Shown one piece after another: positions 1-64,000 of a stretch of DNA of 64,000 nt; position 1 is the first letter of the stretch; each line of letters starts with the position of its first letter. The notes under the pieces are model-generated. The model ran no database searches. It saw nothing but the letters and a program-made list of their open reading frames with translations, and had not been told where the DNA came from. Where the stretch lies: NCBI GenBank assembly GCA_036426205.1, contig CM071573.1, positions 77,827,114 to 77,891,113 of the forward strand, in the 5' to 3' direction. Position numbers and translations under genes: made by a program. Source of the stretch: Ascaphus truei. Taxonomy: Eukaryota > Chordata > Amphibia > Anura > Ascaphidae.

Positions 1-388
1 GTTAGCGGTCTTCCGGAGACTGTGCTTACCTGTCTCCAAAACAGCACTTCCCGACAGCGATCACTTTAGGCACCCCTCACGTTCGCCGTGCGCATGCGCA
101 TGCGCCGTGCGGCTCATGAGGTGTGGATGTTCCCTGCCAGTTCCCTCTGCTCCTCCTGAAGCGGGGACCGGAGGGGCATCCCCCCTCCCATCCCGCGGCC
201 TGTCACGCGGTGACAGGGGGAAGCGGGGACCGGAGGGACATCCCGGCTCCCATCTCCTGTCCCGCGAGATGAATATGCGCTGATGCGGCGGCCATTTTTT
301 TTTTTTTTTTTTAATTAGCGCGACCCCGTTACTAACGCGGTGGTCTCGGGGTGGACCCCGAGGACCGCGTTATAACGGGGTTTAGCTG
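1..388. mobile_element. DNA-transposon (Tigger/mariner-like) MITE, right end
   Basis: It ends in GTTATAACGGGG-TTTAGCTG followed by TA, like Tc1/mariner-superfamily termini; the left end is outside the window. The interior is CpG-rich and contains a tandem duplication of a roughly 65-base unit (AAGCGGGGACCGGAGG repeated near 160 and 220). Confidence 0.5.
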
Positions 389-391
389 TAT

Positions 392-1124
392 TAGACATGG
401 AAGACTGGAATGATATTTTTCAGAAGGTTACCACATCCTCAATGTGTATCACAATCAGAAAATTCCTATATAGTTATGATGAGGTGGTGCTTAACCCCCA
501 TGAGACTAGCGAAATTCATCCCAGAGTACCCAACTACATGTCCGAAAGGATGTGGAGTACAAGCCACATTTATACATATGTGGTGGGGGTGCCCATTCAT
601 AGCAGCTTATTGGCTGGAAATCAAAATGTGGTCACAAAGGTTTTTTGGTTTGGACCTACCAATGGATCCCTGGTTATTTCTTTTAAACAAACCATATTAC
701 CCCCTCACGAGACATGAAAATAAATTAATGTGCCACATATCTTCAGCCGCAAGACGCGAACCATCGCCAGTATGGAAACAAACAATTATTCCCTCAATCC
801 CCAAAGTTAAAAATAAAGTCTGGCAGATTTGCTACATGGAAAAATTGGTTAGTCTTAATAACGACACCTACACAGATTTTCAGTGGTTACCTTGGATTCT
901 GAATGAAAATCAACCAGAAATTAATACCCACTTAATTTTGTTGTAAAAAAAAATATGATATTTATATTAACTGTGTGTTTGAATATTTTAAGAGGTAAAC
1001 TTTTAAATGGATGTGTTCTTTCTCCCATCTCTATTTTTTATACCCTCCCCCCCATTTTTTATTTTTCATCATTTCCCCCTCTCCCTAAAAATTTTAATAA
1101 AAATTAAGTTTAAAAAAAAAAAAA
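392..1124 (+). mobile_element. L1-like LINE, 5'-truncated 3' end
   Basis: The frame at 410-946 encodes the C-terminus of an L1-type ORF2 protein: a Cys/His knuckle (CPKGCGVQATFIHMWWGCP), then WK-x-P and MEKL motifs, ending near W-x-P-W. A 3'UTR follows, with ATAAAAATT and a poly(A) tail at 1112-1123. The body is truncated at the 5' end, so it is non-functional. Confidence 0.8.
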
Positions 1125-1171
1125 TGTTTATTGAACTACATAAAAATGGCACGAACGAACAAAAACAACTC

Positions 1172-1213
1172 CTCCCACGCGTTTCACGCCCCCTATGGCG
1201 CTTTCTCAAGGAG
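1172..1213 (-). ncRNA. Degenerate hammerhead-ribozyme-like motif
   Basis: The minus strand reads CTTGAGAAA, a 5-bp hairpin (GCGCC/GGCGT), then GAAACGCGTG. This is the same GAAACGCGT 3' core as the Penelope-type ribozymes elsewhere in the window, but with a non-consensus 5' core (CUUGAGA rather than CUGANGA), so activity is doubtful. Confidence 0.35.
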
Positions 1214-1319
1214 TGATTTTGTTTGTTGCCCTTATTGTATTATAATTACAATATGCAATGTATGTGTTGGCGCTTTTCTAGAGCGTTGCAGACATTGGTG
1301 GCTCTATATAAAACATATA

Positions 1320-1527
1320 TAGGCAGTCCTCGGTTATCCAACAGGAACCCGTTCTGGGAGTAGCGTTGGATAGTGAAACCGCTGTAAAGTGAGTCCCATG
1401 TTAATCAGTGGCGGTGAGCGTTGGGTAATGCATTCCGGCGTCGAATAACGGCCCGTAGGGAGGCATTGTAAAGCGTTGGATATGCCATTCGTTGTAAAGT
1501 GACACGTTGGATAGCGAGGGCTCCCTG
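1320..1527. mobile_element. Tigger-like MITE, 208 bp
   Basis: Terminal inverted repeats of about 24 bp (AGGCAGTCCTCGGTTATCC at the left; reverse complement AGGGAGCCCTCGCTATCC at the right) are flanked by TA on both sides. The left end matches that of the Tigger remnant at 9512. Confidence 0.8.
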
Positions 1528-1529
1528 TA

Positions 1530-2039
1530 TAAACATATAAGCTGTTTGCCAGGAGAAAACATCAACCACAGGACGCTGAGTGAGCTGATATCCGTGGCGC
1601 CATTGGAGTCTCGCCCCCTGTACCTCTGGGACACTATTACAGCGTGACCGGAGACCAGCAGAGGCCACCCAGATTGGGATACCCCAGGGCGCTGCAGCAT
1701 CTTGCTCCGAGCGGGACCTGGCAGTTACAGCTAAGCAGAAGCCCTTACCTGTTATAGGTTTGTCCACAAAGCGATTTTAACCCTTATGTTTGCGAGTGCG
1801 CAGTTATAAGGGATCTTCATAATACCCTACGGAGCATGCGCGTCTGCTTTTTGTTTTTTAGATTCTTTTGGTTTATGCCGCAGAAGCTGCCCAGAACCCA
1901 GGATACATTCGAGCCATCTACCCTATATCCTTTTCTATATATACCTGGCCCCATTGTATTGATTTACATCCTTTGATAGGATTTTTTTATTGCGTGTATA
2001 GGTTTTTAGTGCGGATTATATTTTTTATATATATGTATG
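1530..2039. other. Unassigned repeat-like sequence
   Basis: No gene or element recognised; AT-rich from 1850 onward. Confidence 0.5.
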
Positions 2040-3105
2040 TGTGGCCGTGTGCCCTCTTACCTACTGGGCCGGGGAGGGGGACGGCTGTGGGGTGTCAGAG
2101 CTCCATGGCGGACCACCGGTGCACTGCCATCTTGTAGGTTCCTGCATGCGCAGGAAGTCTGAGGGTCGCAGCGGCCATTTTGATGTCGCGCATGCGCAGA
2201 AGCAACTGTGCGCATGCGCAGTAGGACAAGGCTGCGGTGGCCATCTTAGGAGACGGTTCCGCAAGGGACTACATGTCCCAGGAGCCTTAGGGAGTTGGAG
2301 AGAAGGGAGGTTTGGTGAGAAACGGTCCCGCGCACCAGTCGGGAGCAGGACAACAAGGGAGAAGGTAGTGTCCGGTGCCTGTGGCTCCCGCACTAGGCCA
2401 GACTCCCCCACAAGTCCCAGTTAGGCCCGACTCACAGTAGATTGTGTGTGCATAGGGAAGGCCGCAGTTAGGGACGCTTCCCTTATTATCTAGAGAGCAT
2501 TAGTGCATTGGTGACAGGACGTCACGCGGTGAGCTGCGGCCTGCGGTCTGGGACAAGACCATAGGCCCTTAATAGACTTTAAGAGGTGGATGCCTCCTGT
2601 GAGGGGAGTGAGAGGATCGGAGCGACCCGCGTCGTGGGATCACTGTGCGGTTCTGCAGATCCATCCATCTCCAGATTGTCCTGGTCTGGCCTGAGACCAG
2701 GAACGGTACCCACGTGCACCAACGACCTTACACAGGGGGTAGCGCTACTCCACACACTTTGGGTGGGCCTTGCTCTGTGGACACCAGGCGGTTAGTTGCC
2801 TCAGTACTTTGAGGGAACCCCACCGTGGTGTGAATAGTGTGTTGGATCATTGTATTGTGGGGAGGTTGGTTATAGTGTTATTAGTGCGTGTGAGTAAACT
2901 GTTATAATATACCTGTGTGGTGTGTTTTACTATTATTGTATTGGTTCCTGTGAGGGTTATCCTGCAGAGCTAGGATCCCTCCCAGGTGGAGGCGCTGCAC
3001 CAAGACCGATAGCTCACCCCAGGCTCCCAGCGGCAGAGGCCTTCTGTGAGCCACAGGTAAAGGCAGTGCACGTAGTTCCCTTAGTTACGTGGAAAGGGGG
3101 CTACA
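2040..3105 (+). mobile_element. Solo LTR, family LTR-2 (TGTGGCC...CTACA)
   Basis: It starts TGTGGCC and ends GGGGGCTACA, about 1.07 kb. It carries CATGCGCA-rich U3-like sequence and a 3' part with GGTGGAGGCGCTGCAC that is shared with the reversed copy at 34402-35584. The flanks TATG/TATA could be a 4-bp target duplication with one mismatch. Confidence 0.65.
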
Positions 3106-3135
3106 TATACATGTACCCCACCCTCTAGGAGATAC

Positions 3136-3807
3136 TGTTGCGGCTACAGGTGTCAGTGGTGCGCGTACCTGTGAGGGTCCAGGAGAGCCGATTTGTCTGC
3201 GGTGATATAGAGACCAGGACAGGTTTTTGGTGTCATCTGATGTTCTTTCTCTGGTGATCAGCGCCTCCAGCTCCAGTGGACTCTGAGTACTAGAGGCAGT
3301 TCCCCACCAAGGCAATCATATACACCCCTGCCCAACAGCAACAGCCTGGAAACTCAGGCAGGGGTATGTAGAACAGAAGGGTTTATTGAGCAGTCACTGC
3401 AGATGGTTCAATACAGCGGACGCGGGGTATCAGAAGATTCCAGGCCTCTGGATGGTGCTGGCTCTTCCATAATACAAGGCCTCTGATCTTCCTGTAGCCA
3501 GCCATGGGGGCCTGGTTGGCCCCGCACTCCCAGGAGGGAGAAGGCTCACACACCTCCACTCTCTTAGAAGGGTGGGAGAGAACTCGCTACATTTCACACT
3601 GCCTCCCTTAGGAACAAGAAGGGGAGGGTTCAAGGTCTGTACCCTGATAGGCTATACACAGACCATGAGTCACCACCACCACTCACTCAGAGAGGAGCAT
3701 GAGGGGGGTCAATTACCCACAGGATAGCCTAGCCTGTCACAGCCTAGACTACTAAGGACTTATGTGACAGGGGGGAAAGAGAGGTAGGGTGAACTAACCA
3801 TGTTACA
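3136..3807 (-). mobile_element. Probable LTR in reverse orientation
   Basis: On the minus strand it runs from TGTAACATGG to GCAACA, about 670 bp, and includes the R/U5-like GGAGGCGCTGATCAC block seen in the other LTRs of this window. Ends are tentative. Confidence 0.5.
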
Positions 3808-3809
3808 TA

Positions 3810-3872
3810 CATATACACACACATAAATATATATATATATATATATATCATATATACACACACACACACCTA
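3810..3872. repeat. (CA)n/(TA)n microsatellite
   Basis: Alternating CA and TA dinucleotides, visible directly. Confidence 0.9.
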
Positions 3873-3979
3873 CCTACCTACAATGTAAATTTGGTTCACA
3901 TCGGACATAAATGCTGTAGAAATACTTTGAGGCCAAGTTCCAGACAAGCAAGTCTAATATTTACATGTCCCAGCATACG

Positions 3980-4040
3980 TGTGCTGAAGCAGGGTTATCC
4001 TTAAAACCTGACTTGTTGGTGCCCCTTGAGTACTGGATCT
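3980..4040. mobile_element. hAT palindromic MITE, half copy
   Basis: GTGCTGAAGCAGGGTTATCC and the following bases match one arm of the family seen in full at 6147-6325. Confidence 0.7.
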
Positions 4041-4467
4041 GAGAACCCGTGTTAAAGCTCGGACAGTAAAGTGGTCAATTGACTTTTGAAATTGCACCAG
4101 TTTTCCGTTGTATGCTGCTTTCCAGTTGTTTTGTCATCAAAGTAAAGCGGGTTTCGTGGGCACACGTGTCTGGGGACGGCCCGGCTTCCTGGTGATACCC
4201 CCTAGTAAATGCGTGGTCCCAACTCCGTACACCACGTAGCCCAACCATTTGCAGTATCATCTCTCTGCTATTTGTGCGTAGAGCACACACCTTATCTGAC
4301 TAACTGTGAATCACCGACACAATGACAAATCAGTCTAGCATGTACAGTAGGTGATGTGTAATCCAATAAGCATGGGCAGCGATTTCTAAAAGGGCCACCA
4401 GAGGGCACTGTTTCCCCAGCTAGTAGTTTGTGTATGACCTCTTCAACTAGTTCCCCCAAAGGGGCAC

Positions 4468-4560
4468 AATCAGGAAACATTTAGGGGCAACAGGTCCACA
4501 TCAGGGAACAGTTAGGGGTAACAGGTCCACATCAGGGAACAGTTAGGGGTAACAGGTCCA
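4468..4560. repeat. Tandem repeat, about 33 bp x 3
   Basis: The unit AACAGGTCCACATCAGGGAA-CAGTTAGGGGT occurs three times, the first diverged. Confidence 0.85.
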
Positions 4561-4655
4561 CCAGTTTATTATGCATTGTCATTTTACATACATTTAAAGA
4601 CTTGAAAAACACTGTTTCTCAACGTGTTTTCCAGTAATATACCATCTGCACCATA

Positions 4656-4835
4656 TATATTTACATTAGATTGTAAGCTCTTCGCAGCAGAGACTTCTCT
4701 TCCACAATGTTACATTTATGTCTGAAGCCCTTATTCCCATGATCTGTTATTTATATGATTGTCACGTGTATTACTGCTTTGAAGCGCTATGTACATTAAT
4801 GGTGCTATATAAAACTAAAGACAGACGCTTAACTT
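4656..4835 (+). mobile_element. CR1/L2-type LINE 3' tail
   Basis: ATTGTAAGCTCTTCG...GCTATATAAA-type tail; related tails occur at 38637-38800 and 55596-55722, and reversed at 27806-27966, 31262-31395 and 37422-37570. Confidence 0.7.
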
Positions 4836-4840
4836 ACCCC

Positions 4841-5185
4841 CGTCCCCCCTAGGTAGAAAGTAGGTGATCTCCGGAGCTGAACCCAATTAATTTCTGCTTC
4901 CTGTGATGCTTACCTCCTTAGGGGGTGCCGGTATCTCAGCTCAGGTTTAAAGCCCCCAGTCACATGGGCCAATAGGAAGCAGTGATGTCACATGGAGCTT
5001 CCTTTTGGCCCATGTGACCAGGGGGCTTTAAACCTGAGCTGCCGGCACCCCCCAAGAGGTAAGTATCTGAGGAAGCAGGGGGTCCCCGAGCCGACATTAA
5101 CAGGATTCAACTGCTTCAATCCTACATTTAAAAAACGGAAAGCAGCAGTGCTGCTACTCTCTCCCTCTTGCTGCCCCCTGAAACC
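4841..5185. mobile_element. Palindromic frog MITE (family A)
   Basis: Two inverted arms, GGTTTAAAGCCCCCAGTCAC and GGGGGCTTTAAACCTGAGCT, are each flanked by CTTACCTCCTTAGGGGGTGC and its complement. Further copies are at 8402-8695, 57440-57625 and 61215-61545. Confidence 0.7.
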
Positions 5186-5189
5186 CGCT

Positions 5190-5629
5190 ACCCTTAAGTG
5201 GTGCCTTACCCGCTTATTGCCTAGGGATGGGTCTGGCCCGGCCACCTCAAGGTTCCTCAGCCAGCCAACGACCAGTGGAAGGCCCATGGTGTAGGCTATT
5301 CAGATCAAGCCGGGCCAGCAAACCAAAGATTTAAAGGGGTTTCAAACACGTTGTTGGAAGAAATAAATAGCATGTGCTTCCACTCCTGAACAGTGTGGCT
5401 TAGTGTTGGAGAAACTGGTCTTTGGAGTGGGGGGATCAAGTTAAAGTGTCCGTCATTTCCTTGTGATCTTGGGAAATGTAATTCATCTTGGGGGGGTACA
5501 GGAATTTATGGTGTACATACAGTACAGCAAACCATGTCCATGCAAAATACAGTATTAACATTTAGCTGACAGAGGGGCCAGCAATGCATTGAGATACTGG
5601 AGTTATCTTTGCAAACACCATTCCAGAGA
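5190..5629. other. Intergenic, downstream of PRXL2A
   Basis: No coding potential or clear repeat seen; a short local inverted match (CATTTCC/GGAAATG) lies near 5450-5480. Confidence 0.5.
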
Positions 5630-5652
5630 TGCAAACGTGAGACTGTAAAAGA

Positions 5653-5658
5653 TTTATT
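5653..5658 (-). terminator. Polyadenylation signal AATAAA of PRXL2A
   Basis: AATAAA on the minus strand, about 70 bases after the SECIS, is followed within 40 bases by a T/G-rich stretch (TGGAATGGTGTTTG). It is the only canonical signal on this strand between the stop codon and here. Confidence 0.65.
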
Positions 5659-5726
5659 AGTTAAGACATGTTTTCGATGTTTGTTTGGGTCAACCTGCCC
5701 TTCCAAGCCCCCACATGTTCCATTCA

Positions 5727-5813
5727 CCTCTCTGCCTTTCGCCGAAGAACATCCAGCCCGCGCCAGAAATCTTTCAACACGGGATTTCATAGATACGGTG
5801 AGCGGCAGAGAGG
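5727..5813 (-). promoter_or_regulatory. SECIS element candidate in the PRXL2A 3'UTR
   Basis: On the minus strand a perfect 10-bp outer stem (5813-5804 with 5736-5727) encloses an internal loop, then ATGA (5790-5787). Helix II is A-T, one mismatch, then nine pairs (CCCGTGTTG 5783-5775 with TGGCGCGGG 5765-5757). The apical loop AAAGATTTC starts with the unpaired A's, and the 3' GA of the quartet is at 5753-5752. The 11-position spacing between quartet and apical A's is what SECIS elements require. Energy folding was not run. Confidence 0.82.
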
Positions 5814-6146
5814 TTCGTGGTGCCGGAGGGCGGTGAGAGGACCGTCCGATCTTCGTCAATACAACATTACAAATGGAATGGGACGGTGAGGTCCACCCTG
5901 TGTGAACGCATGCACTTAACTCCTACACATCTATCTTCTGGGATAATGTCTTTGGTCTCTAACAACTTCGTCCAGTTAAAGCTCTTTCAGCCCCAGGCGA
6001 GCTGATGGTTTTCTGGCAGGGAAAAAGCTTAGTGGGAATTAAAAAATAAGAAAGATGCTTTTTTTGGGGGGGTTGAGAAGGAGTTAGAACGGCTAAGTGC
6101 CAACAGTGATAAGATAAAGTAAATACGTACGGCTGTGCCTCTAACT

Positions 6147-6325
6147 CAGGGGTGGGCAACTCCAGGCCTCAAGGGCCACCAACAGGTCAGGTTTGCTGAA
6201 TCTCTGCTTCAACACAGGTGGCTCAATCAGTGGCTGTCTTCGACTGAGCCACCTGTGCTGAAGCAGGGGTATCCTGACAACCTGACCTGTTGGTGTACCT
6301 TGAGGACTGACGTTGTCCACCCCGG
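6147..6325. mobile_element. hAT palindromic MITE in the PRXL2A 3'UTR
   Basis: It starts CAGGGGTGGGCAACTCC and ends in the imperfect complement CCACCCCGG. It is nearly palindromic, with GGTGGCTCAATCAG at its centre. Flanking 8-bp duplications CTCTAACT and CTCTAACC differ at one base, which fits hAT insertion. Confidence 0.85.
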
Positions 6326-8063
6326 CTCTAACCTCACTATCTGAAGTACTGATGTGAAAGGATACCGGTGTTATCATCGGACAACTCACATTTTTCTAAA
6401 TGCAAGAATTGTGACAGTTTGCTTTGCTTTTTGAACTAACGCGCTAAACATTTTAATCAATGCATCTTCTCCCTGTTATTAAATCCGTCCCTTAGGTGTC
6501 AGATTTCGGCCACCCTTCAATTCTACATTGAAATGGCTTGTCCGTCCTTTTCCCCTCTTGCTCACATACGACCTTTGGTATTCCAGAGAACTACTGCTGA
6601 GGAAAAAAAAAACCATGAGGAACGCTCAAAACCAAGCAAGTGTTCCAAAAACCCGAAACATTCACTTTCGTTCTCTACACCCAACTCACTGCAGGATTCT
6701 TTCCTCGGTGTCTTGGGGGATTTAATTCAACACTGTACATTCTGTGCTATGTTTTGCAGAGAAGGGAGTTTGGCAGGGAGATGATTTCACACCCAAACAG
6801 GTTGCGAAGAGAGAGATCACTCTATTGTCAATATGGCTACAGCAACTCTGTTTGTAGCCAGAGATGGTTCACTGGCAGCAAAATGGTTAAAGCCAAACGT
6901 GGCATGGTAAGTTTGAGACCACAGATCATTTTACTGCCTTGGGGTCCTACTTGGTTTAATATGATGGTCGCCAAGAGCAGAAAGATTGCCGTAGCTGGGC
7001 CATTCATAAGCCTGCTAAGATAAAATAAATATTCACGCAAGGGATAACGCCCCATTGCCTGGGCACGCCAGGCTCAGCCGGCACTGGAAATATCCCAGAG
7101 CAATGAATCAGTGTTTGCAGAAGGATTCCCAAGTGTGTCACCAGCATTGATGGGGTTCTCTCCGTAATTGGAGATGCTGAAGTATCAACCTTTTAAACAA
7201 CTGGATTACATCTGCAAACGGCTAAAAATACAAGCAAATCCCCTACTTCTAAACCTGGCTCTCACAGCCCGAGGGCGTACTTTCTCTGGGTTAAAAATAG
7301 ATCAACCTCCTTGTGATCTAAAAATAATGGAAACTGTTGGTAACATGAGTAATTATAAAAAGACAGTGGCGGTTAATCGTTAGGTTGTTATAGTGACGAT
7401 CGTATTGAAGTCAACAGGAGTTTCTGTGCAACAGCGCCCCGATCAACACTATTGCAGTTTAATGACTAACCCCCCTACTGTCCTATAATGCCCGTGTGAA
7501 ACCACACAATGCCATTACCCAATGGTTTTACTTTACGCCTTGGGGGTTATTTATCGTAGTATTCTTTTTAATGGACTGTCTAATATTTTACCATCAGTTT
7601 TTCCCTGTAAAACAGCTTTTGTATAAAATTGCCGTTTAGCATTTACTTAAAAATGATAGTAGGAGAGATTTTTCTTTTAACTAAGTGGCAATAGAACCAT
7701 GAATGGTGCCAGAGAGAAGGGATTACAGACTGCTACGGATCAGTGTTCTACTGCAACTTTGAGAGAACTTGGTGAGTTCGTGTCGCTGGGCATCAAAGTA
7801 CTTTCCATCAATTGCACAGGCCTTACACTGTGCTGCGGCAGTGCAAAGGTGTCTGGGTAACAGATCTGCAACAAACTTGGAAAACTAGTGTAGTAGATTA
7901 AAAAAAAAAAAACTAAAGTGCTTCTGGGAGCATTGGAAGTAATCCAACGAAAGAATGAGAGCGGGACACGGCGATATGTACGTAAGAATCGGTCGGAATT
8001 CTGCAATGTTCCGTTTACAGATTCAGGCAGCTACAAAGTATCTTGGTGAAGTTAGTCACAGAT

Positions 8064-8174
8064 CTAGTCATCGCCGCCTGACGTCTGCGTGTCTATCTTT
8101 CTAGCAGCTTCAAGGACGGCCGTCATATTCGCCTTATCTCCGAACTCCTTCTCACGGTGCTCCAGGATAATTCC
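8064..8174 (-). CDS. PRXL2A: PRXL2A terminal coding exon 5
   Basis: The acceptor TTTTTTTTCCAG is followed by 36 codons (residues 193-228) and TAG at 8066-8064. It reads GIILEHREKEFGDKANM and then a helix ending in acidic GGDD. This matches the C-terminus of PRXL2A (GI-LEHREKEFGDK), which is diagnostic for the family. The frame carries no ATG until well inside, so the exon does not show up as an open reading frame and was found by reading the sequence. Confidence 0.93.
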   Translation of the reverse strand, partial: GIILEHREKEFGDKANMTAVLEAARKIDTQTSGGDD

Positions 8175-11100
8175 CTGGAAAAAAAAGCAAAGAGTTGAGA
8201 TAAACGTTAAAAAAAGAACCCCACACAAACTCTAAAAAAACACGTCCGTGGTGTACGCTGCGGTAATATTGCGTGTGTCACACTATGGCATTTGTTCTGG
8301 TTCTTTCCAGCTCTTTCCCCTCGTAGCATACTTAAAGCAGCAATATGGCTTAACATATAATAATAAAACATACATACATATTTTTTTTTATTATTATTAT
8401 TGAAACGGGGGGGGTGTCTCCAGAGTTGAACCCCATTTAGCTCCGGGGACCCCCTGTTTTCAGAGATACAGACGTCCGTAGGGGGTGCCGGTATCTCTAC
8501 GGAGTTTAAATCCCCTGGTCACGTGGGGCGCAGCGGATGACGTCACGGCTTCCTATTGGCCAGCGACATTTTAAACCGCGTTAGATTAGACAAACGCTGC
8601 TGAGGCAGGTATCTCCGGAAGCAGGGGTCCCACGGAGCGGAAATTAACGGGGTTCAGCTCTGGAGACCCCCGCTTCAAACCTGTCAAATGGTTTGTTTTT
8701 TAAAGCTGCCCCGTATTGCTGCTTTAACCTGGGCCATACTGGCATAACTAATATCTATGAGTTGATGTACAAGCAATTCTCACCATCGTTAATCTGCCAC
8801 AAAGTTTCTTATGCACCAAAAATGTAGACCGACTCCCTCACCTTAACACGATAAAAACACCTCTATAGCGTTCCATGTATCCCCTACGCACAGAAACAAA
8901 ATCTACATTTAAAAAAAAAAAAAATCACAAAAAACGCTCACATTTTGTGAGGAACCGAATTAAAAATGTGATTTAAACATGGTAGTGTCGTATTGTGACA
9001 GCAATGTCTGCAGCAGATGAGCCCCATGCAACAAAAACCCTCTCTCCTTTGTATTAATCCAAGTCCCCGTCTGAGACGTGAGAGAAAAGGGTCAGCAAGC
9101 TCTGACTCATAAAAATATCAGGGAAGCAAATGTACTAGATTCCCCGTGTAATCGCTGTTCTCATCTCCTTTGTCAACAATAGGCCTTGGGCAAAAGAAAA
9201 CATGGCCCATTATCTCTGAAAGGGGGAGGTGATCTCCCAGGCAAGTCTGCGGGTCTGAACCTTCACACTGCTGTGACAACCGTTGCTACCGCCCCCAGTT
9301 TGTTTTCCTCGCCAGTAATTAAATCATATTAGCACACACAGTCCCTGCCAGGATCAGAGGGCTGCAAGGCCTCTGGATGAGTGAGGAGTTGGTAAATTCC
9401 AAGATAAACATTGACATTTAACCCCTCCGCACCTGTTGTGATGCCAGAGCGACATTTTTTTCACCCCCGATTAAATCTAGCACTGCCGGCGGTGGCACTT
9501 ATATGTATGTACAGGCAGTCCTCGTTTTACAAGGAACGGCTTATCCGACGCTATTCAATGCATCCCTATGGCCGTTTGTACGACGCATGAACGACTTATC
9601 CGAACGCTTTGCAAAGTTGCAACAATTGGGCAATCAGAAGGCTGCAGATCAGTGAAATCATTCAGATCAGTCTGTGTGAAGGTTTAGTGGTGTATTTTAG
9701 GCCCTTAACCATGTCTGATAAAACCAAAGTGATGTTGCTCCAAAAGGGAATAGAAAATCTATTACTTTAGTTTTGTCCCTAAACATAATAAAGCGCTCTG
9801 AGAAAGGAGAGATGAATGCAGAAATTGGACGTGCCTTGGATATACCTCGCGTTACAACTATTGTGACAATTATAAAAGATAAGGCAAGAATCTTGGAACA
9901 GATCAAGGGCTCAGCTCCTATGCAAGGTACAACAATAAGGCAACGTGCTGGGCATATTGCCGAGGTAGAAAAACTCCTCATCATATGGCTGGAAGATCAA
10001 TCCCAGCGTCATGTGCCCATTAGTTTAGCCTTAATTCAGGGGAAGGCTTTGAGTCTTTATGGAGGACATTAAGCACCAACATGGAGAAGGGTCCACTGAG
10101 GAACCGTTCACTGCAAGTAGGAGCTGGTTTATGCTGTTTAAAGAGAGGGCAAACTTGTGCAACAGTGTTTCCCCCACCCCGAGGGAGATTTGCCCATTAC
10201 TACGGTGTATGGTGCATATACCTGCTGGTAACAGGAGGGCTGAATCGTCCGCCGATGGTAGTGGGGACAAAAAGGACCACATTCATACCCCACATATCTC
10301 CTTAGCAGTGCAGTGCCTCCATCTGCCGTAGGCTCCAGGAGCTGAAGGTGATCTCCCACAGTATGTGTGTACAAATAGACTTCAGGAGGACATGAGCAGA
10401 GACCAAAAGAAGTTGGTTTCCCATATAATGACAGCAACAAAGCGGCGGCATGGATGAGCACAGACTTGCCAACTATCCATCAGGTCAAGGCAAGAATATG
10501 GTACTCTCTTCAAATGGAGAAGCTCACGGGGGTACTGAGAGACTCCTGTTTAACATATAACCGCCAAAGCCAAACTATGAACATGCTCAACCGGGACAGC
10601 AGGAGACCTAGAATATTCAATGAGCTGCCTCCACTCCTTGACCTCCCTCTCTCTAATCTATTCTCCCTATAATGCATGGGTTACCAATACTAAAAAGGAC
10701 AAAAGTTCTACAAATGTCTATAACTATAATTATTGTATAAATGCTTATGACTCATTGTGAATGTATGTATATTTTTCATTGGAATTGTCATTTATACTTT
10801 AACATATGCTCATCGGGAGTGCAGCGTCACTCCATTTCCCCCTTCCCCCCCCCCCCCCCATTCTTTCTCTCGCTACCCCCCCCCCCCCCATGTTTGTAAA
10901 AAACTTTAAATAAAAATTATGTTGGAAAAAAAAAGTCTGTTTATTCCAAAACAAGTGTCCAAGCGCTGCGCGTCATCCATTTATTTATAACATTTATTAT
11001 AGGACCCTTATCCAGGGCACTGTACATTAGTTAGTAAAGCAATGGTGGGGTTACATATGGAACATTTCATGTGATGGGCGTAGAGTCATTTTTTACATGT

Positions 11101-14100
11101 CTTTGTGGTAGGCACGGGTGGGAACATTATGGCCGGTATAACAGGGACTTATCCCTGTTGAAGAAACACTCTCTAAAATCCAGCAGGGATCCGGTTATGT
11201 GCAGCAGGCAATTAACCAGACTCCTGGCCAATTACGTTTCTTAGAAAAGCCTCCTGTTTCTAAAAGGAGAGAGATTCCTTAGCTCACAAGGGAGCTGACC
11301 AAGGAAAAGAAAGAGACTGCAGTGATTTTCTTAGCCCACACCTGGGCTGAACTAAGGAAAAGAAGATGTCTTCATGCACACAGGACTCATTGCATTCGCA
11401 AGACAAGGTGACAAGACCTCTATACCTGGACGCAGAGTGCCATAGCACACGAGGATGCTGACCCAGGAGAACAGAGAGGCCTTCCCCTACAGAAACCCCA
11501 GGTACAGATAAGAGGCTTTCTTTTTCGACTGTTGTGTGTGTGTGTATATGTATTATATACATACACATGTGTTTGGGGTGGTAAACAGCTTAGCTACCCA
11601 CCCAGTTAGATAGGGCTGGAGTAAAATGTGTAGTGATCTCTCCAAAGTGGAATATGTTTTTCTTTAATCTTTGTGTTTGCAGTGTTTAAAGGAACATGCG
11701 CAATAAAGCCTTATTTTAATTTCACCTTAAAAAAAAAAAAAACAGTCTCCATTGCATACATCTCCTACAGCCGGGCTATGGGTTAGGTGCATGGAGGGCT
11801 TGCTTTGTGGTGGGGCAGCGATGGTAACATTATGGTCAGGTATGGGTTAGGTGTATGGAGAGCGTGCTTTTTGGGTGGGCAGAGATGGTAACATTATGGT
11901 CAGGTATGGGTTAGGAGCAAGAAAGCTTGCCTGGTGGGTGGGGAGGGGTAGTAACGTCATGGTTTGGGTATGGGTTAGGTGCATGGACAGCTTGCTTAGG
12001 GATAGTAACATCATGGTTTGGGTATGGGTTAGGTGCATGGAGAGCTTGCTTGGTGGGTGGGCAGGGGTTGGACATACCTTTGCAAAACAGTTTTTATAGC
12101 TCACGTGCAGAAAAAAAACCAAAAAAAAACCACTAAAGCAGCTCAGGAGGCTCGATGTTGAAACTTGCCTACATTGTGCTCCCTCTTCCACAGAGCCCAA
12201 AATCCAAAAGCTTGTGGCAAACCAGCAGGTCACAGTCACACTTTGACGCAAATAATGTAAAACAATTTTTACAAATTCTTTGATTTGTTTTTAGTCGCGA
12301 TATTTCAAATAAAATGATTGGGGGAGGCAGGTTTGAAGGGGGGTGCGAGGTTCAGGTTTATCAAAGGCAGGCATCAGTTAAAGCAACAATACCACAGTGC
12401 CCCTTTTTGCTTATTTTTATATGTAAAGCATGTGCCAATGTATAATTGTACCTGCTTCCCAGAGCCAATCACAAACACTCCTCCAAGGATCACCCCTTCT
12501 CCTTCCAGGTTCCCCGTGTAACCGCTCTTCCAGGCCCGGCGGAAGTTCTGGATCACGCCCAGCCGTAGAAATCCCATCAGCATCATCTTCCTCCTCTGGG
12601 GACCATAGAAGCGTTTCTGCACAGGACACAGAGGAAAGACGAGAGGTCTAGCAGCAGACGTGGAAGCGGAAATGCAGTTAGAGCCGAGGCGGACAACTCC
12701 AGTCATCAAGGGCCCCCAACAGGTCAGGGTACCGATCAAATAGTCTCGTGCCTCAACGCCAGATATTCTATTGTCTAAATCAGCGGTGTTCCTCTCCTCA
12801 AAACGCCCCCAACAGGTCAGGTCTTCGACTGAGCCACCTGTGCTGAAGCAGGGATATCCAGAAAACCTGACCTGTTGAGGGGGTCTTAAGGATTGGAGTT
12901 AAGCACACCCCGAGTTAGAGCCATAGAACTGCTCCTCCATAATCTGTAACAATTGTAGCAGAATAAATATTGAAAGGCTGTTTTTCAGAGTTAAACCTAT
13001 AAACTCACCTGGGAAAAGCAGCGCAATGTATACAGAACATAAATTAGCGCATATTTAAAAAAAAATTTAAAAAATACACAACACACCTTTTTTGAATCCA
13101 TATTTCTTCAACATTAAATACTACTGATTTCACAATTAAATATACATTCAGGTGTTCATTTACAAAATAAAATAAAAATTAAGGACCAAAAGAAAAGTAA
13201 CTCATTGCCAGACGGGACATTTACATCTCATGTCTCTGCAGGATACATTCTTCAGTGAGGTATAGGGAGTTCTTTATTAAACTGCGATAGTGCCGATCTG
13301 GGCAAAAGGCACGCGAAAACTCCAACTGAAGTCAATGGGAGTTTTGTGCTACAGTGCCCCGATCGGCACTATCACAGTTTAATGAATAGCCCCCCAGTGT
13401 GAACCTCCAAGTATGGACATAACACTACTACCGGGGCAAGGCGTTGCTCAGATAAATGGAAGAACCAAGCTTGACTTCCAATTATAGGTGGAGAGAGAAG
13501 AATCTTCTCTGCCAGTGCTCAAAGTTAGAGAATTTGCTTCTCCTTAGAAATATTTAATAGCTATATACAGTAGCATGATCATTATTTCAATTGCACCATT
13601 GTTGGAGGATCCAGGTAAATGTATTGAGTAAAACTGTAATAAGGTCAATTGTGCTCATTGTTAGGGGTGTGGGTAACACATAGAAAAGGGATGTCAAGGG
13701 AACCTAAATAAACCAGGGACCCTGACCCCTATCTAAATAATAACTCCAACAGCAACCCTTAGAGCTGGACCATAAAGATAAAGAACAGTGTCAAAGACAT
13801 GTTACTGACGACCCTTATAAATGCGGTCCATCTGTTCCTTGCGTGCTCTCACTCCGATGTGTATAGTAGTAGACAATCACCATGGATAGGGGGAAAGATG
13901 GCGGTGCACAGCGTGCCAGCAAGTGCCTCATGCGGAAGTAAAACGGTAGATACACGAAACGCGTCAGTTACTTCTCTAGGTGATTTTTTCTTTTTAAATG
14001 ATGTCTTTGCTGTTCAGTGTTGTTCATTAAATTTTTGTATTGGAAAATCGCCATCCAGCTTCCGTTTTACTTCCTGCTTCCGGGACGCATGAGGCACTTG

Positions 14101-17100
14101 CTGGCACGCTGTGCACCGCCATCTTTTCCCCTATCCAGGGTGATTTTCTACTGACTTCCAATTATGGCGACATTTGGATACGGATTATCTCCCTGTATCT
14201 GAGGTATGGAAACTCAGATTAAAACCACTTTAGGGTGAAAGAATCTTCTTTATCTTTGCTTCAGAATCCCAAACATTTTCAGAAGTGAATCTTTACAGAT
14301 TTGCTCATCATACTCTTTACATTAGAGTAGGTTTGTTAGGTTTATATCACGGTAACACAGCGGCGCGCAAACTGGGGGCGCGAGATTGTCTGCGGGGGGC
14401 GCGGGGTATACAGAGGCCCACGCGCGCTTCCCGAAAGCTAAGTGCCGGGGAAGCAGCAAAAGCCTCTGTAAACTGCACTTACCTTGGCTCCGGCGGCTTC
14501 TGGAGACGCGTCGCCATGGCAACGCACGGTCATGTGACGTCACATTGACACTGACGTAAGGGGGGGGTGCGGAGAGAGGGGTACAGCCAGCAGGGGGCAC
14601 AGGGAAAAAAAGATCGCGCTCCCCTGCGGTAACGTATGCCGCCCTTTAACGGAACGGAAAAGTCAGAGTACATCTTGTGTCTGTGTTACAATTTTATCCT
14701 GTGGTTGGAGGCACAACCCGTTGTCAATTGTCATTTTCAAAACTTTCTGCAATAACCACTGAACAGTTCCATTGAGGAGATTGAACATGTAGGTGAAAGT
14801 CTATTTAAAAGGTGCAGTTCAAGCCGTCTTTTAATTAATTTATTTTTTACATTCCATCTGTGCACCAATACAATCTACACACTGACAAGTGATTAGCTAA
14901 GTTGCTGATCGATCCGTTCTCCTGTAATCGATCGCTGAAATTCGGCTGTGGGTTCACTAAATGCATCTTGGGTAATCTTCTGCTGCACTGACAGCCAAAG
15001 TTCTGTGAGGAAGATCATGTGACCAGGCAGGCACTAGATTCAATTGGTTCCCTGCTAGAGAGGGCAGGGCTCAAAAGGGTGATGCTGTTTCGGAAGGGGA
15101 AGGGGATGTGATTTTGTATATGGTCGCTTTAGGAACAAAAAATGCCTTATACATTAAAAATGTCTTTAAAAAAAATTATTATTTTTTTAAATGCTACAAG
15201 TATTTTCTCAGAGTATAGAACTGATATATTACAAAAAACACATTGCTTGAAATGCTGCTTTAACCGTGTGTGAGAGCCAGGATCTGAAAGCCAAGAGATT
15301 AAGGAGAGCGAATGGCAAAGTTTGGGAATACAACAGGCGATGAGACTGCACCTTTTCATCAAGATAGATCTCTCCTTTGAAATACGGTTGGAAATCCTCA
15401 ACTTCAGTCCCAATCTTCTCTTTCACCACCGCATAGAGAGGAACGCCCAACTGGTCCAGTTGAGGTTTTAGAGAGGACAGCTCGGAGGCCTCCTGCAGTA
15501 CAAGGCAATGGAGATAGTTAGTGGCTTATTAAATGAAACAGCTGAAGTGGTGAAATCACAATTTGCTTGGCTGGACCCATAGAAATGAAGGATTCAGAGG
15601 CGATTGTGAAGAAAAATAACACATGGTTTTGCTTTCGGGTGGAGAACGTGCCGGGGCATCTTTCCAAGGGACCATTCATGGATTTCAAGTAAAGGACAAA
15701 CTTTGCCATGTATTCCATCCCATCAACGCAGCAGGAGCGTTGAAACCCTTTAAATGCACATACTGACACGTGTTATCGTTTAGGTCATCTGTGGGTTTTA
15801 CGTGGCCAAACCAATGTCAAAAGCATGTTAAAGTTACAGTTCTTAGCCAGATTCACTAAAAGGGTGCCAAGACATGCTAAAGCTTAACTCCTGTTCATTT
15901 GAATGGGAACTGAGGCGTGCTAACGCGCAGCACCATTTAGTAAACCTGGGCCTTAACGCAGAACGTTTTAGAACAATTGCAATTAGGATACGCTAAATTA
16001 TTATGCTCATCATTGATTGAAGATTCACTGCCAAGAGTCACACCACAGCGCAAAGAAACAAAGCAAAAACATTAAAAAAAAAGTACACAAGATAAATCCA
16101 AATAAAGATGAACAGGGCAAATTATTCATTTGTTTCGGTTATGTTCTCTTATGATACAGCAATACAGTATATAATATAATGCTGCACACCACAAATGACA
16201 AAAATATATACTTGCTTTTACCGGTGCTCCTGGTCCAAGGGAGTCCCTGTCAGTGAAAAAACTCCAAAGTAGCAACCAGAGAGATGTACCAGGGCACAAG
16301 CAACCAGAGAGATGTACCAGGGCACAAGCAACCAAAGAGATGTACCAGGGCACAAGCAACCAAAGGGATGTACCAGGGCACAAGCAACCAAAGAGATGTA
16401 CCAGGGCACTCACTCGTATGATACAGACATTAGAAAAAAAAATTAAAGTGACAAAACCTCCACGGTACAGTAAATAAAAATCCACTTGTGAGCACATTCA
16501 CGTCTCAGACAGGTCTGCAACTCTGTCTTTCCCCATTATCGCTTAGCGAACAGGGCTTCCACTGCAGCCAGGGATTCTGGGTAATGACATGCAAATGAGC
16601 ACAGGGAGTCCCTCTTTACTTCTTAATCCATTACGTGGAACCCGATAAGCTTATGCATTCACAAACACAGCTGAAAAGGTGTTCATTCCGAAACTTAGAA
16701 TGCAAGTAGGAGCAGGACAGACCGAAAAGGAAATAAAAGCACGAGAAATACAAGAAAGAGGAAAGGTGAATAAAGAACAGTACAGGTCTGGTTCTGCCGC
16801 AGAACCGTGGAAATCAGGAACCACAATTCCTAGAGACGTGTAAATGTTACCTCTCTGCACAGAAATCATCCAGGTCTGCGTACCGCCATAATCACCGCTC
16901 CGTTACCAACCCACAGCTCCCTGGCTTTAAGAGACCGTGGTTCTACAGAGGAGACAGCAGGATTATGGTGGGTACAAGTTGTGCCATGTACACATACCGC
17001 TGTGAGATCACCCGATTAGACAGGTTTAGAATCCCTGTTATTTTGACACTATACAGTAGGTGTATAGGCGACATGGAACGTGCAGAAATAGCACTAGGCT

Positions 17101-17736
17101 GTTTGTTTTCATGGGTATATTGACCGTTTTCTCCCTTGTGGTGAAAACATTACATTCAATATAATATATTCAATTAAACTACAGGGTTGTGAAGATTACA
17201 CTTTTATATAAAAAACACACACATTTGGTCTTCCCATCTTTTTGTACACAGAAACCCAGATCTATATAATATATGCAGGGTGGGGATAATTTCTTAAGCA
17301 ATAATAGATGGCACCTCATTAAAAAGTTAGCAGTTAGGTGTTTAAATATAGGAAAGGATCATGTTTGGAAGGTATCTGCAGTCCAATTGTAAAATGTATA
17401 ATGGTAGATTTGTGCTATGAGAACAGGAAAATACTCTCTTAAAACTAGATCATTAAATAACATGGAGGTGGAAGTTTAGGTTTGTGAATAAAAACACACG
17501 GGCTACAGCAGTGTCTCCTCAACTTTACAATGTTCCCTCAGGCCAATCATGTTCTCACCTTCTGCAATAGTCCTTAGCTCTGTCTCTTCTAAATATTCGA
17601 GGGTGGCCTTATCAGTTCTTGAGAGGAACAAGTCCGTGTTGGCTAGAATTATCCCTGCCACCGCTGCCCCCAAGGCTCCGACGCTGATGGACCACAAACC
17701 CATGGTGAAGAATTCAGGCGCGGGCAGGGAACACAT
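8064..17736 (-). CDS. PRXL2A: Peroxiredoxin-like 2A / selenoprotein U1, five coding exons
   Basis: The coding sequence is the join of 17736-17559, 16942-16851, 15492-15352, 12616-12452 and 8174-8064, read on the minus strand, giving 228 residues with one in-frame TGA at codon 85. Exons agree in phase and all introns are GT-AG. The product is a thioredoxin-fold (AhpC/TSA-like) redox protein. Residues 13-37 form a hydrophobic N-terminal segment; 74-90 hold the strand and active site, reading RRPG-U-FLC, i.e. UxxC where mammals have CxxC; 106-141 carry the GVPLYAVVKE and FQPYFKGEI signatures; 171-190 hold GNLEGEG and GGVFVIGSGKQ. The start was chosen because ATG follows the acceptor by two bases and gives the same 15-residue leader up to T-M-G-x-W as the human protein, as I remember it. 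Selenoprotein U is known with Sec in fish and birds and with Cys in mammals. The Sec reading is inference from the TGA plus the SECIS; the family assignment is firm. Confidence 0.95.
8402..8695. mobile_element. Palindromic frog MITE (family A)
   Basis: The arms GGGGGTGTCTCCAGAGTTGA and TCAGCTCTGGAGACCCCCGC match the family at 4841-5185. Confidence 0.7.
8700..9505. other. Unique intronic sequence
   Basis: No repeat recognised. 9060-9420 has dense transcription-factor-like motifs (TTTGTCAACAATAGG, AAAGAAAACA, CAGTAATTAAATCAT) and could be a conserved intronic element; this needs alignment to test. Confidence 0.35.
9512..10157 (+). pseudogene. Tigger/pogo-like transposon remnant, N-terminal transposase
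   Basis: A TA-flanked left end (CAGGCAGTCCTCGTTTTACA) leads into a decayed transposase. It starts MSDKTKV at 9711; after a stop and frame damage it reads KRSEKGEMNAEIGRALDIPR (CENP-B-type helix-turn-helix), then RHVPISLALIQGKAL and FTASRSWFMLFKERANLCN. All are typical of Tigger transposases. The DDE catalytic part and the right end are absent; a reversed LTR fragment begins at 10158. Confidence 0.8.
10158..10355 (-). mobile_element. LTR fragment (LTR-3 family, R/U5 side)
   Basis: The reverse complement matches 56280-56475 of the solo LTR at 55725, including CTACGGCAGATGGAGGCGCTG, TGTTACCAGCAGGTAT and GATTCAGCCCTCC. It abuts the broken Tigger transposase directly. Confidence 0.75.
10356..10935 (+). 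mobile_element. L1-like LINE 3' end
   Basis: The encoded tail has WMSTDLPTIHQVKARI...MEKLTGVLRD, aligning with the C-terminus of L1-type ORF2 and with the copy at 392-1124. It ends with C-rich 3'UTR tracts and an A tail near 10925-10935. Confidence 0.75.
11137..11769 (+). mobile_element. Solo LTR (LTR-4 family) with 5-bp TSD
   Basis: It runs from TATAACAGGGACTTATCC to CATACATCTCCTACA, 633 bp, with an AATAAAGCC poly(A)-type signal near 11702. GCCGG (11132-11136 and 11770-11774) flanks both ends. A second, reversed copy of the family lies at 50895-51476, where the first bases are TGTAAC. Confidence 0.85.
11775..12075. repeat. Minisatellite, about 55-70 bp unit, 4-5 copies
   Basis: The unit TATGGGTTAGGTGCATGGA...GGTAACATTATGGTCAGG recurs at about 11778, 11840, 11904, 11968 and 12020, with variable length. 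Open frames crossing it are repeat artefacts. Confidence 0.85.
12380..12451. repeat. Interspersed repeat abutting the exon 4 donor
   Basis: AAAGCAACAATACCACAGTG through CAATGTATAATTGTAC matches 25108-25180 over about 70 bases; the match ends at the exon boundary. Confidence 0.6.
12452..12616 (-). CDS. PRXL2A: PRXL2A coding exon 4
   Basis: This is a 55-codon exon (residues 138-192) with acceptor CTGTGCAG, phase 0 at both ends. It encodes KRFYGPQRRKMMLMGFLRLG, then NFRRAWKSGYTGNLEGEG and ILGGVFVIGSGKQ. The donor GTACAA is a weak match to consensus and lies at the edge of a copy of an interspersed repeat also seen at 25110-25180 (see findings). Confidence 0.95.
12690..12912. mobile_element. hAT palindromic MITE, interrupted copy
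   Basis: One arm start at 12690-12725, then unrelated bases, then the other arm (12782-12912) with GCCACCTGTGCTGAAGCAGG. Confidence 0.7.
13262..13395. mobile_element. Palindromic MITE
   Basis: The arms TATTAAACTGCGATAGTGCC and GGCACTATCACAGTTTAATG are inverted copies; a half copy is at about 7384-7480. Confidence 0.75.
13866..14150. repeat. Long inverted repeat of Penelope pLTR type
   Basis: Arms of about 85 bp (13868-13948 and 14059-14149), e.g. AAGATGGCGGTGCACAGCGT against its complement. The spacer holds ACACGAAACGCGTC (13952-13965, plus strand), the 3' core of the ribozyme motif, with no 5' core. Confidence 0.7.
14355..14635. mobile_element. CpG-rich hAT-like element, ends uncertain
   Basis: CAGCGGCGCGCAAACTGGGG resembles a hAT terminus; the right end is not recognisable. 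Confidence 0.4.
14821..15250. repeat. Interspersed repeat (family B)
   Basis: Shares GATCGATCCGTTCTCCTGT, CTGCACTGACAGCC and the following 300 bases with 28085-28575 and, reversed, with 43240-43690. Confidence 0.7.
15352..15492 (-). CDS. PRXL2A: PRXL2A coding exon 3
   Basis: This is a 47-codon exon (residues 91-137) with acceptor TACTGCAG and donor GTGCAG, phase 0 at both ends. It encodes EASELSSLKPQLDQL, followed by GVPLYAVVKEKIGTEVEDFQ and PYFKGEIYLDEK, which match the thioredoxin-fold core of PRXL2A closely. The open frame runs on past the donor for several codons, but the similarity stops exactly at DEK. Confidence 0.95.
16255..16410. repeat. Tandem repeat in a PRXL2A intron
   Basis: AGAGATGTACCAGGGCACAA with GCAACCA spacers, five to six copies of a roughly 28-bp unit. 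The repeated peptide-like open frames on both strands are artefacts of the repeat. Confidence 0.9.
16490..16650. repeat. Interspersed repeat (family C)
   Basis: AGACAGGTCTGCAACTCTGT and GGGATTCTGGGTAATGACAT match 20755-20960. Confidence 0.7.
16851..16942 (-). CDS. PRXL2A: PRXL2A coding exon 2, active-site exon with in-frame TGA
   Basis: This 92-base exon has acceptor CTCTGTAG and donor GTAACA. The split codon from exon 1 gives Glu60, then 30 codons (residues 61-90). The reading is KARELWVGNGAVIMAVRRPG, then TGA, then FLCRE, which matches the PRXL2A active-site region except that TGA stands where mammals have Cys. Open-reading-frame finders break at this codon, so the exon is easily missed. 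Sequence on both sides of the TGA is conserved, which argues against decay downstream of a nonsense mutation. Confidence 0.93.
16866..16868 (-). other. PRXL2A: Probable selenocysteine codon (TGA, residue 85)
   Basis: The frame reads GGA-TGA-TTT-CTG-TGC on the minus strand, i.e. G-U-F-L-C. The TGA aligns with the first Cys of the CxxC redox motif of mammalian PRXL2A; the second Cys (residue 88) is kept. It lies 15 bases before the splice donor. Recoding is inferred from the position, the intact downstream exons and the SECIS-type hairpin at 5727-5813. The alternative is a loss-of-function allele or an assembly error. Confidence 0.88.
16943..17558 (-). other. PRXL2A intron between coding exons 1 and 2
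   Basis: AT-rich intron of 616 bases with donor GTGAGA and acceptor CTCTGTAG. I recognise no repeat or other element in it. Confidence 0.85.
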
Positions 17737-17738
17737 CT
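17559..17738 (-). CDS. PRXL2A: PRXL2A coding exon 1 (start codon and N-terminal hydrophobic segment)
   Basis: The acceptor TTTCAG ends at 17739 and the ATG starts at 17736, so only two 5'UTR bases lie in this exon and at least one upstream non-coding exon must exist. It encodes residues 1-59 plus the first base of codon 60: a short leader, a hydrophobic stretch (VGALGAAVAGIILANTDLFL), then a charged helix with EYLEE. The donor GTGAGA starts at 17558. No in-frame stop separates the ATG from the acceptor, so an upstream in-frame start in another exon is not excluded. Confidence 0.93.
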
Positions 17739-17744
17739 CTGAAA

Positions 17745-18856
17745 TACAATGCATCAGAAACGTGAAGTCTTTCCCCCCCTTATTTTACACCAGCTGATAC
17801 ATTCCACGGTTTCTTTTAGGTGCATCAATAACTTCTCCCAAAATACCCATTGCATACACAGTGAGGTCTATTTACTGGTCTCATGGCTGCAAAAGTTGGG
17901 TAAAACCAGTCCAAATAAACAGAGCTATAAACAAAGAAAAGAAAATGAATCTCATTGAAAGTAATGGGAGTTTTTCCATTGATCGATCTGGTGCAATTCT
18001 TTTGCACAGACTTTGTTCCAGTTCTGCAGCCAGGAGACTTTCGTTAATAACCCCCATCATTTGCCAATTACAGAGGCGGCCAAATCGACGCAAAACCTCT
18101 GTATATTCCTCCTTAAGTGCTGCACACTGTACATTATTATTTTATAGTTATTTTATTAGGAAAACACCCGTTTTTGTAGCTGGAAACAGACATTTCAATT
18201 GCTTGAATTATGGAATCGAGCTGATTTGTGTAAAACGACACACACTGTCTTGAAATCACTGCTTCAGCTGTCAACTAAAGTTAATTATTCTAAAGTAACA
18301 CATTCCACAGGTCAGAATCACGGATCCAGAAAACATTAAGTAAAATAAAGCAACTCACTGTGAATCCTTTTATCTAAATCTCCATGCAAAAGTTCTGGAG
18401 TTATTTTTTTTTACAAATAAGACAATTAAATTATACGTTTAAGTCAGAAACATTCTAAAATCGTTCTACTTCAAAAGAAAATGAGCGTTTGATCTTGGAA
18501 ATTGAAATATTTGTTCTATATTTGGAAACTGGAATAAATAACTGTCCGTAAAAAAAAAAAAAAAAGTTACAAATATATTTATTTAACTCCCCAGATTTTA
18601 AGTTCTGTCACACATTAACACAATGTAACCAGCTTTGAAGCAAAGATCCACGTGTGTGTGGGTGGAAAAGAAAGTTTGTGGGACTAAAACACATTCACCC
18701 CATAATTGAAAAAAGCCTTTCTGTCTCAACACAGGCATCTAAGAAAGATGTGGTAGGAACTGATTATCCACACGCATCAAACCTTGTTCAAATTCCAAAG
18801 GTGACAGCCAGTGTCCTGCGTCTGCCAAAGTGTGTTAGAGGGGAAATTCTCAGAAA
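17745..18856. other. Upstream of PRXL2A coding exons, non-coding
   Basis: A palindromic repeat lies at about 17855-18065 (GTCTATTTACTGGTCTCATGG arm) and a poly(A) run at 18549-18564. No exon recognised; probably intron of the 5'UTR. Confidence 0.5.
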
Positions 18857-18858
18857 TA

Positions 18859-19190
18859 CAGGCATACCCCACATTAACGTACGCAATGGGACCGGAGCAT
18901 GTATGTAAAGCGAAAATGTACTTAAAGTGAAGCACCACCTTTTTCCCACTTATCGATGCATGTACTGTGCTGCAATCATCATATACGTGCATAACTGATG
19001 TAAATAACGCATGTGTAACAGGCTCTATAGTCTCCCCGCTTGCACACAGCTTCCGTACAGGTAGGGAGCCGGTATTGCTGTTCAGGACGTGCTGACTGGC
19101 GCATGCGTGAGCTGCCGTTTGCCTATTGAGCGAGATGTACTTACTCGCGAGTGTACTTAAAGTGAGTGTACTTAAACCGGGGTATGCCTG
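18859..19190. mobile_element. Tigger-type MITE, 332 bp, copy 1
   Basis: Terminal inverted repeats start CAGGCATACCCC and end GGGGTATGCCTG, flanked by TA at both ends. The interior is near-identical to 28601-28935. The 187-codon minus-strand open frame over it is a shadow. Confidence 0.9.
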
Positions 19191-19343
19191 TATGGAAGAA
19201 AAATGTATTATGAAGCAGCACTTCACAAGGACACACACACACACACACAAAGAAAAACGATACCCACACATTTCCAAGCAGCCAACTTTTATAGGGTTAC
19301 CTCCAATTACAATTTGACTTTCCCCAATGTTCTCTACCATTTA

Positions 19344-19375
<32 letters not shown>

Positions 19376-20055
19376 GTAACGTGAAGCACTCTGAAATGGT
19401 TTTCTTTATTTAAATCCAAACAAATATCAACAAGGACTAAACCCATTACCTTTGATAAATCGTTTTTTTGGGAGGGGCGAGGTTATACGTAATTTTTTTA
19501 ATTGAAATGTAAGAAATAAAAGATGTAAATAAATAAAAAGACGGTGGGGAACCAGACATAATACAGAACAATCATTTACATAAGTGGATAGAAACTTTAC
19601 ACATATTCAACTAATATTGTTTTGTTTACTTCCTCTTAGGCACATTTTATTTCCCAATATAAACACAACAGAGGGAGGGGATCTGTACGGGATATATAGG
19701 GGATATATAGGGGACTGCGACTCGAAAGGAAGGGAAAGGCAGACGCGGTCAGCAGTTTATCGCTCTCATGAGGGTAGCATTGAACCATGTGTGTGGGTAT
19801 CCTTAAGGCCTTGGAAACCCCTTTATTAATCTCGGATAGGACTAAATATGTATTTATTTGATTCCCCTTAATTATAACATAATTGAGGTTTTATGAAATG
19901 CAGGCATAGTTTGCTTCTCCATCCAGAGGGGGGGGGGGGCAAGTTTTGTTAAAACGGTCATTGGATAAATCGTGTTTTCATTTGGCCCATGAGTAATAAA
20001 CATGTCCCATTTCTACTTATCGCCACTATTTTACCAATAAGCAGAGGGATAAAGC
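19191..20055. other. Non-coding, microsatellite-bearing
   Basis: (CA)n runs at 19230-19248 and 19345-19375; otherwise AT-rich with no recognised feature. Confidence 0.5.
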
Positions 20056-20062
20056 AGAAGCG

Positions 20063-20063
<1 letters not shown>

Positions 20064-20116
<53 letters not shown>
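20064..20116. repeat. (CA)n microsatellite
   Basis: Uninterrupted CA dinucleotides, about 26 units. Confidence 0.95.
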
Positions 20117-20117
<1 letters not shown>

Positions 20118-20389
20118 GACGACCTGAAGAGCAATGAAGTAGTTAACCTCTGCACAGAAAGACAGGACTGGTCCGTGCCTGGTTCCTTCTGCACACACAC
20201 CTCCCAGCATATGGTTTTATTTAAAGGATGCTATAAATGGGACTTGGTACTCGTCAGTGGAATGTAGGGTCTTGGAAACGGAGAACCAAGTCAGCATTTT
20301 CAGGTCTCAAAAGTAGCTCAGTCGTAACTACAGATTAAAAAAAAAATACAGCTACAGGCAGCAATGATTATAATGATATGATACTGGGG

Positions 20390-20520
20390 GTTTTGGTTTG
20401 CCTTCCCCTGGATCAATAAGTATAGATATAGGATAAAGTATCTGTTGTCTAAATTTAGCATAGGTTGAACTTGATCTCAACCACATCTACTACGTAACTA
20501 TATGTTACTATGTAACACGC
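20390..20520. repeat. Interspersed repeat
   Basis: TTCCCCTGGATCAATAAG...GGTTGAACTTGATC...CTACTACGTAACTATATG is a motif set common in amphibian repeats. Confidence 0.55.
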
Positions 20521-20644
20521 CTGGCTAAATAGTACCAGTGGTGCGACCTTGGGTTTAACTCAATATAAAGCAAAGAATGAAGAACAGAAACCCCAAAACA
20601 GTATTCCCTTAGAATAAAAAAAGGTGCACACTCATTGTGCACCA

Positions 20645-20960
20645 AATATATATATATATATATAATACTATATATTAATCTCATCATCTATTATTATCAT
20701 ATAGATATATGATCTATATAATTATCTATATATATGTATATATATATATCTTTGAGCACATTTCACATGTCTTAGACAGGTCTGCAACCCTGTCTTTCAC
20801 CATCCTCACCTAGCATACAGTGCTTCCACTGCAGCAAGGGATTCTGGGAAATGACATGCAAATGAGCACACTCACCTTTTGTCTGAAATCCATTTTTACA
20901 TGGAACCCTTATAAACTAATGCTCGCTGTTCACGCAGCTTTTAAGCACAGCATGTGATTA
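20645..20960. repeat. (TA)n microsatellite plus family C repeat
   Basis: TA-rich 20648-20750, then a copy of the 16490-16650 repeat. Confidence 0.7.
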
Positions 20961-21070
20961 TATGCAAAGCCAGTGAAACCACTCACAGACAGCTGCCTCG
21001 ACCTTTTGGGTTTCATCAGTATGAGGTTGGTTGTACTGGCTCTGCAATTTTCAAGGCTGGGTAGTTTTAC

Positions 21071-21148
21071 CATACTTTATATAAGTTATGGTGGGTGAAA
21101 AAATACCTCCACCGCCTTTTTCACCCACCATAACTTATATAAAGTATG
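21071..21148. repeat. Perfect 32-bp inverted repeat
   Basis: The left arm 21071-21102 (CATACTTTATATAAGTTATG...) and right arm 21117-21148 are exact complements, with a 14-bp spacer. Confidence 0.9.
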
Positions 21149-21384
21149 AGATTTATAGATAGATACACACATACATATACACAATTGAGGAACAATTCTC
21201 TTCTTGCTACATATTGCTGATTTGCCCAATATTGCACTGCATTTAAAAAGCTAATATCCCTTCTCTATTTTAATAGTATATACCCCCTCCATGGTAAAGA
21301 CACAGATGACTCCGCATGGATAAGTTATCTTTTATCTGCACTGTGTGAACTTGTTGTTAACTAACCAGAGCCGTTCTTGACACA

Positions 21385-21695
21385 TGTTCTCCGTAACCCT
21401 GCACTGGCTGCCTGTAAAATAGCACATTTATTTCAAGATTAGCTTGTTGACATTCAAAGTCCTACATGGCCAGGGTCTCATCTGAGAGAGCTTCTAGTTC
21501 CCTACACTCCCAATCGATCTGCAGGTGACGGATTCCTAACAGTTCCCAGAATCTCTTTGACTTACTCTATCTCCCGAGCTCTCAGCCACGCTGCTCCCAC
21601 TCTCTGGAACAATCTGCCTCGTACAATGCGAGAGATCCCGTCTGGGAATCTATAAACAGGCTCAAGACCTACTGTACCTGTTTACCCAGTCATTT
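21385..21695 (+). mobile_element. CR1/L2-like LINE, ORF C-terminal fragment
   Basis: The frame reads FKVLHGQGLI, LVPYTPNRSAGD and SRALSHAAPTLWNNLPRTMR. The AP-x-LWN-x-LP motif near the C-terminus of L2/CR1-clade reverse transcriptases is clear. Frameshifted and truncated. Confidence 0.7.
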
Positions 21696-21744
21696 AATTA
21701 ATGAACCACAAGCTGTCCAGCATTTAATAGCTAAAGTACCATCC

Positions 21745-22800
21745 TATCCTTTGATGTATCTGTGTCTGTGATGAAATCCAAAACCTATGCCAAAATAGGT
21801 GTACTTTACAGGAACAAATCCTCCCTAAGGCTTTGGACATGGTCAGGCAGATGGCGCTGAGCCGCGCTGAGGCAGCAGACTTACCCCCGGCACCCTTTAT
21901 GAGGGCGGATTTAGGAGGCGCTTCCGCAGGCGTGCGGAGGCGACAGATCAATTTTAGTTTTGGCGCTGAGGGGAGTGGAGGGCCGGTCACGTGAGCGGTT
22001 CGCCCGATGAGTGCGAACCAGCTCCGTGATGTCACTGGCCCGCCCCCGGACGGCGCGCGCACTAAGGCCAGGGAAAGCACCCGCTTTCCCTCAGCCCCCG
22101 CATGGCTGCAGTCTCTATGGACTCAGCCTAAGTCTGCTGGTCAGAAAGCGTATTGCACAGCAGATGCTAATGCCAATTATCGACTATGGGGACATAGTTT
22201 ACGGCTTGGCACCCCAAACCCACCTTTGCAAAACTTGACACCCTCTACAATTCAATATGCCGTTTTGTTTGCCAATGCAACTACAACACACATCACTGCA
22301 AAATGCTCAAAGAACTAGATTGGTCATCACCTGAGTCTAGTTCATCTTTCCAGTATTGCCTTCAAATACTTTTTGAGCAAGCTACCCAGCTACCTGAACA
22401 AGCTCCTCACCCCTAGCACATGCAGCACCTATCACCTGAGATCAGACTCCAAAAGACTGTTCATGGTCCCAAGGTTCAGCAAAGAATCCGGCCGCTTCTC
22501 CTTCTCTTACCATGCACCCCAAAACTGGAACAACCTACCAGAGACTCTCACAGCCATCACCAGTCTAAGTTCTTTCAAAACTAAAAGCTGTCTCACATTT
22601 TAATCTGGTTTGTAACTGTTACACAAGCCTATAATACAGTATATATTATTATATTATATAATGTCTTGTATATAATGTATACACTGTTCACTTATGAAAC
22701 CATGTATTTGTCATCTTAACTCTGTGCCCAGGACATACTTGAAAACGAGTGGTAACTCTCAATGTATTACTTCCTGATAAAACATTTTATAAACAAAATG
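21745..22800 (+). mobile_element. LINE (CR1/L2/Rex group) C-terminal fragment split by a MITE
   Basis: Before the MITE: KTYAKIGVLYRNKSSL. After it: SLLVRKRIAQQMLM, IIDYGDIVYG, NYNTHHCKMLKELDW, LSKLPSYLNKLL and APQNWNNLPETLT. These are standard reverse-transcriptase C-terminal blocks. The frame continues across the MITE if one TAA copy is removed. Confidence 0.8.
21829..22128. mobile_element. Harbinger-like MITE, 300 bp, TAA target duplication
   Basis: Termini GGCTTTGGACATGG and, in complement, GGCTGAGTCCATAG are flanked by TAA at 21826-21828 and 22129-22131. The interior is CpG-rich. The host LINE reading frame shows a single TAA before insertion. Confidence 0.8.
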
Positions 22801-23151
22801 TTTCCTTGTGTTTGGTCTCATTTAAAACCTTAAAATAGTTTGTTCTTTTCCCCTTTTTGTAATAGAAGTGCTTTGGGTCCCATAGGGAGAAAAACGCTAC
22901 ATACATAAAAATAAATTTAAAAAAAAAGTTTATTTGTTATCTTTCCATGTGCTCCTGAACTGTATTACATGACAGTATATTACTTACCTGTAAATGCAGA
23001 GCAATATTGGGCAAATTAGAAATATACAGCAAGATAAGAAAGAATGTGTTAATGTTTTTGGACTATGCACAATGGTAATAATGATCTCAGGATTATTTTC
23101 CTGTTATATGTAACAGCACTTTTTGGAGTAGAGATAAGATATACACAGAGT

Positions 23152-23212
23152 ATGTATGTATGTATGTATGTATGTATGTATGTATGTATGTATGTATGTA
23201 TGTATGCATGCA
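23152..23212. repeat. (TATG)n microsatellite
   Basis: Tetranucleotide run, about 14 units. Confidence 0.95.
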
Positions 23213-23319
23213 CCTTATTATGCATCCTGATCACTATCCTGCACCTCCAATTGTGTTTTTTCCCAAGTATTTTTTTTTATTTTTGTACAAGACACGTAAT
23301 AATTTTTTTAAAATATAGT

Positions 23320-23585
23320 TTCATACATAGGCGTGCACCCCTTATTCTATAGGACATAGGCGTGCGCCCCTTATTCTATAGGACATATGCGTGCGCCCCT
23401 TATTCTATAGGACATAGGCGTGCGCCCCTATTCTTATAGGAATAGGGGGCGCCCCTATTCTATCGGACATAGGGCGTGCGCCCCTTATTATAGGACATAG
23501 GCGTGCGCCCCTTATTCTATAGGACATAGGCGTGCGCCCCTTATTCTATAGGACATAGGCGTGCGCCCCTTATTCTATAGGAATA
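23320..23585. repeat. Minisatellite, 28-29 bp unit, about 9 copies
   Basis: Unit GGACATAGGCGTGCGCCCCT-TATTCTATA, with one degenerate pair of units near 23430-23480. Confidence 0.95.
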
Positions 23586-23589
23586 CGGT

Positions 23590-24235
23590 TTTAAGAAATC
23601 TCTTTTTGTCTCTTTTCTCGTCTCACAATAGAAGATAACAGAATTCCGCAGGCATCCCCCGCGAGCGTTTGCCGAATTAAACATTCTACGGGTCAGACCC
23701 CCACAGGGGTGCGAGTACCAAGACTTTACACCCATTCTGAAGCCTCAGACACAACAACAATTGGGGCCTTACTCTATATGCTCCTATGCAGCCATTCTCA
23801 GCCAAAACTGCCCCGAACGGCTGTATGAGACTATAGAATTACCCCCTCCGCAAGTGTGTGTCAAATCCATGTATAATAGCGGAGGTAGGGGGGAGTGTGG
23901 AAGAGATTCATAGCTCCGTGTGTTTTGCTTAAGTATGTTTGAAGGTATGCAGAAAACTCCCATCTCGTGAAAGGCTACAATTTTCAACTCTAGTTTCTCA
24001 GAAACATGTTCTTCCCACAGCAGGCTTCAGCGTAATTATCCTACTCCTTCATACTGCAAACAGAGGAGGGTTGTTTTGAGATTCTTGGGCAAGATTGTGA
24101 CAGAACCATCTGCCGCTTTCAAATTTGAGGCCAGGTAACCCGTACAAAGAACGGAGGCCCGTCACAAATGTGAGGGACACCTCAGCCCCCGAAAATCTTG
24201 AATTGGTTGTCCCCCGAGGGTGTTTTTAACCCCTT
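23590..24235. other. Non-coding, nothing recognised
   Basis: Mixed composition, no clear repeat or exon. Confidence 0.5.
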
Positions 24236-24319
24236 CAATTTTTTATTAAGACAATTGAAAAGGCAAAGAAGGGTGGGTCGCCGTGTTGGTCATTTCTTCC
24301 ATAAATTAACGCAGGAGGG

Positions 24320-24490
24320 AGGGGGCGTACAGAGTATGATACCTTTTATTGGACCAACACGTAGTTGATGTTACACGCTTTCCAACCTCTCAGGCAGAGA
24401 CAGACCCGATGAAGGACCCTGAGGGGTTGGAAAGCTCGTAACATATCAACTACTTGTTGATCCAATAAAAGTTATCATGCCCCTTACTCC
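24320..24490. mobile_element. Palindromic MITE (family P)
   Basis: The arms CCTTTTATTGGACCAACACG and GTTGATCCAATAAAAG are inverted, with TTCCAACCTCTC and its complement inside. A second copy at 50760-51505 is split by an LTR. Confidence 0.8.
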
Positions 24491-24794
24491 CTCTCTTGCT
24501 ACTACTGACCATAATGTGTGCAGCCGGTGCTTCAAGGGTTAATAGTATCCATATGACTAATGTGGTTCTCCGCTAGGGCCACTCCAATGAATGAGTGATA
24601 TCTGTGGTCGGCATCCCTTGCAGGGACTGAGGGACTAGTACCCACAAGCACACCGTAAGCAGAACAAATAATGTCCCACATTTAAAGCTGCCACGAAGTA
24701 TACTGAAATAGGAATAACTCACTGTGTAGGTTCCTTGATCCGCCAATGTGGTCCAAATCGCGGGTTCCAAACGGCGTGCTGATCCGCCCAACAA

Positions 24795-25012
24795 GGTGAA
24801 CAAACAGGGTAGGAAAAAAGGCAGAGCATTGCCAGAAAAACGGAGGAGGCTCACGTATGAAAAGAAAAATTATTTATCAGATAAGGGGACCATAACTGAC
24901 CCCCTCAGTAAGCAACAACGCGACGCACCTACGCGTTTCGGGCGACACGTATTTTCATACGCGAGCCTCCTCCGTTTTCTGGCAGTGCTCTGCCTTTTTT
25001 CCTACCCCGTTT
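24795..25012. repeat. Long inverted repeat of Penelope pLTR type
   Basis: The arms 24810-24868 and 24948-25005 (GGCAGAGCATTGCCAGAAAA and complement) flank a degenerate ribozyme core, minus strand 24955-24928 (TATGAAAA...CGAAACGCGTAGG). Confidence 0.7.
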
Positions 25013-25099
25013 ACTGACCATTTAAAACATTTTTTTTTTTTAAGTAAACAAGCAGCGCATGTAACCTTCAACATTACAGTGCCAATAATAGTACATTAT

Positions 25100-27010
25100 T
25101 CGGTGTTTAAAGCAGAAATACTCCATTCCCCTTTTTCTTTATCTGTAAAAGCATGCGACAATGTATAATTCTACATCCTTACCTAAGCTGGCAATCGTTT
25201 GGTGCTCCTGTTATAAATCCTGATTGTGTGCCTAATGAAATGGCCACCTTCTAACTTTGTGCTGCAGTTTGTGAAATGTGGCAGCTGATATGCAACATTA
25301 TATTACGAAGTGTTACACATTATTTTTACAGCTTTCTGAGCAATAGTCAGAACTGTTTGGAACACAGCAACAGATCTGTTTGTGATACTTTGTTGCCAAA
25401 GGGCAAAGTCAAAAAAGGTGTGTCCGAGTCTGTTTCAAAAGAGATGACTTTCTAAAATGGTTGCTGTAGCAAAGGATGATCAGTACATTACAACAACAAA
25501 ATTTAAAATGGCATTAAAAGTTTAAATAAAATGCAGACAGTATTATCCAATACTATAGAACGGATTAAAAAGAATACATATGATCTTTCATGTTTTTCTT
25601 CTTTAAACGTATAATAATTTGATGGCAGATAAGAAAAACATAGTCTGCCCATTATTGATACAAAGTCTCTACTGGACATAGTTTACAAATGTTATTTTAT
25701 TGCCTGAGGCATAGGGACATAATGGGACCTTTGGAAGGTCACAAGAAGCTGGAAATGAAAGTCAGTAAGTCAGTAAGTCACTCCTTTTTACGACACAGAG
25801 AGCGCATAACATTTACTTGCATCGCAGTGCAGTGTTCCTCTGGTAACTAAGAGAGTTCTTAATCACGCGTATGAAGTTATATAGCCTATATTCATGTTTT
25901 TATACGATTACAGCTATAAATATTGGCTCAATAAATGGCACAGAATCACAGCGTGGAACGAATCTACACATCTCCGGGTCAAAGAGGACGACTAAAAGAT
26001 TAAACTTCCTAATAATTAGAGGTTATTCCCATTAATAGATGTTATTAACAGCACTGCAAACTGTAGTATTAGTGTGTGTAATGTTAAACCCAAGTTGAAA
26101 AAGGCTAGTCACTTTATTTATTTCAAATATTTTCTAACTCTAAATACTGTATGTATAGTTCTGTGCAAACTGCACATTTAGAAAATAAAGATTATAGCAT
26201 TAAAGGACATTGACGTCACACCATCATATCCCGCTGGGATTTAAATACCCAAGGACAGATTGGCACTGGAATCCAGGTCAGGGAGGACTTGGCAGTGGAA
26301 CCCGCCTTCTGCTCAGCCCAGAGTGTGGAAACATGTTTGAGATTCTTGCACCAGCAGAAAACAGTGACAAACGTATGCTAATAAAAAAAATTAAATATAT
26401 AAAACACAGAGGCGTATTCATTAAACTCAGATATTGTCAATATCAAATCTCCATGTAATTTGGCGCGGAAAAAAATCTGACGTTTTCGCTGTGTTCATTA
26501 AGAGTTATCCATGCATTGGAAAGGATGCCTGACGTATTATTGGAATGGACTTTGCGATATAGGGATCAGATCTCGTTTATTAAGCTATAGATTAAAGGAA
26601 CAACGACACCAGTTTGCAAGTATTTAAAAAAAAAATTTTTTAAAGTGAACAATAAATGAAAAAGTGATTTTATACAATGGAAGTGTCCATTGCCTGTTTT
26701 ATCATATAAACATTTTACTAACTCTTTTCATTGTATGGAAACCGCATTGTAAATCAGGCTTGTAGGTCTTCCAGTATTACCGCTCCATATAACCATTCCC
26801 CAAAATATACACTAATATCAGAAGGATAAAACCAGGCGAAAGCTTTATACAGGGACACTAAGAAACGCATATTCAGAATATCTTGCAGTAATGAATATTA
26901 TTGCAAACGCTGACACTGGCAATACTAAATTCAATGCTTCGAGGTCTCCTTTTTAAAAAAAATATTATAAATATCCATTTTTAGTAAAAATGTTGCATAG
27001 GATTGTGTTC
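25100..27010. other. AT-rich non-coding region
   Basis: 25108-25180 shares about 70 bases with the repeat at 12380. The rest (25200-27000) holds no recognised gene or element. Confidence 0.5.
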
Positions 27011-27013
27011 AAC

Positions 27014-27362
27014 ATAGGGTAACCATATTTGTCCCGGCAAAAGCGTCACGCATGCGCAGTTGGCATGCGTGAAGAGCGCTTGCCGACTGCGCACGCTCGA
27101 TCGCCACTTGCCGGCTGCTCGTGCGCAATCGACACTTGCCGACTGAGCATGCCCAAACGGCGTTTGCCGGTCTCGCATGCGCAAACGGCGTTTGCCGGTC
27201 TCGCATGCGCAAACGGGGTTTGCCGGTCTCGCATGTGCACGAGCGATCGGAGCTCGCCAGGAGAACAAAAAAAAAAACACGGGACAGCACCCGAAAAAGT
27301 CAGGACAGAGCCCCAAAAACCTGGACTGTCCCGGCTAAACCAGGGCGTGTGGTCAACCCCAA
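27014..27362. mobile_element. hAT-like MITE with internal 24-bp tandem units
   Basis: Starts AGGGTAACCATATTTGTCCC and ends with GACTGTCCCGG...GGTCAACCC. Inside, GCATGCGCAAACGGCGTTTG-CCGGTCTC is repeated about three times. Confidence 0.6.
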
Positions 27363-27435
27363 TAAAGCAGTTCCTTTTATTTCATATTAAACAATTACAC
27401 AGAAAGGGCTATTGCAATATTTTTTTATAAAATGA

Positions 27436-27800
27436 CTATACACCAGAGTCAATAAAGGTACGCAGGGAACAGGAATGAATTAACAGATACCCAGTACTTA
27501 CATAATGAAGCCTTCTGTTGCCAGGGCAGCATATCCTTATAAGAAGCTGGACATTAACTTGCTCTGATCCCTCCTGCCCTCCTGCACTGCTGTGTGTGAT
27601 CACCTCCCAGCTCTTGCCACAGTCTGTTACAATGACCCACAGCTTAATACTAGTGAGTTTGCATTGTCTCTGTATATCTAATAGAGCATTTTCAGGGGGC
27701 GTGGTCAGCAGCCAAAGTGAGGCTCGCTGGACAGGAAGTTGTTCCCTCACATGTGAAGCAGTGTTGGGTTTCTGTGAGCTCTGAGCTGTGCGTGAGTTGT
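27436..27800 (-). other. Weak candidate 5' exon
   Basis: The minus strand shows a GC-box-like CCACGCCCCC and then a G-rich stretch ending at GTAAGTACTG (donor 27501). GTAAGT is frequent by chance; listed only because the PRXL2A 5'UTR exon must lie on this side. Confidence 0.15.
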
Positions 27801-27805
27801 ATGTA

Positions 27806-27966
27806 CTGTATAATTATGTTTATGTAACACCAAGAAGGTGCGCAGTGCTTTACAACATGACAATAGAAGGTAAATTCATTACAAACAATGGGAACCAGTG
27901 CCAAGGTAAATGACAGCATAATGTAAAAGAAACCCCCGCCCCTAAGAGCTTACAATCTAATTGTAA
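27806..27966 (-). mobile_element. CR1/L2-type LINE 3' tail, reversed
   Basis: GCGCAGTGCTTTACAACATG...AAGAGCTTACAATCTAAT is the complement of the usual tail. Confidence 0.7.
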
Positions 27967-28084
27967 AGTGTTAAATGTGTTCTTCCTACAGTATCAGGAG
28001 TATTACTAGCAGAATATAGGATCTGTATTTTGTTTTATAGCTGCGCTGCAATAAGCAAGAAAGAGCTAGTGCTCTCAGACTATG

Positions 28085-28575
28085 TTTCATTCCCTCTTTA
28101 AGCAGCAGTCCAAGCTGTCGTTTTTTTTTAAATTATAATTCCCCCCCCCCCCCCCCCCCCCCCCCCCCTTTAATATGCACATCAATACAATCCGCACAAT
28201 GATAAGTAATTAGCTAAGTTGCCGATCGATCCCTTCTCCTGTGATCGATGGGCGAAGATTCGGTTCGAGGGTTCACAAAATGGCCGTCAGTGCAGCAGAA
28301 GAGGACCAAAGATGCAAAGTTCTATGGGGAAGATCATGTGACCAGTCAGTCACTAGCTACAATTGCTGCACTGCTAGAGAGAGGGCAGGGCTCAAAAAGG
28401 GGTGTGCCAGAGAGCCTATTTCAGAAGGGCATGTGACTTTGTAAATGGTTGCTATAGAAACAAAAAATGCTTGTTACATTATAATACATAAAAAATTTCA
28501 TTCACCAATGTTTTTTTGGTTTTTTTTAAATGCTTCAAGTATTTTATCATAGTACAGAACTGATTTATTTTAAAA
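28085..28575. repeat. Interspersed repeat (family B) with poly-C tract
   Basis: Same order of blocks as 14821-15250; contains an uninterrupted C run at 28141-28168. Confidence 0.75.
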
Positions 28576-28600
28576 AAAACAAAAAAAAACATGTAGAATA

Positions 28601-28935
28601 CAGGCATACCCCGCATTAACGTACGCAATGGGACCAGAGCATGTATGTAAAACGAAAATGTACTTAAAGTAAAGCACTCCCTTTTTTCCCCACTTATCCA
28701 TGCATGTACTGCACTGCAATCATTATATACGTGCATAACTGATGTAAATAATGCATTTGTAACAGGCTCTATAGTCTCCCCGCTTGCGCACAGCTTCGGT
28801 GCAGGTAGGGAGTTCAACTTTGCTGTTCAGGACGTGCTGACAGGTGCATGCGCGAGCTGCCGTTTGACTATTGGACGATATGTACTTACTCGCGAGTGTC
28901 CTTAAAGTGAGTGTGCTTAAAGCGGGGTATGCCTG
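28601..28935. mobile_element. Tigger-type MITE, 335 bp, copy 2
   Basis: CAGGCATACCCC...GGGGTATGCCTG with flanking TA on each side; inserted in the tail of the family B repeat. Confidence 0.9.
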
Positions 28936-29234
28936 TACTACTTGGTCTGCAGCTTTAAAATGCTATATCTGTTAACGCAGAAGTTTCAATTATTTTTGTG
29001 AGTCACAGACTTCAATAAAGTTTCCCTGGTAAAAATTAGCAGACCCAGACACCCCAAATTTCACTGACTTTGACCTTTGCAGGTGTACATATCTGCTAAA
29101 TGTGATCTTTTGCCATACATGGAGATTTAAATCAAGCTGAATGGATCCAAAATGTATTATCATTATTTAGCATGATCTGTATCTTATATTTTCTCCCATA
29201 GCATGATACATGTGTAAATAATTATTTGTATTTA

Positions 29235-29560
29235 GTTTTAAAGCAGCAATCCGCCATTACAACACCATTTTTTCCAGGATGGGAACCCACGGGGGGAAGG
29301 GGGGAAGGGTGAGAGGGGGGCGCCTTTCCGTTACAGTGAAACTTACAAGTACAGTTACCGGCGTTACTGCCTCGTTTCGTTGTGGGTTTAATCAGCCTTC
29401 CTATTGGCTTGCAGGACCCGTAATATTTAAATCTCCATTTTGTATCCCCGGTAAAACACCGGTAAGTATCACAGAAACCTGTTGATACCTGGTGCAGAAA
29501 ATACTGTGCTTCTTCTCTTGAAAAAAAACCAGCAGCCGGAATTGCTGCCGTAATAAATTT
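29235..29560. repeat. Interspersed repeat, family A-like
   Basis: GCAGCAATCCGCCATTACAA and TTCCTATTGGCTTGCAGGAC; partly related to family A. Confidence 0.45.
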
Positions 29561-29673
29561 AGTTAAGAATGTACAGACCATTATAGTCAATTATTACATA
29601 TGTACTGGTTCTCCTCTCTTGCGTAGCTAAAGAAAAACTACTGATAAAATATCCTCGTGTGTAAATGCTAGAT

Positions 29674-29855
29674 CAGGTGTGGCCACTCCAGTCCTCAAGG
29701 TCCACCAACAGGTCAGGTTTTCAGGATATCCCTGCTTCAGCACAGGTGGCTGAGTCGAAGACTGAGCCACTGATTGGGCCACCTGTGCTGAAGCAGGGAT
29801 ATCGTGAAAACCTGACCTGTTGGTGGACCTTGAGGACTGGAGTTGCCCAGCCCTG
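29674..29855. mobile_element. hAT palindromic MITE
   Basis: Complete palindromic copy, CAGGTGTGGCCACTCC to GTTGCCCAGCCCTG. Confidence 0.8.
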
Positions 29856-30274
29856 GTCTAAATGACAATTTTAACTTCTTTTTAACAACACCTCACCATT
29901 GGCACAAGGCAGTTTCCTGGCAGAAGAACCAAAACGACGTTTCTAAATGTCGGCAAATGTTGATGACATTTTCCACCTGGCTTAATATATAATCACAAAG
30001 TCTTCCATTCAATATTTAGAGTTAATCCCTTCCGAACATGAAGAATAAATGTCTTTAGTCTGATAATCATAATGTGTATTCTTTTGAGAAACAGTGAAAG
30101 GGTGAATCCGAGCTCGTGCTTTCAGAGGTGCTGATGGATGAGGTACAGTAAATAACTTGAACTCCTTGCAGCTACTGCTGCTGTGTGTGGCAGCCCTCCC
30201 AGGTCCACAAAGTTCCACCGCGGAGAATCCTCGAGGATCACGGCAGGAAAAAGAGAAACACGGAGCCCTCCATA

Positions 30275-30705
30275 GGTAGGTAAATGGTATATTTATGTAG
30301 ATAAAATGATTAAGTAGCAACTTATAATTAGGTAATATTTAGTGGGTAAATCACAATGCACTGTGCCCTCGGCCGTACGAGAGGCCAGGGAAGTGTGGTG
30401 TTTAGCCGGCTTCAAGTCCCTCACGCTGGGGTTGGCTAGATGACATCGGCGATCCTGCACTTCCGGTGAGACGCAACCCGGAGGGACTCGCCATGCAGGA
30501 GACTGATGTGAATCCAGGACGCCCCGTCAGGCAATGCGGCAGACACTGATTGAAAATTAGCTGTGCCAAAACCGCTACGCGTTTCAATCAATTCTGTTCT
30601 TCATCAGGGGTCCGAATTGGGATTTACCCACTAAATATTACATTAACTAATTATAAGTTGCTACGTACTCATCTTATCTACATAAATATACCATTTACTT
30701 ATCTC
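30275..30705. repeat. Penelope pLTR-type inverted repeat with ribozyme core
   Basis: The arms 30278-30355 and 30625-30703 (GGTATATTTATGTAGATAA and complement) enclose, on the minus strand 30614-30572, CTGATGA...GAAACGCGTA. Helix II is weak (A/T-rich), so this copy is probably decayed. Confidence 0.65.
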
Positions 30706-30929
30706 TGATTAGTAAGTTAAGTTAATAATAGTAAAGTAAGAAAATAAATATTGGTTGCGTCTATTAAGGTTATTTTATAATAATTTGTAGGAAAAACGTT
30801 GAATCCAAAGTACTTTCCTAAAGCAGGGTATCCAGTTTTTCCTAACCTCATTTAAAAGATCCGTTTTTTAAGCTGTGCCATGTCAAAAAAATATTTAAAA
30901 CCTTTGTTTCTGGAACTAATATTATTATC

Positions 30930-31395
30930 TCTCTTATAGATTATTCGTAAAGCGCCAACAGATTCCGCAGCGGGGAACAGACGGTGGCGGATTTACCATC
31001 AGGCCCGGGAGTAGGGTGGCAGAGTTTGGGGAGCCCTTGCCGCCCCGGGCATTCGCGGTCGTGCGCATGCGCGATCAGCACTTGCCGGACACTAGTGCAC
31101 ATGGCAAGCGCCGCCCGCGCGTGCGCAGAATCAGCTGGCAAGCGTCGATCGCGCTTGCGTGGTCCGGAAACATGACCTCACATGGCGTCGCGTGAACAGA
31201 ACGGCACGGCACTGGAGGAGGAGGGCGGCACCAGGTGAATGCCTAAGGGCGGCATTTTTTAAAATCCGATACTAGGTACAGAGTAATGTAAATTACATAA
31301 ACAGAGTCACATACCAAATTAGGACAAACATGCACAAACAGATACTGCAGGTAACGAGGGCCCTGCCCGTGAGAGCTTACAATCTATAGAATACA
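30930..31395 (-). mobile_element. CR1/L2-type tail, reversed, split by a MITE-like insert
   Basis: AAAGCGCCAACAGATTCCGC (30950-30970) and GGGCCCTGCCCGTGAGAGCT-TACAATCT (31358-31388) belong to one tail. In between, about 30985-31260, is a CpG-rich hAT-like insert beginning GGTGGCGGATTTACCATCAG. Confidence 0.55.
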
Positions 31396-31914
31396 TTTGT
31401 AGTTAATAGATCCTGGGAATGATGCAATATTTTGCTTCAGGTGTAACCACAAACACAATCACTGTGATGTGCAGTGTGATAAGATTTTCCTGTGCGCTGC
31501 CCACGTGATCCACGTAATAACTTTCACCAGATAGCTGTAAGTTTCTCTGTCATTAGCCGTTCCCTCCTCTGTCTTGTGATAAAGACACGCACACAAGTTC
31601 ATGTTGGCTGGAACGCATTACTTAATATTTCTCCATTTATTCCATGATTCACGCGTCTTGGTACACGTTATACTGTATCATTCACATACCATTTAATGTC
31701 TCTTTTTTTTTTTTCATAGAAATTGTGAATTATAGCGATGGATCACTTTTACTTGGCATCAGACTCTCCTAAAATCAGATACTGTACCGCTCCCTTTTAA
31801 ATAGCACGTCAGCCAATGCCGTTACTGCAGAGTTTATGAACTCCTATGCGTGATGTATATGTTAGCAAGTAAGCTCTTACCACAAAGATAAGTAGTATGG
31901 ATTGCAGCAAGTAG

Positions 31915-32062
31915 CAGGGGTGGGCAACTCCAGTCCTCAAGGGCCACCAAAAGGTCAGGTTTTCAGGATATCCCTGCTTCAGCACAGGTGGCTCAATCAG
32001 TCTGCTTCAGTACAGGTGGCTCAGTCTTTGACTGAGCCTCTGATTGAGCCACCTGTGCTAAA
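31915..32062. mobile_element. hAT palindromic MITE
   Basis: CAGGGGTGGGCAACTCCAG to GAGCCACCTGTGCT; right terminus lost. Confidence 0.8.
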
Positions 32063-32116
32063 TGGCAATGTAAATGTACAGGTTGTTGTTGGCAAAGAAG
32101 GGTGGGTATCATACCA

Positions 32117-32500
32117 CTTAGGCTAAGGCCCCGCTCCCTCAGTCAGCGCGCCCGCACTGCAGACCGGCGGCGCGCTGACAGGCACAGACCGCGATATGCT
32201 GTCTCTAGGGAGCCGGGGGGCGAGAGTGGGAGGGGGGGGGGCATAGTAAAGCTTTGCCAGATCGTGGTTCCGTGGTGCCGTCCACCCCCCCACCACCACC
32301 CCCACACACAACACATACATATACACTCACACATTTTTCCCCGCAGCTCCTTCTCTGCTCCCCTCCCAAGCCGCCCCCCATCCGTAGCTCCTTCCCTCCC
32401 CTCCTCCCTATTGGCTGACTCGCGTACCACGTGACGCGTCAGCGCTGAAAAGCACAAGCCGGTTGTAGCTCCAGCAGGCTGACGCGTCACAGTACGTAGT
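32117..32500. mobile_element. Harbinger-like MITE, right end not defined
   Basis: TAA-GGCCCCGCTCCCTCAG terminus, CpG-rich interior (CAGCGCGCC...GGCGCGCTG), matching the family at 38900. Confidence 0.5.
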
Positions 32501-32504
32501 CAGC

Positions 32505-33670
32505 CCTGCTGGAAGGAGACAGTGGGGGCAAGGACCATTCGGGTAAGGGTCTGGTGTCCCGCGGAGCGGGTTCACAACCTTACTCCCTCCTCTGTTACTA
32601 TAATAGTGTTGCACACTTTTCTTTGTTACCGTGGTTTCCAATTTTCATTTGAAATATTTAATTTCTCTGAAACTATTCCAGCAAATTGTCTGAAAACGTT
32701 GTACAAGTTGCAAAATAACACATTTAATGTTTTGTATGAAGACTCCCATCGATGAGATGTACTGGTTCATTTTTGGTTATCACTTCAAAAAACTAATTCC
32801 AAGAGGGGGGGCTGCACCGATTTGGCTGAAAACTCTGGCAGATCTCAGTTAGGATGGCAGAAAGGTCCCCTCAACGTTTCATCAGAAGCAATCAAGGTGT
32901 TTGGCCTGTGGAGAGAGAACATGAACAAAAAAAACAGACAAACAAAAAAAGACACTTGTGTCAAAAAGTCTAGTTGAAGTCTTTGCTCGCTCATCCAAAA
33001 AGCCGTCTGATCATCGCTGTACGGTATGTTAAACGAGCACAGAAGCAGCCACACTAATTGGCTCACAATTGTGTATTAAAAGAAAAGCTCCATGAGAACA
33101 ATAAAATACTGGAGAGGTGTTTGACATTTTTAGTGCACTGCTAAAGGGAAACAGATGTTTTCTAGCTCCCGTAATACTTTAGGTAGTCCATAAAATAGGG
33201 TTAGATCACCCAGCATTAGAGAATAATGAGCATAATTAACATTATTAACTCGATGACAAACTGCACTGGGCTTCAGGTGAAAGCGGATCCTCCCGTAAGC
33301 AGAGGAGACTTTGAGGAAGATGGTATGTTACCTGGGTTACATCTAATCGGAGGTTACCCGATCTGGTTAACCTTCAAAGTAACGAGGCAGGTTGGGAACT
33401 GAGCCAGGAAAACAGACGTGTGTGTGTCTGGAACCTTACGGAAATCCATGATGCATAAATGGAACACACAAAGTGACGGGAATGTCATTATACATTCAGA
33501 TCGGTTCTTCTGCATGTCTACCTATACACAAAGGTATTTATTAAATACAATAAATGCATTGGAGTGCATGAGAACTGAACACACCCGTGGAGTGCTAATT
33601 TAAATGAGCATTAAGGGCAAAGCCAGAGGTTTTTTTTTAATCGAAATATCCCACACTCTTGGGTGTACAT
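32505..33670. other. Non-coding, nothing recognised
   Basis: No exon-like or repeat structure I can name. Confidence 0.45.
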
Positions 33671-33674
33671 TAAA

Positions 33675-33915
33675 TGTAAGAAATTGAGATGAAAGTGCGG
33701 TGCACAACCAAAGCAGAAATCCCCACAAATGAATAAAGAGAGATTGCGCTCCAATAAAGAATGATATTTAATGGGCCATCATTGAAAGCGGAGGTCACAG
33801 TCTACCTACGCGTTTCACGTCGTAGTGCTTTATTTTTATTGGAGCGCACTTCTCTATTCATTTTTGGGGATTTCTGCCTTGGTAGGGCACCGCACTTTCA
33901 TCTCAATTTCTTGCT
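33675..33915. repeat. Penelope pLTR-type inverted repeat
   Basis: Arms of about 80 bp (33677-33758 and 33832-33914; AATTGAGATGAAAGTGCGGT and complement) around minus-strand GTGAAACGCGTAGG; the 5' ribozyme core is lost. Confidence 0.7.
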
Positions 33916-34401
33916 TCTTCATCTGGTGGATTTGCACACAGATGACATGAGGATCTGCTGAACGGATGGTGGTCAGACTCATCAACATGTGAGGGAGTTT
34001 GTTGTGGATGTATTAGCCTTCATTGTATTTACGGTACTAATTGGATGGCTCCAGGCAGGCGTTCGCTTCCCTATACATGCCTTTACATACATGTGACTGG
34101 ACTTCCTTATAGGAACTTCTGGACGAGAGATCAGTAAATTAATTTCACATATATGCTATCTATGTGTCTGAGCACCACACCCTTTCCGGGCTGTGTTTTC
34201 TAAATACATTTAATGTAACTTGTGAGTATATTAATTACTGCAACTTCTTGTCTTGCGATCACGAGGAAGCCAAGTATACAGGGATGAGTAAATCCCAGAT
34301 TGGACAGGAGGAAGGAAAGACTAAGCTGGGGTCCAACCTGACCACAGCTATCAACATCCAATGATACAAATAAGTGACTTAGGGTTAAAGCTGCAGACAA
34401 A

Positions 34402-35584
34402 TGTAGCCATTTTCCCCTCTTATATGAAGGGTCTACTAGTGCTGCCGGTACCTGACGGCTCACAGGGATCTGAGCCTCCGCTACTGGGAGCCTGGGGTAA
34501 CGAATATACTGAGTGGCAGCGCCTCCACCTGCATGGATCCCAATTGGATGGGATAACCCAGAGCAGGAACTATTAATAACAGTCCACAGGTTATAAGAAT
34601 AACAATAATAACATTTACTGTGAACAATAACCATAAACCACATACAAGCAATAGCAATACTAATGGTTATAGCTAAACCTCGCCGCCCAGGGCGTTGTCC
34701 CACCACCGTGTATCCCCACACCGTGTCCACAGTACCAGAGGTGTCCCCTGGTCACTTCACCCAATAAGTGTCCCCAAAAGATGCCACCCCTCTAGGCGTG
34801 ATCAGCGCCTTATTATACTGGTGTTGGTGCACGTTTGGCGAACAGTACCTGCCGAGTGTGTTCCCACCCTGGCGCAGTAACAATGAGAAGCAGGGGATCT
34901 GCCGATCCAACAATATCCTCCGCTGGGTGGGATGTCTCCCTCTGGAGTGACTTCCACAATGATGGTCGCTCACTCTCTGGCAGTCTGGTCAGACTGCTGC
35001 AGCAATAGTTCAAATGAAACCACTGTGGCCCTAAGCTAGCTAATCACTAAAGGGGCAGGATCCCTAACTGAAGGGCCTTCCCTACAGCAGCCACAAGCTT
35101 ATGATGCGTTGGGGCCTATCTGGGGTGTAGGGGATCTCTGGCCTAGTGCAGAGGATCAGAGACCCCTGCACATGTACAACCTCCCCTAACTGCGTCCCTG
35201 CTCCAACTGCCAGCAACCCTCAGAGTTTCAAATGTATCAACTGCCTCACAGAAGAATCCTGTCACTTCATTGGCCAGGCCTGGCCACCTGACTGCCAGTC
35301 CTGTGGCCTTCTTGGGGCTGAAGTCCCCGTGGAACCCCCTTAGCATTGGCGCCGCGTGCGCTATCTCTAATGGCCACCGCAATGCTCCCTGCGCATGCGC
35401 GAACCTTGTAATGGCCGCCGCACCAGGGGAAGATACTGCGCATGCGTAAAAGGCAAGATGGCGGTGCCCTGATCATTAGCTCCCGTCGGAGCTCCGGCAA
35501 TGCGCTCGCCACTCCGGCAGCCCCCACAGCGACCACCCTTCTCCCGAGCGGATGTAAGGGGCCAATCGGGGAACCCAGGCCACA
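34402..35584 (-). mobile_element. Solo LTR, family LTR-2, reversed
   Basis: The minus strand runs TGTGGCCTGGGTTCCCCGA to ATGGCTACA, 1183 bp, with the GGTGGAGGCGCTGCC block near the 3' end, as at 2040-3105. CATGCGCA-rich U3. Confidence 0.75.
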
Positions 35585-36230
35585 AATATATATATATAAA
35601 AAAATATATATAAATATATATATCAGCGCTGATTTTTCTTTTTGTTGATATATATTTATAAGTGCTTTTTTGTCGGCAAAAGGATGCAGAAACCCTTTCA
35701 CAGGATGAATTTAGGTTTAAACTACAATAAATAATGTAATTTGACATAAAGAAATGTAACCCACAAAGCAAGTTTTCCGCCCAGGCAATATCCCTCCAAC
35801 ATTCCTAATGATAAGGAGAACCCTTGATAGGTCATACTTAGTACTTCTTTACATTGTAGAATGCCCATTTTTTTGGCAGCATTGTGAACATGAAATGATG
35901 CTTAAATGCTGGAAGGAGTGCAGACTTCTGAACATCATTTGGAAGGCGTCTCTGCTGGTGGCCCCTCTGGAGCGCAGGGAGGGGAGGAACGCGCTTCTAA
36001 ATGTTATTCCGGAAATTCTGAGAAGTCCATTTATTCCCCGAATTTCCAGGGAATTCCCCATAAACACGGTTACCATGGAAATAGCTGAATGCATGATGGA
36101 TGTTAACTGCTGTCCTGGAAAAACTGAGCAAGGGGAGAGAGAGAAGTGAGAAAGCGAGGGAGAACGCGAAAAGGAAATGGCGGGGGATAGTCGAAAGAAG
36201 GGGTGGTTAACTCCAGTCCTCAAGGGCCAC
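35585..36230. other. Microsatellite then unassigned sequence
   Basis: (TA)n at 35585-35625; 35800-36180 carries overlapping open frames without recognisable similarity; a fragment of the hAT palindromic MITE lies at 36200-36237. Confidence 0.5.
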
Positions 36231-36237
36231 CAACAGG

Positions 36238-36440
36238 CGTTATTTCCCACGTTAACGTTAACTGCTGAGGATATGTGTTGAGGTGGTCCCTACCTCTTCT
36301 GCAAATCATTAGCACAAACGTCCGTTAAAGTTAACGGCAGGCTGTCGTTACTTAAACACGGCACTTAACGCATCCTTAATTACTTTTGAGGATACCTGTT
36401 AGCACGAAACGATACGTTAACACAAATGAACGGATGGTTA
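36238..36440. repeat. Palindromic repeat
   Basis: CACGTTAACGTTAACTGCTG...AAACGATACGTTAACAC, weakly inverted. Confidence 0.45.
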
Positions 36441-36998
36441 AGTATTTGACGGACCTCCGAGGATCTACCCCTTAGCAAGATAGGCTGGGCCGCCGACAGG
36501 GGGGGACAGCCGGGACAGGTGTCCCGGGCCCGGTGTCTTCGGCCCTTAGTGAGATCAGAACAAAATAAGAGAGTAAAAAGCAAAAATCCCTCTACTCATT
36601 TTCATTTGTTTTTTTTTGCCATATTGATGTTTTTACAGAATTCGAACCAGGGAGTCCTCCGAAGTTCAAGTGCGCAGTTGATGATGTTTTGGGAAATCAA
36701 AATGGCCACCAATTCACAGGCCAATAAGAAGCTGCTCCAACATCAGGTGTTGATGCTGCTGTTGTGAATTACTGTGGGCGCCATCTTTGAAAACCCAGGA
36801 AGTACACTGGCAACCACAATGGTAAGTATGTCTGGAACCCCCCACCCCCTCCCCCCACGGAAAACCGTGATCACGTGACTTGACCTCTCTTGAGAGCAGC
36901 CATGTGACCACTGTGGGACTTAACCCAGAAATGGAAGAGGAGGAGTCCACCTGCAGTACAGGGAACGCAGGACGCCATCTCAATCGGACAACGGTCAC

Positions 36999-37304
36999 TC
37001 TAAGGCACGGCGTATAGTGCCCGCGACGGGCGACGCGACGGGTGACGTCACCCGTCGCCGCTAGCAAAAGTTATATTTCGCTTTGCGGCCGCGTCGCAGG
37101 CGTACTGGCATTTGATTGGTTGGGGGGCTGTCACATGAGGCGACAGCCCTTGAAAAATCAAATATTGCCAGCTACCAAAATTCGCGACGCGACGTCACTC
37201 CGTCGCATTGTCGCCGTCGCGCTTACTATAAGCGCACGTGGTGGAAATGCATTTGTTTTTGGGCGACGTCGCCCGTCGCGGGTACTATACGCGCAGCCTA
37301 AGGG
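36999..37304. mobile_element. Harbinger-like MITE with about 32-bp TIRs
   Basis: The left end GGCACGGCGTATAGTGCCCG and the complement of the right end GGCTGCGCGTATAGTACCCG both continue into CGACGGGCGACG. TAA flanks both sides. The interior contains TTTGATTGGTTGG and a TTGAAAAATCAA palindrome. Confidence 0.85.
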
Positions 37305-37421
37305 TATGACGTAGCTACTACATCATGGGACTGCAGCAGAGCCAGACCACAGGGTGGGGGGACTCCCAAAGGCGTAATGAGGAACTGAAAATATTGAAAC
37401 TATCAGCTTGTGATATGTATA

Positions 37422-38250
37422 TTTGTATTTATATAGCTCCACCAATGTATGCAGCGCTTTTCAAAAGAGGCAATAAATTACAGGGACTTATAATACAATA
37501 AGTGCAAGAAACATCACATCAACAGTTGGAAAGGAAATCCCTGCCACGGAGAGCTTACAATCTAAATGGTAGGATGAGAGACTTCCAGAGACAGCAGGTG
37601 AGGGGGTAAGTGCAGTAGATGGTCGTGCTTGGCCGCAATGGTTGGTAAGAGTGACTGTGGGTGTGGGACAGTAACCATGAGTCCAGGCTATTGAGATGCT
37701 TCACTCATATGGTGTGTTTTTAGGTTTAGCTCAGCACTTGGCATATTCTGAGTGCGATACAGTTCACAGATATCGGGCAGTGATGGAAAAAGGTTTACGA
37801 CGAAAGAGCAGTAGAGGTGAAAGTGGTAGAAAGGAGACAGTTATGAGCAGACCGCAGGAGACGAGCAGGGGCATAACGAGAGGTCGAAGCTGATATGTAG
37901 GGAGGAGCAGATGAGTACCTAGTCCTAGAGCCTTAGGTAAAGAGGAGAACTTTGTAGGTGATGTAAAACTTGGTGGGAAGCCAGGAGAGGGATTTAAGGA
38001 GGTGATGAGCAGGGACTGGGAGAAAGTGAAATGATTCTAGCTGCAGAATGTTGTATAGATTGCAAAGGAGAACGTTTCCAGACAGGGATACCTGGCTGTT
38101 AGTAGTAAATGACGATAATCCAGAGGCAAGAAGATACGGGCATGCATTAGAGTGTTAGCAGTACTGTGAGAGAGGCAAGGGCAGAGTTGTAGTTCCTGAC
38201 CAGGTTGTCAAGAATCTGTAGCGGAAGAAAAAAGCAGGACAGCGTGAGCC
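37422..38250 (-). mobile_element. CR1/L2-type LINE 3' region, reversed
   Basis: TATTTATATAGCTCCACCAA...GAGCTTACAATCTAA, then further untranslated sequence up to about 38250. Confidence 0.55.
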
Positions 38251-38636
38251 TCAAAGGAAAGAGAGGGAGGAATAAGAAGGGTTTGGTAGCGGCAGACTGA
38301 GGAGAGGAGGTTCCCCACGCCTCCACCCCTGCCATCAGGAGCAGCAACTGTACCTGCCCGTCAACCTCTCCTCGTACCTTGACCTCTATTCTGCCTGGAC
38401 TCCCTTTCCCTGGTGCATTGTTCTCGGCTTCAGCTTCCATTACAACACCTTGTATGTTATCGGTGGGGGCGCGGGGGTTTCTCCCGCTTAGCTGCGGTGG
38501 GTGTCCATTGGCTCCTGTGTGCCCTGCTCTCCGTGTTGTCACATCTTGCCTTTAAAGTGGTCAGCAAAGCTAAAGAGAAGAAAGGAAGGGAAGCAGGAGG
38601 TGAAGGTCACAGGAGGGAGTCAAACAGGAAAAAAAC

Positions 38637-38800
38637 ATTTAGATTGTAAGCTCTTCGGGGCAGGGACTCCCTTTTCTTATTTTATGTCAGAAGCGCTTAT
38701 TCCCACTATGTGTTATATTATAGTGTCCTGTGTGTTACTGCTGTAACGCGTGGGGGACATGGATGGCGCTATATAAATAAAGATATACATACATACAAAA
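38637..38800 (+). mobile_element. CR1/L2-type LINE 3' tail
   Basis: AGATTGTAAGCTCTTCGGGG to GCGCTATATAAATAAAG followed by (ATAC)n. Confidence 0.8.
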
Positions 38801-38899
38801 GACGGATTGAAATAAGAATCACGTGTCACACAGAGTCTCCTCATTTCCTATCTGTTGTGAGACTTCAGATCCTATATTTAGGATAGCGTCATCTCTACC

Positions 38900-39302
38900 C
38901 TAAGGCCGATTCCATAGAAGGACAGGCCGCGCTGAGACGTGCGGACGCTCCGTGCTGAGCCCCTGCAATGAGGATGCCTTGAGAGGGTGCTCACGCGAGT
39001 GTCCGCAGGTGTGCGGAGGCGCTGGATTTTTCAGCCGACAGCCAAGCTGTTTTTCAGCGCGCTGTCGGCTGAAAACATCCAATCAGCGCGGAGCAGCGTC
39101 AACGTCGGCGCCGTGACATTGACGTTGGTGCGTCGTGGGCGATTGGCCCAGCGACGTCACTGCCCCGCCTCCCTCAGTCTCCCCCCGCCTCCCGATCGCG
39201 CCCGCTGGCTCGCCTGCATGGGCATGAAATCGCACAGATTTCAGCAGGCGAGCCTCAGCGTCAGCGCAGCTCCGAACTCCTCACCCCTCTATGGCCCCAG
39301 CC
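38900..39302. mobile_element. Harbinger-like MITE, about 400 bp
   Basis: Ends GGCCGATTCCATAG and CTATGGCCCCAGCC, flanked by TAA and TAG. Internal inverted block TTTTCAGCCGACAGCC/TGTCGGCTGAAAA. Confidence 0.75.
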
Positions 39303-39549
39303 TAGCCTTCTGAACTCCCCTACTGTATCAGCTTCTACCACCGCTGCTGGGCAGCGCCTCCACACATCCACCACCTTTCTTTGAAGAAATACTTCCTAAC
39401 ATTTCCCATTATATGGCCTGGCCTCTCACAAATATGGCCCCCCTGAAACTCTCTACCTGTATATAGTTCAATGTTTCTATTATATCTCCTTTAAGTTGAA
39501 CTTATTGAGGTCCTTTAGTCTCTCCTACAGAAAGAAAAAGTATCCCATA

Positions 39550-40110
39550 GGGGACATCTTCCAGAAAACGGGGCACACCATATGTATCAGAAATAAGAAG
39601 ATCATTTATTACATCACTTTAGACATCGGCGCGCAATGCTAAAAACATTTAAACCTAGGAATGCAGGCACCTGACGATGAAAATTATATAATAGTGCACA
39701 ACAGATATAATGAATAGTGCAGCGGAGGCATATCATCCACTCAGGAGACCAGAAGGATCCACACGAGGGATTATAACGGTACGCGGGTACTTAAAGACGA
39801 GACACAATAATAACTAGATTAAATGCTGAATATATCAAGATCGCATAACATGATATCACAATATAACCTAATAAGGAAATTCTAATTCATATGTAAATGT
39901 TAAAGACGGTATCCCTTAAATATCACTGCATAGTCCGCCGAAATCTATCGGTAAATAATGCAGGTCCACAGCAGTCCCGGATCAGTGCTCAAAAAGATGG
40001 CGTCTGATAGTGGACAAGCGCCGAGAGCTCCATGCTGCAACTGGTGTCAGCTCTCAACGGCGACCTGACGTACGTTTCGCACTTTGCTTCATCAGGGGCC
40101 TGGTTTCATT
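39550..40110 (-). mobile_element. Penelope-like pLTR arm with hammerhead ribozyme
   Basis: A non-coding arm ending in the ribozyme at 40062-40105. A second copy of 39830-40050 lies at 41528-42560 and is interrupted by a solo LTR. Confidence 0.6.
40062..40105 (-). ncRNA. Hammerhead ribozyme, type I, Penelope-associated
   Basis: Minus strand: CTGATGA, a short helix II (GCA/TGC), GAAA, the palindromic minimal stem III ACGTACGT, then C at the expected cleavage position. Helix I pairs GGCC with GGTC. Core residues are intact; helices are short. Confidence 0.6.
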
Positions 40111-40191
40111 TGTGAGTTCACCGTAATTATATACCAAATATGGGGTCATATCCAAGAGTCTTTAGTCTTTCCTGATACATTTTATGATATA

Positions 40192-40377
40192 GACGTGGGG
40201 CGGCCAACGCCAGTCCTCAAAAGCTACCAACAGGTCAGGTTTTCAGGATATCCCTGCTTCAGCACAGGTGGTGCAGTCTTCGACTGAGCCACTGATTGAG
40301 CCACCTGTGCTGAACCAGGGATATGCTGAAAACCTGACCTGTTGGTAACTCTTGAGTACTGGCGTGGGCCACCCCTG
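40192..40377. mobile_element. hAT palindromic MITE
   Basis: Complete palindromic copy, flanked by GATATAG-type duplications. Confidence 0.8.
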
Positions 40378-40379
40378 AT

Positions 40380-41525
40380 ATAGTCCATGCACCATTTCAG
40401 TAACCCTTCTTTGCACAATCTCTCATTTATTTGTGTCCTTCCGGAGATAGAGAAGGTGAAGTATCAACGTAAGAACGTATAACGTAGACGTTTGTTTTGC
40501 TGCTTAAGCTCCGTTTTTTTGCTGGCGTGTGTGTCAATGTTAGAAAGCGTTCCTTACATCTGACACAAACCGTCGGCCCAAAAAGTTACCGCCGCCTCAG
40601 ACCTGGCGGATTTTTCTGATGCAAATACAAGATACGAAGGTGACGCGCGCAGACGCAGCATATGATACCTCTAATTTCAGGTCAACTCCTCTCCAACTCC
40701 TTCTATTGCCTCTCCCAAAAGCGCAAAGGTGACACACACGGCACAAAACTTGGAGCAGGGACCGTGACGCAGACGCAAGATGGGGATGATCCAAATTGCG
40801 TACATTTTGCACCGAATTTGCCTTGATACAGTACCTCCCCGCCATGGTCCATGTAAAGGCCATGAATAATTCAGAACAGAACAACCTGTAATTCACAGAG
40901 ACTCGTGTACAAACCTGCAGCCATGCCCTGGAAATGTGTATAATTTGTGCACAGCGGCTGTGTGGGTTTACATCTGCTTATATGCATTAAAGTGAAAACG
41001 CTGAGTTATTAACACCTTCTCTGCGTTCTGCATAGATGTTTCTTTCAGGGAGGAAAGGACACAACAATATGTGTGTTAGTGCCACCCTTCAGTAGGCCTT
41101 GTTAGGCGGTGTATACTCACTCATTCTGGTCATGGTTATGATGTCACATAATCTGTGATGTCAGTTGTTACATTATTCTGCTCTTGCTGCTGAATTATTC
41201 CACACGTAGAATAGCGGCCACGGGCAACATTAAAAGCAGAACAGAAAACAGGGAGATTAATATTTGAAGAGAATTCTTATCTTTCTCAAAAACATTTGCG
41301 GAGAGACGAGTAATAATGCACAGCGGAGGGAGGGGCGCCAACAAAAAAATGTTTTCGGTGCCGAATGTTCATTACACGTTAATCAAATGTCCGCTGTTTG
41401 ATGCAGATTATTAGTCAGCGGAGGGGTTTTTATACTCTGTATTTTCATATGCTCTGCTGGCTATAATTACACCACCATTCATTTTATAACGGCACTGCAA
41501 GCACTCTCTGTGTATATATATGTAA
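40380..41525. other. Mostly unique non-coding sequence
   Basis: 41200-41480 is compact, AT-rich and motif-dense (TTAATCAAATG, CAGATTATTAG, GGCTATAATTACACC) and could be a conserved non-coding element. No exon seen. Confidence 0.35.
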
Positions 41526-41527
41526 AT

Positions 41528-42560
41528 ATCGCATAATATGATATCACAATATAACCTAATAAGTGTAGCGGTCATGTAAAATGGCTACAGTCATCTCTCC
41601 TGCTGACAGTAAGGCCTGGTAAGTTGTGGGCATGCCAGCAGTAATTATGGAGGTTTGCCCTCACACCCTGGTGGGGTGCCCTGTGTATGGATGGGAGTAG
41701 TCACATGCTCTGACTCCATGGTTAGTGATGTCAGAGGTGTGTCAGCTTCCAGCGTGTACATAAGGCACAGCACTGAGTCTAAAGTTAGTTCTGCCAGAGT
41801 TCTGTCAGAGATCTGCATCCAGTTCAAGTTCAAGTACTAGCCTGAGTTAATAAGAGTTCTAGTTATGTTATAGCAACTGAGAGGAGACTGTGTCCAGGGA
41901 CCTGGCACAGGGCGTGATCCCTGCAGGGATAGGGAATCCCTAATTAAGGAGAAGATACACCTATTAAAGGGAGGCACTGACGGCAGAATGAGTGGCTAAG
42001 ACTATACTGCGAGGGGCAGCTAGCCCACATCAACCAATAAAGATGTTCTCATTCACAAACCCTCTCGTGTACATGTGTGGAGTGAATGTACAGAGAGGAG
42101 CACCACGGAGGAGTTCCTCAACAGGATCATCCCCATGCGGACGCAGGGACCCTGATGAGGTGGAGGCGCTGCACTGGAACTAGGTGAGACTCAGCACACT
42201 ACCTCAGCTGCCTGTCTGGACGGGTCCTCCCCATACACCATCATGCGGGAGACTCAGGAGTCCTGTTGCCAACAGGTGCACCACCAGACACTACCACACT
42301 GTAATGGGGGCCGGTTAGACCGCAGGGGCCAATGTGAGATTGGGTGGGTCAGGCCGGTTCAGAAATACCGTTACATAAGGAAATCCTAATTCATATGTAA
42401 ATGTAAAAGGACGTTATCGCTTGATTATCACTGCAGAGTCCGCAGAAATCCATCGGTAGATAATGCAGGTCCACAGCAGTCCCGGATCAGTACTCAAAAA
42501 GATGGCGTCTGAGAGTGGAGAGAGGACGAGAGCTCCATGCTGCAACTGGTGTTTGCTCTC
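41528..42560 (-). mobile_element. Penelope-like arm split by a solo LTR
   Basis: 41528-41563 and 42376-42560 together match 39836-40050; the ribozyme end is missing. Confidence 0.7.
41564..42375 (+). mobile_element. Solo LTR (LTR-1 family), TSD TAAG
   Basis: TGTAGCGGTCATG to ATACCGTTACA, 812 bp, with TAAG at 41560-41563 and 42376-42379. The empty site is visible in the related copy at 39868 (CCTAATAAGGAAATT). Carries AATAAAGATG near 42038 and GGTGGAGGCGCTGCACTGG. Confidence 0.9.
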
Positions 42561-42617
42561 AATGGATATTCACTCAACTCAAAGTATTCACAGCAAACAG
42601 CATCCGCTCCACGACAG

Positions 42618-43229
42618 GTGTCCCCTGGTCACTTCACCCAATAAGTGTCCCCAAAAGATGCCCACCCCTCTAGGCGTGATCAGCGCCTTATTATACTGGT
42701 GTTGGTGCACGTTTGGCGAACAGTACCTGCCGAGTGTGTTCCCACCTGGGCGCAGTAGCAATGAGAAGCAGGGGATCCGCCGATCCAACAATATCCTCCG
42801 CTGGATGGGATGTCTCCCTCTGGAGTGACTTCCACAATGATGCTCGCTCACTCTCTGGCATTCTGGTCACAGACTGCAGCAGCAATAGTTCAAATGAAAC
42901 CACTGTGGCCCTAAGCTGGCTAACCACTAAAGGGGCAGGATCCCTAACTGAAGGGCCTTCCCTAAAACAGCCACAATCTAGGGTGAGTTGGGGCCTAGGG
43001 GATCTCTGGCCTAGTGCAGAGGGTCACAGACCCCTGTACCTGTACAACCTCCCCTAGCTGTGCCCCAGCTCCAACTGACAGCAAGCCCCCAGAACACTAA
43101 CTGTAACAACTGCCTCAGCAGGGAATCCTAACACTCCATTGGCCAAGCCTAGTCACCTGACTCCGCAGCAACCTCCCTTCTCCCAAGCTGCAGCAGAGGT
43201 AAAAGCCAAACCAGGGAACCCAGGCCACA
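42618..43229 (-). mobile_element. LTR-2 fragment, reversed
   Basis: Nearly collinear with 34738-35584 (TGTCCCCTGGTCACTTCACC...), lacking the R/U5 side. Confidence 0.75.
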
Positions 43230-43239
43230 CAAGCAATAT

Positions 43240-43690
43240 CCTACATGTGAGTTTTTTTTAAATAAATTAGTTCTGTACAATGAAAAAATACTTGTAGCAT
43301 TTTGTTTTTTAAAACAACTCTGAATTACATTTTTAATGTATTATAATGCAACAAGTCTTTTTTTGTTTCTATAGCAACCATTTACAAAGTCACATCCCCT
43401 TCCTCTTCTGAAACAGGCGGGGGGCACACCCCTTTTGAGTCCTGACCCCTTTCTAGCAGTGCACCCATTGTATCTAGTGATCTTTGGTCCTCTTCTGCTG
43501 CACTGACCGCCATTTAGTGAACCCCCCCGAGCTGAATCTTTGCCGATCGATCACAGGAGAACGGATCGATCGGCAACTTGGCTAATTACTTATCACTGTG
43601 TGGATTGTATTGATGCACATATTAAAGGGTAAAAAAAAAAGAATTTAAAAAAAAAGAATTTAAAAAAAAAACGTTGGCTTGAACTGCGGC
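43240..43690. repeat. Interspersed repeat (family B), reversed
   Basis: GCATTTTGTTTTTTAAAACA through GATCGATCGGCAACTTGGC, the reverse of 28085-28575. Confidence 0.75.
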
Positions 43691-43874
43691 TTTAAGAACA
43701 AACATGACTTCTAAACTAGAATAAAACAATTAGAAGTTGCATTACTTGTTTGCTTGCAGACTTTGAAATGAAACATATTGCAGAAGAAGGTTCAGCAATG
43801 AGACATTAACTTTTAAAGGAGCAATTCCGTCTGCTTGTTTGTTTTTGCTTGTTTGTTTTTGCCCTCCCTCTTTT

Positions 43875-45265
43875 TCGCACATAGGAAGCAGGGGGTCTCC
43901 AGAGCTGAACCGTGTTAATTTCAGCCCCCCGAGATGCTTCCTGAGAAAGGTGCAGCCTGCACAGTCCCCTCCAGGGGAAACAAAATGGAGGTTTAAATCT
44001 TCCCGCGTCACGCTGGCTACCATGAAGCTGCAACGCCATCCGTCGTGGCTTGATATAGATGTAGAAGAAAGCAGAGCACTTTTCTATATCTATATCCAGT
44101 TCTGCTCTTCAACCAAAAGGAATGAAGTTTGGACGCTGCGCTTTCACGTGAGTCCTCCTTTGAGTACAAGTCCGTTTCCCAGATGACTTCAGAAAGGTAT
44201 GGGTGACTATTCAACACGCTGTGACTTCTGGACACGAGGATTTGTTGACCCTTTCTACAGGGGGCGGTGGGGTTTCCCAGACGAGCATTATCTGTTCACA
44301 TACCTGGTCACACACTCCAAATGATGGCTACTTCGTGTTGGAATTTTTCTGTTGCTGCGTCTGAGCACCGCACATTTTTGGGATTATGTGGCTTGATCTT
44401 GGCCTATTTACAAAAAGTGGTGGGGAGGCAGGGGATGGTATAGCACTACAGGCTTAGCTTAGGCCTTTAATTATTTGTTTCCCCCTAAGGACCAACCTGA
44501 CTGCTGCTGCTTTTTATATCTCCCTTAGCTCCCAGCAGGCCATGCTCCAGGAAGGGTTTTCAAAAATGTGTACTCCTCCCGGCCCGGCTCTAAAGGAGTT
44601 TATATCGAGTTGGATATACTGTATATACATGGCAATGCTCAGTCTCTCGTACGTTTGCAGCGTGCTGGGTGGGAGCTTTATATTCACATCTGTTATAAGG
44701 CTCCCCCTGCTAGCTCTCACTGCCACGCTGGGAAGGTACTTCAGCTTGTTTCCCTTAGTATCGGTTAGACTGACAATCTCCTTCATAGCGTCAATAATGC
44801 CCTATCTCAGGTGGACTCTTGTTGGGGGACACACTATTCCCTGGGATCACCATCCCGTTACTGCGGACGGCGTAGCTTCGTCTATACTTGTCGGATCGGG
44901 AGGTTACTGAGGACCTTCCGATGGGGCTGATCCGATTATGCTGCAGAGTTAAAACAATAATATAGGCAATAGCCTGGGATGTGTGATATGTATGCGCTGC
45001 CGGAGGGGTTACTATCTAGATGCACTAAATGTGCGCTACTGTGCAGTTAAAACTGGTTATAAAACCAGACGTATAATATACTTTTTTGCAACATACGACT
45101 AATGTCATGTGTGCCGTGTCCATCCCTATTAACTTACGTTCTGGGTGGCTTATCATTTTTATTGATTGGTGCACACGAAACTATATGTGACTTATCATTC
45201 TGGAGGATTGGCTCTTATCTCAATCTAATTTTATATATATATACAGTGTATATATATATATATAT
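43875..45265. other. Family A fragment, then Penelope-type non-coding DNA
   Basis: 43880-43960 matches family A (CAGGGGGTCTCCAGAGCTGA). 44330-44400 has TGCGTCTGAGCACCGCACAT, resembling 34165-34190. Open frames at 44514-44910 overlap on both strands and match nothing I know. Confidence 0.4.
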
Positions 45266-45269
45266 TAGA

Positions 45270-45720
45270 GAAAAAGAGAAAAGAAGCACCCGATCCTTGT
45301 ATAAAATCAGATAAACAAAGTTTTAATATCTCATGGACAAGACAAATGCACACTTACAATTTGTCTGATAAAATAAAGCATGTTATGGGACCTGCCCATG
45401 CACCAACTGAGGACTCCTCGGTCTCTTCTTTGTGTGTGAGTGTCAGTATTGCCTCCAAAAAGGATGTTGCTGTCAGCTGCTGTCTCCAGGGGAGTAATCC
45501 TTAGTGTTTGGGAGCATTCAATCTCCACATGCGGCCGCCATTAGCCTTTCTTCTCACACTTGAAACCGGAAAATAATCTTCAGGCAAGTCCTTGCCTCCT
45601 CACGCTGGTTCTGGGAGCTGCCCTGTCACCGTAGGTTCACTGCCAGATATCCCTACGCGTTTCTTCCGACTCTGCGGATTTCATCAGGGGATCTGTAGTG
45701 TGTGAAGGGCGCTGTCTATA
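45270..45720 (-). mobile_element. Penelope-like pLTR with hammerhead ribozyme
   Basis: Non-coding arm ending in the ribozyme at 45643-45697; no coding part attached. Confidence 0.6.
45643..45697 (-). ncRNA. Hammerhead ribozyme, type I, Penelope-associated
   Basis: Minus strand: helix I 5' CAGATCCC, CTGATGA, helix II TCCG/CGGA with loop CAGAGT, GAAA, minimal palindromic stem III ACGCGT, A at the cleavage site, then GGGATATCTG closing helix I with a 2-base bulge. All core residues are consensus. Confidence 0.75.
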
Positions 45721-45739
45721 TTTTCTGTCAATATAATAT

Positions 45740-45929
45740 ATAATATAATAATTATATATATATATATATATAAATATATATACAGTGGTTGACAAATCAC
45801 CCAAAAATCTACTCGCCACATAGTCCCGCCCCCAATCCCACCCTGCTTGGGCGCCATGAGGAGGTAGCCACGGGGTCAAATCCAGTTGCCACGGTCCTGT
45901 AGGTTGAATGGATTGTCGAACACTTATAT

Positions 45930-45966
<37 letters not shown>
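45740..45966. repeat. TA-rich microsatellites and transposon terminus
   Basis: (TA)n at 45745-45783 and 45928-45965; between them CAGTGGTTGACAAATCACCC, a common DNA-transposon end. Confidence 0.6.
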
Positions 45967-45967
<1 letters not shown>

Positions 45968-45968
<1 letters not shown>

Positions 45969-46093
45969 CATATGTGAAAAAGAAAGTACACCCTCTTTGA
46001 ATTCTATGGTTTTACATATCAGGACATAATAACAATCATCAGTTCCTTAGCAGGTCTAAAAATTGGGTAGATACAACCTCAGATGAACAACAA
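45968..46093 (+). mobile_element. Tc1-like transposon, left inverted repeat
   Basis: TGTGAAAAAGAAAGTACACC for 126 bases is the inverted counterpart of 49260-49388, with few differences. Confidence 0.8.
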
Positions 46094-46860
46094 CACATAG
46101 TGTTATGTGGTAACTATGGCGCTCCCTAGAAGGTAACTATATATACAATATACAATGATATTAAAATATAAAATTCAGAAAGGTGAAACCGGAAAAAACA
46201 ATAATATACTGGCCCCGTTACTGCTATGCTGCTTGACCTGGAAAGGATCTTCCCTTGATCCTTTTTGGGCAGTGAAAGACAGGGTGTAGGTCAGCGCAAA
46301 GGTGAAACATAGATGAAGGAAAACAATAGTTAAATGTTGCAGTGTTTGTCCCCAAATACTCAGTAGATGGGCACCGGTTGACTTCAAACACAGGAAGGGT
46401 ATAGCTAGGATAATATATAACTACTCACACGGCCGTGTGCGAGTCAAAATCTCATCAGTGTTTTCTTTTGCCGTCTGATGGCGTCTCCGCTGATGCGTGT
46501 AAGCGTGCGCCCAGTCTATTCCTATTTGCGGGCTTGTGCCTCTCCTGTGGCCCGTGTGTAGGATGACAGGCAAACCTTTGTGTATAAGTAAAAAGTTTAA
46601 TAAAACAACAAACATGAATATAAGCAACTTGCATATTAAAAACAATGCCTGCAGCTCGGTCTCCCGTTCTGGTGCCCTATGGGCGGCTAACACCCGCTTC
46701 CGTGTCCGTCAGCGGGGCCGCTTCGCAAAAGACCTTCTGGGCTACGGTGGCTGGTAATGGTCCAAGTAGTGCACGTCTGACAGGAACTACGCGTTTCGCA
46801 CTTCCGTGCTTCGTCAGGTTCCTGTCATGACGTGCTAACATCCCTCTCTTTATCCCCTGC
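46094..46860 (-). mobile_element. Penelope-like pLTR with hammerhead ribozyme
   Basis: Non-coding arm on the minus strand, carrying the ribozyme at 46771-46835. Confidence 0.6.
46771..46835 (-). ncRNA. Hammerhead ribozyme, type I, with long helix I
   Basis: Minus strand: GCACGTC-A-TGACAGGAAC pairs with GTTCCTGTCA-GACGTGC (17 bp, one bulged A). The core is CTGACGA, helix II GCAC/GTGC with GGAA loop, GAAA, minimal stem III ACGCGT, then A. Predicted cleavage falls between 46788 and 46787. The core fits CUGANGA...GAAA. Confidence 0.82.
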
Positions 46861-48390
46861 GTGAACCCTCCGCAGGTGTAATGCATGCTTGTAATCAGTC
46901 TATTTGTTGGCAAAGTGACGCTCACTTGCCTATGGGAACCGGACTCAGAGTATATCAAACTAATCATGCCTCCTATATAGTATCTGGTGTCATATTAGTG
47001 TACCCTTATATTTGCTCCAAACTTTAGTGCACTTATAGTTATATGTTTAGGTACACAGGTCATATAATGACCTGCGGTTAGATTTCTTATATCCCCATAT
47101 GTAATTTTAACATGGTATTGTTTATTTCTCCACAATTAACTTCGCCTTCAATTTAGAATTATACAAATGTAGTAGTATACACTTATACACAACCTTATCA
47201 ATACTGTTATCACATACATCTCATGATCCAAATGGTTACATTGCATAGTGAATCTTGATTTCTGAGGAACAATAAAAAGTGCTCTTTAGAGAGCAATAAA
47301 GATTGGCTTCTAAGGAACAATAAGAATTAATTTCTGAAGAACATTAATAATTAATTTCCGAGGAATAATAAAAATGTATTTCTGGGGAACAGTAAAAATT
47401 AATTAATTAATCTTCCGTCTGTGTGGTGTTATGACACGTTCCATATATTTAAAACTATGGAGGCCAGTGTATTTAAATTGACTCTAAGGACAATAGCATC
47501 AATGTGCTTCAGGATCTCTCAGCACAAAGCTATATCATCCAGGATTGCTAAGTAGGCTCGTATTTGCTCTCAACTATCTATACCAGTCAGTAGAAAATGG
47601 GGAGAGGAGCTCCCCTAAGTATGCTCCAATCGACTGAAGTGGATGTGGTAAAGTTAGTTGGACAACATCAATGTTGTTGTTGTGGGACGGCAAAATGAAT
47701 GTATAATGGGTGGATGTGGCCACGGTAGGTGTATGTGTCCATAAACCGTCTAGCTGAGATCCAGGAGTGTCCCCCAATAGTATCTCACATAGACCAACCT
47801 CTCCGTGTCTGGACCAGGCACTGTGATGATGTACTCTGTGCCTGTCCTGTACACACTGTATATAACGGAGGTATCCTCAATGTGTGGGTATAGTGAAGAG
47901 AAGAGGAGAGGGGGGGGGAACACTTAGCTTGGGACCGATGTCCTCGTCTTCAGTGATCCAGTGGTATAGGATGTCTGGTCACTCAGGAGGCGTCGGTAGC
48001 GATCTCTCACGGGGATTGATGGCACCGCTGCAACGTCATCAGTCAGCGACTCGCCCACGCCGGTATCCTGCTGCCGCACCACGATCCCCACGAGAACTGT
48101 AGACCATCACTCCTCACCATGACCCACTTCATCGGCCGAAATCCACCAATGCCCAAGGATTGTGGGTAATAGCCGTGTGCCGCCCCAAAGCGTGCTCCAA
48201 GATGAGGAATGGAAGAGATATGATGGGAAAAAATTGGGCACCGCAAATACTGGAAGATGAGGCTGGTCGTGGATGATAAGTGACTTTATTTGGGCAAGAT
48301 AGCCAAAATTATAAAGCTTATACAAACTTGCGAGAATCTATAAATAGGTCAAAGCCATTTGGGCCACTCGCCGGTGCAGGCCTTTTGAGA
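46861..48390. other. Penelope-like non-coding region
   Basis: 47235-47400 is a decayed tandem repeat (about 31 bp, GAGGAACAATAAAAATTAAT). The rest has no recognised coding content. Confidence 0.4.
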
Positions 48391-48394
48391 TTTT

Positions 48395-48976
48395 TTTAAA
48401 CCCGTCGAGTTTAATAATTACTTAAGGAGAGATAGTTGTCATCATAAGGAATGGCTGGAAAACATTCCGTCGGGACAGTTTAGGCAGATAAGACGCAATT
48501 GCACAGATGAATCAATTTTTAAAGAACAATCTGATATTTTAAAAAATAGGTTTTTAGAGAGAAATTATGATGAAGGGTCTTTGGACCAGGCAATTAGTAA
48601 AGCCACGGTTTTGAATAGAGAAGATATTTTAAAAACAAAAGTCAAACCACCTAGTAGCAATTATGAGATCCCGTTTATAACGGGCTATAATCAGGACCAT
48701 GCGAAGATTCAAGCTATTGTCAAGAAGCATTGGCATTTATTACAGAAGGACCCCGTTTTGAAAGACCATATACCTATTCAACCAAAAGTTATCTTTAAAA
48801 AAGCTAAGAATATTAAGACTAAGCTGGCCCCTAGTCTATTTAAACAACAAGAGATTGCACCAAATCCTTTACACTGGCTACCCAAACCAGTGGACTTCCA
48901 TAGGTGCACAACCTGTAAAGCCTGTAAGCAGGGCTCAAAGGGAAAAGTTGAATTTACATCAACAGTAACAGGGGAC
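48395..48976 (+). pseudogene. Penelope-like element, reverse-transcriptase C-terminal fragment
   Basis: From about 48420 the frame reads CHHKEWLENIPSGQFRQIRR-NC, then (from 48581) IPFITGYNQDHAKIQAIVK, HWHLLQKDPVLKD, KLAPSLF, RCTTCKACKQ and VEFTSTVTG. These blocks lie between the RT thumb and the GIY-YIG domain of Penelope proteins. The N-terminal RT core and the GIY-YIG endonuclease are missing; similarity stops at about 48976, where antisense Tc1 sequence starts. Confidence 0.85.
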
Positions 48977-49388
48977 AACAATTGCTTCTCTAAGATCATT
49001 GCTGATGTCTTTCCTCCTTGGCATTGTGTTAACACACACCTGAATGTTCCAGACCAGCAAACTGCTAAAACTTCGGCTTTTATAGAGGTGGTCACACTTG
49101 CTGATGATCAATTAATCAAGGGCATTTGATTAGCAGCACCTGTCTGCTACTTAGCATCTTAATTCCTATGGAAGCAGTAAGGGTGTACTTAGTTTTTCAC
49201 ACATAGCTTCTCCATTTTGGCTTTATTTTTGTTAAATCATGACGGTTTAATATGTCATGTGGTGTTGTTCATCTGAGGTTGTATTTACCTCATTTTAAAA
49301 CCTGCTAAGGAACAGTGATTGTTATTATGTCCTGATATGTAAAACCATAGAATTCAAAGAGGGTGTACTTTCTTTTTCACACCACTGT
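48977..49388 (-). mobile_element. Tc1-like transposon, terminal repeat and transposase start
   Basis: On the minus strand: terminus CAGTGGTGTGAAAAAGAAAG, leader, ATG at 49024, then MPRRKDISNDLREAIV, the N-terminal helix-turn-helix start of a Tc1-type transposase, cut off after 16 codons by the Penelope remnant. With 45968-46093 it may be one element invaded from inside. Confidence 0.8.
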
Positions 49389-49389
49389 A

Positions 49390-49820
49390 TACTATACACA
49401 TACACACACTAGGTAATTGTGTAAGAGGGATTGGCTGGCAGTGGGACACAGAGACATTCGCCCCCAGGTATATCCATAAATAGATCTCATTAACATTCTT
49501 TCCCATTAGGTAAAATCACAGCCTGGAGTTCAGGGCCCTGGTACTGTAATAACGTCTTCCATTTACAACTGTTTCTGGCTCGCTGCCAGGGCTGGTTGAA
49601 CCTGGGTACAGTGAGCACTCCGATTTATTACAAAGTAGTTGAAATAAAGAAAGGGTGAAAGATCAAGCAAGTTTGTCCTTTGCACCACAGGATACATGTT
49701 GAAACAGAGGCATTTGTGTCTCCACCTGCAAATTGATATATAATATAGTTAATGATGCAGTAACTTCTACCCCACTTTATATTGAATGTAGTCCAGAGAG
49801 ACAGGGGGCGTGTTGTCCAT
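49390..49820. other. Non-coding, nothing recognised
   Basis: No exon or repeat identified. Confidence 0.45.
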
Positions 49821-49827
49821 TATATCA

Positions 49828-50100
49828 CTGGGGGGGGGGGGGGGGGGGGGAATACCGGGGGGGGGGGGGGGGGAATACAATGCAAAGTAATCAAAAGAGA
49901 AGGGACATATTTATGTTGACTAAATGAGAGAGAAAGGTGGGGGGGGAAGGAGGAAGAGGTGGGGGGGGGAGGGAAGGGAGAGAGATGGGGGAGGGAGAGG
50001 ATGAGGGAGAGAGGACGGGCAGAGGGAGAGAGAGGATGGGGGGTGAGGATGGGGGAGGAGGAGAGAAGGGGGGGAAGGGAGTGTGTGAATGAGGGATGGG
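49828..50100. repeat. Poly-G tracts and G/A-rich low-complexity DNA
   Basis: G runs of about 20 and 15 bases (49831-49850, 49857-49873) are followed by 160 bases of GGGGA/GAGA purines; strong G-quadruplex potential on the plus strand. Confidence 0.9.
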
Positions 50101-50104
50101 GGAA

Positions 50105-50750
50105 GAGTATGTGTGAGAGGAATTGAAGGGGAGAGTTTGTATTATGTTAAGAAACTGAAATAAATGACTGTAGACGCTATTAGACAAATAGCATTATAAT
50201 ATTTATCTTTAAATTATGTAATTTGTTTTATAAATAATTTTGTAACATATCCCGGTTTCCACTTTAAAAAAATCTGGTCACCCAGCCTACACCTCAAGGA
50301 ACAGGTAAATATTTCACTTGTTTTGTATGTAATGCAAGTGAGATAACAAAAACTGAGATGGGATCTTGTGCTTATCAAATTTGTTTTCTCAAATTGCTAG
50401 TGATTTTTCAGATGCTTAGGCCTTCCCCGCAATACTATTCTCAAGAATGCAGCAACCAACCGGAGCATATAACAGATAAAACAGCAAAAGGATGAGACAG
50501 ACATTGATATAAATATGTGTGTGATAATCCAAAACAGAATCACTGATAATCAATTGTCATTTCATGCGGATAGCATACTTTACAATTAGAACCCGCCCTT
50601 AAAGTAAATATTATCCAAATTATTACAACTCTGCTACCTGCAGTGATTACGAATAACTTGCAAATCCAGCAGGTAAGAGGATTTCCTTGATGCCCGTTCC
50701 AGCTGGAAGTGGTGCAGTTCAAAGACCTCCCTTTGTATGTAGTAACTTTG
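50105..50750. other. AT-rich non-coding
   Basis: No recognised feature. Confidence 0.45.
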
Positions 50751-50759
50751 GAGGGAGTA

Positions 50760-51505
50760 GAGGATACGATACCTTTTATTGGACCAACAAGTAATTGATA
50801 TGTTACAGGCTTTCCAACCTCTCCGGGTCCTCCATCGGGTATGTCTCTGCCTGAGAGGTTGGAAAGCTTGTAACATATCAACTACGTGTTGGTCTGTAAG
50901 AGATGTGTGCAGAGGTATGCAATGGAGACCGTTTTTTAAGGTGAAATTAATATAAGGCTTTATTGCTTCATCCTTTAACACAGCAAAAAAATATATACAT
51001 AAAACAACAAACACCTACCCCTGTGTAAGGGCTAACTCACTCCCCAGTCCCTATCTGTAAGACTGGGGGGCGGGGGGAAGCCCCTTACCAGTATACCACC
51101 CCAAAGTCTCAGGGGTACCTTAAAGCAGGTGGCCCTTCAGGTCAGTGGTGTCCAGGTGTTTTGGTGTGTTTGAGGGTCCAGCCTCTGGCAGGTTCCTGTA
51201 TCCTCTGCATCCAGGTAAAGAGGTCTGGTCCCCTTCTGTCCTGTTTTCAATGCCCAGTCCTTCGGTGCACTCAAGACCGCTTCTCTCCTTCTGTCAGCCC
51301 AGTTGTAACTGAACTAAGGAAAATCTCTCTCCTGTGTCTCACATGAGGCTTTTTACAGAGCTCTCATTAGTCCAGGTGGAGACCAGTTAATTGAGTGGCT
51401 GCAATTAACTATCTCTCTGCTGGATTCTCAGAGCTCTGGGGCTGCTTTATTTAAACAGGGATAAGTCCCTGTTACATGGGCCGATAAAAGGTATCACACC
51501 CCCAA
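50760..51505. mobile_element. Palindromic MITE (family P) interrupted by an LTR
   Basis: 50760-50894 plus 51482-51505 reconstruct the same palindrome as 24320-24490. Confidence 0.8.
50895..51476 (-). mobile_element. Solo LTR (LTR-4 family), reversed
   Basis: Minus strand: TGTAACAGGGACTTATCCC to CACATCTCTTACA, 582 bp, AATAAAGCC signal near its 3' end. Flanks TGGTC/TGGGC are a 5-bp target duplication with one change. Same family as 11137-11769. Confidence 0.88.
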
Positions 51506-51597
51506 CTCCATCTCCCTCCTGTGACCCCCTTCTCTCTCCCTCCTGTGTTACTACATGGAAGAAAGGACCAACACAGTGACCCACCCTTCTTTGTATA

Positions 51598-52401
51598 TGT
51601 AGCCCTGGGTAGTTTGGGGGCTATAGTTCTTTCTCCTCCTGTGCAATAATCCCTGGTAAGGGCAGGTTTGCCAGAAGTAATCATAGGTTTTTCCCCACAC
51701 ACCTATGCTGTGCAGTGAGGCAGTGAAGATAGTGTCATCAGGCTCTGTGTCCAATTACAGTGACACAGGGGTGGTGCCTATTGGAACTACTTATTGCATA
51801 GCATTTCCTGAATTTAGCATTTCCTCTCCACCCTTGAGAGAGGATAGTCTATCCCAGCAAGCTGCCAGGGCTCTGGCAGACTTTGTGGCCCTCCCTCTGG
51901 GAGCGGTGGGGAAGACTATTCCTTTTACTCCACCAGGGAGTAAGAGAAAAGCAAGGACAGCTTCTAGGGCCCTGACTAGGAATGGTGTTCAGGTACTCAG
52001 GGACTTCCTTCGGGTGACAACCCAATGCTGAGCGGCTGAGAGACCGGGCTGCATGATGGGCAGTCTGCCTGTGGAGGAAATAAAGTATATCTTTGCTAAA
52101 GAACCCTTCTCGCCTGAGCCTGGAATCATTCAGGGAGAAGTTGCACAAAGAGGTTCTCCTTCAGAGATTCCTCCCTACCACGCTGGGGATCTGTTGGAGA
52201 TGGAGGCTCTGTACCACGAGTGAGTATGACTCAGCCATACCTCGAAAGCCAGTCCTGATCTCATCCCCCATACCACCGCGGGAGACTCAGGGCTCCCTGT
52301 TACCAGCAGGTTTGCACCACATACACTCAAGTAACCAGTACACCATTTCCCCTGGGGTACCCGACATGAGATTGGGGGGGTGGGAGGGGAACAGGGTTAC
52401 A
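51598..52401 (+). mobile_element. Solo LTR (LTR-1 superfamily), TSD TATA
   Basis: TGTAGCCCTGGG to ACAGGGTTACA, 804 bp, with TATA at 51594-51597 and 52402-52405; AATAAAGTA near 52079; GGAGATGGAGGCTCTGTACC block as in relatives. The 108-codon open frame inside is not a gene I recognise. Confidence 0.88.
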
Positions 52402-52566
52402 TATAAAATAAAGCACATTCGGGTGTGTAATTATAGGGCACTTGAAAATGTGTAAAATATTCTTGCACCACCAGAAATGTAAATCCCTGTTACTCTTGTA
52501 CAGTAACATATTAACTGGAATAACAACAGAAAAAGAAAATGTAGCTACAGATCTAGCAAAACTTAC

Positions 52567-52641
52567 CGAGCGGCGGCTGAAAACACGTAAAGCTGCGGCT
52601 CCGGAGATGGCGCTGCCGCGGTCGTGCTGCGAGAGGTCCAT
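52567..52641 (-). other. Candidate first exon (CpG-dense, strong donor)
   Basis: On the minus strand an ATG in strong context (AAGCATGG) opens 25 codons (beginning MDLSQHDRGSAISG) that end exactly at a consensus donor CTCG|GTAAGT. I count 14 CpGs in about 130 bases here, in otherwise CpG-poor surroundings. I do not recognise the peptide. It could be the non-coding or upstream-ORF first exon of PRXL2A: joined to the exon at 17738 its frame would not match the PRXL2A ATG. It could also be the first exon of another gene, or chance. Confidence 0.3.
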
Positions 52642-52699
52642 GCTTACCAATTAGACCCCTTGCAGCGATAATTCCCCCGGAGCCCGGCCTGTCCTGGTT

Positions 52700-53345
52700 G
52701 GGATTAAGAAACAAAAAAAACAGTGTTCAGCAGAGAGAGGACGTTTCTGGAAACAAAAAGTGTAAAGAGTTGAGCAGCGTGAATTTGTGCTATGGGTGTG
52801 CAATCAGTGTTGGTGAAACACCTTCACGGGAAGCCCCCAATGATTCCTGCCATACACCAAACCTCTGAAATACCAGTCGTAACTTGTAACCGTGACTTGT
52901 TCATGACACTCCTTTAGTCTCAAATGACTAATGTTTTATTCTACTTTCTATCATCTGATATCCTAGTTGCAGGTAACCTTACAACTGTATGTAACGGTGT
53001 TTCCCCTACCTGACGGGAGATTCTGCCATTAAAATCTACTAAGTTGTGTGTATGGGAAATGATCCCAATCCTCAGGGCTCAGCTGTGTTGTTGGAGTAAC
53101 TTGATTGAAGTTTCAGTTAAAACAGGTGTCTGGTCATATGAGCATATATTTTATAAAGCTGTGTGAGGCTCTATATTAATAAGCAAATAGGTGTACAGGT
53201 ATAACTGGAGACAATACACAGAACTCTATATATACCATAAAGGTACTGCTAAATCCCAGAAAACCAAAGTACATACCCATGGTGTTTGATGGAGCCTCAG
53301 TAGAACAGTGCTCAGACTCAGAAGTGTGCGTGCGTCACGCCTGCG
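52700..53345. other. Non-coding upstream of the CpG-dense candidate exon
   Basis: No TATA or CCAAT box recognised beside the candidate exon; 52988-53030 (TGTAACGGTGTTTCCCC) resembles an LTR terminus. Confidence 0.35.
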
Positions 53346-53350
53346 TCTCA

Positions 53351-53672
53351 GGTAAGTAGAAGTGGTCCCGTGGGGTCCGACGGCGGAGCACTGCTGTGTG
53401 AAGAAATTCGGGGCTGCACACCAGTTCCAGTTAAAAATGATTATTAGGTGGTCATCTGAAGTTTACAGCAAGCACTCTGACGCGTTTCAGGACAGTTGTC
53501 CCTTTATCAAAGAGTCTTGATAAAGGGACAACTGTCCTGAAACGCGTCAGAGTGCTTGCTTAAAACTTCAGATGACCACCTAATAATCAATTTTTAACTG
53601 GAACTGGTGTGCAGCCCCGAATTTCTTCACAAGCAGTGCCGCCGTGGACCCCAGGACCACCTTCTACTTAAA
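53351..53672. repeat. Near-perfect 320-bp palindrome, Penelope pLTR type
   Basis: Arms 53351-53511 and 53519-53672 are inverted copies with few differences. Each contains TTGATAAAGGGACAACTGTC then CTGAAACGCGTC, so a ribozyme-like motif is present on both strands. Confidence 0.85.
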
Positions 53673-53695
53673 TTAAATAAGTGTTTAAAAAAAAG

Positions 53696-54616
53696 TGTGT
53701 TGGTGCCCACAAAAAGCAGAGCCAGGGTCTCTGGGCCTGCAGGGCTGAGAAGCCCTTTGTGCAGCCGGCATGACCACAGAAAATGGCTGCTGATAGGACT
53801 GGAGGAGAGGTGCAGGGGACAAGGGAAAGAGTGTCTAGGGGAGATCGGGACGGAGGGTCATCTACCCGAAAAGCAAAGCACTCGGCTGCCTCCCCAGCCA
53901 GAGCAGGGCCAGCCCAGCGGGAGACATCCTGTCGGCCGGTGGAAACCGTTACTGAGTCCCTCTGGTAGGCGCTGCTCCCATTGTATTTCCCTCCACAAGC
54001 CCTTTTAACTAAGCCTGCCCCCAGCCCTGATTTGCCAGTGCAGGCGAGCCCTCACCTCATGATTGATCCGTGAGCAGCATCCGTGCTGTGATTGGTCGCC
54101 AGCCCCTCCACCATGCTTTCCTATGGTAGCGAGGTAGCTAGAAAAGGGGAACCCGATCAGCACTCCAGCGCTCTTTCTTATCCTGACGTGGAGGTGAACG
54201 AAGAGCTGTGCCGGAGACACGGGAAAAACGAGGCTGAGAGCCTTACCAAGACTTAAATGTGAAAGTGCTCTGTGCTACAGGACTGAAGCTGTGCCGGACA
54301 AGCGCAGAGCAGGGCTTTTCAGCGAGATTTGAAAGTGCCCTGACGCAAATTGTACCAGAGACATGTGGTCAGTCCTTACCTCATCAGAGGGTGAAAGCAA
54401 GTCCTGGGTAAACCTTTAATGTGGGCTTCAGTGCACAGCCAGCTAGGATCCCCCTGTATGCCCCAGTTTAAGTGAGTATAGCTCTGATTTGTGTTTTTGT
54501 GCTGTGCCTGCTGGCTCCGGCTGGAATAAAAACTCTTTATTGAACTGCTTTGTCCTGTCTGGTGTCCTGTCTTCAGTCCTTGATCCCTGGGTTAAGTTCT
54601 GGTCTCATGTGACACA
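53696..54616 (+). mobile_element. Probable retroviral-type solo LTR
   Basis: TGTGTTGGTGCCC to CATGTGACACA, about 920 bp, with AATAAAAACTC at 54525 and a T/C/G-rich U5-like end. No target duplication is evident, so the borders are tentative. Confidence 0.5.
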
Positions 54617-54633
54617 TACTAACTTTTTATTTA

Positions 54634-54686
<53 letters not shown>
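54634..54686. repeat. (TA)n microsatellite
   Basis: About 22 TA units. Confidence 0.95.
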
Positions 54687-54688
<2 letters not shown>

Positions 54689-54779
54689 GATAATGTTTTT
54701 ACAGTTTTTTATGGAATAGGCAGTTTAATTGATTTGTTGGAAATGTATTTACAATATAATGCACAACAAAAAAACAATT

Positions 54780-55195
54780 ACCGCAGGACAAACTGGAGTC
54801 AGCAGTTCCTAACACTGAAATTGCTTCAGGAATTTTCCTATTACTGACACAAACTGCGAAGGCGAAAGATCTTTTTCAAAGTTAAAACTTATTAAGAACG
54901 ATTCCGCAGCTTCTGAACGCCGTTTCCTCGGTGACAAGTGAATCCGATATACTTCATACATACAATCGAATTTGATGATGTTATTTGTGACTTTGCAAAT
55001 TAAAAAATCCAGAAAGAGACACGTAGATAAATAAAAATGTTTGTGCTTTTAGTAATATTTGCTGCTTTTCAATAAAAGTTGAATGTTGCTCAATAAAAAC
55101 ATTTGTATTTAAATGTGACCTTCGTAGGTGGGGCCCCCAATTCACACTTAGCCCAGGGCCCCGAAAATTCTTTAGACGGCTCTGGTGGTGTGACA
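54780..55195 (+). pseudogene. hAT transposase C-terminal remnant and right end
   Basis: The frame at 54850-54942 reads TNCEGERSFSKLKLIKND, the hAT dimerisation-domain signature (C-E-x-x-FS-x-L). A stop follows, then DDVICDFAN in another frame. The element runs on to GGGGCCCCCAATTCACACTT and GACGGCTCTGG, a usual hAT 3' end. Decayed. Confidence 0.75.
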
Positions 55196-55595
55196 TGTAC
55201 TTTGCAAAACATTTGCTGCTGTTGTTGCCATAGTTTTTGCTTTAATAATAACATTTTGGGGAATGCAAGTCCAGGCTTTAGACTCTTTGCATTCTGCGGT
55301 GGATTTCCAGATTTGCCGCCCCTAGGCACTTGCCTGTGTCTACCGCCTCTTTTGTACCACCCTCCTGCTCCTTTGGAATCCCGGGCCGCGACGTCACCAA
55401 CGTGATGTCGTATGGTGGCGCATTGCCATGGAAACGCGACATCATGCCGTCATTTGACATCACAATGCCATGTTGCCATGGCAACGATACGCCGTGTGAC
55501 GTTATGGTGGGGGCATCCACAGCGTCATTTGACGCAGGGATTCAAAAGGAGCAGGAGGCGGCAGAAAGGAGGCGGCCGACACAGGCATGTAGCTT

Positions 55596-55722
55596 CCCAT
55601 TAGGTCAGATTATTCCCATGATCTGTTATTTGTATTATTTGTTTTTATATGATTGTCACGTGTATTACTGCTGTGACGCACTATGTACATTAATGGCAGC
55701 GCTATATAAATAAAGACATACA
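55596..55722 (+). mobile_element. CR1/L2-type LINE 3' tail
   Basis: TTATTCCCATGATCTGTTAT to GCGCTATATAAATAAAG, then (CATA)n in which the next LTR is inserted. Confidence 0.7.
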
Positions 55723-55724
55723 TA

Positions 55725-56477
55725 TGTAGCCATGCTATCTGTGGCTACTAGTCTGCTTCCCTCCTGGCAGTAAGCCCTGGTACAATCAGGCTGCCAGTAG
55801 TCAATATGTTGTTTTCCCCCTCCTTGGTGCTGCCCTTGAGTGACAGCGGGAGGGGGTGACATCAGGTCTGAGCATGTCCAATCATGGGCAGACCTGGTGC
55901 CCTCCTCCTGGCTATACTTCAGGGCAGTGTCGCCCCAAATTCCAGTAGTGCCTCTACGCCCTTGAGAGCGGCAGGTCACACAACCAAGAACCTGCATATT
56001 GGGCCTTCTTTGGTCCTCTTCCCTTCTGGGGAGAGTGAGTGTGTACCATACCTCTGCTAGAGGGGCAGGGAAGAGCTGGGACTGCTGCGGGTGCCCTTGG
56101 CCTGTAGTGAAGGTCCAGGGACCATTCTTCAGTGGGTAGCTGAGAGTGACTGTTTTGGGCAGAACCCTGCCGTGTACTGTGCTGCACAGAGAGAGACAAT
56201 AAACCGTTCCTGTTTGCATATACCTTCGGCCTGGTGTTGGATCTTACTGGGTGGAGAGGTAATAGTTCTATCGTGGAAGATCATCTTCAGTTCCCTGGAG
56301 CCTACGGCAGATGGAGGCGCTGCACTGCTAATGAATATGTGGGGTATGAACTCCAAAAGCTGTGTCCCCACTACCCATCGGCAGATGATTCAGCCCTCCT
56401 GTTACCAGCAGGTATCATGCACCACACGAACAGTAATGGCCAAATCTCCCACCAGGTGGGGCAAACACCGTTAAACA
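55725..56477 (+). mobile_element. Solo LTR (LTR-3; LTR-1 superfamily)
   Basis: TGTAGCCATGCTATC to CACCGTTAAACA, about 750 bp, AATAAACCG signal at 56200, GATGGAGGCGCTGCACTGC block. TSD masked by the (CATA)n context. Confidence 0.8.
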
Positions 56478-56489
56478 TGCATACATACA

Positions 56490-56612
56490 CACATTGAGCC
56501 ACCTCTGCTGAAGCAGGGAGTGATTGTACCATCTGTGCTAAAGCAGGGATATCCTGAAAACCTGACCTGTCGGTGGGGCTTGCGGACTGGAGTTGAGCAC
56601 CCCTGTGATAGA
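56490..56612. mobile_element. hAT palindromic MITE, partial
   Basis: GAGCCACCTCTGCTGAAGCA...CTGACCTGTCGGTGG. Confidence 0.7.
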
Positions 56613-56614
56613 GG

Positions 56615-57435
56615 ATACCACAGACTCGAGCAGGGGGTGGTTGTTCTACATGTATTGGTGGCCCCTTTGGCAGTGGTGGGGCTCATAACTTTACATATTG
56701 CACAAGAAAGTATTTAGGGGGGCATAATGAATAACTAACTCTTATTGCTCAGACAAGCTCCTCTAATTAAAGGAATGACAAATGCACTTTTCTCCTCTTA
56801 CTCATGTGGGTGTGACTTGGAGCACTTCCTCTCAGACCGTCCCTGGAGTCACGGTTTCCATCTCCAATGTAGATTTTGTTGTTGTTGCAAGTTATGATCC
56901 CTTTTAATGGATGGCCATGAGAGTTCTTGATCTATGAAATTGCAGTCTATAGGGCTGTGAAAACTCTTCAAGTGTCTCCAATTTGCGCACCAGGCTTGCA
57001 CTGACTACACTCATGAGAAGAAGATCAGAAGATAAACCCTTTGCTGCCAGATGAGCTTCTGGCTGAAAGCCTCTCAGCAACGAACATGTCATCCCTTTCG
57101 GTCCCCTTAAGCCATCCCAGTAATGGCACAGAAGTCATTATACACATCGTCCTTTTGACATTTTCTAACATTCCTTGGGCTGATTGCTGCTGTACACTTT
57201 TTGGCACAAAAAGGATTAATTGACAAACTTTCTGAAAGTTGCCAATTTATTTGTACTTTGAACAATCTAACTTTTGTAAAATCTCGCAATGAGTTTGCCA
57301 AGTACAGATCAAAAGAGGGAGAGAGAGTCCTATTTAGTGGAGTACCTATTAACTTACCCTTTGGAGACCTGTGGACACACCTGAGATACCTGGGGAATAT
57401 GCCAACATAAACCATTTGAACATACTTTGCATATT
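56615..57435. other. Non-coding, nothing recognised
   Basis: Overlapping open frames at 57025-57451 on both strands match nothing I know. Confidence 0.45.
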
Positions 57436-57439
57436 TAAA

Positions 57440-57625
57440 GCAGCAGAACATGTTTGTTTTTTAATAGTTGGGAGGCAGGGTGTCTCCGGAGCTGAACCGC
57501 ATTCATTTCAGCTCTGGGGATCCCCTGCTCCCTCAGATACTTTACCCATAGCAACTCCGGAGGTTTAAAGGTCCTAGTCACGTGACCAAATAAGAAGCCA
57601 CAAGGGATGGCGTCACGGCTTCCTA
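57440..57625. mobile_element. Palindromic frog MITE (family A), half copy
   Basis: GGCAGGGTGTCTCCGGAGCT and CACGGCTTCCTATTGGCC match 8402-8695. Confidence 0.65.
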
Positions 57626-57629
57626 TTGG

Positions 57630-58580
57630 CCGACGTGACGCGGGTCAGGCTGTCGTCTGCATAGATTATGCAGTTTTCACTGCAATTTACGGGTTTTAAT
57701 GTAATATACCTGGGTTTTATCTTCTCTGCATACAATTCACAATTCCGTGTGAACTGGTATCCGGTCACCTGCGTAATAAAGAGATTTTATTTTGATAGTC
57801 TGTGGCTTCCTATCCCTCTGCACACAGTAGGTAGGCCGTTCCGTTTAATACATTATTGTCTAGTCAGCACAAAGTGGAAAGGTTTTTAAAGTGTGTCCGA
57901 ATAAAAGCTATCAAAATCTGCAGAAGTTTCCTTTTTTGTCCCCAATCTTTTTTAGTGGAAATGATACAATTATATACATAAAATAAATTCCTTCATACGT
58001 AATACAGCTTGTTTCTTAGTTAAATAATTCTGCTTTGCTTCTGTACATTACACATATGGTAAATTCCCATTTTGTTCATTAATACAATAACAAATTAACT
58101 GTATAACGATTTAACTGTATATTGTCAACCGGTTTATATCACAGCTTTAAATCCTCTCCTCCAGGTGAGTCGCCCTGGTTTCTACTCCATGCAGATGTTT
58201 TCTAAGGCGAATGCATGTTATAATATTGCATGCTCACCCACCTCCGATACGAGTCATCGTACCGTGTCTAATCCGCCATTCAAGTCAATGGCAGCTACCG
58301 AGTGGAATTGAGGTGAGAAAGCCCGTACAGGAGGTTAGAGAAGCTCGGCAATAGGCACATATTTACTGCCAAAAGACATCCTGTGGACCATTAACTTGAA
58401 TGGGTTTGTAGGGGGCCTCCCTTTCCGGAAGATGTGTTGTAGCATAGCAGCACTTAGTGGATGTGGGCCAGATTGTCATCGCGTTCTCATTTCCTTGCAT
58501 TGGCTCTTAATGCTGAAGAGGTTACAGGTCATTTGCATTCATATTCAACAGGAAAGTCTAGTTAAAGAATTGCGGTAATA
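57630..58580. other. AT-rich non-coding
   Basis: No recognised exon or element. Confidence 0.45.
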
Positions 58581-58584
58581 ATAC

Positions 58585-59400
58585 TGTAAGGAATCTGGGA
58601 ACACGCCCCCTGCGGCGTGCTCCCTCCTTACCTGCCGCACCTCAATTCCCGCTCTCCTAATAGAGCATGCACGCACCCGCGGTTCCCTACTCGTCCACGG
58701 AGCCCGGCCACCCCCGGTCGCGTCACACATTCTCTCACGCGTGGCGCGTACACGTGATGGCGTGCGCCGCCCTCCAGCTGCGAGTTAACTTCACGCCCCC
58801 TTGTGGCGTATTCTCTACCCATGCCTAGTTTCTCTGATGTCTCTCTGTATAGCATGCGCCGTCCTCTAGCTGCGAGTCAAGATCCCCTGTTGATTCTCTG
58901 TGTGGCGGGCGCTGCCCTCAAGCTGTGAGTCTACCTTCCTATGCATCGCTGCCCCTTAGTCTGTTGGATCGCTCGGAGTTCAATCCTTAAGAGGGGGGTA
59001 CTGTAACGATGCGCGGAACACGCCCCCTGCGGCATGTTCCTTCTTTACCTGTTTACTTCTGCTTGCCGCCCTCTAGCTGCGAGTCAAGATCCTGTGTCTT
59101 TAAGGATTCTGAAGCAAGCAACACCATCTTGCTTTCTGGCAAATCCTGCCCTCTTCCTCCTGACTGGAAGTAAGCCTCTCTTTGACTTTCTCTTTGCATT
59201 TAGTCTTTTGCTGCCTGCCCTGGTGCCTGCTAGTTTCCATCACACGCTGTTCCTGCCTGGACCTCCTTGGGACTTTACATATCGCCTTTGGTTTCCGGAA
59301 GACTGGGACAGTCATTCTTATACTACTGAGGTTTGTTTACCGTCGGGTAGTGTAGGTACCTGCTTAGTAGGGTTCACCTTGACGTGGTAGCAGGCTTATA
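58585..59400 (+). mobile_element. Ty3/gypsy-like LTR remnants with polypurine tract
   Basis: Two direct LTR starts, 58585 (TGTAAGGAATCTGGGAACAC) and 59002 (TGTAACGATGCGCGGAACAC), share GGAACACGCCCCCTGCGGC. AAGAGGGGGGTAC (58989-59001) is the polypurine tract just before the second. All coding sequence is deleted. Confidence 0.7.
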
Positions 59401-59580
59401 ATTCCTTGGTCAATGGATTAGACTAAGAACCCTTATGTTATGTTTAGTTTAATTTAGTTTAGGGTTTCTTGTCCAATTGAGGGTCTCTACCCCACTTGGA
59501 TTTTTTGTGTCCACGTACAGGACACTGCAAGTGAGACATTTCCATGCCCTTCCCCACTCCCCACCTCTTATATATTACAT

Positions 59581-59737
59581 CAGGGGTAGCCAGCCAACAG
59601 GTCAGGTGTCCAAGATATCCCTGCTTCAGCACAGATGGTGCAGAAAAGACTGAGCCACTGATTGAACCACCTGTGCTGAAGCAGGGATATCCTGAAAACC
59701 TGACCTATTGGTGGCCCTTGGGGACTGGAGTTGGCTA
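59581..59737. mobile_element. hAT palindromic MITE
   Basis: GCCAACAGGTCAGGTGTCC...GGACTGGAGTTGGC, both arms present, ends worn. Confidence 0.8.
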
Positions 59738-59739
59738 TT

Positions 59740-60410
59740 GCGGTATTACACTATTTGCTTCAGCAATGGATCTAAAACACTCTGATAGCAGAAGGCTTTC
59801 TGACAAAGTCCGCTCTTTTGAACCCTTCATCCATGGAGCAGACACAAGGTTTGAACTTGTGTTGGTTCAGTGGACACAACAGGACGTATTCTGTTCACTT
59901 TATCCCTTGCTGCCTTTTGTCTGGAAAACAAAAGCTATAGCACATGCTTACACATAATGCTTCCACAGAAACACACATGTTTTTTTTTTTTTAAAGCTGA
60001 ATATTTGATGATTACACAAGAAAAATGTGCTTTGTATTTGTTTAGCAGTGTGTTTTGGTTTCAACTAACCTGGCCAGGCACCTGGAATGTAAAATAGTTT
60101 CTCCTTGTACAAAAGTGAACCAGTGAAAGTGACACCTTTAAACAAATACAATTGCTGCAATAGCTGCCTTTTTCATCTCTAAGCTTTTTTAATAAAATAG
60201 TTTTTCAGTAAAACTTTCTATACAAATTAACCTGCAATTTGGGGGCGTTTTACTTTCTTTACATCCATCCTGCACACCCAACTGTAATAGTCGATGTAGT
60301 CAATATCATACGCAATAAGAAGCATGCATGCTGGCTTCCCTCCATGGAGTCTGAATGCTGATTAATAGAAGGATAAATATTTCCAAACTGAACGATGGGA
60401 TCTCTCCCAT
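59740..60410. other. AT-rich non-coding
   Basis: No recognised feature. Confidence 0.45.
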
Positions 60411-60420
60411 TACTCCTGTG

Positions 60421-60771
60421 TAGAGATGGGCACATTTTTTGTCTATTTTGGATCCGCAGCGGGTCGGCCGGTTCCGTCTGTCCGCAGAATTCGGCGGATC
60501 AACCGCAAAAAGGGCTATTCGCGTTTTGCGGAATTTAAAAAAAATTATTATTACCAATACGCTCCACAGATTTCGCAACTCGTGGAGTCGGCAACCCGTT
60601 GGCAATTCAACAAATCCGTCCACGGTTTGTTATCCAATGGCGGTTTTTGATGAATCCGCGTGGATTAAAACCGACCAAATTCGTTCACGGGTTTTACAAC
60701 GCGAAACGGATTTTGGATTACAAATGCGATAAAATCCGGGAAACTGATCTGAGATGATTCACCCATCTCTG
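60421..60771. mobile_element. hAT MITE with 8-bp TSD
   Basis: Terminal TAGAGATGGG and CCCATCTCTG are flanked by CTCCTGTG at 60413-60420 and 60772-60779. 351 bp, non-coding, rich in ATCCGC/GCGGAT inverted motifs. Confidence 0.88.
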
Positions 60772-60779
60772 CTCCTGTG

Positions 60780-61210
60780 CACAAATGGGAAGCAGATGAC
60801 GGCAAGCAGACTTTTTGCCCCAGACATATGTATTCAGATCAGAGGATATGTACCCGCAGCCCCGAAGTGTTTTGAAATAGTACCCATGGCTCTTACTGGC
60901 AAGAGTTGATGGTTAACTTATTGTTACCTAACAGAGACTGTGTGCACATCACTTTAAAAGAAAAACATAACTTTCAATATACAGAGGAATACCGACACAG
61001 TACAGATAACAAAGATAACATTCAGAATTAGTATATACCTTTTAAAAAGGGAATATCTGCACCAGTGAGGTTGCCGTGGCGAGAATAGAATAGAGACGGG
61101 CGCAGAAATGTAAATGTAGTGGGATAAATGAGGTTTAAAGGTCCGCAGGCCTGTCCCAACGTGGTAAGCAGGCACGGGGCAGCAGGTCTGAGGGAGCAGC
61201 AAGAGGGAGA
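60780..61210. other. Non-coding, nothing recognised
   Basis: No exon or repeat identified. Confidence 0.4.
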
Positions 61211-61214
61211 GAGT

Positions 61215-61545
61215 GACGGCACTGCTGCTTTCCATTAAATACATGTAGGGTTGAAGCAGGGGGGCTCCGGGAACCCCCTGCTTCCAGAGATACTTACCTC
61301 CATATGGGGTGCTGGTATTCTCCTGCTCAGATTTAAAGCCCCGGGTCACATGGGCCAATAGGAAGCCGCATAATGACGTCATGGCTTCCTATTGGCCCAT
61401 GTGATGGGAGCTCTAAACCCGAGCTGGAGACACTGGCACCCCCTAAGGAGGTAAGTATCTCAGGAAGCAGGGGGTTCCCTGAGCCGAAATGAACGGGGTT
61501 CAGCTCTGGTGCCCCCATACTTCCTACCTGGGGACGGGGGGTGTC
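61215..61545. mobile_element. Palindromic frog MITE (family A)
   Basis: Arms CACATGGGCCAATAGGAAGC and CTTCCTATTGGCCCATGTG, flanked by CAGGGGGTTCCC blocks. Confidence 0.75.
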
Positions 61546-61549
61546 CTTA

Positions 61550-62090
61550 ATAGTGCTTGCCCAATAGTGGCACGTACCCCAGGGACGGGTATTAAATGAA
61601 TTAATTTAATCCCTATAGATTATGACCAAATAACGTCATCTCCTGCAGTGATTCGTATGTTATTGGATCCCAAGGGTTATTGTGCGACATATAAAGGAAT
61701 GTTTGCATTGATAATGGCAAAGTTATCCACCTCCTTGATGGAGGAAGCACACTAGGAAGGAAGCAACAGATTGTCAGAACATGTGCTATAGAGATTATGA
61801 AAGACTATGGTACAGCACTAAACTATACGCTAAAGTGAGCAATCTAATATCTACCCAAGGGTTAAAGCCCCGGTATGTGTGCATTTTCTTGAGTTGCTAC
61901 GGAATTATGCCTGCGTATGCTTATTTTCTATTTAAAAAAAATGCTACCTCTTTAAAGGAGCACCCTTTTTCATTTAGAAGATATTCGTGTACAAAGGGTG
62001 GAGGGGAAGGCAGAGAGCCCCCCCCCCCACCTCATGTGAATATGATTTCTTAATGTGCATTATGCATGTAATATTGCCAACTTGACTATA
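61550..62090. other. Non-coding, nothing recognised
   Basis: AT-rich; short C run at 62020. Confidence 0.4.
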
Positions 62091-62094
62091 TTAG

Positions 62095-62914
62095 TGTAAC
62101 GGGTGTACCCCCCTTGTCTGACCCACCCAATCTCACATTGGCCCGTGTGGTCTAACCGGTCCCCATTACAAGGTCGTGTGTGGTGGTGCACCTGCAAGTA
62201 ACAGGACTCCCGAGTCTCCCGCTTGGTGTTATTAGGGGATGTCATCAGGACAGGTAGCTGAGGTAGTGGGTGCGAGTCCAACTTACATCATGTGCAGCGC
62301 CTCCACCTCATCAGGATCCGTGCTTCCGCAGGGGGATGGTCCTGGTGAGGAACTGCTTCTTGGTGCCATCCACTGTCGAGTAACTTCACACTCACACAGT
62401 GGGGTTCTCATTTTCAAGGACATCTTTATTGAATAAGGACTGTTGTAGCAGACTGCCCCATGCAGCTGCCGGCTCTAGCCGCACATCTCTCCGTGCTTCC
62501 CTTTGCCAGGTACGCCCTCCCGTATTGAAGTGGGATTCCCTTTTCTCCTAGGGAGATCACCGCTGTGCCAGGTCCCTGGACACAGTGTGGCGTAGACAGA
62601 CTCGATTTATCACTATGCTACCGCTAGTTACTGCACTAGGGTCACAAAAGTATTCCTTCAATCTCTGTACCTTTGTTACTCTCTCTCAACCAAACAACAA
62701 CTAACTGTCAGTGTTATGCCTTATACCTCAGGGGGCAGGCGCATCTCTGAGGTACTATCCAGGGACTCAGAGCATAACAGCCATCCCATCCGTACACAGG
62801 GCACCACACGGTGTTTGTGAGGGAAAACCTCCATAACTATGCTGACAGGCTGTACATACCAGGACTTACTGCCAACAGGGAAGATGTATGCAGTCATTAT
62901 TATGCATGGCTACA
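62095..62914 (-). mobile_element. Solo LTR (LTR-1 family), reversed
   Basis: Minus strand: TGTAGCCATGCATAATAATG to GTACACCCGTTACA, 820 bp; flanks TTAG/TAAG are a 4-bp duplication with one change. R/U5 block GAGGTGGAGGCGCTGCACAT as in the copy at 41564. Confidence 0.85.
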
Positions 62915-63152
62915 TAAGTATAAGACCTAAGCCCTATTTTGCATCTGACCCTGTTGTGTTCTGGTTCTCAGCAGCCCCATATTTTCCTGGAGAACTTGGG
63001 CTGGAGTATGGAGAATAGTATGATGAATGAAATTCAATTAACTTTATTATCTGTGTATGATTAATTCAAACTCAAGAGAGAAAAAAAGGGAGAGCACACT
63101 CAGTGCTATAGTAAAGATCCTCTGTGAATAGATGTTACAGAGACTGTGAGTG

Positions 63153-63212
63153 CTCAACTCCATTCTTCAAGTCAGGGTTTCAAGATATCCCAGCTTCAGC
63201 ACAGGTGGACTG
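63153..63212. mobile_element. hAT palindromic MITE fragment
   Basis: CTCAACTCCATTCTTCAAG...CAGCTTCAGCACAGGTGG. Confidence 0.65.
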
Positions 63213-63224
63213 CCCCCCTGAGGA

Positions 63225-64000
63225 GCGGGGGACAAAAGTTAGGGAGGAGTTATTCCTTTTTCCCCACTCCCTCCCCTCTCTCCTCCCCTCTGCCTCTCCT
63301 CTGACCTGATCTCTGACCTGTTTTATGATCCCTGCCCCTCCTTTTTGAACACACCACTCGCCCCTATTTGCCTTCCCCCTCTTTCCCCCCTCGCCACTGC
63401 TGACTGATTCCTGCCCCTGACCCCCCTTCCTTTGACCTGCCTTCCTCCTCTCTTCTGCTCCCCCTGACTCGACCTGCTTGACTTTTGGCTCCCTGTCTCT
63501 TTCCCTGCCTGTCTTGATACTCATCCTCCCTTGCTCCCCTCCTGCTGCTGCCTTTGTCTCTTTTTTTATTTTTTTTTTCCTTCCGCTTACCATGTCTTCT
63601 GAGCCTTTCCTTGCTCTATCATGCATTGAGCTGACTGCCTGACCCCCACTGATGACCCTGATCTGGCTGTCCCCTTTATCCTCTCTGTCTCCCTGCTTTC
63701 TGACCCCCTTGCTGAATGATGCCTCCACCTCCTGAACTGTCTGTTGTCCTTCACCTCCCCTTGACTTCTCTGCATGACCTGATTTGCTTGTGAATACCTC
63801 CCTCTTCCTCATGCTGACCTCCTCTGCTTCTCTTGACTCTTCCCCTTGCACCCTTTCTGACTCTCATCTCCATTCTCCCCATCTGCTCTTCTTCCTGTCC
63901 TGCTCCCCTCTTCTTCCTCCCCCTCCCCTCTGCATCTCTGACTGCCCTTTCTCTCTTGATCCACTGACATGATTCCTTCATTCCTAATCCACTGCTGAAT
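63225..64000. repeat. Pyrimidine-rich low-complexity tract, runs off the window
   Basis: Over 750 bases of C/T-rich DNA with recurring CTGACC/TGCCTG words on the plus strand. The 223-codon open frame on the minus strand (63180-63851) is Glu/Lys/Gly/Arg-rich and a composition artefact. Confidence 0.85.

Follow-up and report, generated by a model that had tools for sequence, protein, structure and literature searches.

Probable selenoprotein U1 gene in the frog Ascaphus truei, with an in-frame TGA at the redox site of PRXL2A

Introduction

The PRXL2A gene of the frog Ascaphus truei carries an in-frame TGA at the codon where human PRXL2A has the first cysteine of its CxxC motif, and the question raised by this locus is whether the codon is read as selenocysteine (Sec), terminates translation, is removed by splicing, or is an error in the assembly. 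The lineage of Ascaphus is among the first to branch off within the frogs. Sec forms of the protein, selenoprotein U1 (SelU1), are known from fish, birds, reptiles and platypus according to passages of PMC3316567 and PMC3473315, and Table 1 of PMC3316567 has Sec SelU1 ticked for fish, birds and platypus, with frog not ticked. No paper naming both “Ascaphus” and “selenoprotein” was found in the literature searched.

Results

Structure of the PRXL2A gene

The window, as used here, is the whole 64-kb stretch of A. truei DNA that was analysed. It was searched by tblastn with the human PRXL2A sequence, which has C85 in its CFLC motif, and the human protein maps to five collinear exons, the borders of which were then refined:

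17559–17736, minus strand: PRXL2A/SelU1 coding exon 1, with the start ATG at 17736
16851–16942, minus strand: PRXL2A/SelU1 coding exon 2, 92 nt, with the in-frame TGA at 16866–16868 (codon 85) and the UFLC motif
15352–15492, minus strand: PRXL2A/SelU1 coding exon 3
12452–12616, minus strand: PRXL2A/SelU1 coding exon 4
8064–8174, minus strand: PRXL2A/SelU1 coding exon 5, closing with a true stop, TAG

The introns between the coding exons are of the GT-AG type in all four cases, and the joined frame comprises 687 nt, i.e., 228 codons and the TAG, which bears out the five-exon gene proposed in a preliminary description of this DNA. Frameshifts elsewhere in the gene had been named there as grounds for refutation; the remaining exons are open, and the 687 nt hold no damage apart from the TGA. 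The borders given earlier for exon 2 proved exact, with intact splice sites on both sides (acceptor side tctcctctgtag, donor side gtaacattta), and to this position can be added the strand, which had been left unstated and is minus. Exon 2 translates as EPRSLKARELWVGNGAVIMAVRRPG-TGA-FLCRE. On the strength of the alignment, chance is no explanation for its match to human PRXL2A, because the match reaches 80.6% with an E value of 2.5e-11 in the tblastn search of the window, the redox Cys being its sole interruption. If codon 85 is taken as Cys, the spliced product is identical to human PRXL2A in 164 of 229 alignment columns.

An acceptor-like TTTCAG is present at 17739–17744 on the minus strand, 2 nt ahead of the ATG. 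A non-coding exon upstream of coding exon 1 is therefore likely, and the gene probably does not start with coding exon 1.

The window further contains three tandem arrays:

11777–12064: 64-nt unit, 4.7 copies
16271–16409: 28-nt unit, five copies, in the intron after PRXL2A exon 2
23325–23582: 29-nt unit, nine copies

A long inverted repeat at 21074–21146 has the look of a small hairpin transposon and draws weak matches from several unrelated microRNA models. Three tblastn queries for neighbouring genes (MAT1A, a tetraspanin-14-like sequence and a piece of DYDC2) gave nothing convincing; the best match consists of 16 tetraspanin-like residues (LELAIAVLHYLLQQWI) at 59725–59772 on the plus strand (E 0.059). 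As TSPAN14 adjoins PRXL2A in mammals, this match may be an exon or may be due to chance. Eight of the longer open frames in the window gave no Pfam match at E 0.01.

Codon 85 and the predicted product

The sole in-frame stop of the spliced frame is the TGA at codon 85 (GGA TGA TTT CTG TGC), and the 143 codons that follow are open up to the TAG. In its context, AVRRPG-TGA-FLCREE, the codon is the counterpart of C85 of human CFLC, and the replacement of the first Cys of CxxC by TGA, reported earlier, is thus confirmed in the alignment. A TGA at position 1 of CxxC with an open frame beyond is what characterizes SelU1, and the product also contains the Prx-like 2 domain expected of a SelU1/PRXL2A member (Pfam AhpC-TSA_2, PF13911; E 1.3e-23, 84 bits against a cut-off of 27). 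It matches a relative of solved structure, PRXL2B (PDB code 9us9), over residues 63–214 with an E value of 9.5e-18, and the first Cys of the GCVVC motif of 9us9 falls opposite residue 85. The best database matches (best 120 of 556) are PRXL2A proteins, and in the protein tree the product is placed inside the frog PRXL2A clade with support values of 99/99.

Copy number and rate of change

A search of the whole assembly with a Rhinophrynus PRXL2A query gave five matches at E 0.01, one per exon and all at this locus; no second PRXL2A copy was found by this search, in which eight candidates were scored. The exon 1 match shows an internal TAG, but this is where the match overruns the splice site, and the exon proper is open. 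Mean identity to four amniotes is 73.5% for the Ascaphus product and 71.0–75.0% for eight other frogs (over at most 209 columns). The value lies within the range of the other frogs and therefore gives no sign of gene decay.

A SECIS-like element downstream of the gene

Two features downstream of the stop codon are relevant to Sec insertion:

5742–5798, minus strand: SECIS-like element, ATGA ... AAAG (apical loop) ... GGAT, in the presumed 3′ UTR
5653–5658, minus strand: AATAAA, the first canonical signal after the stop, possibly marking the end of the 3′ UTR

The element is located 2274 nt past the TAG and about 84 nt ahead of the AATAAA, and its outer stem extends to about 5733–5812. Eight variant poly(A) signals (ATTAAA, AGTAAA) occur earlier than the first AATAAA, between the stop and the element, which we infer to lie within the 3′ UTR of the mRNA. 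The Rfam model RF00031 (SECIS_1) matches at 5742–5798 on the minus strand with 19.9 bits, below the gathering score of 35; the E value is 3.2 for 4.7 kb and 4227 Rfam families, or by our own arithmetic about 8e-4 for SECIS_1 alone. In this alignment, the ATGA core, the apical-loop AAA and the GAT sit where the family consensus has them, and the region including the outer stem (86 nt) folds with −32.6 kcal/mol. SECIS was absent from the Rfam results for two 4.7-kb control stretches up to E 10. An Rfam scan of 21 kb likewise listed no SECIS up to E 10, but by our arithmetic 19.9 bits would correspond to an E value of about 14 in 21 kb, so that absence there is not counter-evidence.

We also scanned for a pattern of our own ([A/G]TGA, a helix, AA or CC in the apical loop, GA, and an outer stem). 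A stricter first version did not pick 5742–5798, because it allowed at most two unpaired bases at the base of the helix; the limit was relaxed to four, together with other limits, when the Rfam match was already known. Run over both strands of the 64 kb, the relaxed scan yielded 36 candidates, among which the element ranks first (−31.2 kcal/mol, with the next best at −22.8), and none of 1000 dinucleotide shuffles of the 2463 nt at 5601–8063 reached −31.2 (best −23.9), although scan and shuffles are not wholly independent of the Rfam match, since the limits were loosened in knowledge of it. The element thus agrees with a downstream SECIS in position, core motifs and shuffle statistics, with an Rfam score below the gathering score.

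Control selenoprotein genes and tRNA-Sec

For comparison with other selenoprotein genes of the same genome, we used a GPX4 sequence as query, which gave eight matches, four of them with an internal TGA. Two GPx-type genes have TGA at the Sec codon, L025 (NVASK-TGA-G), presumably GPx4-like, and L026 (NVASL-TGA-G), presumably GPx1-like. SECIS_1 matches are found downstream on the same strand in both, with 31.2 and 34 bits. As these control matches also fall short of 35, probable real SECIS elements in this genome can score under the gathering threshold; the element of SelU1 (19.9 bits) is weaker than either. Our own scan ranked the SECIS match first in L026, and outside the top four in L025.

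A DNA search for tRNA-Sec gave two look-alikes, 87% and 86% identical, about 1.2 kb apart on the same 39-kb contig (C14906, 36203–36291 on the plus strand and 37418–37493 on the minus strand). The first scores 42.1 bits, short of the cut-off of 47, and shows several insertions and deletions; ARAGORN calls no tRNA there. An intact tRNA-Sec gene was not found in the assembly, with profile scoring covering 53 of 171,810 family candidates, and the gene may be missing from the assembly.

The deposited protein and a recurrent 11-residue gap

The best of the 556 matches to the product is the deposited A. truei protein FKM82_015319 (206 residues), which is identical over the 206 overlapping columns. 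It lacks the first 11 residues and, in addition, VRRPGUFLCRE (residues 80–90), which is the entire redox motif. The internal gap corresponds to use of an in-frame GT in codon 80 (16881–16883, minus strand) as splice donor, GCG/GTACGC. The warning in the preliminary description that annotation would lose the true product has accordingly come true for this protein, and a deposited entry without its active-site motif is an error that can be corrected. Of 149 database proteins, 15 have a gap of 11 residues at the same place; they come from fishes, birds, reptiles and Ascaphus, and the deposited A. truei protein is one of them. We take this recurrence, as seen in the sequences, to be an artefact of gene predictors around Sec codons.

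Sec and Cys among frogs

Among the 120 rows listed of 556, 29 of the 30 named frog rows have Cys at the site, and the 30th is the Ascaphus row with the gap. According to a passage of PMC3473315, two frogs have Cys, for which an independent change later than the divergence of the modern amphibians is suggested. The earlier statement that the family has Sec in fish and birds and Cys in mammals is therefore incomplete, in that PMC3473315 reports its two frogs as a separate Cys lineage.

The Cys entries differ in how far they can be trusted. The letter U occurs in none of the 149 database proteins compared, and the row of the bird Lagopus has C although birds are reported with Sec; a stored C may therefore stand for U in some records. 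This could apply to C in RefSeq-type rows, above all Bombina and Discoglossus. In our judgement, C is most reliable in five frog-clade rows from unannotated read assemblies (P0013, P0017, P0026, P0031 and P0044) and in the GenBank-style predictions for Hymenochirus, Engystomops, Ranitomeya, Staurois and Pelobates cultripes.

A row that starts with MCREE we read as the mark of an in-frame TGA. Such starts are seen in 10 of the 149 database rows, and two of the 149 have W at the place of codon 85. A region search with Bombina gave no near-identical short row starting with MCREE among the 120 listed of 476. Three rows from read assemblies, P0094, P0123 and P0124, carry the TGA signature (W in one, an MCREE start in two) and branch outside the frogs in our trees, near the base of the tetrapod rows; they may be salamander. 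Our trees do not reproduce the early branching of Ascaphus: the base of the frogs is not resolved in the tree of full-length proteins, and in the tree from a shorter alignment Bufo is placed outside Ascaphus and the rest, contrary to accepted relationships.

Discussion

The locus is very probably the A. truei selenoprotein U1 (PRXL2A) gene. The selenoprotein reading put forward in the preliminary description is supported by the intact frame, the position of the TGA at the Sec site of the family, the SECIS-like element, the normal rate of change, and the absence of a second copy from the assembly search.

Four other accounts have to be weighed against a SelU1 gene that has kept its Sec codon. 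If a Cys codon (TGC or TGT) had recently become a true stop in the Ascaphus lineage, the gene would be a dying one, a recent pseudogene or null allele; a lone in-frame stop in an otherwise Cys order (all 29 other named frogs among the 120 rows listed) and the weak SECIS score would fit such a history. We consider it very improbable, because 687 nt without other damage and four intact GT-AG introns are hard to reconcile with decay, as is the normal rate of change, and because the stop is a TGA at the only site in the family with known Sec, with a SECIS-like element downstream that 1000 shuffles did not match. The same element also speaks against a single-base sequencing or assembly error in an animal that really has Cys, as a base error would not create it. 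Such an error would involve one base in one assembly, but it is unlikely to fall on the exact Sec codon of the family, and no second copy was found that could have caused a mis-assembly; its probability is next to negligible.

The TGA might instead never be translated, if the alternative donor at GCG/GTACGC removed 33 nt of exon 2 and with them VRRPGUFLCRE, for which both the exact gap in the deposited A. truei protein and its recurrence at the same place in the 15 database proteins can be adduced. This is extremely unlikely: the whole redox motif would be deleted, though the Cys frogs keep it, GTACGC is a poor donor, avoidance of a stop is the usual behaviour of gene predictors, and the SECIS-like element would serve nothing. 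It is a long shot that the 33-nt donor, beyond the annotation artefact, works as a genuine switch in splicing that Sec-type PRXL2A genes have conserved. If it did, splicing at the GT of codon 80 under low selenium would drop the UGA motif, the mRNA would escape premature termination, and the form made when selenium is scarce would be a redox-dead protein. A last account accepts the same selenoprotein but gives it a different history, in which frogs were ancestrally Cys and Sec was regained in Ascaphus. Cys in the other 29 named frog rows (120 listed) would agree with this, but a reversal needs a SECIS that was retained without use or regained, Sec forms have been described from fish, birds, reptiles and platypus (passages of PMC3316567 and PMC3473315), and, according to the legend to Figure 1 of PMC3316567, Cys-to-Sec conversions were not found. 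We regard it as quite improbable.

For the favoured reading, a SelU1 gene with an inherited Sec codon, the comparison of sequences suggests that Ascaphus has probably retained Sec and that Cys took its place within the frogs. Given the 29 Cys rows and the reports in the cited parts of PMC3473315 and PMC3316567, the history is most simply described by an ancestral Sec and one Sec-to-Cys change in the other frogs after the split from Ascaphus.

Sec insertion at UGA, directed by a SECIS through SECISBP2 and eEFSec, is established selenoprotein biology. By analogy, a ribosome would meet the UGA at codon 85 of the SelU1 mRNA, the SECIS hairpin in the 3′ UTR would recruit SECISBP2 and eEFSec with tRNA-Sec, and selenocysteine would be inserted in place of termination. 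The expected product is a Prx-like 2 protein of 228 residues that has a UxxC redox centre (U85, C88) and, at its N-terminal end, a hydrophobic stretch. Transcription of the gene, Sec insertion at codon 85 and redox function are all predicted from what is seen in related systems; the mammalian protein loses redox activity when its CXXC motif is mutated, according to a passage of PMC5150245.

Among vertebrates, SelU1 clearly exemplifies the repeated replacement of Sec by Cys. Because Cys has already been reported for two frogs, Sec in Ascaphus is more informative than a further case of the fish or bird type would be. It suggests that the Cys form of frogs probably arose within the frogs and not at the base of the amphibians, which would narrow its timing, and the Sec and Cys forms of a single enzyme could be compared closely, as they occur in nature, between Ascaphus and its Cys relatives.

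Ascaphus SelU1 adds a new member to a known family. As for SelU1 of fish, birds, reptiles and platypus, it belongs to the same family, has a Sec codon first in UxxC, and is followed by a SECIS-like element; it differs in that it occurs in a frog, an order for which Cys was reported from two species in the cited passage of PMC3473315. The likeness to PRXL2A (FAM213A, PAMM, adiporedoxin) of mammals and other frogs extends along the whole human protein (the 164 of 229 columns given above), but Ascaphus has a TGA (Sec) codon for the first Cys of CxxC. The prostamide/prostaglandin F synthase PRXL2B (SelU3; 9us9) has its GCVVC in register with the Ascaphus motif. Unlike the Ascaphus protein, it represents a separate SelU subfamily with Cys at the place of Sec, and the match to it leaves out the N-terminal stretch.
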